From Acidobacteriota bacterium (GTDB lineage: Bacteria > Acidobacteriota > Vicinamibacteria > Vicinamibacterales > UBA8438): DNA of 40,918 nt. The stretch is from contig JAGWAI010000020.1 in the NCBI GenBank assembly GCA_021296485.1, forward strand, positions 5,617-46,534. The letters are read 5' to 3'. A program made the position numbers and the translations under genes. This document shows positions 1 through 40,918 of this stretch, piece after piece. Within the stretch, counting starts at the first letter, position 1. Each line of letters begins with the position of its first letter. Under the pieces are notes generated by a model. It searched no databases and was not told the DNA's origin. It saw nothing but the letters and a program-made list of their open reading frames with translations.

Positions 1-338
1 ACCTGCTTGCGCCGCACTTCGAGCGTCTCGCCCGGCAGGCCGATGACGCGCTTGATGAAGTCGCGCTCCGGGTCTTCGGGGAACTTGAAAACCAGGATGT
101 CGCCGCGCTCGACCCGACCGATCGGCAGCAGCTGTTCCTCCATCCCGCCCCGGGCCGGACCGAACACGAACTTGTTGACCAGGAGGTGATCCCCGATCAG
201 CAGGTTATGCTCCATGGATCCGGTAGGGATCTTGAACGCCTGCACCACCCACGTGCGGATGAAGAGCGCCAGAATCACCGCGATGACGATTGACTCGAAA
301 TACTCGCGGGCGGTCGACTTGCGCGCCGGTAGTGACAT
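1..338 (-). CDS. lepB: Signal peptidase I (partial, N-terminal 112 residues)
   Basis: Membrane-bound serine protease that removes signal peptides from exported proteins. The visible part has a short cytoplasmic N-terminus, a hydrophobic segment at about residues 17-35, the catalytic Ser41 in a GSM motif, and the second conserved box DFIKRVIGLPGE with the general-base Lys at about 96. The gene runs off the left edge, so the C-terminal catalytic boxes are not seen. The ATG lies 2 bases after the lepA stop, so it is the distal gene of the operon glycosyltransferase-citrate synthase-lepA-lepB. A lepA-lepB pair is a common bacterial arrangement, which supports the call. Confidence 0.95.
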   Translation of the reverse strand, partial: MSLPARKSTAREYFESIVIAVILALFIRTWVVQAFKIPTGSMEHNLLIGDHLLVNKFVFGPARGGMEEQLLPIGRVERGDILVFKFPEDPERDFIKRVIGLPGETLEVRRKQ

Positions 339-340
339 GA

Positions 341-2158
341 TCAGCCGTTTCCTGTCGGATCGTCCCCGATCCTGAGCACCGCCAGAAACGCCTCCTGCGG
401 GATCTCGACCCGGCCGACACGCTTCATGCGGCGCTTCCCTTCCTTCTGCTTCTCCAGTAACTTGCGCTTGCGGGTGATGTCGCCCCCGTAGCACTTGGCC
501 AGAACGTTCTTGCGCAGCGGGCGAACCGTCTCGCGCGCGATGACGCGCGTCCCGATGGCCGCCTGAATGGCCACCTCGAACATCTGGCGCGGAATCAACG
601 CCCGCATGCGGGCGGCTAGGGCGCGGCCCCGGACGTACGCCATGTCCCGGTGCACGATGATCGTAAGGGCGTCCACCGGCTCGCCGTTGACCAGCAGGTC
701 CAGCCGCACCAGGGGCGACTCCCAGTACTTCGACACATGATAGTCGAGCGACGCGTAGCCGCGCGACACGGTCTTCAGGCGGTCGTAGAAGTCGAGCACC
801 ACTTCGTTGAACGGCAACTCATAGGAGATCACAACGCGCTGCGTTCCGTGGTACTCCAGGTTCTTCTGAACGCCGCGCTTCTCCTGGCACAGCTTCAGGA
901 TCGCGCCGACGCAGTCGGCCGGCGCCAGGATCACGGCGTCTATGACCGGCTCCTCCACGCGCTCGATGCGGCCCGGATCCGGAAGCTTGGCCGGGCTGTC
1001 GATCTCCGTCACCTCGCCGTCGGTCGTCGTCACGCGGTAGAGGACGCCCGGCGCCGTCGTGACGAGGTCCATGTCGAATTCGCGCTCCAGCCGCTCCTGC
1101 ACGATTTCCATGTGCAGCAATCCGAGAAAGCCGCAACGGAAGCCGAACCCCAGCGCGCCGGACTTCTCCGGCTCGAAGACGAGCGACGCATCATTGAGCC
1201 GCAGCTTGTCGAGGGCGTCGCGCAGATCCGGGTACTGATGGCCCTCGACCGGGTACAGACCGGCGAACACCATCGGCTTCAGGTCACGGAAACCGGGCAA
1301 CGGGACGGCCGTCGGGCGCGCCGCCTCCGTAAGCGTGTCGCCTATGCGCGCATCCTCGACGCGCTTGATGCCGGCAATGACGAAGCCGACCTCGCCGACG
1401 CCGAGCGCATCGGTATCCACCGGCTTCGGCGAGAACACGCCGACCTGCTCGATCTCGCACTCCTGCCCCTGGGCCATCAGGCGCACGCGCATCCCGGGCT
1501 GGATGGCGCCGTCGACGACCCGGATGAGCACCACGACGCCGCGGTACGCGTCGTACCATGAATCGAATATCAGCGCCTTCAGCGGCGCGTCGGGCGCGCC
1601 CCGCGGAGGCGGCACGCGCGCCACCACGGCCTCCAGCACCTCGCGCACGCCCGTCCCGTCCTTGGCGCTCGCACGAATCGCCGCCGTCGGATCGAGACCC
1701 ACCAGCTCCTCGACCTCGCGCGCGGTGACCTCCGGCTGCGCGCCGGGGAGATCGATCTTGTTGATGACCGGGATGATCTCCAGGTCATGGTCGACGGCAA
1801 GGTAGGCATTCGCCACCGTCTGCGCCTCCACGCCCTGGGACGCATCCACCAGCAGCAGGGCGCCCTCGCACGCCGCGAGCGAGCGGGCGACCTCGTACGA
1901 AAAATCGACGTGGCCCGGTGTATCGATCAGGTTCAGGATGTACGACTCGCCGTTCTCGGCCGTGTAGGACAGACGTACCGCGTGGGCCTTGATCGTGATG
2001 CCGCGCTCGCGCTCGAGGTCCATGCTGTCGAGCACCTGCGCCTCCATCTCGCGCGGGCGCAGCGCTCCGGTCAGCTCGAGAAAGCGGTCGGCGAGCGTCG
2101 ACTTGCCGTGATCGATATGGGCGATGACGGAGAAATTGCGGATGCGAAGGTGGTCCAT
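341..2158 (-). CDS. lepA: Elongation factor 4 (LepA), back-translocating ribosomal GTPase
   Basis: Translational GTPase that acts on stalled or mis-translocated ribosomes. The 605-residue length is normal for LepA. All GTPase motifs are visible: AHIDHGKST (G1), RERGITIKA (G2), DTPGHVDF (G3), NKIDLP (G4) and SAKDGTG (G5). The C-terminal half carries the LepA-type region ending in a basic tail with [13 protein letters not shown]. The ATG at 2158 starts at [10 protein letters not shown]; the reading frame stays open further upstream, but this start fits the family. The start shares one base with the citrate synthase stop (TGATG), implying translational coupling, and lepB follows 2 bases after the stop. 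Confidence 0.97.
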
Positions 2159-3309
2159 CAAGACGGTAACCGGCCCGCCAGCGGGACGAATGTCTGGGGA
2201 TACGGCGGACCGTCGTACTCGGCGCGCGGCCGGATGAGGCGGTTGTTGGCATACTGCTCCAGAACGTGCGCGGTCCAGCCCGAGACGCGGCTGACGGCGA
2301 ACACCGGTGTGAACAGCTCGACCGGAATACCGAGGAGCGAGTAGGTGGAGGCCGAATAGAAATCGACGTTCGCGTTTATCTGCCGCTCCTCCTTCATCGC
2401 CGCCTCGATGCGCCGCGACATCTCGTACCACCGCGTGCGGCCGGCCCGTTCGCCCAGTTCGCGCGACATGCGCCGCAGGTGCGTGGCGCGCGGATCCTCC
2501 GTGCGGTAGACGCGATGCCCGAACCCCGGCACCTTCACCTTGCGGGCCAGCATGTCACGGACGACGCGGTCCACCCGCTGATCGTCCGCGTCCTCGCCAA
2601 TCTCGGCCAGCATCTTCATCACCGCCGCGTTCGCCCCTCCGTGCAGCGGGCCCTTGAGCGCGCCGATGCCGGCGACCACGGCCGAGTGGATGTCGCTCAG
2701 CGTCGCGGCCGTGACGCGCGCGGCGAACGTCGATGCGTTCAGCTCGTGATCCGCATGCAGGATCAACGCGATGTCGAAGGCGCGCGCGGCAACGGCGCTG
2801 GGCCTTTCACCGGTCAGCATCAGCAGGAAGTTCGCGGCATGTCCCAGGGTTGGATCGGGATCGACCGGGCGCTTGCCGGCCGCGACGCGGCCCCAGGCCG
2901 CCACGACGCTGCCAAGCTGCGCCGTCAGGCGCACGGCCGTGCGCAGGCGGGCCTGCGGCGAGCCGTCGCCGGCGTCCGGGTCATAGTGCGCCAGCGCCGA
3001 CGTGAGCGTACGCAGCGCGTCCATGGCGTCGCCGGGCGGCAGCAGCCGAACAAGGCGCTGCAACGGCTCGTCGAGCGCCCTCGCGCCGGCGAGCTGGGAC
3101 TGCAGGTCCCCGAGCTCGGCGCGCGTCGGCAGCCGCTTGTGCCACAGCAGGTGGCATACCTCCTCGAAGGTGGCGTGCTCGGCCAGATCGTGTATGTCAT
3201 AGCCGGCGTAGGCGAGCACACCGCGGGCGCCGTCGAGATAGCAGATGCCGGACGAGGTTGCGACGACCCCTTCGAGGCCCGCCTTTGCCGGGGCAGCAGG
3301 CGCAGTCAT
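2158..3309 (-). CDS. gltA: Citrate synthase
   Basis: Condenses oxaloacetate and acetyl-CoA to citrate at the entry of the TCA cycle. The 383-residue protein is of the shorter, CitZ-like size class. Hallmarks are visible: ADHELNAST with the substrate-binding His, GPLHGGAN, the catalytic-His box GFGHRVY, and the C-terminal NANVDFYS box carrying the catalytic Asp, followed by a conserved Arg-containing segment. It overlaps the glycosyltransferase stop upstream and the lepA start downstream by one base each (TGATG at both junctions), so all three are probably translated from one message. A 2-methylcitrate synthase role cannot be excluded, but there are no prp genes beside it. Confidence 0.92.
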
Positions 3310-4847
3310 CAGGAAGTCCGCGGGCGGGTCATGTGGAGCAGACTATACACCGACAATCCGGCTCCGGCCCGGCGTTGCTGCACCAGCGAAACGCCGCCCA
3401 CGTAAAGGAAACCGCACATGAAGATGCAGAGCACGGGTACGGCCGCGAACAGGCCGGCCGCCAGCGCGCCAATCGCGGCAACCGCGAAGTACAGCCCCAG
3501 CCCCAGCTCGACGAACGGCTGTCCGGCGCGCGTCTGCCGGTACCGTTTCGCCCGCCATTCGTCGCTCCGATCCACTACGCCGTATTTTGCCGTGCGCCGA
3601 AAACCGGGCCGGCCGCCGCGCAGCGCGCCGAGCACGGCGCGCGTGTTGTTGACGGACAAGCCGAAACCGACCGCGATCGCCAGTGGAACCCACTTCAATT
3701 GCGATAGCCAATCGCGCCGCACGGCGCGCTGGCTGACTGCATAGAAGTTCACCATCGACAGCGCGGCCGCGCAGAACAGCGGCAGGTCGAACGCCAGGAA
3801 GCTGGGCGCGCCGCCTGGCGCGCGCACGAACAGCGCCGGCACCATCAGGACGGCCGCCAGCAGCAGCAGCGGGTAGTTAAGGTTGGCCGTGAGGTGAAAC
3901 AGCGCCTCCAGCTTGAGCCGCCGGCGTATGCTGCTGCGCAGCACGTCCGGCAGCACCTTCAGGCAGGTCTGAATCGAGCCGGTCGCCCAGCGTTGCTGTT
4001 GCAGCTTGAACGCCGTCATTTCGACCGGCACCTCGGCGGGAGCAACCAGTTCCGGCAGAAAAACGAAGCGCCAGCCCGCCAGCTGCGCACGGTAGCTCAG
4101 GTCGAGATCCTCCGTTAGCGTATCGTCCTGCCAGCCGCCGGCATCCTCGATCGCCTGCCGGCGCCAGACGCCGGCCGTTCCGTTGAAGTTGAAAAAGCAG
4201 CCCGCGCGGTGGCGCGCGCCGTGCTCCAGGACGAAGTGCGCATCCAGCAGCAGGGCCTGGACGCGCGTCAGCCATGAGTAGTCGCGGTTGACGTGCCCCC
4301 AGCGCGCCTGGACCATGCCGACGCGCGGCTGGCCGAGCGCCGGGATGGCGCGCCTCAGGAAATCGCGGGGCGGCAGGAAATCGGCGTCGAAGATGGCGAT
4401 TGCATCGCCGCGGGCGCAGCGCAGCCCGGCAGCCAGCGCGCCGGCTTTGTAGCCCGCCCGCACGACGCGCGGCAGGCGGCGAATCGTTATCCCGCGCGCG
4501 CTCCAGCGGGCGACGGCCCGCGCGGCGACCTGCCGGGTCTCGTCCGTCGAGTCATCCAGGACCTGGATCTCCAGGCGCTCGGCCGGATAGTCGAGGCGCG
4601 CTGCCGCGTCGATGAGGCGCTCGACGACGTACAGCTCGTTGTAGATCGGCAGCTGCACGGTGACGTACGGAAGGTCCTCCGGCGCGCCGCCGGGCGGCGT
4701 TCCCCGCGCCCTATATCTTGTATAAAGGTAGAGCAGATAGCAGCGGTGCGCGCCGTACGCGCTCAGGCAGATCAGGAGCGTGAAGTAGAACCCGAGCAGC
4801 AGCAATTGTGCTGAAGGATTGAAGACCGCGTCGATGCTAGCCTGCAT
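3309..4847 (-). CDS. Membrane processive glycosyltransferase, family GT2 (cellulose synthase-like)
   Basis: Inner-membrane beta-glycosyltransferase of 512 residues. An N-terminal transmembrane segment covers about residues 14-33, the catalytic GT-A domain about 60-300, and several hydrophobic segments follow. The processive GT2 signature is complete: Asp98-Asp99 in LDDSTDE, Asp154 and Asp156 in FDADFLP, Glu246-Asp247 in TEDLDLSY, and the QQQRW motif at 283-287. This resembles cellulose or glucomannan synthase catalytic subunits, but the sugar donor and product cannot be read from sequence, and no BcsB, BcsZ or export genes are nearby. It is the first gene of the lepB operon. Oddly, its ATG lies inside the terminal repeat of the small element at 4837-4996, with GGTGAG only 2 bases upstream. 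No other convincing start keeps the first membrane helix. Confidence 0.9.
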   Translation of the reverse strand: MQASIDAVFNPSAQLLLLGFYFTLLICLSAYGAHRCYLLYLYTRYRARGTPPGGAPEDLPYVTVQLPIYNELYVVERLIDAAARLDYPAERLEIQVLDDSTDETRQVAARAVARWSARGITIRRLPRVVRAGYKAGALAAGLRCARGDAIAIFDADFLPPRDFLRRAIPALGQPRVGMVQARWGHVNRDYSWLTRVQALLLDAHFVLEHGARHRAGCFFNFNGTAGVWRRQAIEDAGGWQDDTLTEDLDLSYRAQLAGWRFVFLPELVAPAEVPVEMTAFKLQQQRWATGSIQTCLKVLPDVLRSSIRRRLKLEALFHLTANLNYPLLLLAAVLMVPALFVRAPGGAPSFLAFDLPLFCAAALSMVNFYAVSQRAVRRDWLSQLKWVPLAIAVGFGLSVNNTRAVLGALRGGRPGFRRTAKYGVVDRSDEWRAKRYRQTRAGQPFVELGLGLYFAVAAIGALAAGLFAAVPVLCIFMCGFLYVGGVSLVQQRRAGAGLSVYSLLHMTRPRTS

Positions 4848-4996
4848 TTCTCACCAGCGTTCGTCGCGAGGGCGCCGAGGCGCCGGGGCGCTGCAGGCGT
4901 AGTCGTAACTACGTCGAAGCGGCGTGAGGGAGTACGGCCCGCCACCGCGAGCGGATCGGCGTCCGCAGCAGAAAGTTGGTGAGAAACGCGGGCCAG
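4837..4996. mobile_element. Small element with terminal inverted repeats, copy A (MITE-like)
   Basis: A 160-bp non-coding unit bounded by inverted ends. The left end reads ctagcctgcatttctcacca and the right end, read outward, is the same sequence with four changes. Copy B is at 13973-14136. The two copies share about 40 bp on the left and about 75 bp on the right almost exactly, while the central 30-35 bp differ. It carries no transposase, so any movement would need help in trans. Copy A fills the gap between the divergent glycosyltransferase and larB genes; its left end contains the glycosyltransferase start codon. Confidence 0.75.
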
Positions 4997-5062
4997 GCAC
5001 GCTGCGACGCACGGTACAGGCCACGGTTCTGCAAGTCAATCGCGCACCGCCGCACCGCCGGC

Positions 5063-5839
5063 ATGGACCAGGATCAGCTGCGGGACGTTCTCGAACGGGT
5101 TGCGCGCGGCGCCGCAAGCGCCGATCAGGGAACGGCCGAGCTGGCCGCCATGCTGCGGCGCCTGCCGTTCGAGGATCTCGGTTTTGCGCGCGTGGATCAT
5201 CACCGCGCCATCCGCCAGGGCTTCCCGGAAGTGATCTTCGGCGCCGGCAAGACGCCGGATCAGATCGCGGCGATCGCCGAGCGGATCGTGGCCGCCGGCC
5301 AGGCGCTGCTGGTCACCCGCACCGACGAGGCGGCCTACGCAGCCGTGGCGCAGGTAGTGCCCGAAGCGCAGTTCCACCCGGCGGCGCGCATCATTGCGCA
5401 CCGCGCCCGACCCGCCCCCGGCGGACTGGGCACCGTCCTCATAGCCGCCGCCGGAACCTCCGATCTCCCGGTAGCGGAAGAGGCGCGGGTGAGCGCCGAG
5501 GTGCTCGGCAACCCGGTGGACACGTTGTATGACGTGGGTGTCGCGGGCCTGCACCGCCTGCTCGCAGAGCGCGAACGGATCGACCGCGCGCGGGTTATCA
5601 TCGCCGTCGCCGGCATGGAGGGTGCGCTCCCGAGCGTGATCGGGGGGCTGGTCGGCGTGCCCGTCATCGCGGTGCCGACGAGCATCGGCTACGGCGCCAG
5701 CTTCGGTGGCCTGGCGGCGTTGCTGGGGATGTTGAACAGTTGCGCCGCCGGCGTGGCGGTGGTCAACATCGACAACGGCTTCGGAGCGGCGGCGATGGCC
5801 AGCCTTATCAACCATCCGCCCCAAGCCGCGGACGGATAG
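5063..5839 (+). CDS. larB: LarB-type pyridinium-3,5-biscarboxylate synthase (nickel-pincer cofactor pathway)
   Basis: LarB carboxylates and hydrolyses nicotinic acid adenine dinucleotide, the first step of the nickel-pincer nucleotide cofactor of lactate racemase and relatives. The 258-residue product matches LarB in length and in its AIR-carboxylase (PurE)-like core: a GKTPDQIAAI box, AAGTSDLPVAEEA, the glycine-rich segment VGVPVIAVPTSIGYGA and NIDNGFGAA near the end. The ATG at 5063 is preferred because residues encoded further upstream come from the repeat element. larC, larE and larA are not in the window, so the partner genes must be elsewhere or the product has another use. mutS2 follows after 44 bases on the same strand. 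Confidence 0.88.
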   Translation: MDQDQLRDVLERVARGAASADQGTAELAAMLRRLPFEDLGFARVDHHRAIRQGFPEVIFGAGKTPDQIAAIAERIVAAGQALLVTRTDEAAYAAVAQVVPEAQFHPAARIIAHRARPAPGGLGTVLIAAAGTSDLPVAEEARVSAEVLGNPVDTLYDVGVAGLHRLLAERERIDRARVIIAVAGMEGALPSVIGGLVGVPVIAVPTSIGYGASFGGLAALLGMLNSCAAGVAVVNIDNGFGAAAMASLINHPPQAADG

Positions 5840-5883
5840 CCGCCCGCGGCCGATTGGCCGCGCTCTTTTGCGGAGGATTAAGC

Positions 5884-8343
<2,460 letters not shown>

Positions 8344-8349
8344 CTACTC

Positions 8350-10155
8350 ATGGGCCGTTTTCCGCCGCACTTCATCGACGATCTCAAGACGCACGCCGAC
8401 ATAGTCCAGGTCGTGCAGGACGTCGTCCCGCTGAAGAAGGCCGGCAGCACCTACAAGGGGTTGTGCCCGTTCCACAACGAGAAAACCCCCTCGTTCCATG
8501 TGAACCAGGAGAAGGGGTTCTTTCACTGCTTCGGCTGCGGCACCGGCGGCGACGTCGTGAAGTTCGTCGAGTTGCAGGAGAAGCTGGCGTTTCCCGAGGC
8601 CGTCAGACTCCTCGCACAGCGATTCGGCCTGCAGGTGCCCGACTCGGGCGATCCCGAGCGCGACGCGGCCGCCGACGCCAGGCGCGAGGCGCTGCTCAAG
8701 GTCCACAGTCTGGCCGCCGCGTTCTTCCAGCAGCAACTGGGAGAGCCGCCCGGCCGCGGCGCCCGCGCAAACCTAGACGCTCGCGGCATTCGTCCCGAGA
8801 CGATCGAACGACTTGGTCTCGGCTATGCTCCCTCACAGCGCGACAGTCTGCGACGGCACTTGGGCGACGCCGGCCAGCCGCTCGACGTGCTGCTCGATAG
8901 CGGCCTGGTCGTGGAGCGGGACGGTGGCCGCGTGGTGGACCGTTTCCGGAACCGCCTGATGATTCCGATCTGCCGCGACAGCGGGTCCATCGTGGCGTTC
9001 GGCGGCCGGGCGCTTGAGAGCGGCCAGCAGCCGAAGTACATGAACTCGCCGGAGTCGCCGCTGTATACGAAGAGCCGGACATTGTATGGTTTACATCTCA
9101 CCAAGGCCGCGATCCGGCGATTGGGCTACGCCGTGATGGTTGAGGGGTACTTCGACTTCGCACAGATCGTGCAGGCTGGAATTCAGCCGGCGGTGGCTTC
9201 GTGCGGAACCGCGGTGACCGCGCAGCAGGGGCGACTGCTGCGCCGGTTCGCGTCGAAGGTCATCGTCAGCTTCGATCCCGACACCGCGGGTCGCACCGCG
9301 GCCGCGCGCACGGGCGAACTGCTGATCGGCGAAGATCTGCAGGTGAACATCGCTACTCTGCCGGAGGGCGAGGATCCGGACACCTGCGTGCGTCGGCACG
9401 GCGGCGCACACTATGCCGAGGCCCTCCGATCGTCACGGCCGTACCTGGAATACGTGCTCGACGACGCGGCGGCCGGACGCGACCTCTCGCGCAATGCGCA
9501 CCGCAGGGCGTTCCTGTCAGATATGCTGGCAGTGGCCCGCAGCATACCGAACAGCGCGGAGCGGGAAGAATTCGCCGACAGGATCATGCACAAGGCCGAG
9601 ATTAAATCGGAAACCGTTCGATCCGATTTCGTGCGCGCCGCTGTTGCGCGGCAGACCTCGCTCGGCGCCGCCACCACGGTATCGGTCGGGCAGGCGGTCA
9701 CAACCGTCGAGAAGGACCTGCTCTGGGCCATGATGAACGACACGCGTGCGGCGCTGGACGCGCTGACGGACGCGGAACCGGCGGATTTCGAAGGCCTTGC
9801 GACGGAGTCGATCCTGCGGGTCGCCCGGACGCTCGTCGAGTGGCCCGCCGAGACGGTGCGGCAGGCGCTGCTGGATCGCGTGAGCGGCGAAGACGCCGCA
9901 CTGGCGGAGGGTATAGCAAGTGAATCGCGGAAGCCGGCGGCCGCCGGCGACTGCGTGCTGGAGATGCAGCGGTGGCGGCTCGAGCGGCAACGCGTCACGC
10001 TGCAAGACGAGATAGCGCGCCGGCAGCAGATCGACTCCGACGATGCGGCCGCGGAGATCGATTCGCTTCTGCGGCGCAAGATGGAATTGGTACAACGCAT
10101 AGAGCAACTGGGAGGAAATGATTCGCGACACGTGCCGCGCGCACCGGGCGTCTGA
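8350..10155 (+). CDS. dnaG: DNA primase
   Basis: Synthesises RNA primers for replication and works with the DnaB helicase. The 601-residue protein has normal length and order: the CHC2 zinc finger with Cys39, His42, Cys60 and Cys63; the core ending in FRNRLMIPI; the TOPRIM fold with VEGYFDF and FDPDTAGR; then a C-terminal helicase-binding region of lower conservation. The start is an ATG 6 bases after mutS2. It precedes rpoD with an 89-base gap holding a GC-rich hairpin, echoing the dnaG-rpoD macromolecular-synthesis operon of other bacteria. Confidence 0.97.
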
Positions 10156-10169
10156 CCGCGCGTAGCGGC

Positions 10170-10214
10170 GGCAGGCAGGGTGCAGACGCCCCCTACGGGG
10201 CGGCGGCGCCTGCC
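10170..10214 (+). other. GC-rich hairpin between dnaG and rpoD
   Basis: The outer arms ggcaggc and gcctgcc (10170-10176 and 10208-10214) enclose a perfect 6-bp stem cgcccc/ggggcg with a ctac loop (10187-10202). There is no T-run, so it is not a standard intrinsic terminator. It could be an RNA processing or stabilising structure that separates dnaG from rpoD expression. That role is inference from position. Confidence 0.5.
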
Positions 10215-10231
10215 TTCGGCTCCTGGGAACC

Positions 10232-10237
10232 AGGAGG
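10232..10237 (+). promoter_or_regulatory. Strong ribosome-binding site fixing the rpoD TTG start
   Basis: AGGAGG lies 7 bases before the TTG at 10245. It decides the start, because the next in-frame codons would lose the conserved N-terminal region. Confidence 0.8.
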
Positions 10238-10244
10238 ACAGCTG

Positions 10245-11942
<1,698 letters not shown>

Positions 11943-11949
11943 CGTGACG

Positions 11950-12025
11950 GGGCCCATAGCTCAGCGGTCAGAGCCGCCGGCTCATAACCGGCTTGTCCCA
12001 GGTTCGAATCCTGGTGGGCCCACCA
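11950..12025 (+). tRNA. tRNA with CAU anticodon (probably Ile2, possibly elongator Met)
   Basis: A 76-nt cloverleaf with encoded CCA. The acceptor stem gggccca/tgggccc is perfect, the D stem is gctc/gagc, the anticodon stem gccgg/ccggc carries loop ctcataa (anticodon CAT), and the T arm is ccagg-ttcgaat-cctgg. The G1-C72 pair and lack of a three-G anticodon stem exclude initiator tRNA. The acceptor and anticodon arm resemble tRNA-Ile2, whose C34 becomes lysidine, more than elongator tRNA-Met, but sequence inspection alone cannot settle it. Confidence 0.93.
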
Positions 12026-12070
12026 TTCGATACGCCCCGCGCCGGCGGCGCCGGGCGGCTTCCCGAACCG

Positions 12071-12079
12071 TGCTAGGAT
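12071..12079 (+). promoter_or_regulatory. Putative extended -10 promoter upstream of structured RNA
   Basis: TGCTAGGAT matches the extended -10 pattern (TGn plus a hexamer with 4 of 6 consensus bases). No convincing -35 lies 16-18 bases upstream. Transcription would start at about 12086, 46 bases after the tRNA gene. Confidence 0.4.
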
Positions 12080-12085
12080 GTGGTC

Positions 12086-12213
12086 CCGTGCTGGCAACCT
12101 CGCGCCTGCTCTGGCGCCAATCCCTGCGTGACGTCGCCTGCCGGACCGCACGCCGTCCGGCCGCAGCGCCGATGCCAAGAACCTTCACGCCCCGCCCCGC
12201 GGGGCTTTTTTTT
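12086..12213 (+). ncRNA. Candidate structured RNA or attenuator leader
   Basis: Between the tRNA and the COG1579-type gene lies a 128-base stretch that folds well by eye. A closing helix pairs cgtg (12087-12090) with cacg (12186-12189) and tggca (12092-12096) with tgcca (12173-12177). Inside are a hairpin gcgcc/ggcgc (12102-12117) and a two-part arm, ctgcg/cgcag (12124-12128 with 12162-12166) capped by ccggac/gtccgg (12141-12160). It ends in an intrinsic terminator. It may be a small RNA, a 3' region of the rpoD-tRNA transcript, or a leader controlling the next gene. It is not recognisably SRP RNA, RNase P RNA or tmRNA. Confidence 0.4.
12194..12213 (+). terminator. Strong intrinsic terminator
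   Basis: A perfect self-complementary gccccgcggggc hairpin is followed by eight T residues. It ends only 19 bases before the ATG at 12233, so it either closes the rpoD-tRNA-RNA transcript or acts as an attenuator for the genes downstream. Confidence 0.88.
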
Positions 12214-12232
12214 GCCCGGAAAGCTGCCTCCG

Positions 12233-12970
12233 ATGCTGGCCGACCTTGAACAACTGATCAAGCTGCAGCAAATTGAAGACGAAGCGGCGGTAGCCCGCGC
12301 GCGGATCGAAGAACTCCCGGCCATGGTCGAAACGCTCGGCGCGCGGCTCGAGGCGAGCGAGGGCGAGCTGGCGCTCACGCAGCAGAAGCTCGACGATTCG
12401 CGGAGCGCCCGGCGGGAGCTGGAGAAAAACCTCGCGGCGGTGCAGACCCGGCTCGATCGTTTCCGCGAGCAGTTGATGCTGGTCAAGACCAACAAGGAAT
12501 ACCAGGCGATGCAGGGCGAAATGTCCGCGGCAGAGGGCGAGATCCGCCGCCTGGAGGACGAGATCCTCGAACGGATGATCGAAGGGGACGACCTTACGGC
12601 GGAGGTAGCGACCGCCAGCGCCGCCCTGGCCGCGGAAAAGAAGGCGGTCGCCGAGGAGCGCGCGGCCCTGGAACGCGAGCAGGATACGTTGGAGCGCCGG
12701 CTCGGCCAGATCGTGGACGAGCGCGCGCGCCACGTCGGAACGCTGGCGCAGGAAATGTTGTCGCTTTTCGAGACGGTCGCGGAACGCCGCAACGGCAGCG
12801 TGGCCGTACGGGCCCGCGACGGGCGCTGCTCGGGCTGCCAGGTCCGCCTGCGGCCCCAGCTGTTCAACGACGTGCGGACAAACAGCCACCTGATCCAGTG
12901 CGAGAGCTGCCAGCGCGTCCTGTACTTCGAGCCGGAGGCGGCCGCCCCGGAGGGCGGCACGGCGGCGTGA
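12233..12970 (+). CDS. Coiled-coil C4 zinc-ribbon protein (COG1579 / DUF164 type)
   Basis: A 245-residue protein made of a long antiparallel coiled coil (about residues 1-180, rich in Glu, Ala, Arg and Leu) and a C-terminal zinc ribbon with Cys199, Cys202, Cys223 and Cys226. This is the COG1579 family, thought to bind nucleic acid, with no settled function. It includes the family segment MLVKTNKEYQAM at about 82-93. In many genomes this family sits beside an RNase H-like gene, and here the next gene is an RNase HI fusion whose GTG start overlaps its stop (GTGA). The ATG at 12233 starts 19 bases after a strong terminator, and no good Shine-Dalgarno is visible, which is unusual. Confidence 0.88.
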   Translation: MLADLEQLIKLQQIEDEAAVARARIEELPAMVETLGARLEASEGELALTQQKLDDSRSARRELEKNLAAVQTRLDRFREQLMLVKTNKEYQAMQGEMSAAEGEIRRLEDEILERMIEGDDLTAEVATASAALAAEKKAVAEERAALEREQDTLERRLGQIVDERARHVGTLAQEMLSLFETVAERRNGSVAVRARDGRCSGCQVRLRPQLFNDVRTNSHLIQCESCQRVLYFEPEAAAPEGGTAA

Positions 12971-13821
12971 GCGCCGGATCGATCGTCGCGTATATCGACG
13001 GCGGCTCGCGCGGCAATCCGGGCGTGGCCGGCTACGGCGTACGCATCGAGGCGGACGACGGCTCGCTCATCGACGAGCTGAAGGGCGCGATCGGCATCGC
13101 CACCAATAACGTCGCCGAGTACCGCGGCCTACTCGCCGCGCTTGCCTGGATGGACCGCAACGGCTTCCGCGACGCGATTGTCCGGTCCGATTCCGAGCTG
13201 CTCACCCGGCAGATGACCGGTCGGTTCAAGGTCAGGCATCCGGGACTCAAGCCGTTGCATGCCGAGGCCATGACGATCGTCCGGCGGCTCGGTCGCGTGC
13301 GGTTCGAGCACGTGCGGCGATCGGCCAACGTCGAGGCCGATCGGCTGGCGAACGAGGCCATGGACCGCGCCGGCGCGGGCGGCAGCGCGGAAACGCCGAT
13401 TCCGGCGGCACCGCCCACCGCGGCATCCGCCGGACACGGCGGCGACGTTGTCGGGATCGGCATCGACATCGAATCCATCGCACGTGTAGGCGGTTTGCTC
13501 GAACGCTACGGCCCACGATTCGTCGAGCGGGTCTTCACGGCGCATGAAGCCGCGTACTGCCTGCGCCGCGCACGCCCCGCGCAACATCTCGCCGCCCGTT
13601 TCGCCGCCAAGGAGGCAGCGATGAAGGCGCTGGGTACAGGTCATGCGCGAGGCGTCATCTGGCGCAGCGTCGAGGTGGTACGCGAGGCAGGTCCGCCCCG
13701 GTTGCGGTTCCACGGGACGGCCGCCCGCCATTTCGACGCGATCGGCGCAACGCGTGCGCTGGTGACCATCAGCCATTCGGGCGACTTCGCGCTCGCCCAG
13801 GTCATGCTGTTCAGCCGCTGA
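12967..13821 (+). CDS. Fusion protein: RNase HI domain plus holo-ACP synthase (AcpS) domain
   Basis: One unbroken 284-residue frame holds two enzymes. Residues 5-130 are a type I RNase H with the metal-binding set Asp11 (YIDGGSRGNPG), Glu51 (NNVAEYRG), Asp75 (RSDSELL) and Asp125 (VEADRLAN); it would cut RNA in RNA-DNA hybrids. After a Gly/Ala/Pro-rich linker (about 135-160), residues 161-284 are a 4'-phosphopantetheinyl transferase of AcpS type, with Asp167 in GIGIDIESI and Glu216 in RFAAKEAAMKALGTG; it would convert apo-ACP to holo-ACP. There is no ATG or GTG near the AcpS boundary; the nearest in-frame ATG is at 13360, inside RNase H. Either a true fusion or internal initiation is possible. 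The start overlaps the upstream stop (GTGA). Confidence 0.85.
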   Translation: MSAGSIVAYIDGGSRGNPGVAGYGVRIEADDGSLIDELKGAIGIATNNVAEYRGLLAALAWMDRNGFRDAIVRSDSELLTRQMTGRFKVRHPGLKPLHAEAMTIVRRLGRVRFEHVRRSANVEADRLANEAMDRAGAGGSAETPIPAAPPTAASAGHGGDVVGIGIDIESIARVGGLLERYGPRFVERVFTAHEAAYCLRRARPAQHLAARFAAKEAAMKALGTGHARGVIWRSVEVVREAGPPRLRFHGTAARHFDAIGATRALVTISHSGDFALAQVMLFSR

Positions 13822-13972
13822 CGCCCGCGGTTGACGCTTGGCGCGACGCCGGCGGCGCCATGCCGGTCGCGCCGCCAGTCAGGTCCCGCAAGTCACGCCA
13901 TATGTAGCGGTTGCGCCAACACCGCGATCCTGGCCGCAGACGGAATGTGGTTTGCTCTCCCCACGAGAACAA
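13822..13972. other. Intergenic stretch, no gene seen
   Basis: This is the 151 bases between the RNase HI-AcpS fusion and element copy B. It has no coding signal that continues past the element and no T-tailed hairpin. With the element it makes a 330-base gap before the next gene. Confidence 0.5.
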
Positions 13973-14136
13973 CTAGCCCGCATTTCTCACCAGCGTTCGT
14001 CGCGAGGGCGTCGAGGCGCCGCGGTGGTGGGGCGCACGGACTGAACGACGCCGTCGAAGCGGCGTGAGGGAGTACGCCCCGCCACAGCGAGCGGATCGGC
14101 GGCCGCAGCAGAAGGTTGGTGAGAAATGCGGGCTAG
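13973..14136. mobile_element. Small element with terminal inverted repeats, copy B (MITE-like)
   Basis: A 164-bp unit with perfect 20-bp inverted ends, ctagcccgcatttctcacca at 13973-13992 and its exact complement at 14117-14136. The inner flanks match copy A (4837-4996) nearly base for base; only the centre differs. It has no coding capacity for a transposase. It ends 15 bases before the start of a small plus-strand gene, just upstream of that gene's GGAGGG ribosome-binding site. Confidence 0.8.
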
Positions 14137-14151
14137 TGGAGGGAGAATTAC

Positions 14152-14469
14152 ATGACTGTGAAGATCGTGCAGAGCACCGCCGGGGCGCCGGCGGGCAAGC
14201 TGGCGGACGCGGAGTTGCACTTCTCGGAGGGCATTCTGGCGGGCCTGAAGCTCGTGGGCTTCACCGTGTGGGACGGGCGCGACGACCGGGGCCGCGGAGT
14301 GACCTTTCCCGCCCGGCAGTACCTCATCAACGGCGAGCGGCGCCACTACGTGCTGCTGCGCGCGGCCGGGGACACCGGCAACGCGGAGCCGCTGAGAGAG
14401 TTGATCCTCAGCGCGTACGCCGCCTGTGAGCAGGGCTCTTCCGCGGGTGATCCGGCGGGCGAGCGCTGA
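14152..14469 (+). CDS. Small conserved-looking protein, possibly SpoVG-like
   Basis: A 105-residue soluble protein with no signal peptide. The core (about residues 16-88) has alternating beta-type stretches, GLKLVGFTVWDG, VTFPARQY, NGERRHYVLLR, then a helix ending LRELILSAY. This layout recalls SpoVG, a small nucleic-acid-binding regulator with a basic FVAMPS-like box, and VTFPAR sits at the matching place. The resemblance is weak and was judged by eye. A GGAGGG ribosome-binding site lies 9 bases before the ATG. It stands alone: element copy B is upstream, and the convergent ftsZ stop is 21 bases downstream. Confidence 0.6.
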   Translation: MTVKIVQSTAGAPAGKLADAELHFSEGILAGLKLVGFTVWDGRDDRGRGVTFPARQYLINGERRHYVLLRAAGDTGNAEPLRELILSAYAACEQGSSAGDPAGER

Positions 14470-14490
14470 GACACGCGCGCCCGGCGGGAA

Positions 14491-15765
14491 TCACCTGCGG
14501 GCCCGGATGAGCGGCGCATCCTCGTCGATCGCGATGTCGACGTCGAATTCCTGGTCGTCCGCGTCGTAGGCAGCCGAAGACTCTTCCGGCTGGGATTCCT
14601 CTACAACGTCGGCGACCGGCTCGGGGGCCGGTTCGGGGGCCGGTTCGGCCGCGGCCTCCTCCTCCCCGGGGTCCGGCCGCCGCCAGCCGGAGTACGCCTC
14701 CAGATCGACCGGTGTCTGGGCCGTTCCGGAAACCTTCACCGCCGCTTCGGCGGCATCATTGAAGCCGGTGGCGATCACCGTGATCTTGACCTCGCCTTCC
14801 ATGTGCGGGTCGACGACAGCCCCGAAGATGATGTTGGCGTCCTCGTAGGCCGCCTGCTGGATGACGGATGCCGCCTCACTCACCTCGATCATGGTGAGGT
14901 CGTCGCCGCCGGTAACGTTCACCAGCACCCCCTGCGCGCCGTCTACTGATACGTCTTCCAGCAACGGGCTGGAAATGGCGCTCTTGGCGGCGTCTATGGC
15001 GCGCGTGTCGCCGCGGCCCACGCCGGTGCCCATGATGGCCAGGCCCATGCGCGACATGATGGTGGTGACGTCCGCGAAATCGAGATTGATGAGTCCGGGC
15101 ACGAGAACGAGATCGGATATCCCGTGAATCGCCTGGAGGAGCACCTCATCCACCGTGGCGAATGCCTGCGTCAGGCTGGTTCGCCGATCGATCATCGACA
15201 ACACCCGCTCATTCGGAATCGTGATCACCGTATCCACGCACCTGCGAAGATCATCCAGTCCGCGTGCCGCCTGCGCGGCACGCTGCTTGCCTTCGAACGC
15301 GAACGGCTTGGTCACCACCGCCACCGTCAGCGCCCCCAGCTCGGTGGCGAGATTGGCGATGACCGGCGCCGCGCCGGTGCCGGTGCCGCCGCCGAGCCCG
15401 GCGGTGACGAACACCATGTCAGCCCCGTCGAGCGCGGTGATCAGCTCGCCGGTGTCCTCCAGCGCCGCCCTGCGTCCGACGTTCGGATCGGCCCCGGCGC
15501 CGAGACCCTTGGTCAGCTTCGCGCCGATCTGCAGCCGCAGCGGAGCGCTGCTGCGAGCTAGCGCCTGCGTATCCGTGTTGGCGACGATGAACTCGACGCC
15601 TTCGATGCCGGCGCCCACCATCTGCTCCACGGCGTTTCCGCCGCCGCCGCCGATCCCGATGACCTTGATGCGCGCGCGCGGGTCGGCAGAAGCATCCAGG
15701 GACAAACGCATGTCATCAGCAGCTGTCCCGTCGTCGTTGTGCTCCTCACTGTTGCGGTCCGTCAT
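14491..15765 (-). CDS. ftsZ: Cell division protein FtsZ
   Basis: Tubulin-like GTPase that forms the division ring at midcell. The 424-residue protein has an unusual acidic N-terminal extension of about 30 residues, then [22 protein letters not shown], the tubulin signature GGGTGTG at 125-131, and NFADV-type box NLDFADV. After about residue 350 comes a Pro/Glu/Ala-rich linker, and the end, [11 protein letters not shown], matches the basic C-terminal peptide that binds FtsA. The ATG is preceded by GGAGGA. It is the last gene of the dcw cluster, 33 bases after ftsA, and is convergent with the small gene at 14152. Confidence 0.98.
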
Positions 15766-15798
15766 GGCTCGCTGTCCTCCTCCGAACGTGCGTTCCGA

Positions 15799-17034
15799 CT
15801 AGAAAAACTCCTTGAACAGCCCGCGCAGGCGGACCGCGGCGCGACCGAATGCGCCTACCCCCACAACCTTCTCCTGCTCAGCCTTCTGCTTGCGGTGCGC
15901 ATGCAGCACCAGTCCGACCGCGGTGGCGAACGCAGGGTTGCTCACGTGGTCGGACAAGCCGCCCACGCCGACCGGATGACCGCGCCTGATCTGAAGGTCG
16001 AACATCTGTCCCGCCACCTCCAGGATTCCGTCGAGCATGCCGCAGCCACCCGCCAGCACGATACCCGAATGCAGAGAGCGTTCGTAGCCGTCGTTGCGAA
16101 TCTCGTCCCACAAGCGGCGAAATATCTCTTCGACGCGCGGCTGAATCACGTCCGCCAGGATCCGCCGCGGTATCGTGCGCGGCGGTCGGCTGCCGACGCT
16201 GGCCACGTCGATCGTGTCTTCATCGTCGAGGAGGCCGGCGAGCGCGCAGCCGTAGCGGCGCTTCGTCTTCTCCGCCTCCGGGATTGGCATGCGCAGGCCG
16301 ACGGCGATGTCGTTCGTGATGTGCTCGCCTCCGAGCGGCAGGGCGCCCGTGTGCCACAAGCTGCCCTTCTCGTAGATCGCAAAGTCGGTGGTGCCGCCGC
16401 CGATGTCGACGAGCGCCACCCCCAGTTCCTTCTCGTCGTCGGTGAGCACCGCTTCCGCGGCAGCCAGCTGATCGAGCACGGTGTCCACCACGGCGACCCC
16501 CACGCGGTTGACGCACGCGACCACGTTCTGCGTGGAGGCCTTGCTGCCGGTGACCACGTGCACGTTGACCTCCAGCCGTGTGCCGGTCATCCCCACCGGA
16601 GCGTCTATCCCTTCCTGATCGTCGACGACGAAGTCCTGCGGCAGCACGTGCACGATCTCGCGCCCGCTCGGCAGCGCCACGGCCTTGGCTGCGTCTATCG
16701 CCCGCCGCACGTCCTCACGCGAGATCTCCCGGTTCTTCCCGGTCACTGCAACGACGCCGCGGCTGTTGACCGCCTTGGCGTGCGTCCCCGACAGTCCGAG
16801 ATGCACGGAATCGATCTCGACGCCGGCCGTCAACTCCGCTTCCTCAATCGCCCGCTTGATCGACTCCACCGCGGCGTCGAGATTGACCACCGCGCCGCGG
16901 CGAATGCCGCACGACTCGGCGCGTCCAATCCCGATGATGTCCAGGCCTCCGTCTTCGAGCGCCTCGGCCACCACTGCGACGATGGACGACGTCCCTACAT
17001 CAAGGCCGACGAGATACTGTTCCATCCGCGTCAC
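15799..17034 (-). CDS. ftsA: Cell division protein FtsA
   Basis: Actin-like ATPase that tethers FtsZ to the membrane. The 411 residues contain the phosphate-1 loop YLVGLDVGTSSIVAVVAE, the SHS2 (1C) insert with HVLPQDFVVDDQEGI, the phosphate-2 box VALVDIGGGTTDFAIY and the adenosine box IVLAGGCGMLDG. The C-terminal helix (RLRGLFKEFF) is amphipathic, as expected for membrane attachment. I use GTG at 17034; an in-frame ATG at 17025 is a reasonable alternative. It lies 24 bases after ftsQ and 33 before ftsZ. Confidence 0.97.
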   Translation of the reverse strand: MTRMEQYLVGLDVGTSSIVAVVAEALEDGGLDIIGIGRAESCGIRRGAVVNLDAAVESIKRAIEEAELTAGVEIDSVHLGLSGTHAKAVNSRGVVAVTGKNREISREDVRRAIDAAKAVALPSGREIVHVLPQDFVVDDQEGIDAPVGMTGTRLEVNVHVVTGSKASTQNVVACVNRVGVAVVDTVLDQLAAAEAVLTDDEKELGVALVDIGGGTTDFAIYEKGSLWHTGALPLGGEHITNDIAVGLRMPIPEAEKTKRRYGCALAGLLDDEDTIDVASVGSRPPRTIPRRILADVIQPRVEEIFRRLWDEIRNDGYERSLHSGIVLAGGCGMLDGILEVAGQMFDLQIRRGHPVGVGGLSDHVSNPAFATAVGLVLHAHRKQKAEQEKVVGVGAFGRAAVRLRGLFKEFF

Positions 17035-17058
17035 GCATCTTCCACCACCCTCAGGTCG

Positions 17059-17880
17059 TCACTCCGCGTAACCGTTGCTCGCCGGGCGAACGTATACGCG
17101 TTTTTCGTATCGCAAGTCGACGTAGTCGATGTCCGGCACGGAGGCCCGCAGGGCCTGCGCCAGATCGAGATACCGGTCCAACCGCTCCACAAACTGCCCG
17201 TCGCCGAGGTGCAACAGCGTCGGGTCATCGCTCAGCAGCACGACGGCGTCCGACGCATCGGTCACGTCGATCTGGGACACGAGTCCGGACAGGTCTGGCC
17301 GCGCGGCGAGGGCGCCCATCAGGCGCGCCACGAGTCGCGAGCGCGCCCGATCCACCGCTGAACCGCGTGCGTTCCGCATCTGCAGGCCGTCTATCACCGG
17401 CAGTCGGAGATCGGCGAACTGCGGCCGATACTCGTCGATGAGGGTCCCCGTGGCATCGACGAGATACAGCTGCGTCTCCAGGCGCACCAGACCGACCGGT
17501 TGCCGCTCGGTGACCGTTACTTCGATGGTAGACGGCAATAGCCGCCGCAATGTCGCGCCCCGCACCCAGCCGGATGTGAGCAATAGCCGGCGGTGGGCCT
17601 CCAGGTCGATCTCGAGAATGTTCTCGCCGTGCATCCGGTCGAGGAGCGCCAGCACCTCTCCCTGGGACAGGTAGCGGTTGCCCTTGATGGTGACGTGTTC
17701 GACACGCAGGAGATCGGAGCCGCTCAGAAGCTGCGGCCCCTGATGCACCGCGACCGCAATCACGGCGCACGCCAGCAGCAACCGTGCGGTACGGGCGGAC
17801 ACTGCAAGGGATCGGCGGCGCGCCGGTTGCACGCGCGCGCGCCGAAAGCGCTTGTCCGCCTGCAGTTGCACGGCCGTCAT
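17059..17880 (-). CDS. ftsQ: Cell division protein FtsQ
   Basis: Bitopic membrane protein of the FtsQLB complex that licenses septal peptidoglycan synthesis. The 273-residue protein has an Arg-rich cytoplasmic tail, a transmembrane helix at about 31-47, a POTRA domain beginning LLRVEHVTIKGNRYLSQGEV, then the beta domain with TVTERQPVGLV and the VDATGTLIDEY segment. The ATG overlaps the murC stop by four bases (ATGA), showing coupling. In many bacteria murB and/or ddl separate murC from ftsQ; here they are directly joined. Confidence 0.93.
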   Translation of the reverse strand: MTAVQLQADKRFRRARVQPARRRSLAVSARTARLLLACAVIAVAVHQGPQLLSGSDLLRVEHVTIKGNRYLSQGEVLALLDRMHGENILEIDLEAHRRLLLTSGWVRGATLRRLLPSTIEVTVTERQPVGLVRLETQLYLVDATGTLIDEYRPQFADLRLPVIDGLQMRNARGSAVDRARSRLVARLMGALAARPDLSGLVSQIDVTDASDAVVLLSDDPTLLHLGDGQFVERLDRYLDLAQALRASVPDIDYVDLRYEKRVYVRPASNGYAE

Positions 17881-19304
17881 GTTGCCTCTCCAGTCTCGCG
17901 ACGCAGCGCTTCCAGGATTCGCGCGGGAACCGCCGCAATCGACCCGGCCCCCAGCGTCACCACGACGTCCCCCGCACGCACCTCCGCCGCGACAAGCGCC
18001 GGAATCACGTCCAGCGAACCGACCACTCGCACGGGCGTCCGCGACGCACGGCTGACTGCCGCGGCGACCGCCGCGGCGGTCGCTCCCGGGATGGGTGGCT
18101 CGCCCGCGGCGTAGACCTCCGCGAGCAACACACTGTCGGCCGCGGCGAGCGCAGCGCCGAACCGCTCCAGCAGGCGGATCGTCCGGCTGTACCGATGCGG
18201 CTGAAACACCACGTGGACCCGCCTCGGCGAGCGCAGCCTGACAGTCTCGATCACCGCCTCGATCTCGGTGGGGTGGTGGCCATAGTCGTCGATCACCGTA
18301 ACGCCGCCAACCTCTCCATGGATCTGGAGGCGCCGCTCGGCGCCGCGAAAGTGCGCCAGGGCGGCGGCGGCGGCGCGGGGCGGCACGTCGAAATGCATGC
18401 CTGCCGCAACCGCGGCCAGCGCATTCCGCAGGTTGTGCAGTCCCGGCACCGCGAGGCGCAATTCGAAATCCGCATCTCCCCCGCCGGATACCCGCACGCG
18501 GGACGTGGAACCGGATGCGTCGAGTGTCGCCTGGCTGGCGAATACACCTGCCGCGACGCCGTCGGTTCCATAGGCCAGGACGTCGACGCCGCGCCGTGCT
18601 GCGCCGGCCTGCACGCGCGGCAACAGGCGTCGCAACCCGGGGTCGTCGGCGCACGCCACGATGCAACCGCCGTCCGGCACCTGCGCGGTGAAACGCAGGA
18701 ACGCGTCTTCGAGATCCTCCATCCCGGCGTACGCGTCCAGATGCTCCTCGTCGAGATTCGTCAGCACCGCCACTTCCGGCGCCAGCTTGAGGAACGAGCG
18801 GTCGCTCTCGTCCGCCTCCACCACCATGAACGGCCCCTGACCGGCGCGGGCGCCGCTGTCTAAGGCCGGCAGGGTGCCACCGATGACCACCGTCGGATCG
18901 AGGCCGGCCGCCACCAGCACCAGGGCCACCATGGCCGCGGTCGTCGTCTTGCCGTGTGAACCGGCCACCGCCACGCCACGCTTGGAATCCGCCAGCTGCG
19001 CCAACATCTCACCCCGCGGCACTACCGGAATGCCGTCGCGGACCGCCGCCTGCCGTTCCGGATTGTCAGCCGGCACGGCGGTGGAAAACACGACGACATC
19101 CGCACCCTCGACATGGCGCGATACGTGGCGGTCATGGAAGCGCACGCCCAACCCCTCCAACCGATCCGTAACGGCGCTGCGACGCAGATCCGAACCGCTC
19201 ACCCGGCAACCGAGGTGCACGAGCAACTCGGCGATTCCGCTCATCCCGCTGCCTCCCACGCCCACGAAGTGGACACGTGTTCCCGGCCCGATCACGCCTG
19301 CCAA
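17877..19304 (-). CDS. murC: UDP-N-acetylmuramate--L-alanine ligase
   Basis: Adds L-Ala to UDP-MurNAc, the first cytoplasmic peptide step of peptidoglycan synthesis. The 475-residue protein shows the N-terminal Rossmann box HFVGVGGSGMSGIAELL, the ATP loop AGSHGKTTTAAMV, the central NLDEEHLDAY and a C-terminal domain with VIDDYGHHPTEIEA. The start is TTG at 19304, two bases after the murG stop, reading into MAGVIGPGTRVHFVG. The murC stop overlaps the ftsQ ATG. No MurB partner is encoded beside it. Confidence 0.97.
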   Translation of the reverse strand: MAGVIGPGTRVHFVGVGGSGMSGIAELLVHLGCRVSGSDLRRSAVTDRLEGLGVRFHDRHVSRHVEGADVVVFSTAVPADNPERQAAVRDGIPVVPRGEMLAQLADSKRGVAVAGSHGKTTTAAMVALVLVAAGLDPTVVIGGTLPALDSGARAGQGPFMVVEADESDRSFLKLAPEVAVLTNLDEEHLDAYAGMEDLEDAFLRFTAQVPDGGCIVACADDPGLRRLLPRVQAGAARRGVDVLAYGTDGVAAGVFASQATLDASGSTSRVRVSGGGDADFELRLAVPGLHNLRNALAAVAAGMHFDVPPRAAAAALAHFRGAERRLQIHGEVGGVTVIDDYGHHPTEIEAVIETVRLRSPRRVHVVFQPHRYSRTIRLLERFGAALAAADSVLLAEVYAAGEPPIPGATAAAVAAAVSRASRTPVRVVGSLDVIPALVAAEVRAGDVVVTLGAGSIAAVPARILEALRRETGEAT

Positions 19305-19306
19305 CG

Positions 19307-20413
19307 TCAGCTCTCATCCCCCAGCGCGAGAAGACTCTCCATGCGGTCGACCACCGCGGACGCGGCGTCCGGGCGCGCCCGCTCGCGGCTCGCGGCGGCC
19401 AGCGCGGCGCGCCGGTCCGCATCCGACGCCAGCGCCAAGACCCGCGCTCCGAGCGCGCCGCCCGACAGTTCCCGCTCGTCTACAACCTCTGCCGCGCCGG
19501 CCGCCTCCACCGCGGCCGCGTTGCGCCGCTGATGGTCGTTTGCGGCGCGGCCGAACGGCACGAGCACGGCCGGGCGGCCCGCCGCCGCCAGCTCCGCCAG
19601 CGTGGTCGCTCCCGCACGGCACACGACCAATTGCGCGGCCGCCATTTCGCGGTCCATCTCCTCCAGAAACGGCTCGACGCGCACCTCGAGGCCGGCCGCG
19701 CGGTAACCCTCGCGCACTAGCTCCAGGTCGCGCTCCCCCGCCTGATGCGTCAGGCGAATAGGCCGCGGAGACTGCGCGATGGAGCGCGCCGCCTCCACCA
19801 TGGCGACGTTGATCGCGTGGGCGCCCTGCGAGCCGCCAATCACCAGCACGTGTACCTCATCGGATTGTGCTTCCCCGCTCGGACGCTGCGCTTCGAAGAA
19901 CCCGGCGCGGACCGGATTGCCGCTCACGAATCCACGTCCGCCGAAGTACGGCAGCGTCGCCTCCGACGTAACGGCCGCCGCCCGCACGACGCGCGCGAGG
20001 ATGCGGTTGGTCACGCCCGGCACGGCATTCTGCTCCAGCAACATGGTCGGCAGGCCGCGCAGCGCGGCCCACAGCACGATGGGGCCCGAACTGTAGCCCC
20101 CGAGCCCGATCACCAGCCCGGGCGCGTGCCGGCGAACGAGCGCCGCGGCATCGAACATGCTCACCGGCAGCAGCGCCAGCCCGCGCAGCAAGCTGCCGGC
20201 CGACTGCCCGACCAACCCGCGCGTACGGATGTGATCGAATGCGAATCCGGCCGGCTCCACCACGCGCGCTTCGAGCGCCTTGCCGCTGCCGGCAAAAACG
20301 ACCTTCGCAGCCGGATGGCGGCGGCGCAGCTCGGACGCGACCGCGATGCCCGGAAACAGATGCCCGCCCGTGCCGCCGCCGGCAAACAGGACCCGCACTG
20401 GAACGCTCGACAT
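19307..20413 (-). CDS. murG: UDP-GlcNAc:lipid I N-acetylglucosaminyltransferase
   Basis: Peripheral membrane glycosyltransferase that converts lipid I to lipid II on the cytoplasmic face. The 368 residues include the lipid-binding glycine loop FAGGGTGGHLFPGIA near the start, LLEQNAVPGVTNR, the second glycine-rich loop VIGGSQGAHAIN and the UDP-GlcNAc-binding region CRAGATTLAELAAAGRPAVLVPFG. The ATG at 20413 starts MSSVPVRVLFAGGG. It lies 30 bases after ftsW and 2 before murC in the dcw cluster. Confidence 0.97.
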   Translation of the reverse strand: MSSVPVRVLFAGGGTGGHLFPGIAVASELRRRHPAAKVVFAGSGKALEARVVEPAGFAFDHIRTRGLVGQSAGSLLRGLALLPVSMFDAAALVRRHAPGLVIGLGGYSSGPIVLWAALRGLPTMLLEQNAVPGVTNRILARVVRAAAVTSEATLPYFGGRGFVSGNPVRAGFFEAQRPSGEAQSDEVHVLVIGGSQGAHAINVAMVEAARSIAQSPRPIRLTHQAGERDLELVREGYRAAGLEVRVEPFLEEMDREMAAAQLVVCRAGATTLAELAAAGRPAVLVPFGRAANDHQRRNAAAVEAAGAAEVVDERELSGGALGARVLALASDADRRAALAAASRERARPDAASAVVDRMESLLALGDES

Positions 20414-20443
20414 CTACGACTGGCCCCCGGTCAACAGCAGTCC

Positions 20444-21544
20444 TCATGCCTCCGCCGACGCATGCTGGGAGATGTTCAGCAGGATTCCCATACCCGCCAG
20501 ACTCACGAGCAACGACGATCCGCCGGCGCTTACGAGCGGCAGCGGAATCCCCTTGGTGGGCACGAGGCCTAGCACCACGCTGATGTTGACGAACGCCTGC
20601 AGCGCAACCATCGTCGTCAGCCCCACCGCCAGCAACGCCCCGAAGCGGTCGGGCGCCAGCGCCGCAACGCGGAAGCCGCGCCAGGCAATCACGCAGAAGC
20701 ACAGCAGAATGATCGACGCGCCAATCAGGCCCGTCTCCTCGGCGATGACGGCGTAGATAAAGTCCGTATGCGGGTAGGGCAGGTAGAACAGCTTCTGTAC
20801 GCCGGCCATCAACCCCTGTCCGAACACGCCGCCCGTGCCGACCGCGATCTGCGCCTGGATGAGCTGAAATCCGTCGCCGAGCGGATCATCCCAGGGATTG
20901 AGGAACGCGAGCATGCGCCGGCGGCGGTACTCGGCGCTCGTCAGCACGACATACAGGAGCGGCAGCAACGCGACCGCGACGCCGAACAGGTACTGGTAGC
21001 TGAGACCGGCGGCGAAGACCATGGCGCCGACGATCAGCATCAGCACCAGCGCGGTGCCGAAGTCGGGCTCGAGCAGAATCAGGACGCTGAATACGCCGGT
21101 CATCACCGCGATCGGCGGCAGCGAGAACCCGATGTCGTTGATACGATGCATTCGTCGCTCGAGAATCGCCGCCGCGAACAGGATGGCTGCCAGCTTGGCG
21201 AACTCCGACGGCTGGACGCCCAGGCCGGCGATGCCGAGCCAACGCCGCGTCCCGTTGATGGGCTGACTGAACAACACCGCGACCAGCGCCGCCACGGTCA
21301 CGGCCAGGACGGTCCAGGTGACCGCGGACAGCCGCAGGCGGCGGTAGTCCACCTGGCTCGCCACCAGCAGCAGACCCATGCCGACCACGATCCACACCGC
21401 CTGCCTGAACAGGAAGAAGTAGGGCTGATCGAACTGGTCCATGGCCAGTACGGCCGACGCGCTGTAGACCATGACGACGCTGGTGCAGGTCAGCAGCAGA
21501 ATGGCCAGAAACAACAGCTTGTCCGATTTCAGTTTCCGTGCCAT
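20444..21544 (-). CDS. ftsW: Septal peptidoglycan polymerase FtsW (SEDS family)
   Basis: Integral membrane glycosyltransferase that polymerises lipid II at the septum together with FtsI. The 366-residue protein is almost wholly hydrophobic, with about ten transmembrane segments. SEDS features are visible: VMVYSASAVLA near the N-terminus, GTRRWLGIAGLGVQPSEFAKLA, LILLEPDFGTALVLM and the C-terminal GLVPTKGIPLPLVSAGGSSLL. A place in the dcw cluster beside murG favours FtsW over RodA. The 201 bases upstream, before murD, hold an inverted-repeat element, so this is the largest internal gap of the cluster. Confidence 0.96.
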   Translation of the reverse strand: MARKLKSDKLLFLAILLLTCTSVVMVYSASAVLAMDQFDQPYFFLFRQAVWIVVGMGLLLVASQVDYRRLRLSAVTWTVLAVTVAALVAVLFSQPINGTRRWLGIAGLGVQPSEFAKLAAILFAAAILERRMHRINDIGFSLPPIAVMTGVFSVLILLEPDFGTALVLMLIVGAMVFAAGLSYQYLFGVAVALLPLLYVVLTSAEYRRRRMLAFLNPWDDPLGDGFQLIQAQIAVGTGGVFGQGLMAGVQKLFYLPYPHTDFIYAVIAEETGLIGASIILLCFCVIAWRGFRVAALAPDRFGALLAVGLTTMVALQAFVNISVVLGLVPTKGIPLPLVSAGGSSLLVSLAGMGILLNISQHASAEA

Positions 21545-21617
21545 GCTCGCCGCCTTGCGTCGATCGCGGGCTACAGCGCGCGGTTTCCGCGACCGATACG
21601 CTCTGTACGCCCCGTCC

Positions 21618-21749
21618 GTGAGCCGTCAGCAGTCATCAACCAGGCTCAGGGTGGAGACACCAGCCTCGCAGACCGGGGTCGCCCGGGCTGCGCTCCCAGC
21701 GGCCGGCTCTCTACCGCCGCGGCCCGGTTGATGACTGCTCACCGCTCAC
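21618..21749. mobile_element. Second inverted-repeat element (MITE-like), in the murD-ftsW gap
   Basis: Arms at 21618-21641 and 21726-21749 are 24-bp inverted repeats matching at 22 of 24 positions (gtgagc..g.cagtcatcaacc type). They enclose 84 bases of GC-rich sequence with no coding role seen. The sequence is unrelated to copies A and B. The right arm overlaps the murD stop codon. In RNA the arms would form a long hairpin within the dcw transcript. Confidence 0.6.
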
Positions 21750-23115
21750 GTTGCCGCCGAATCCTGCGCCAATCGCGCCACTTCCTCCTTGAACACTCGC
21801 CCCCGCTCGGCGTAGTTGCTGAACATGTCCAGGCTTGCGCACGCCGGCGCCAGCAGCACCGTGCCCGCGCCGCGGGCCAGGGCGTAGGCCGCACGCACGG
21901 CCGCCCGCAGCGTCACCGCCTCGGTCACGTCCACGCTCGTGCCCAGCACCGCGCGGATGTGCTCGCGCGCTTCGCCGATGGCCACGACGGCACGCGCCCG
22001 CGCCGCCAGCGGTGCGGCCAGCTCGGAAAGGTCGCCGCCCTTGAACCGTCCACCCAGGATGACGACGACGTCCCGCTCGAAACACTCGATCGCGGCGCGC
22101 GCCGCAAGCACGTTCGTTGCCTTCGAATCGTTCACGAAGCGGACGCCGCCGACTTCGCCGGCCGCCTCCAGCGTGTGCTCGGATCCACCGAATGCGCGGA
22201 CCGCACGTTCGATTGCGCCCGACGAGACGCCCGCCGCGCAGGCTGCGGCCGATGCCGCGAGCACGTCGCTCAACAGATGCCGGCCGGGAATCCGAACCGC
22301 CGACAGCGGCAGCAGCGAACGGTCGCCCTGCGGTGAACGGCGCACTACTGCGCCGCCGGCCACCAGCACGCCGTCGTCGATCGGCGCGCTGACGCCGAAG
22401 CGCAGCGGGCGGGCCCGCCCGCTGCCAGCGGATCGTCCGCGTTGATGACCATCGTGTCGTCGCCCGTCTGGTTGGCGAAGATGCGCGCCTTGGCCGCCGC
22501 GTACTCCTGAAAGCTGCCGTGGCGATCGATGTGGTCAGGCGCCAGGTTCAATAACACCGCAATGCGGGGATGAAACGTGCGGGTGAGCTCGAGTTGAAAG
22601 CTGCTGACCTCGACGACGTGCACCACGTCGGGCGACGAGGACTCCACCTGACTGCTCAGCGCCGTCCCGATATTGCCGCCCACCAGCGCCGGGCGGCCAT
22701 CGGCGCCGAACATGCGGCCCGTCAGCTGGGTGGTCGTCGACTTGCCCTTGGTGCCGGTCACCGCCACGATGGGACCGCGCAGCCAGCGCGCCGCCAGCTC
22801 GACCTCGCTGATGACCGGCGTGCCGCCTCGCAGGACGTCGTCGATCACCGGCAGCCGCGGCGAAACGCCCGGACTCAGTACCACGAGCTCGGCGCGGGCG
22901 AGGGTCTCCGCCCGATGTCCACCCAGCTCCACCGCCACGCCCGCCGCGCGCAGGCGCGGCAGCGCCTCGAGGGACTCCCGCGTCTCGGTCAACGTGACTC
23001 GCGCCCCGCGGCGGGCCAGCAGTTCGGCGGCAGCGATGCCGCTGCGCGCGGCGCCCACCACGACGACGCGGGCGCCGGCTACGGAGAACGTGGACGGGTC
23101 GTGTTCCGGCATCAT
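21746..23115 (-). CDS. murD: UDP-N-acetylmuramoyl-L-alanine--D-glutamate ligase, interrupted by an apparent frameshift
   Basis: Adds D-Glu to UDP-MurNAc-L-Ala. The N-terminal part (from 23115) shows VVVVGAARSGIAAAELL, the ATP loop VTGTKGKSTTTQL and LNLAPDHIDRHGSF, and stays in frame through VINADDPLAAG. The conserved C-terminal domain (FVNDSKATNV, VVVILGGRFKGGD, LLAPACASLDMFSNYAERG) continues in another frame from about 22420 down to 21746. The switch falls at a perfect 20-bp palindrome at 22404-22423, and one added base there would restore a single frame. A sequencing or assembly indel is most likely, since both halves are intact and this is the only murD seen. The ATG overlaps the mraY stop; a second ATG follows at once. 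Confidence 0.9.
22404..22423. repeat. Perfect 20-bp GC-rich palindrome at the murD frameshift
   Basis: The sequence agcgggcgggcccgcccgct equals its own complement. Such snap-back sequences often cause polymerase slippage, and the murD frame changes here. Confidence 0.85.
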
Positions 23116-24197
23116 CTGAGCTTCAGCGTAGTCAGGCTGAACAACGCGAACACGATCGCCAGGATCATGAAGCGGCTGATCACCTTGGGCTCGCTCCATC
23201 CGATCAATTCGCAGTGGTGGTGCAGCGGCGCCATCTTGAATACGCGCTGGCCCGTCAGCTTGAAAGAGCCGACCTGGATGATCACTGACAGACACTCGAT
23301 AACGAACACCGCACCCACGATCGGCAGCAGCAGCTCCTGCTTGATCAGCAGTGCGACGGTGCCCAGCGCGCCGCCCAGCGCCAGCGCGCCGACGTCGCCC
23401 ATGAAGATGTCGGCGGGATAGGAGTTGTACCAAAGGAATCCCAACCCGGCTCCCACCAGCGCGCCGCAGAACACCGAGAGCTCCCCGGCCGGCGGAAAGC
23501 GCAGCAGGAGCAGGTAGTCGGCGAAGACGGCGTGTCCGGCCACGTACGACAACGCCGTGAAGGCGACCGCGGCCACCGTAAACACGCCGATCGCCAGCCC
23601 GTCGAGGCCGTCGGTCAGGTTCACGGCGTTGGACGCGCCAACCAGGACCAGCATGGCAAACGGTACGTAGAACCATCCCAGCTCGACCAACAGCCCCTCG
23701 AAGAACGGGAAGACGAGCTGCGTGCTATAGAGCCCGTGCTGGGTGAGCACGATCAGCGCGATCCCCACCGCCGCGCCGACCACGCTCTGCAACGCCGCCT
23801 TGTGTCTTGGCCACAGCCCGTGGTGCGATCCGCGGGTCACCTTGAGGTAATCGTCGACGAAGCCGATGAGACCGAACGACAGTGTCGACAGCACGGCTAT
23901 CCAGACATACGCGTTGCGCAGGTCGACCCACAGCAGCGTCGGCAGGATGGCGGCGCCCAGTATCAGCACACCCCCCATGGTGGGGGTGCCTTCCTTTGTC
24001 CGGTGGCTCCGCGGCCCGTCGTCACGGATGACCTGGCCGATCTGGACGGCGCGCAGGTAGCGGATCAAGGGCGGACCGAGGAGCAGCGTGAAAACGAACG
24101 CCGTCAGGCTGGCCGCTCCGGTGCGGAACGTTATGTACTGCACGACGTTCAGCACCGACAGCTCCGTGTGCAGCGGATACAGCAGGTGATAGAGCAC
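23112..24197 (-). CDS. mraY: Phospho-N-acetylmuramoyl-pentapeptide-transferase (lipid I synthase)
   Basis: Integral membrane enzyme that moves phospho-MurNAc-pentapeptide from UDP to undecaprenyl phosphate. The 361-residue protein has about ten transmembrane segments and the family boxes: HRTKEGTPTMGG, the Asp-Asp pair in GFVDDYLKV, NAVNLTDGLDGLA and the C-terminal APLHHHCELIGWSE with its His cluster. Translation starts at GTG 24197, which shares one base with the murF TAG stop (TAGTG), and ends overlapping the murD ATG, so murF, mraY and murD are tightly coupled. Confidence 0.97.
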   Translation of the reverse strand: MLYHLLYPLHTELSVLNVVQYITFRTGAASLTAFVFTLLLGPPLIRYLRAVQIGQVIRDDGPRSHRTKEGTPTMGGVLILGAAILPTLLWVDLRNAYVWIAVLSTLSFGLIGFVDDYLKVTRGSHHGLWPRHKAALQSVVGAAVGIALIVLTQHGLYSTQLVFPFFEGLLVELGWFYVPFAMLVLVGASNAVNLTDGLDGLAIGVFTVAAVAFTALSYVAGHAVFADYLLLLRFPPAGELSVFCGALVGAGLGFLWYNSYPADIFMGDVGALALGGALGTVALLIKQELLLPIVGAVFVIECLSVIIQVGSFKLTGQRVFKMAPLHHHCELIGWSEPKVISRFMILAIVFALFSLTTLKLR

Positions 24198-25612
24198 TAG
24201 CGTTCCGCCTTCAGGCGCTCCACGACGCGGTCCATGCCGATGCCGCGCGAGCCCTTGACCAGGATTACGTCGCCCTCGCGGGCGATGTCCGCCACGTGCC
24301 CGGCCGCCGCGGCGCTCGTCTCGAACGTGGCGACCGCCGATTCCGGGAGACCCGCCGCGCGCGCGCCGGCGGCAAGCGCCGCGGCCGGCGGCCCGCCAAC
24401 GGTGACGACAACGCCGAATCCGGCTTCGACGGCGGCGCGGCCACACGCTTCGTGCAGTGCGGGGGAGCGGACGCCGAGCTCGAGCATTTCGCCCAACACG
24501 GCGACTCGACGGAGGCAGTCGCGCTCGCCGCCCACGGCATCGAGGGCGGCGCGCAGCGCAACCGGGCTGGCGTTGTAGGTATCGTCGACGACCGTCAACC
24601 TGCCGAGACGGACGACCTGTCCGCGCCCGGGTTGCGGAACGCAGCGCGCAGCGCGTTCCGGGATCAGTTCGAGCGGCACGTCGAAGCGCAGCGCCACGGC
24701 GATCGCCGCCGCGAGGTTCGCCACCTGGCCGTATCCGAGTAACGGCGTCCGCACGTCGACCGACGCGCCCGCCGATTCGATCGTAGCCGACATGCCCGCC
24801 AGGCCGAGCGACCGCACCCGCCGCGCGCTGATGTCCGCATCCCGCTCGACGCCGAACGTGGTCACGGTGCCGGGGAACGTTGCCGCGCGCGCCATCACGC
24901 GCGGGTCGCCCGCGTTGGCCACCAGCTGCGCCGCCGCCGTCGCCCCCTCCATGATTTCAGCCTTCGCGTCCGCAATCGCTTCGATCGAATCGAAGAACTC
25001 CGCGTGAACCTCGGCTACATTCGTCCAGACCCGCACGTCGGGCTCGGCAATGTCCACGAGCGTGCGGATCTCGCCGGCGTGGTTCATGCCCAGCTCGACG
25101 ACGGCAATTTCCGGTCCGTGGCGCAATTCCAGCAACGACAGCGGCAGGCCGATGTGGTTGTTCAGGTTGCCGGCGTTCCGGAACACCCTGTACGAACCGG
25201 CCAGGAGCGTCGCGACGTTCTCCTTGGTCGTGGTCTTGCCGACGCTCCCCGTGATGGCGACGACCCGCGCGCCCGACCGCCGGCGCACGAACCGGCCCAG
25301 CCGTTGCAACGCGCCGGTCGTGTCCTGCACGGCAATCACGAACGGCGCGCCGGCCGCAGCGGCATCCCTGCCGGCCGCCGAAAGGTCGCTGATCACCACA
25401 CCCCCGGCGCCGTTGCGCAGCGCTTCTGGCACGAAACGATGGCCGTCGAAGCGCGCGCCCCGCAGCGCCAGAAATACATCGCCCGGCCTGACCCGCCGGC
25501 TGTCGATCGCAAACCCGGTGACACGTGCGTCCGGGCGTCCGGCAACGAGGCGGCCGCCGCACGCTGCGGCTGTCTCGTCCGCACGAAGCACCAACGGTCC
25601 ACCATGCGGCAC
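24197..25612 (-). CDS. murF: UDP-N-acetylmuramoyl-tripeptide--D-alanyl-D-alanine ligase
   Basis: Adds the D-Ala-D-Ala dipeptide to complete the pentapeptide precursor. The 471 residues show the N-terminal FAIDSRRVRPGDVFLALRG segment, the ATP loop ITGSVGKTTTKE, FRNAGNLNNHIGLPLSLL, VVELGMNHAGEI and the C-terminal DDTYNASP and VKGSRGIGMD boxes, all MurF-like. The start is GTG at 25612, 9 bases after the murE stop, with a GAGGA ribosome-binding sequence overlapping that stop. The stop overlaps the mraY start. No ddl gene is present in the window to supply D-Ala-D-Ala. Confidence 0.96.
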   Translation of the reverse strand: MPHGGPLVLRADETAAACGGRLVAGRPDARVTGFAIDSRRVRPGDVFLALRGARFDGHRFVPEALRNGAGGVVISDLSAAGRDAAAAGAPFVIAVQDTTGALQRLGRFVRRRSGARVVAITGSVGKTTTKENVATLLAGSYRVFRNAGNLNNHIGLPLSLLELRHGPEIAVVELGMNHAGEIRTLVDIAEPDVRVWTNVAEVHAEFFDSIEAIADAKAEIMEGATAAAQLVANAGDPRVMARAATFPGTVTTFGVERDADISARRVRSLGLAGMSATIESAGASVDVRTPLLGYGQVANLAAAIAVALRFDVPLELIPERAARCVPQPGRGQVVRLGRLTVVDDTYNASPVALRAALDAVGGERDCLRRVAVLGEMLELGVRSPALHEACGRAAVEAGFGVVVTVGGPPAAALAAGARAAGLPESAVATFETSAAAAGHVADIAREGDVILVKGSRGIGMDRVVERLKAER

Positions 25613-25621
25613 TCTCGTTCC

Positions 25622-27121
25622 TCATTCCGCCTGCATGCCGGCGCGCCGGCCGGCCAGTGCCTGCCGCGCAACGGCCATATCGTCGAACCGCAGGTACTGT
25701 CCGGAGCACTCCTGATACCGCTCGTGCCCCTTGCCAGCTATGACGACCACATCCCCGTCGTCCGCGTCCCGGATCGCCTGCGTGATGGCCCCCGCCCGAT
25801 CGAGGACGGTCTCGTACGGCGCCGGACCGGCCGCGCTGCCCTGCGCTATGTCGGCGGCGATGCGGGCCGGATCTTCCGACCGCGGATTGTCCGACGTCAC
25901 GACTACGAAGTCGGCCAGGCGCCCCGCGACCGCGCCCATCAGCGGACGCTTCGCCGTGTCGCGATCACCGCCGCAACCGAATACCGCCACGAGGCGTCCG
26001 CGCGTCAGGCTACGCGCCGTCTCGAGCAGCCCGCGCAGGGCGTCACTGGTGTGGGCGAAGTCGACGACGACCGTCACCGCGTCGTCGGGTCCCGAAGCGA
26101 CCTGCATGCGGCCCGGTACGTGGGTCAGCGCAGCGATGCCGCTGTGGATCGCGCGCAACGGCAGATCCAGCGCGGCGCCGGCCGCGGCGGCCGCCAGGAT
26201 GTTGTATGTGTTGCTGCGGCCAATCAGTCCGGACTGCAGGTTCAGCGCGCCGCGCGGCGTGCTCAGGTCGAGCTTGATGCCCTTCGTGGACAGCTCCATC
26301 CGCGCGGGCCGCACGTCTGCTGCCGCGTCGATCGCGTAGGTGAAGGGCCGCTTCACCTCCGACGCCAGTTGCCGCCCATACGGGTCATCGACGTTGACAA
26401 CGGTTGGCGCCTTCTCGTCAACCATCTCGAACAGCCGCCGCTTGGCCTTGTAGTAGCCGTCCATGTCGCCGTGAAAATCGAGATGGTCGTGGGTCAGGTT
26501 GGTGAACACCGCCGCACTGAAACGGATGCCGTCCACGCGCCGCAGGGCCAGCGCATGCGACGACACTTCCATGGCGCAGGCCCGGCAGCGGCGCTCGACC
26601 ATGCGCCGCAGCAGCGCCTGAAGATCTGGCGCCTCCGGCGTCGTGCGCGCCGCCGACTCCTCCTCGTCCGCTACGCGGTACGAGACCGAGCTCACGCGCC
26701 CGCACGGATAGCCGGCATCCTCGAAAACCCCTTCCAGCAGATACGTGGTGGTCGTCTTGCCGTTCGTCCCGGTGGTGCCGACGACAACGAGATCCCGGCT
26801 CGGGTGGCCCCACGCGCTCGCGGCCAGCGCGGCCAGCGCGGCGCGGGCATCGGCCACCCTGATCCACGGCACGCTGAAAGCGGGCGGTGCGCTGGTTTCG
26901 GCGACGATTGCAGCGGCGCCGCGATTCGCCGCCTCCTCCGCGAACGCGGCGCCGTCGTGGCGCTGCCCGCTGATGGCGACGAAGAGATCGCCGGGTTCGA
27001 TTTTTCGTGAGTCATACGCCACGTGCCGCACTGGGCGATCGAGCAGCACGCCTGAAGCGGTGCGGCGTCCGGCATCTACTTCGATACCGGCCTGACGCAC
27101 CAGCTCGGCGACCGTCAGCAC
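25622..27121 (-). CDS. murE: UDP-MurNAc-tripeptide synthetase, meso-diaminopimelate type
   Basis: Adds the third amino acid to UDP-MurNAc-L-Ala-D-Glu. The 499-residue protein has YDSRKIEPGDLFVAISG, the ATP loop GTTGTNGKTTTTYLL, a FTNLTHDHLDFHG box and the substrate-specificity motif DNPR within VTSDNPRSEDPARI. DNPR is the known signature for meso-diaminopimelate rather than lysine, so the wall is probably A1-gamma type. The start is GTG at 27121, just after the ftsI stop, reading VLTVAELVRQAGI. The frame is open further upstream, but that region is ftsI coding sequence. Confidence 0.96.
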   Translation of the reverse strand: MLTVAELVRQAGIEVDAGRRTASGVLLDRPVRHVAYDSRKIEPGDLFVAISGQRHDGAAFAEEAANRGAAAIVAETSAPPAFSVPWIRVADARAALAALAASAWGHPSRDLVVVGTTGTNGKTTTTYLLEGVFEDAGYPCGRVSSVSYRVADEEESAARTTPEAPDLQALLRRMVERRCRACAMEVSSHALALRRVDGIRFSAAVFTNLTHDHLDFHGDMDGYYKAKRRLFEMVDEKAPTVVNVDDPYGRQLASEVKRPFTYAIDAAADVRPARMELSTKGIKLDLSTPRGALNLQSGLIGRSNTYNILAAAAAGAALDLPLRAIHSGIAALTHVPGRMQVASGPDDAVTVVVDFAHTSDALRGLLETARSLTRGRLVAVFGCGGDRDTAKRPLMGAVAGRLADFVVVTSDNPRSEDPARIAADIAQGSAAGPAPYETVLDRAGAITQAIRDADDGDVVVIAGKGHERYQECSGQYLRFDDMAVARQALAGRRAGMQAE

Positions 27122-27125
27122 AGCC

Positions 27126-29255
27126 TCACCTGGCTCCCTCTCCAGCGGATGCCGGACGCCGTTCCAGGCGCAGCACCGCGGTTGTGCCGCGTCCAATCGC
27201 CACACCGGGAGCCGGGTCGTGACTCACGACGAAGCCGACGCCGTCCAGGCGCGCGACGAGATTGATCCGGCCCAGCACCTCCAGCGCCTGCCGGGCGCTC
27301 AACCCACGCACGTCCGGCATGCTGCAGCACGGGAGAACGGGTGCGGCGGCGGCAGCCGGCGCGGTAAAGCGGGCGGCCGCGTCGGGAACGCGATGCTGGA
27401 CGGGCGTGGACGCGACACGGGGCTCCAGCCGCGGCTCGACCAGCACCGGTGGATGCGGATTGACCGTCGGCGGGACGGCCAGGTGACGCAGCGCCGCGGC
27501 GGCTATGCGCTGGAATACGGGCGCCGCCACGGCGCCACCCGTGAACCGCTCTCCGCGCGGCGTGTCGATCATCACCAGGGCCGCGAGCACCGGCGCGCGG
27601 GAGGGCACGAACCCGATGAACGAAGCGTTGTGGTCCTCGTCTGAATAACGGCCTTCGATCAGCTTTTCTGCAGTCCCGGTCTTGCCTGCGACCGCGTATC
27701 CGGGAATCTTCGCGGAGCGCGCCGTGCCACGTTCCACCACCTGCTCCATGATGGCGGTCAGCTCGGCGACGGTCCCGGGCTCGACCGCGCGCCCGAGCAC
27801 GCGCCGCGGCCGCTCTTCCCGCACGCCGCCGCGTACAACCGCGCGGACCACGCGCGGTTCGACGAGCTCGCCGCCGTTCGCGACCGCGCTGACGGCGGCC
27901 GCCATTTGCAGCGGCGTGACCGCGACCTGGTATCCCATGGAGACGGACGCCACGGCGCGGTCGTTCAGCGCGGCCGGATCATGAACGATGCCGACGCTCT
28001 CGCCCCGCAGGTCGGGTGAGAGCGCCCGCCCGAATCCGAAGCGCCGTGTGAAGTCGATGAGCCGATCCGGCCCGACGCGCAGCCCGAGCTTTATCGCCCC
28101 GACGTTGCTCGACTTGACGATAACGTCCTCGAGCGACAGCACACCGTAGGTGTGCATGTCGGGAATGGTGGAGTTTCCGATCCGGATAGAGCCCCGGCTG
28201 ACGTCGAACAGCTCGGCCCGATGCGAGATTCCGCCCTCCAGGGCAGCTGCCGTGGTGACCAGCTTGAAAGTGGAGCCGGGCTCATAGACGTCCTGGACGG
28301 CGCGGTTGCGCCGTGCTGGAGGCGTGGAGGCGGCAAAATCATTGGGGTTGAAACTCGGCTCGCTGGCGAGCGCCAGCACGTCTCCCGTAAATGGATCGAG
28401 CATCACGACCGCGCCGCCCTCGGCGTCGTGCTCACGGACGGCGGCGCGCAATTCCCGCTCGGCCAGGTACTGGAGGTACTTGTCGATGGTCAGCTCGACC
28501 GTGGCGCCGCTCGTAGGCGCCCGTTCGATGCGGCTGAACGCGCGCTGCCGCGCATCCGTCTGGATCAGGGTCTTGCCCGGACGCCCGGCGATCTCCCCGT
28601 CATACGCCGCCTCGATCCCGCTGAGGCCCTGATTGTCGATGCCGACGTAGCCGAGAAGGTGGGCGGCCAGCGTCTTGTTGGGGTAGTAGCGCCGGTTCTC
28701 CTTCATGAAGCCGATGCCGTCGAGCTGCAGCGCCGCGACCCGCCGCGCGGCGTCGGGTGAAACCTGTCGCCGGACATAGGCGAACGCACGTTGCTGGCCG
28801 AGCCGCTTCTCGACGGTTTGTCGCCAGGCGGGCGTGCATTCACCGAGCGCTCCGCACACCGCCGCAGTCGTCGCCGCCGGGTCGTCGACGTCCGTCGGCA
28901 CGGCATAGATGGTGTCGGCATCCACGCTGTAGGCCAGCACACGTCCTTCGCGATCGAGGATTTCGCCGCGCTTGGGATGTAACGTGATGCTGCGGTTCTG
29001 CTGCCGCTCCGCGCGCGCCACCAACGCCTCATGCTGCATCACCTGCATGTGGACGAGTCTGGCCTCGATGCCGACCGCCCACAGGCCGAAAACAGTGATT
29101 CCCACCAGCAGGCGGCGGCGCGTGCGCGGCCGCCAATCCTGCAGCCGATCGTCGCGGGCGGAGCGTTCGGGGCGCGCATTGCCGGTGCGGCCCGGCCGCG
29201 TGCCAAGCGGCCGGAAACGCGCCAGCCAACTCCGACCATTCTGTCTGTTCGGCAA
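27126..29255 (-). CDS. ftsI: Septal transpeptidase FtsI (penicillin-binding protein) with C-terminal PASTA domain
   Basis: Class B penicillin-binding protein that cross-links septal peptidoglycan with FtsW. The 709 residues have an Arg-rich cytoplasmic tail, a membrane helix at about 48-64, a pedestal domain starting PKRGEILDREG, and the transpeptidase with STFK (Ser328), SSN (Ser382) and KTG (525-527). After a Pro-rich linker (about 595-640) comes a PASTA domain (about 645-702). PASTA-tailed FtsI is common in Gram-positives and some other phyla but absent from E. coli FtsI. The start is TTG at 29255 with GAGGGAAG upstream, 10 bases after ftsL. Confidence 0.95.
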   Translation of the reverse strand: MPNRQNGRSWLARFRPLGTRPGRTGNARPERSARDDRLQDWRPRTRRRLLVGITVFGLWAVGIEARLVHMQVMQHEALVARAERQQNRSITLHPKRGEILDREGRVLAYSVDADTIYAVPTDVDDPAATTAAVCGALGECTPAWRQTVEKRLGQQRAFAYVRRQVSPDAARRVAALQLDGIGFMKENRRYYPNKTLAAHLLGYVGIDNQGLSGIEAAYDGEIAGRPGKTLIQTDARQRAFSRIERAPTSGATVELTIDKYLQYLAERELRAAVREHDAEGGAVVMLDPFTGDVLALASEPSFNPNDFAASTPPARRNRAVQDVYEPGSTFKLVTTAAALEGGISHRAELFDVSRGSIRIGNSTIPDMHTYGVLSLEDVIVKSSNVGAIKLGLRVGPDRLIDFTRRFGFGRALSPDLRGESVGIVHDPAALNDRAVASVSMGYQVAVTPLQMAAAVSAVANGGELVEPRVVRAVVRGGVREERPRRVLGRAVEPGTVAELTAIMEQVVERGTARSAKIPGYAVAGKTGTAEKLIEGRYSDEDHNASFIGFVPSRAPVLAALVMIDTPRGERFTGGAVAAPVFQRIAAAALRHLAVPPTVNPHPPVLVEPRLEPRVASTPVQHRVPDAAARFTAPAAAAAPVLPCCSMPDVRGLSARQALEVLGRINLVARLDGVGFVVSHDPAPGVAIGRGTTAVLRLERRPASAGEGAR

Positions 29256-29265
29256 CGTTCTTCCC

Positions 29266-29658
29266 TCAGCGCGCGGCGACCAGCGATGCATCCGGCGCGG
29301 CCGCCGGCGCCACGCGTTCGAGGACGATTGCCTCATCGCTGCCCGGCGTCACCATGTCGAGCTGCTCGGTGGCGATCCGCTCAACCCGGTCCGGCGCCTG
29401 CAGTGTCTCGACCTCGAGCCTGAGGTGGCGGTTGATTTCCATCTCGCGTGCGCGATCCTGCTGCATCTGCTCGATCCGATAGCCGAGCTGGAGCAATTCG
29501 AAGTGCTGCCAGGCCGAGAACAGGAGCACGAAGACCAGGAAGACGCCGACCGCGGCCGATCGCCACAACTCGCGCTGCCGTGCCTTGTCGACCTCACGCA
29601 CGATGGGATTGTTCGGAATGTCCCGCCTGCCCACATAGTCGAAGTCGAGTTGGCTCAC
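29266..29658 (-). CDS. ftsL: Cell division protein FtsL
   Basis: Small bitopic protein of the FtsQLB complex. The 130 residues comprise a polar N-terminus, one transmembrane helix at about 34-52 (AAVGVFLVFVLLFSAWQHF), then a coiled-coil helix with heptad leucines running to ETLQAPDRVERIATEQLDM, a typical FtsL end box, and an Ala-rich tail. The GTG start overlaps the rsmH stop (GTGA). Sequence conservation is low in this family; size, topology and position between rsmH and ftsI make the call firm. Confidence 0.88.
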   Translation of the reverse strand: MSQLDFDYVGRRDIPNNPIVREVDKARQRELWRSAAVGVFLVFVLLFSAWQHFELLQLGYRIEQMQQDRAREMEINRHLRLEVETLQAPDRVERIATEQLDMVTPGSDEAIVLERVAPAAAPDASLVAAR

Positions 29659-30560
29659 GGCAACCTCTCGGCGGCGCGCAGCTTGGCGCTGCGCGCGCGC
29701 GGATTTCGCCTGACCTCTTCGGGGCCGGGGCGCAGCGGCCGCTTCGTCATGACGCGCACGGCGACGTCTCCCGCCCGCTCGAGCTCCCGCAGACCCCACT
29801 TGACGATTCGATCCTCGAGCGAATGGAACGTGATGACCGCCAGCCTCGCGCCGGCGCGCAACCGTGCGCAGGCGGCGTGAAGAAACCGGCCCAACCCCTC
29901 GAGCTCCTCGTTGACCCAGATCCGCAACGCCTGGAACGTCCGTGTGGCCGCGTCCACACGCTGGCCGCGGCCGCGCGGCGCGGCGCGGCGCACCAGCGCA
30001 GCGAGCTGCGCCGTCGACGCGACCGGCCCGTGGGCGCGCGCCTCGACGATCGCCCGGGCGATGCGGCGCGCATACCGTTCCTCTCCGTATTCGAAGATGC
30101 GGTCTGCGAGCGTCCGCTCGGACGCCTCCCGCAGTAACTCCGCCGCCGTGGTGCCTGCCGAGCGATCCATCCGCATGTCGAGCGGCTCGTCGCGGTTGAA
30201 GCTGAACCCTCTGCCCGCCGCCCCGAGCTGCACCGAAGAGACGCCCAGGTCGGCGAGCATCCCGTCGACGTTCAGAATCTGCCGCTGGTCGAGCACGACG
30301 TCGATCTCGCGGTAGTCGGCGTGCACCAGCTCGACGCGCTCGTTCCACTCCGCGAGCGTCGCAGCGGCCAGCGGGAGCACCTCGGCGTCGCGATCGATAC
30401 CCAGCACCCGATCCGCCCCGGCAGCCAGCAGCGCCTGCGCATGGCCGCCGGTCCCGACAGTGCAATCGACGAATCGGCCGCCGCGCGCCGGATCGAGCAG
30501 GGTGACAACCTCATCCGCCATTACCGGCGTGTGGTGCGGCTGTTGGTTCACAACGGCCAT
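29655..30560 (-). CDS. rsmH: 16S rRNA (cytosine1402-N4)-methyltransferase
   Basis: Methylates N4 of C1402 in the decoding region of 16S rRNA, using S-adenosylmethionine. The 301-residue protein begins HHTPVMADEVVTLL, then the SAM-binding motif FVDCTVGTGGHAQALL, DGMLADLGVSSVQL, FSFNRDEPLDMRMD and the C-terminal ITFHSLEDRIVK and KRPLRPGPEEVRRNPRARSAKLR boxes, all diagnostic for RsmH (MraW). The ATG follows the mraZ stop by 2 bases; its stop overlaps the ftsL GTG. Confidence 0.97.
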   Translation of the reverse strand: MAVVNQQPHHTPVMADEVVTLLDPARGGRFVDCTVGTGGHAQALLAAGADRVLGIDRDAEVLPLAAATLAEWNERVELVHADYREIDVVLDQRQILNVDGMLADLGVSSVQLGAAGRGFSFNRDEPLDMRMDRSAGTTAAELLREASERTLADRIFEYGEERYARRIARAIVEARAHGPVASTAQLAALVRRAAPRGRGQRVDAATRTFQALRIWVNEELEGLGRFLHAACARLRAGARLAVITFHSLEDRIVKWGLRELERAGDVAVRVMTKRPLRPGPEEVRRNPRARSAKLRAAERLP

Positions 30561-30562
30561 CG

Positions 30563-31003
30563 TCAGATACCCAACTCCGACAGGGAGTGCGCGTCCTCCT
30601 CGGTGAACGGGTCGTGCTCGAGCCGCTTGACGAAACGCTCGTTGTTCCAGACCGCCAGGTGATCCTGCTGCCCGATGACGGCCACCTCGCCCGTCATGCC
30701 GGCGGCTTCGCGCAGCCGCGGGTGAACGGACACCCGGCCCTGCCGGTCGACGTCCGCCGGCTGGCCGAAGAAATTGACGCGATCGAGAAATCTCTTGCGG
30801 GCCGGGTGGGTTGACGGCACGCGGGCGAGCTTCTCTTCGATGCCGATCCAGACCGGCATCGGATAGATGAGCACGGACTCGCCGCCCAGGCTCGTTACGA
30901 ACAGGGAGCTTCCGTGCGTTTCCTCAATCAAGCTTCGGAACGCAGCTGGAATCTTCAGCCTCCCCTTGTCATCTATTTTGGCTGAGAAATTTCCTCTGAG
31001 CAC
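30563..31003 (-). CDS. mraZ: Transcriptional regulator MraZ
   Basis: AbrB-fold DNA-binding protein that controls the dcw cluster it heads. The 146 residues contain two swapped-hairpin repeats, FSAKIDDKGRLKIPAAFR and ADVDRQGRVSVHPRLRE, the duplicated DxKGR signature of MraZ. Start is GTG at 31003. A four-fold, ten-base-spaced operator and a promoter with a consensus -35 lie directly upstream, and the last operator repeat reaches the start codon, suggesting self-repression. It is divergent from the YchF-like gene at 31131. Confidence 0.96.
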   Translation of the reverse strand: MLRGNFSAKIDDKGRLKIPAAFRSLIEETHGSSLFVTSLGGESVLIYPMPVWIGIEEKLARVPSTHPARKRFLDRVNFFGQPADVDRQGRVSVHPRLREAAGMTGEVAVIGQQDHLAVWNNERFVKRLEHDPFTEEDAHSLSELGI

Positions 31004-31037
31004 CCTTTAGCTCCATAACAACCCACAAAAAACCACA
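31003..31037 (-). promoter_or_regulatory. MraZ operator: four pentamers at exact 10-base spacing
   Basis: Read on the minus strand, TGTGG (31037-31033), TGTGG (31027-31023), TATGG (31017-31013) and AAGGG (31007-31003) are separated by five bases each. MraZ in other bacteria binds TGGG-type pentamers repeated every 10 bases, so this is a strong match in layout. The array lies between the -10 and the start codon. Confidence 0.75.
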
Positions 31038-31040
31038 CAA

Positions 31041-31070
31041 ATGGTAAGAAAGTGCGGTCGAAGATGTCAA
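31041..31070 (-). promoter_or_regulatory. Promoter of the dcw cluster (mraZ)
   Basis: On the minus strand, a perfect TTGACA (31070-31065) is followed after 18 bases by TACCAT (31046-31041), or after 17 by TTACCA. Transcription would start inside the MraZ operator array. Confidence 0.7.
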
Positions 31071-31085
31071 TACGTATCGCCACTT

Positions 31086-31111
31086 ATTCGCTTTTCGAAA
31101 ATAAAGCGAAT
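31086..31111. repeat. Inverted repeat in the mraZ-ychF divergent promoter region
   Basis: Arms attcgctt (31086-31093) and aagcgaat (31104-31111) surround a 10-base centre containing ttcgaa. This AT-rich dyad is out of character with the GC-rich surroundings. It could be a regulator binding site that acts on both divergent genes; the regulator is unknown. Confidence 0.5.
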
Positions 31112-31130
31112 GTTCTAGACTGGAGCAAAT

Positions 31131-32213
31131 ATGCTCCGAGCCGGCCTCATCGGACTCCCGGCCACCGGCAAAACCACCCTTTTCAGTCTCCTGACCCGCG
31201 CCGGCGCCGACGGTGCGACCGGACGATTCGGGCACAACGAAGCGCACATCGGCACGGCGGCGGTCCGCGATGACAGGCTTGACAGGCTGACGGCGTTGTA
31301 CGAGCCGCAGCGGCGCGTGCCCGCCACGGTCGCATTCGCGGATGTTGCCGGCGCCGCGACGCCGCGCAGTCTTGTCGACGTGGGGGCCTACCGCGAGGCG
31401 CACGCGTTGCTGCATGTCGTGCGCGCATTTCACGCCGACGACGTACCGCATGCGGCCGGCGGTGTCGATGCCGCCCGCGATGCGCAAGCGGTGGAGGACG
31501 AGTTGATTCTCGCGGACCTGGAAGTAACGGAGCGGCGCCTCGAACGAATCGAGCGCGACAAGCGAAAGGGCGCAGGCGGCAATCTCGACCGCGAGGCCGG
31601 CGTGCTTGCCCGCTGTCGAGAGGCGCTGGAAGACGGCTCGCCCATCCGCTCTCTCGAGCTCGAACGGGACGACGCACGCACGCTGCGCGGGTTTCAGTTC
31701 CTTTCGGCCAAGCCGCTGCTGCTGGTGATCAACCTGGACGAGGACGACATCGGAGAGGCGGACCGCGCGGTGGAGCTGACCGGTCTGAGCGGCATGCTGT
31801 CGCAGGCGCACGTCCGGGCCGTGCCGGTATGCGCGAAGATCGAGCTCGAGATAGCCCAGCTCGACGCGGAGGACGCGCGCATGTTTCTCGCCGACCTCGG
31901 ATTGCGGGAACCCGGTCTGCACCGCATCGTGCGCGCCGCGTACGAGTTGCTCGGCTACATCTCGTTCTTCACGGTCGGGAAGGACGAGTGCCGCGCGTGG
32001 TCGATAGCCAACGGCAGCCTGGCGCCGGAGGCGGCCGGTGCGATTCACACGGACATGCAGCGGGGATTCATCCGCGCCGAGGTGGTGAGCTACGAGAACC
32101 TGACGGGCCGCGGCTCGCTCACCGCCTGCCGCAACCACGGCGAGGTCCGCCTGGAAGGCAAGGAATACGTCGTGCAGGACGGAGACGTCATCAATTTCCG
32201 CTTCGCGACGTGA
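31131..32213 (+). CDS. Divergent YchF/OLA1-family nucleotide-binding protein
   Basis: YchF proteins are ribosome-associated P-loop ATPases of the Obg family. This 360-residue protein keeps the C-terminal YchF/TGS domain very well: FFTVGKDECRAW, AAGAIHTDMQRGFIRAEV and EGKEYVVQDGDVINFRF. The nucleotide-binding half has drifted. The usual NVGKS loop reads GLPATGKTT; the switch II region after DVAG lacks the glycine-rich LVKGAS...GEGLGN segment and is about six residues shorter; the NVDE-type base motif is NLDEDD. The Lys and Thr of the P-loop remain, so ATP binding is still possible. The ATG follows a TGGAG site. It is transcribed divergently from mraZ. Confidence 0.88.
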   Translation: MLRAGLIGLPATGKTTLFSLLTRAGADGATGRFGHNEAHIGTAAVRDDRLDRLTALYEPQRRVPATVAFADVAGAATPRSLVDVGAYREAHALLHVVRAFHADDVPHAAGGVDAARDAQAVEDELILADLEVTERRLERIERDKRKGAGGNLDREAGVLARCREALEDGSPIRSLELERDDARTLRGFQFLSAKPLLLVINLDEDDIGEADRAVELTGLSGMLSQAHVRAVPVCAKIELEIAQLDAEDARMFLADLGLREPGLHRIVRAAYELLGYISFFTVGKDECRAWSIANGSLAPEAAGAIHTDMQRGFIRAEVVSYENLTGRGSLTACRNHGEVRLEGKEYVVQDGDVINFRFAT

Positions 32214-32229
32214 GCGGCATTACCTGGAT

Positions 32230-32314
32230 GGGGCTGCGCCCCAAACCCCCGGCGGCCGCTAGCGGGGACCCCTGCGCCCCGCGCCGCGACCGCCGAGGCG
32301 CACGGTGTGCGCCT
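32230..32314 (+). other. Intergenic hairpins downstream of the YchF-like gene
   Basis: The 187-base gap holds a ggggc-tgc-gcccc hairpin (32230-32242) and a perfect 8-bp stem aggcgcac/gtgcgcct with a 3-base loop (32296-32314). Neither has a T-run, so they are not classic intrinsic terminators. No coding signal is seen. Confidence 0.5.
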
Positions 32315-32380
32315 TGGGGGACGACTGCTTTGGTGCGGGTCATCCCCCGGCGGTACGTGGCTCGCGCTTGTTCGAGCGCA

Positions 32381-32386
32381 TATACT
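32381..32386 (+). promoter_or_regulatory. Putative -10 element for the STN-domain gene
   Basis: TATACT (5 of 6 consensus bases) lies 14 bases before the ATG at 32401. No good -35 is visible. It implies a leader of about 8 bases with no Shine-Dalgarno. Confidence 0.4.
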
Positions 32387-32400
32387 CGCCGACATTGACC

Positions 32401-33117
32401 ATGAGAACCCTCACCGCGGTACGCACGGTGTTGATCGTTGCGGTAACGCTGGCGGCGTCCCCCGCGGCGGCACAGGCGCCGGAGGTGTCGTTTGGCGCGG
32501 GACGCGTGACGATTGCCGCGCGCGAGGCGCCGCTCGCGGCCGTTCTCGACTCATGGGAGCATCATGGCGGCTCGCGCTTCGTCGGCGCCGGGCGGCTCGC
32601 CGATCAGTCTGTCTCCGTCCAGTTGGTCGATGTTCCGGAGCGCGACGCGTTGCGCGTGCTGCTGCGATCGGCCGGCGGCTACGTGGCGATTCCCAGGTCA
32701 ATCGGCCAATCGGGGGACTCGGCATTCGAGCGCATCTTCATCATGGCGGGCGACCGGCAAGTGCGGGCCGCGCGAGGGGCGGCGTCGGCGACACCCGAAT
32801 CAGGACCGGCAGGCGCAATAGCGGACGGACGAGGGACGCTGGACCGATTGCCGGCCGCGGTGACGCAGGAAACGGACCCCGACGCGCTGGACGATTTCGA
32901 TGAGCTGGACGAGATGAATGAGCTGGACCTGGTCGAATCGCTCAGGCGGCGCTTTCAATCCGCCGCGCCGGCGGCCCGCGAAGCAGAACCTGCCGGCTTC
33001 CGGTCACAGCCGGACGGCGGCGATCTGCGCAGCACGCCGCGGCCGGGCATGGTCATCGAAGCCGAAGAGCCGCAGAATCGCCCGAATCCGGTTCGCCGGC
33101 GCAACCGCCAGCGCTAG
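32401..33117 (+). CDS. Secreted protein with secretin/TonB short N-terminal (STN)-like domain
   Basis: A 238-residue exported protein. The first 25 residues form a Sec signal peptide with an AAAQA cleavage region. Residues about 30-100 resemble an STN fold, with the pattern VTIAAREAPLAAVLDSWEHH, VSVQLVDVPERDALRVLL and AGGYVAIP, the beta-alpha-beta layout found at the N-terminus of secretins and TonB-dependent receptors. No secretin pore or receptor barrel follows. Instead there is a low-complexity tail with an acidic run (DDFDELDEMNELD) and a basic Arg/Asn/Pro end. It may interact with a secretion or uptake complex in the periplasm. The last 65 bases overlap the convergent ogt gene. Confidence 0.75.
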   Translation: MRTLTAVRTVLIVAVTLAASPAAAQAPEVSFGAGRVTIAAREAPLAAVLDSWEHHGGSRFVGAGRLADQSVSVQLVDVPERDALRVLLRSAGGYVAIPRSIGQSGDSAFERIFIMAGDRQVRAARGAASATPESGPAGAIADGRGTLDRLPAAVTQETDPDALDDFDELDEMNELDLVESLRRRFQSAAPAAREAEPAGFRSQPDGGDLRSTPRPGMVIEAEEPQNRPNPVRRRNRQR

Positions 33118-33655
33118 CACCAGGAGCCTGCGGATCCACTCGCATGCCGGCTGACTCGCCCGTCAGGGCGTGCCCTTCCAGCCGCAGCAGGGCGCGCTTG
33201 AAGTCAACGCCGCCCGTGAAGCCGCCCAGTTGCCGCGCGTGCGTCACCACGCGATGGCACGGCACGATGATCGGGACGGGATTGCGGCCGAGCGCGCCGC
33301 CGACCGCGCGGCTGGCCGCCGGGGCGCCGATGCCCCGGGCGATGTCGCCGTAGCTGGTCACGCAGCCGAACGCGATCCGCCGCGCGGCGCGCAATACCCG
33401 CAGCGTGAACGGCGTGACCCGCGTCAGATCGAGCGGTACGGAAAACTGCGTCAGGCGACCGGCGAAATATGCGTCCAACTCGCCCGCAACAGCCGCCACC
33501 GCGCCGCTGTCGCCGCGCGCGTCCGACGCCCAGCGAGCCAGGCGCGCGCGATAGCGCTGCTCGCTCGATGCGCCGAGCGTGACGTCGCATACGCCGCGCT
33601 CGGACACGCCTAGCCAGACCGGGCCGAGCGGCGTGTCCGTGACGCCGTAGCGCAC
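33053..33655 (-). CDS. ogt: Methylated-DNA--protein-cysteine methyltransferase
   Basis: Suicide repair protein that takes methyl groups from O6-methylguanine onto its own cysteine. The 200-residue product has the N-terminal ribonuclease-like domain (LGPVWLGVSERGV, ELDAYFAGRLTQFSVPLDL) and the active-site domain with TSYGDIARGIG, AVGGALGRNPVPIIVPCHRVV (acceptor Cys in PCHR) and GGFTGGVDFKRALLRLEG. I choose GTG at 33655 because a GGAGG lies 9 bases upstream; longer starts exist but add unconserved sequence. Its C-terminal tail, about 30 residues past the conserved end, overlaps the STN gene on the opposite strand by 65 bases. Confidence 0.92.
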   Translation of the reverse strand: MRYGVTDTPLGPVWLGVSERGVCDVTLGASSEQRYRARLARWASDARGDSGAVAAVAGELDAYFAGRLTQFSVPLDLTRVTPFTLRVLRAARRIAFGCVTSYGDIARGIGAPAASRAVGGALGRNPVPIIVPCHRVVTHARQLGGFTGGVDFKRALLRLEGHALTGESAGMRVDPQAPGASAGGCAGEPDSGDSAALRLR

Positions 33656-33788
33656 CGTGCCCGGCCTCCGTCCGGCGGGATCCTGCCGCTCCAAATCGCC
33701 TCCTCCGGGGCGCCGGTCCAGGAGCCTGTGGTGGGGGCCCCACCGCATTCGGCCGGCGCGCCGCTGCCGTATGCTACTCTGAGCGATT

Positions 33789-35450
33789 GTGCCAGCCCCG
33801 ACCGAACCCGCCGCGGGGGCGTCGCCGGGGCCGCCTGCGGACGCCGCATCCTCCACTGCGCGTCTCGCCCGGTCCGCCGGCGTCATCGGTGCAGCCACAC
33901 TGACCAGCCGTGTGCTCGGACTGGTGCGCGACCAGGTGCTGGCCTGGCTGTTCGGCGCCGGTAACGCGATGGATGCCTTCTACGTCGCGTTCCGCATTCC
34001 GAACCTGATGCGCGACCTGTTCGCCGAGGGCGCGATGAGCGCCGCCTTCGTGCCGACCTTCACGCGGCGCCTCAGGCAGGCGGGCAAGGCCGCCGCCTGG
34101 CGGCTCGGCAACCAGCTGATCAATGCGCTGCTTGTCGTGACGGGCCTGTTGGTCCTGCTCGGCATCATCTTTGCGCGTCCGCTGACGGAGCTGATCGCGG
34201 GCGACTACGCCGCGGTGCCCGGCAAGCTCGAGCTGACGGCGACGCTCACCAGAATCCTGCTGCCGTTCCTGAGTCTGGTGGCGGTTGCCGCCGCGCTGAT
34301 GGGGATGCTGAACTCGCTCAACCGGTTCTTCATCCCTGCCCTCTCGCCAGCGATGTTCAATGTCGGCGTCATCCTGAGCGCGTTCGTCCTGGTGCCGTTC
34401 GCACCGGCGCTCGGTCTGCATCCAATCATCGCCATCGCGGTCGGCATGCTGCTCGGGGGGATCGGGCAAATCGCGCTGCAGATCCCGGTGCTCCGCCGCG
34501 AGGGCTACCGTTATCGCCCGGCGCTCAATCCCTCGGACCCGGGCCTGCGCCAAATCCTCCGGCTGATGGGTCCCGGTACGCTGGCCGGCGCGGCGGTCCA
34601 GATCAACCTGCTCGTCAATACGATCCTGGCGGCCGGTGAGGGCACGGGCGCGGTGTCCTGGCTCAACTACGCCTTCCGGTTGATGTACGTCCCGATCGGC
34701 CTGTTCGGGGTATCGATTGCGACCGCCACGCTGCCGGCGGTTTCGCGGCACGCGGCGCAGGACGATCCGGACGGCATGCGGCGGACGATTGCGGATGCGC
34801 TCCGCATGATGCTGTTGCTGATCGTCCCGGCGCTCGTCGGGTTGATGGTGCTGGCGGAGCCGATCGTGCAGGTCATTTTCGAACGCGGCAGCTTTGCGTC
34901 GGCCGACACGGCGGCCACGGCTGCGGCGCTCGTGTTCTATGCGCCCGGGCTGCTCGGCTACTCCGCCGTCCGCATCGCCGTGCCGTGCTTCTACGCGCTG
35001 AAGGACAGCGTCACGCCGACGCTGATCAGCGTCGTGTCGGTCGCACTGAATCTCGCCCTTAATCTCGCGCTCGTCCAGTGGATGGGGTACCGCGGGCTGG
35101 CGCTGGGCACGTCAATCGCGGCGTTGGCGAACGCCGCCCTGTTGTGCGTCCTGCTCGGCCGCCGGATCGGCGGTATCGGCGGCGGGACGCTGCTGGCCGC
35201 ATTCTGGAAGATCACGGTTGCCGCAGGACTCATGGGCGTTGCGGTCGTCGCCGTCCACGGCGGCTTGGAAACGGTCTGGCCGCACGGCGGGCAGCTGGTC
35301 GCGCTCGCCCGGCTGACGGCCAGCATCGCCGCCGGCGTGGCGGTCCTGGCGGGCGCCGCACGCGTGCTGGGGATTCGGGATTGGGACCAGGCATTGCAGC
35401 GAATGGGCGCGCAACTCCAACGCCTGCGGGGACGCGCGGCGGGCAACTGA
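33789..35450 (+). CDS. murJ: Lipid II flippase MurJ
   Basis: Integral membrane flippase of the MOP superfamily that moves lipid II to the outer face for FtsW/FtsI. The 553 residues hold about 14 transmembrane segments. Family features are clear: GVIGAATLTSRVLGLVRDQVLAWLFGAG, DAFYVAFRIPNLMRDLFAEGAMSAAFVPTF (split motif), and the central NYAFRLMYVPIGLFGVSIATATLP. The start is GTG at 33789; a poorly conserved Ala/Pro-rich leader of about 25 residues precedes the first helix. It stands outside the dcw cluster but supplies the missing flipping step. Confidence 0.95.
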   Translation: MPAPTEPAAGASPGPPADAASSTARLARSAGVIGAATLTSRVLGLVRDQVLAWLFGAGNAMDAFYVAFRIPNLMRDLFAEGAMSAAFVPTFTRRLRQAGKAAAWRLGNQLINALLVVTGLLVLLGIIFARPLTELIAGDYAAVPGKLELTATLTRILLPFLSLVAVAAALMGMLNSLNRFFIPALSPAMFNVGVILSAFVLVPFAPALGLHPIIAIAVGMLLGGIGQIALQIPVLRREGYRYRPALNPSDPGLRQILRLMGPGTLAGAAVQINLLVNTILAAGEGTGAVSWLNYAFRLMYVPIGLFGVSIATATLPAVSRHAAQDDPDGMRRTIADALRMMLLLIVPALVGLMVLAEPIVQVIFERGSFASADTAATAAALVFYAPGLLGYSAVRIAVPCFYALKDSVTPTLISVVSVALNLALNLALVQWMGYRGLALGTSIAALANAALLCVLLGRRIGGIGGGTLLAAFWKITVAAGLMGVAVVAVHGGLETVWPHGGQLVALARLTASIAAGVAVLAGAARVLGIRDWDQALQRMGAQLQRLRGRAAGN

Positions 35451-35487
35451 CGGCGCGCGCCGGCGCCGAATGGCGTTCCGAGGCATG

Positions 35488-35496
35488 TGGTACCAT
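35488..35496 (+). promoter_or_regulatory. Putative extended -10 promoter of the rhomboid gene
   Basis: TGGTACCAT, an extended -10 (TGn plus TACCAT), ends 14 bases before the ATG at 35511. No good -35 is seen. Confidence 0.4.
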
Positions 35497-35510
35497 GCGC
35501 CGTTCCCCCG

Positions 35511-36284
35511 ATGCGCCGCGTCTACTATCAGGGCAATTCCGGTTACGGGTTCGGCCCCGGCCTCATGACGCCGGCGGTCAAGGCCCTGATCTGGACGAAC
35601 GTGGCGGTCTTTGCCGTCACGGCGCTGGCGCCGGCCGGCGTCCGCCTGTGGCTCGGCGAACTGCTCGGCCTGACCCCCGAGCTGACGCTGACCGACCTGC
35701 GGCTGTGGCAACCGGTCACCTACCTGTTCATGCACGGCGGCGTCGGCCACATCCTGATCAACATGCTGATCCTGTGGATGTTCGGCGTGCAGCTGGAACG
35801 GCTTTGGGGCACCCGTTTCTTCGTGCGCTACTACTTCGTCGCCGGGATCGGCGCGGCCGCCGTCACGCTGCTCGTTTCGCTGCTGCCGTTCTCGTTCAGC
35901 GCGGCGACGTACTCGACCATCACCATCGGCGCTTCGGGCGCCATCTACGGCCTGCTGATGGCCTTCGCGCTGTATTACCCGAACACGCCGATCCTGATGT
36001 TCCTGTTGTTTCCGGTGCCGGCCAAGTACTTCGTGATGATCCTCGGCGCAATAGCCTTCATTTCCGCGCCGCGCGGCGGCGGTGTGGCGCACATCACGCA
36101 TCTCGGCGGACTGATCGCGGGCTATCTCTATCTGCGGCGATTGCGCGGGTCCTCATGGGGCGGCGGCGGCCTCCTGGGGGAAATCAAGTACCGCTACGTA
36201 CGCTGGAAGATGAACCGCCTCCGGCGGCGGTTCGAGGTCCACTCCGGCGGTTTCGACCGCGACCCGCACGACCGGATTCACTAG
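35511..36284 (+). CDS. Rhomboid-family intramembrane serine protease
   Basis: A 257-residue membrane protein with about six transmembrane segments. It has the rhomboid catalytic pair: Ser in GASGAIYGLL and His in HITHLGGLIAGYLYL; it also has the L1-loop region WQPVTYLFMHGGVGHILINM with the conserved HxxxN pattern. It would cleave substrates within the membrane; the substrate is unknown. The tail (about 215-257) is basic and polar. The ATG at 35511 is preferred over an in-frame codon 24 bases upstream, which overlaps the promoter-like TACCAT. Its TAG stop shares the palindrome ctag with the convergent cupin stop. Confidence 0.92.
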   Translation: MRRVYYQGNSGYGFGPGLMTPAVKALIWTNVAVFAVTALAPAGVRLWLGELLGLTPELTLTDLRLWQPVTYLFMHGGVGHILINMLILWMFGVQLERLWGTRFFVRYYFVAGIGAAAVTLLVSLLPFSFSAATYSTITIGASGAIYGLLMAFALYYPNTPILMFLLFPVPAKYFVMILGAIAFISAPRGGGVAHITHLGGLIAGYLYLRRLRGSSWGGGGLLGEIKYRYVRWKMNRLRRRFEVHSGGFDRDPHDRIH

Positions 36285-36616
36285 CGCTCGGATGTCGGCG
36301 CGCGCGCCAGGACGACGAGCTCGAACGTATCCTCCACCGCCTGCGCCTGGTGCGCCACACCCCCCGGCACGAGCAGCACCTCGCCTTCGCGAACCGTGAC
36401 GTCCCGCGCGGCCACGCGGCAACGTAGCGTCCCCTTGAGCACGTAGACCATCTGCTCCGCTTCGTGGACGTGCAGTGGAACGTGCGTGCCGCGCTTGAGA
36501 TACGCCTGGATCAGCGTCTGCCTTTCGCCCGCGATCACCTTGCGGGAGACCATGGCGGTCACCTTTTCGAGCGGTAGATCGCTCCAGCAGTGCAAGGTGC
36601 TGATCGGCGCCGTCAC
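36281..36616 (-). CDS. Small cupin-domain protein
   Basis: A 111-residue single-domain cupin. The first cupin box is visible in GTHVPLHVHEAEQMVYVLKG (metal-binding His, His and Glu) and the second in GEVLLVPGGVAHQAQA with the third His. Such proteins bind a divalent metal; some act as dioxygenases, isomerases or ligand sensors, and the substrate cannot be told from sequence. Start is GTG at 36616 with AGGAAAA upstream. It is divergent from the E1 dehydrogenase gene and converges with the rhomboid gene, sharing the 4-base palindromic stop ctag. Confidence 0.88.
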   Translation of the reverse strand: MTAPISTLHCWSDLPLEKVTAMVSRKVIAGERQTLIQAYLKRGTHVPLHVHEAEQMVYVLKGTLRCRVAARDVTVREGEVLLVPGGVAHQAQAVEDTFELVVLARAPTSER

Positions 36617-36686
36617 TTTTCCTGCCTTCTCCTTTTTTCTCTATGACTTACGCGAGGTCGCCAAAGTCGGGGCCGGGCGACCCGCA

Positions 36687-36695
36687 TGGTATAAT
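36687..36695 (+). promoter_or_regulatory. Promoter of the E1 dehydrogenase gene (consensus extended -10)
   Basis: TGGTATAAT carries a perfect TATAAT with an extended TGn. The -35 is weak, as is common with extended -10 promoters. The leader to the ATG at 36766 would be about 64 bases. Confidence 0.65.
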
Positions 36696-36765
36696 CATTG
36701 ATCGTGCGCATGCACCTTGAAACCGGTCGGACATCGTTGCGCGACGCCTGCACGGATTCTGCACC

Positions 36766-38892
36766 ATGAAGGCTCCGCCGGTCACCAACGCATCGTCGGC
36801 GACGGAAAGCTGGGGCGGATTGTCGCGCGCCGAGTGGCACCGGGTCTATCGCACCATGCTGCTCTCCCGGCGCCTCGATGACAAGGAGATCCAGCTCAAG
36901 AACCAGAGCCGCACCTACTTTCAGATCAGCGCCGCCGGACACGAGGCGATTCAGACCGCCGCCGCCATGACCCTGCGGGCCGGGCACGACTGGTTCTTTC
37001 CGTACTACCGCGACCAGACGCTGTGTCTGGCGCTCGGCATCACGCCGCTGGAAATGCTGCTGGCGAGCGTCGCCGCCGATGCCGATCCATCGTCCGGGGG
37101 ACGCCAGATGCCGGCGCACTGGAGCTCGCCGCAGCTGCACATCGTTTCGCCCTCGAGCTGCTGCGCGACGCAGTGCCTGCACGCCGTGGGCGCCGCGGAA
37201 GCAAGCGAGATTGGGCGGCGCCTGCCGGAGCTCGCCAAGGTCATCGGCGGGCGGGGCGACGAGGTCGCCTACGTTGCGCTCGGCGACGGCTCCACGAGCG
37301 AGGGCGAGTTCTGGGAATCGCTCAACACGGCCTGCACCCAACGCCTGCCGGTCATCTACGTGATCGAGGACAACGGCTATGCGATCTCCGTGCCGGTCGA
37401 GGTGCAGACGCCCGGAGGGGACATTGCGCATCTGGTCGAGTCGTTTCCGGGCCTGCGCGTCATCCGCGTCGACGGCACCGACGTGGCCGCCAGCTTTGCC
37501 GCCATGCGGGAAGCCGCGGACTATGCTCGCGGGCGCAGCGGGCCGGTGCTGGTGCGGGCCGCCGTCACGCGCCTGTACTCGCATTCGATGTCCGACGATG
37601 ACCGTGCGTACAGGAGTGCGGCCGAGCGCAAGGACGAGGAGGCGCGTGACCCCTTGACGTGCTGCGCCGCGGTCATCGAGGAGCACTCGCTGGCCACCCC
37701 CGAGGAGCTGGCGAAGATCGGGGCGGATGTCGACCACGAGATCGAGGCGGCCGTCGATCGCGCGCTCGCGGCGCCGCAGCCGGACCCCGGCACCGCCACC
37801 CGCTACGTATATTCGCCGTCCGTCGATCCCGCGTCCGCGCGGTTCGAGGCGGCCGCTACGGGCAGCGACCCGCCGGTGACGATGATCGCGGCGATCAACC
37901 GCACCCTGAAAGAGGAGATGGCGCGCGACGCGCGAATAGTGGTCTTCGGGGAGGACGTCGCGGACGCGAGCCGGGCCGCGGCGCTTTCGGAGGTACAGGG
38001 CAAGGGCGGCGTGTTCAAGGCCACGCTCGGTCTCCAGCGGGCGCACGGGGATGCCCGGGTCTTCAACTCGCCCCTGGCCGAGGCAAACATTGTCGGCCGC
38101 GCTGTCGGCATGGCCATCCGCGGCTTGAAGCCGGTGGTCGAGATTCAGTTCTTCGACTACATCTGGCCGGCCATGATGCAGATCCGGGACGAGCTGACGA
38201 TGCTGCGTTACCGGTCCAACAACGCGTACTCCTGCCCGGTGGTGATTCGCGCCCCGATCGGCGGCTACCTGCGCGGCGGTTCCCTGTACCACTCCCAGTC
38301 GGGCGAAAGCATCTTCGCCCACTGTCCCGGACTGCGTATTGCGTTCCCGTCGAACGCCGAGGACGCCGCCGGACTGCTACGTACCGCAATCCGCTGCGAC
38401 GACCCGGTGTTGTTCCTTGAGCACAAGCACCTGTACCGCCAGACGTACAACAAGGCCGCTTATCCCGGGCCCGACTACACCCTGCCGTTCGCCAGGTCCG
38501 CCGTCCGCCGCGAAGGCGCGGACGTCACTGTCGTCACGTGGGGCGCGCTCGTGCAACGTACGCTGCTCGCCGCGGAACAGGCCCGTCAGGCCGGGATCGA
38601 GGTCCGTGTGGTAGACCTGCGCACAATCGCGCCGTTCGACTGGGAGGGCATCGCGGAATCGGTCAAGCTGACCAGCCGCGTGGTCATCGCGCATGAGGAC
38701 CAGCTCACCTGCGGCTTCGGTGCAGAGCTCGCGGCGCGGATTGCCGGCGAGCTGTTCGAGTATCTTGATGCGCCGGTGAAGCGGGTCGGTGCGCTCGACT
38801 GCCCCGTCGCGTACAGCCCGGTCCTCGAGCAGGAAATCCTGCCGCAGTCTGCGGACATACTGCAGGCGATCCGCGAGGTCGCCCGCTACTGA
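36766..38892 (+). CDS. 2-oxoacid dehydrogenase E1, alpha and beta subunits fused
   Basis: Thiamine diphosphate-dependent E1 of a branched-chain 2-oxoacid (or pyruvate) dehydrogenase complex, which decarboxylates the oxoacid and acylates lipoyl-E2. Residues about 20-330 are the alpha part, with the cofactor motif [15 protein letters not shown] from 173 to Asn203 in EDNGYA. After a linker, residues about 372-708 are the beta part ([40 protein letters not shown]). The total of 708 matches the known fused form. The usual SSP-type loop reads SSCCATQC, which is Cys-rich. E2 and E3 are not encoded in the window. A strong promoter lies upstream. Confidence 0.92.
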
Positions 38893-38905
38893 AGCTTCCG
38901 CCGTA

Positions 38906-39934
38906 ATGCGCTTGCTGCTGCTCACGCTCGTGCTGACGGCGGGCGCGGCGGCGGCGCAGTCGTCCCGCCCGGTCGAGGAGCTGCGCTCCACCGGTGGACT
39001 GCCGCCCCACGTCGTCGGTCAGTTCCGCGAACCTACCGCGTTCCAGCAGGCGCCTTCCGGCGATCGCTACGTCTTCGACCGCCGTGCACACCGTGTCTTC
39101 CGGATAGGTGCGGACGGCGAAGCCGCCGAGCTCGTGCGCATCGGCCCCGAGGACGGCCGGCTGCTCGGCGCCAGCGCCTTCCACCTCGGGCCTGACGGCC
39201 GCTTCGTCGTGGCCGACGCGCCGGAAGGGCGGGAACGGGTACAGATCTTCGACGGCGACGGCGCCCGTCTGGGCGGATTCCGCCTGCCGGGCCGGGCCGC
39301 GCCGCGGATCACGATGGGCGACCTCGTGCTGAGCGGCATCGCCTCGCTGCAGTTCACCGGGCGCGCAATCGTCATGAGCCAGCCGGAGCTGGGCGGCCTG
39401 ATTACCGCATTCAGCCTCAACGGCCACCCGTATCACACGTTCGGCGTCTTCCGGCGCACCGGGCACGAGGCGGACCGGGAGCTGCATCTCGCGCTCAACA
39501 GCGGCCTGCCGCTGGTCAATCCGGCCGGCGGGTACTACTTCGTGTTCCAGGCCGGCACGCCCCTATTCCGCAAGTACGACGACAGCGGGCAGCTGCTGTT
39601 CGAGCGGCACGTCGAAGGCCCCGAGCTCGATCCGTTGATCGCCGCGCTGCCCACGGTCTGGCCCCGGCGGCGGGACGACGGCGGCCGGGAGCTGCCGATG
39701 GTCCCGCCCACCGTGCGGACGGCGGCCGTCGATCCGGACGGCTATCTGTGGATTGCGCTGTCGGTCCCCTACGTCTATGTCTACGACCCGTGGGGAGAGA
39801 AGGTGCGCACCCTGTCGCTGCGGGGCGCCGGCATCCTGAATCCGACCAGCCTGTCGTTCGCCGGCCGCGATCGGCTGCTCGTCACGCCCGGGTGCTACGA
39901 ATTCACCGTCCGCCAGGACGCAGCTCGGCCGTGA
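38906..39934 (+). CDS. Secreted beta-propeller protein (NHL/6-bladed type)
   Basis: A 342-residue exported protein. Residues 1-18 are a signal peptide ending AAAAQ. The rest is built of repeated beta-rich units of about 40-50 residues with motifs such as GDRYVFDRRAHRVFRIGADG, GRFVVADAPEGRERVQIFDGDG and DGYLWIALSVPYVYVYDPWG, typical of NHL-like propeller blades. No catalytic motif is recognised; binding of a ligand or partner is the likely job. It starts 13 bases after the E1 stop and may be cotranscribed. The last 32 bases overlap the convergent PhzF-like gene. Confidence 0.72.
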   Translation: MRLLLLTLVLTAGAAAAQSSRPVEELRSTGGLPPHVVGQFREPTAFQQAPSGDRYVFDRRAHRVFRIGADGEAAELVRIGPEDGRLLGASAFHLGPDGRFVVADAPEGRERVQIFDGDGARLGGFRLPGRAAPRITMGDLVLSGIASLQFTGRAIVMSQPELGGLITAFSLNGHPYHTFGVFRRTGHEADRELHLALNSGLPLVNPAGGYYFVFQAGTPLFRKYDDSGQLLFERHVEGPELDPLIAALPTVWPRRRDDGGRELPMVPPTVRTAAVDPDGYLWIALSVPYVYVYDPWGEKVRTLSLRGAGILNPTSLSFAGRDRLLVTPGCYEFTVRQDAARP

Positions 39935-40700
39935 ACACCGTCACCGCCTGCCCGAGCAGCTTCACGCGGCTGCCCTCCACGCGGACGCGCACCACCCCGC
40001 CGCGAGCCGACACCTGCCGCGCGGTGAACGCATCCTGCTTCATCCGCCGGCGCCAGTACGGTCCGAGACAGCAGTGGGCGGATCCCGTTACCGGGTCCTC
40101 GTCAATGCCCACCCCGGGCGCGAAGTAGCGCGAGACAAAGTCGAAGCCCGGCTGCGTCGCGCCGGCCGTGACTATCACGCCGCGAGCCTCGACCGCCCGC
40201 AGACCGTGCACATCGGGTCGGAGCCGCCGCACCGCTGCTTCGGATTCGAGCTCCACCAGATAGTCGAACCGGCTCTTGCCGAGGTATCGCGGCGGCGCTC
40301 CGAGCGCCTCGATCAGGCCCGGCGGCGGCGCGGCCGGCTCCTCCCGAAGCGCGGGAAAGTCGAGCTCGATCCAACCCTCAAGCGCGCGAGCCGCCAGCGT
40401 GCCGGACCGCGTATGGAAGCGGATCTCCGCCCCCGGGGGGCACTCACCCTGCTCCCACAGCACGTGCGCGGACGCCAGCGTCGCATGGCCGCACAGGTCC
40501 ACTTCCGCAACGGGCGTGAACCAGCGCAGGTCGAATCCGCCGTCGGCGCGGCGCTCGAGGAATGCCGTCTCCGACAGGTTCATCTCGCCCGCCAGGCGCT
40601 GCATCCAACTCTCGCTTCGCCGCTGCGGCAGCAAGCAGACGGCGGCCGGGTTGCCGGCGAATACGGTGTCCGTAAAGGCGTCTACCTGCGTGACGATCAT
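39903..40700 (-). CDS. PhzF-family isomerase-like protein
   Basis: A 265-residue protein of the PhzF/diaminopimelate-epimerase fold. It begins [24 protein letters not shown] and has the NLSETAFL box with the catalytic Glu of PhzF, LRWFTPVAEVDLCGHATLASAHVL, SRYFAPGVGIDEDPVTGSAHCCLGPYW, all family signatures. PhzF itself isomerises dihydro-hydroxyanthranilate in phenazine synthesis, but no phz genes are present here and most family members have unknown substrates. The ATG at 40700 fits the family N-terminus; the frame stays open upstream without conservation. It overlaps the propeller gene tail to tail by 32 bases. Confidence 0.92.
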   Translation of the reverse strand: MIVTQVDAFTDTVFAGNPAAVCLLPQRRSESWMQRLAGEMNLSETAFLERRADGGFDLRWFTPVAEVDLCGHATLASAHVLWEQGECPPGAEIRFHTRSGTLAARALEGWIELDFPALREEPAAPPPGLIEALGAPPRYLGKSRFDYLVELESEAAVRRLRPDVHGLRAVEARGVIVTAGATQPGFDFVSRYFAPGVGIDEDPVTGSAHCCLGPYWRRRMKQDAFTARQVSARGGVVRVRVEGSRVKLLGQAVTVFTAELRPGGR

Positions 40701-40769
40701 GCGCGGCCGCGGCGCGCCGAAAAACGCCGGGAGAGATGCTTCGCAAGGCGTCCGATCGGGTCGCGACGG

Positions 40770-40798
40770 TTGCCGGTGTAGGGGTCGTCTGGTATCAT
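40770..40798 (+). promoter_or_regulatory. Promoter of the gene at the right edge
   Basis: TTGCCG (40770-40775) is followed after 17 bases by TATCAT (40793-40798), which has an extended TGG just before it. Transcription would begin near 40805, about 27 bases before the TTG start codon. Confidence 0.6.
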
Positions 40799-40831
40799 TG
40801 GTCGTTTTGTTTTGACCCACGGAGCGTCGCA

Positions 40832-40918
40832 TTGTCAAGGCGCTTCCGCGGGGACGTAGAGCGGCCGGCGGTCGAACATGCGCCGTGGCGAGTGTTCGCA
40901 ATGCCCGACGAGCGAGAC
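40832..40918 (+). CDS. Partial gene at the right edge, product not recognised
   Basis: An open frame of 29 codons runs off the window. It starts at TTG with a GGAG site about 8 bases upstream and a good promoter before that. The first residues read MSRRFRGDVERPAVEHAPWR, Arg-rich and polar. That is too little for a family assignment. An ATG further in, at 40901, is a possible alternative start. Confidence 0.4.
   Translation, partial: MSRRFRGDVERPAVEHAPWRVFAMPDERD

Follow-up and report, generated by a model that had tools for sequence, protein, structure and literature searches.

Within the window, the stretch of 40,918 nucleotides of an Acidobacteriota genome that was analysed here, one reading frame appears to encode both an RNase HI and a holo-ACP synthase (AcpS). 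This raises the question of whether the two enzymes are genuinely fused and, if so, whether the fusion links their functions or merely their genes.

Gene and domain structure

The rnhA-acpS fusion gene at 12967-13821 (forward strand, as for all features unless stated otherwise) was found in the ORF analysis of the window to comprise 284 codons in one uninterrupted frame, with a GTG start and a TGA stop. The start overlaps the stop of the preceding gene in the sequence GTGA at 12967-12970, which would fit translational coupling. This preceding gene (12233-12970) encodes a CdsZ/COG1579-type coiled-coil zinc-ribbon protein, which matches PF02591 and PF24481 in Pfam, remains below the cut-off of NCBIfam NF047363 and occupies the same place in relatives. 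The locus has the conserved order dnaG (8350-10155), rpoD (10245-11942), CdsZ, rnhA, acpS and a 105-aa ORF (14152-14469), with ftsZ (14491-15765, reverse strand) and ftsA on the opposite strand, and dnaG, rpoD and ftsZ can be used as synteny markers on the two sides of the fusion. A tRNA-Met (CAT) is located at 11950-12025. The 105-aa ORF has no match in Pfam or NCBIfam, but several Vicinamibacterales families have a conserved copy of it between acpS/rnhA and ftsZ, with up to 89% identity in G001.

The N-terminal part of the protein, residues 6-133 (12982-13365), is an RNase HI domain of the Rv2228c type. RVT_3 was detected at residues 11-131 (E 4e-19) and RNase_H at residues 6-131, with PF13456 reaching 69.2 bits against a cut-off of 21.6 and PF00075 28.3 against 25.8. 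Among solved proteins, the domain is closest to the RNase H half of Rv2228c (PDB 3HST, 6.6e-34). By E-value, the best RNase H model is PRK07238, which describes a bifunctional RNase H/acid phosphatase and matches only the RNase H part at residues 9-142; the score of 148.6 bits is far under the cut-off of 326, and the C-terminus is AcpS, without CobC. For this C-terminal part, residues 161-284 (13447-13818, with Asp167, Glu216 and His270), Pfam ACPS matches residues 163-255 (E 1e-18), and the NCBIfam acpS model TIGR00516 reaches 82.9 bits over residues 161-281, above its cut-off of 59.8 and in agreement with the approximately 120 residues expected. The closest solved relatives of this part are bacterial AcpS enzymes. 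A disordered linker of 27 residues rich in Gly, Ala and Pro (13366-13446) connects the two domains.

The catalytic residues named in the original prediction are kept, since the acidic RNase HI set of Asp11, Glu51, Asp75 and Asp125 and the Mg/CoA-binding Asp167 and Glu216 of AcpS are all invariant in the six fused homologues. Judged from these residues, the gene most likely encodes an RNase HI of the Rv2228c type and an AcpS, both with intact active sites and joined by a flexible linker. The RNase H domain is predicted to cleave the RNA strand of RNA/DNA hybrids, and a full-length protein with both enzyme activities would be expected to be synthesised. In the monomer model from AlphaFold, both domains have pLDDT values above 90, whereas the linker remains below 50 (residues 143-157). 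Together with a pTM of 0.53, this means that no fixed relative arrangement of the domains is predicted. Foldseek matched the two halves to 3HST and to AcpS of Vibrio and E. coli, respectively, and the best solved AcpS matches were those of Vibrio, E. coli and Streptomyces.

Distribution and conservation of the fusion

The uninterrupted fusion is present in 6 of 162 Vicinamibacterales genomes, all belonging to the same family (f1). These are the window's genome (G000), G001 and G002 from its genus, G012 and G018 from genus g2, and G005 from genus g4, so that the fusion is kept in three genera (g1, g4 and part of g2). The five other fusions are 58-78% identical to that of the window, full-length and without a stop. 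Their linkers comprise 15, 20, 21, 27 and 34 residues in the same frame throughout, and the length changes consist of whole codons only. In the window alone, the absence of a stop from the linker is weak evidence because the linker has a G+C content of 83% and 88% of shuffled linkers are also free of stops. The strong evidence that argues for a fusion is comparative, namely the five other species with the same frame. Both the claim of RNase HI and AcpS in one frame and that of an uninterrupted Gly/Ala/Pro linker are thus borne out by the domain matches in Pfam and NCBIfam and by the open frame kept across six species.

Synonymous distances are near saturation except for the closest pairs, G000/G001 and G012/G018. 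In these pairs, both domains have values of about 0.1-0.25, with dN and dS of 0.094/0.844 and 0.080/0.458 for RNase H and of 0.102/1.159 and 0.107/0.427 for AcpS, respectively. The corresponding values for the linker are about 0.75-1.0. Purifying selection acts on both domains, while the linker drifts freely in length and sequence.

A search of a 396-genome sample of the phylum at E 1e-55, a threshold that would miss distant fusions, returned only G000 and G005. The wider species scan covered the best 80 loci only, and absence of the fusion outside Vicinamibacterales is not thereby proven. A viral origin was also considered and rejected, as a scan of viral contigs gave matches to RNase H alone and never to the fusion. 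RNase H-like proteins were among the best matches in a fold search of viral models.

Origin of the fusion

Most relatives carry a separate acpS downstream of the same rnhA, either directly adjacent or past a pgeF-type gene (PF02578), which in many Vicinamibacterales lies between the two on the opposite strand. In family f14, rnhA and acpS are adjacent or overlapping, and in G156, G157 and L064 they share a frame and are split by a single in-frame stop. The original prediction had suggested an RNase H that picked up its neighbour, and several observations agree with this: the fusion follows a CdsZ/COG1579-type gene, its RNase H part is closest to the Rv2228c half, and acpS is found downstream in most relatives. 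Rv2228c itself presumably adjoins a COG1579 gene as well. This RNase H is absent from G003, G023 and genus g9, whose acpS starts at a GTGA or ATGA overlap with CdsZ, the position expected for the start of the fusion; the arrangement resembles a fusion from which the RNase H part has been excised.

The trees of the single RNase H and AcpS domains are too short to resolve the history of the fusion by themselves. A tree was calculated from five flanking proteins (dnaG, rpoD, ftsZ, ftsA and murC), with RNase H and AcpS left out. Here, the genomes with the fusion and those with AcpS directly behind CdsZ form one clade of 12 with an SH-aLRT of 100. The rest of f1 falls outside this clade and has the RNase H without AcpS, or neither of them. 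The simplest history, and the one that this topology supports, is a single fusion after which the RNase H was removed on two occasions. Accordingly worded as a sequence of steps, rnhA and acpS, already close at a conserved locus, would have become adjacent. The stop codon of rnhA and the start codon of acpS would then have been lost, so that the frames were joined in a single event in the common ancestor of one clade of a single Vicinamibacterales family. Rather than a new mechanism, the fusion seems to be a chance product of gene order that has been tolerated.

Two further observations concern the loci collected for this comparison. L101 (VFYY01000017.1) is labelled as Acidimicrobiia (Actinomycetota), but has a CdsZ-rnhA-pgeF-acpS locus of the Vicinamibacterales type and groups with L097 from Acidobacteriota in both domain trees; it is probably a mis-binned contig. 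For L043/L049, the matches to dnaG of G017 and rpoD of G049 are each split in two, and frame errors or inserts may be the cause.

Function and alternative explanations

Two enzymes that work independently in one protein, joined through gene adjacency with a single origin in f1, are the likely explanation for this gene. The RNase H would cut the RNA of RNA/DNA hybrids independently of AcpS, and AcpS would transfer the phosphopantetheine group of CoA to apo-ACP, presumably once its domain has trimerised. Cross-talk between the domains is not expected. The fusion would be tolerated and not serve as a regulatory device, perhaps with equal synthesis of both enzymes coupled to the translation of CdsZ. 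However, its retention in three genera with both domains under constraint would also fit a mild benefit.

An actual functional device is an unlikely alternative. Tethering to a trimeric AcpS could create a multivalent RNase H or couple hybrid removal to the state of the carrier protein or of fatty acids. AcpS trimers are established in the family (PMC2148441), and by analogy with the solved members the AcpS half may trimerise and so bring three RNase H domains together in one particle. The joint constraint on both domains in three genera is consistent with such a role. However, neither the freely drifting linker nor the lack of a predicted fixed domain arrangement suggests a device, and the clade apparently lost the RNase H on two occasions but retained AcpS. 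Moreover, a second RNase HI is kept in 4 of the 6 fused genomes, and the parallel RNase H-CobC protein is functionally independent in its two parts (PMC7466739). Slightly less probable still is the more specific version in which an AcpS trimer presents three RNase H domains and the amount or location of this multivalent RNase H depends on carrier-protein activation; in this clade, neither a further RNase HI nor a further PPTase was seen in the window's own draft genome.

The original prediction had proposed to check for such further copies of acpS and rnhA, and the answer differs between the genomes. The window's genome has a single match each to PF01648 and PF00075, in addition to an RNase HII, although a second PPTase or RNase HI may be missing from this draft of 105 contigs with a completeness of 88%. 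In the relatives, the enzymes of the fusion are not the only ones: besides the second RNase HI copies mentioned above, G001 and G005 have an Sfp-type PPTase along with the fusion, with HetI as the best NCBIfam match of the G001 copy, below the cut-off. Where this RNase H is missing from a nearly complete genome (g5, g7, g8, g9 and G023), a separate canonical RNase HI is present, while no other RNase HI was seen in the nearly complete genomes of g6 and g10, which have this RNase H and no AcpS. An Sfp-type PPTase is present in the inspected genomes that lack AcpS. Across the family, the Rv2228c-like RNase HI at the CdsZ locus and an E. coli-like RNase HI elsewhere tend to replace each other, and the same tendency can be seen for AcpS and Sfp-type PPTases.

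It is similarly improbable that two proteins are made and the fused frame is nominal only, either by cleavage of the linker, whose disorder could permit this, or by initiation of AcpS at the internal ATG at 13360-13362. This codon is the sole ATG, GTG or TTG between the two domains in the window, and it lies near the domain boundary, so that initiation there would extend AcpS by about 29 residues. However, it encodes Met132, the ancestral C-terminal Met in the 'ANxAMD' motif of the RNase H, and it is also present in unfused RNase H genes with AcpS in another frame. In the fused gene of G005, the equivalent codon is CTG, and there is no ATG, GTG or TTG in the whole stretch. Internal initiation is therefore not a conserved mechanism, and re-initiation at 13360, which had been named as a finding that would refute the fusion, fails as a general explanation. 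Furthermore, the acpS start codons of the unfused relatives are lost at the old boundary in all six fused genes, and the in-frame length changes of the linker fit read-through translation. Internal initiation in the window's species alone is still conceivable. An assembly or sequencing error that eliminated a stop codon or caused a frameshift, the other refutation that had been considered, can be dismissed for practical purposes, since the same fusion occurs in the assemblies of five other species despite the draft state of the window's genome.

Comparison with known systems

A fusion of RNase H and AcpS was found neither in the published literature that was searched, with architecture databases partly covered, nor as a family model in the Pfam and NCBIfam libraries used. 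Therefore, this pairing of enzymes appears to be undescribed, while its components and the kind of event are already known. Two independently working enzymes remain the preferred reading, and the locus makes their history readable in one place, as the genes can be seen separate, adjacent, fused and with one fused domain removed again. It lends itself to the question of when a domain fusion is adaptive and when it results from drift, and it cautions against reading a 'Rosetta stone' fusion as evidence of a functional link.

The closest known system is the actinobacterial RNase H-CobC protein (PRK07238) represented by Rv2228c and MSMEG_4305. Both fusions have an N-terminal RNase H of the same subfamily, with 47% identity to 3HST over the domain, followed by a linker of variable length (24-162 residues in the known proteins) and an unrelated metabolic enzyme at the C-terminus. 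In contrast, the partner is CobC in the known proteins and AcpS here, the phylum is a different one, and the PRK07238 score is insufficient for membership. RNase H-AcpS is a fusion independent of RNase H-CobC, and the two together suggest that RNases H of this subfamily can become fused with whichever gene lies next downstream. For MSMEG_4305, removal of CobC in vivo hardly changed growth, fitness or the level of hybrids, its linker is highly variable, and its authors concluded that the fusion was fixed by drift (PMC7466739). RNase H-AcpS shows the same signs.

The AcpS part can be compared with two further systems. Like the group I PPTases of the AcpS type (TIGR00516), it is a full domain above the curated cut-off with its catalytic residues kept, whereas these enzymes are normally free proteins of about 120 residues, which form homotrimers with active sites between subunits, and the domain described here has no start of its own and is attached to an RNase H. 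The PPT domain of the fungal FAS alpha subunit (FAS2) is likewise an AcpS-type domain at the C-terminus of a larger protein. However, it is joined there to the synthase that it serves, and here to an unrelated nuclease.
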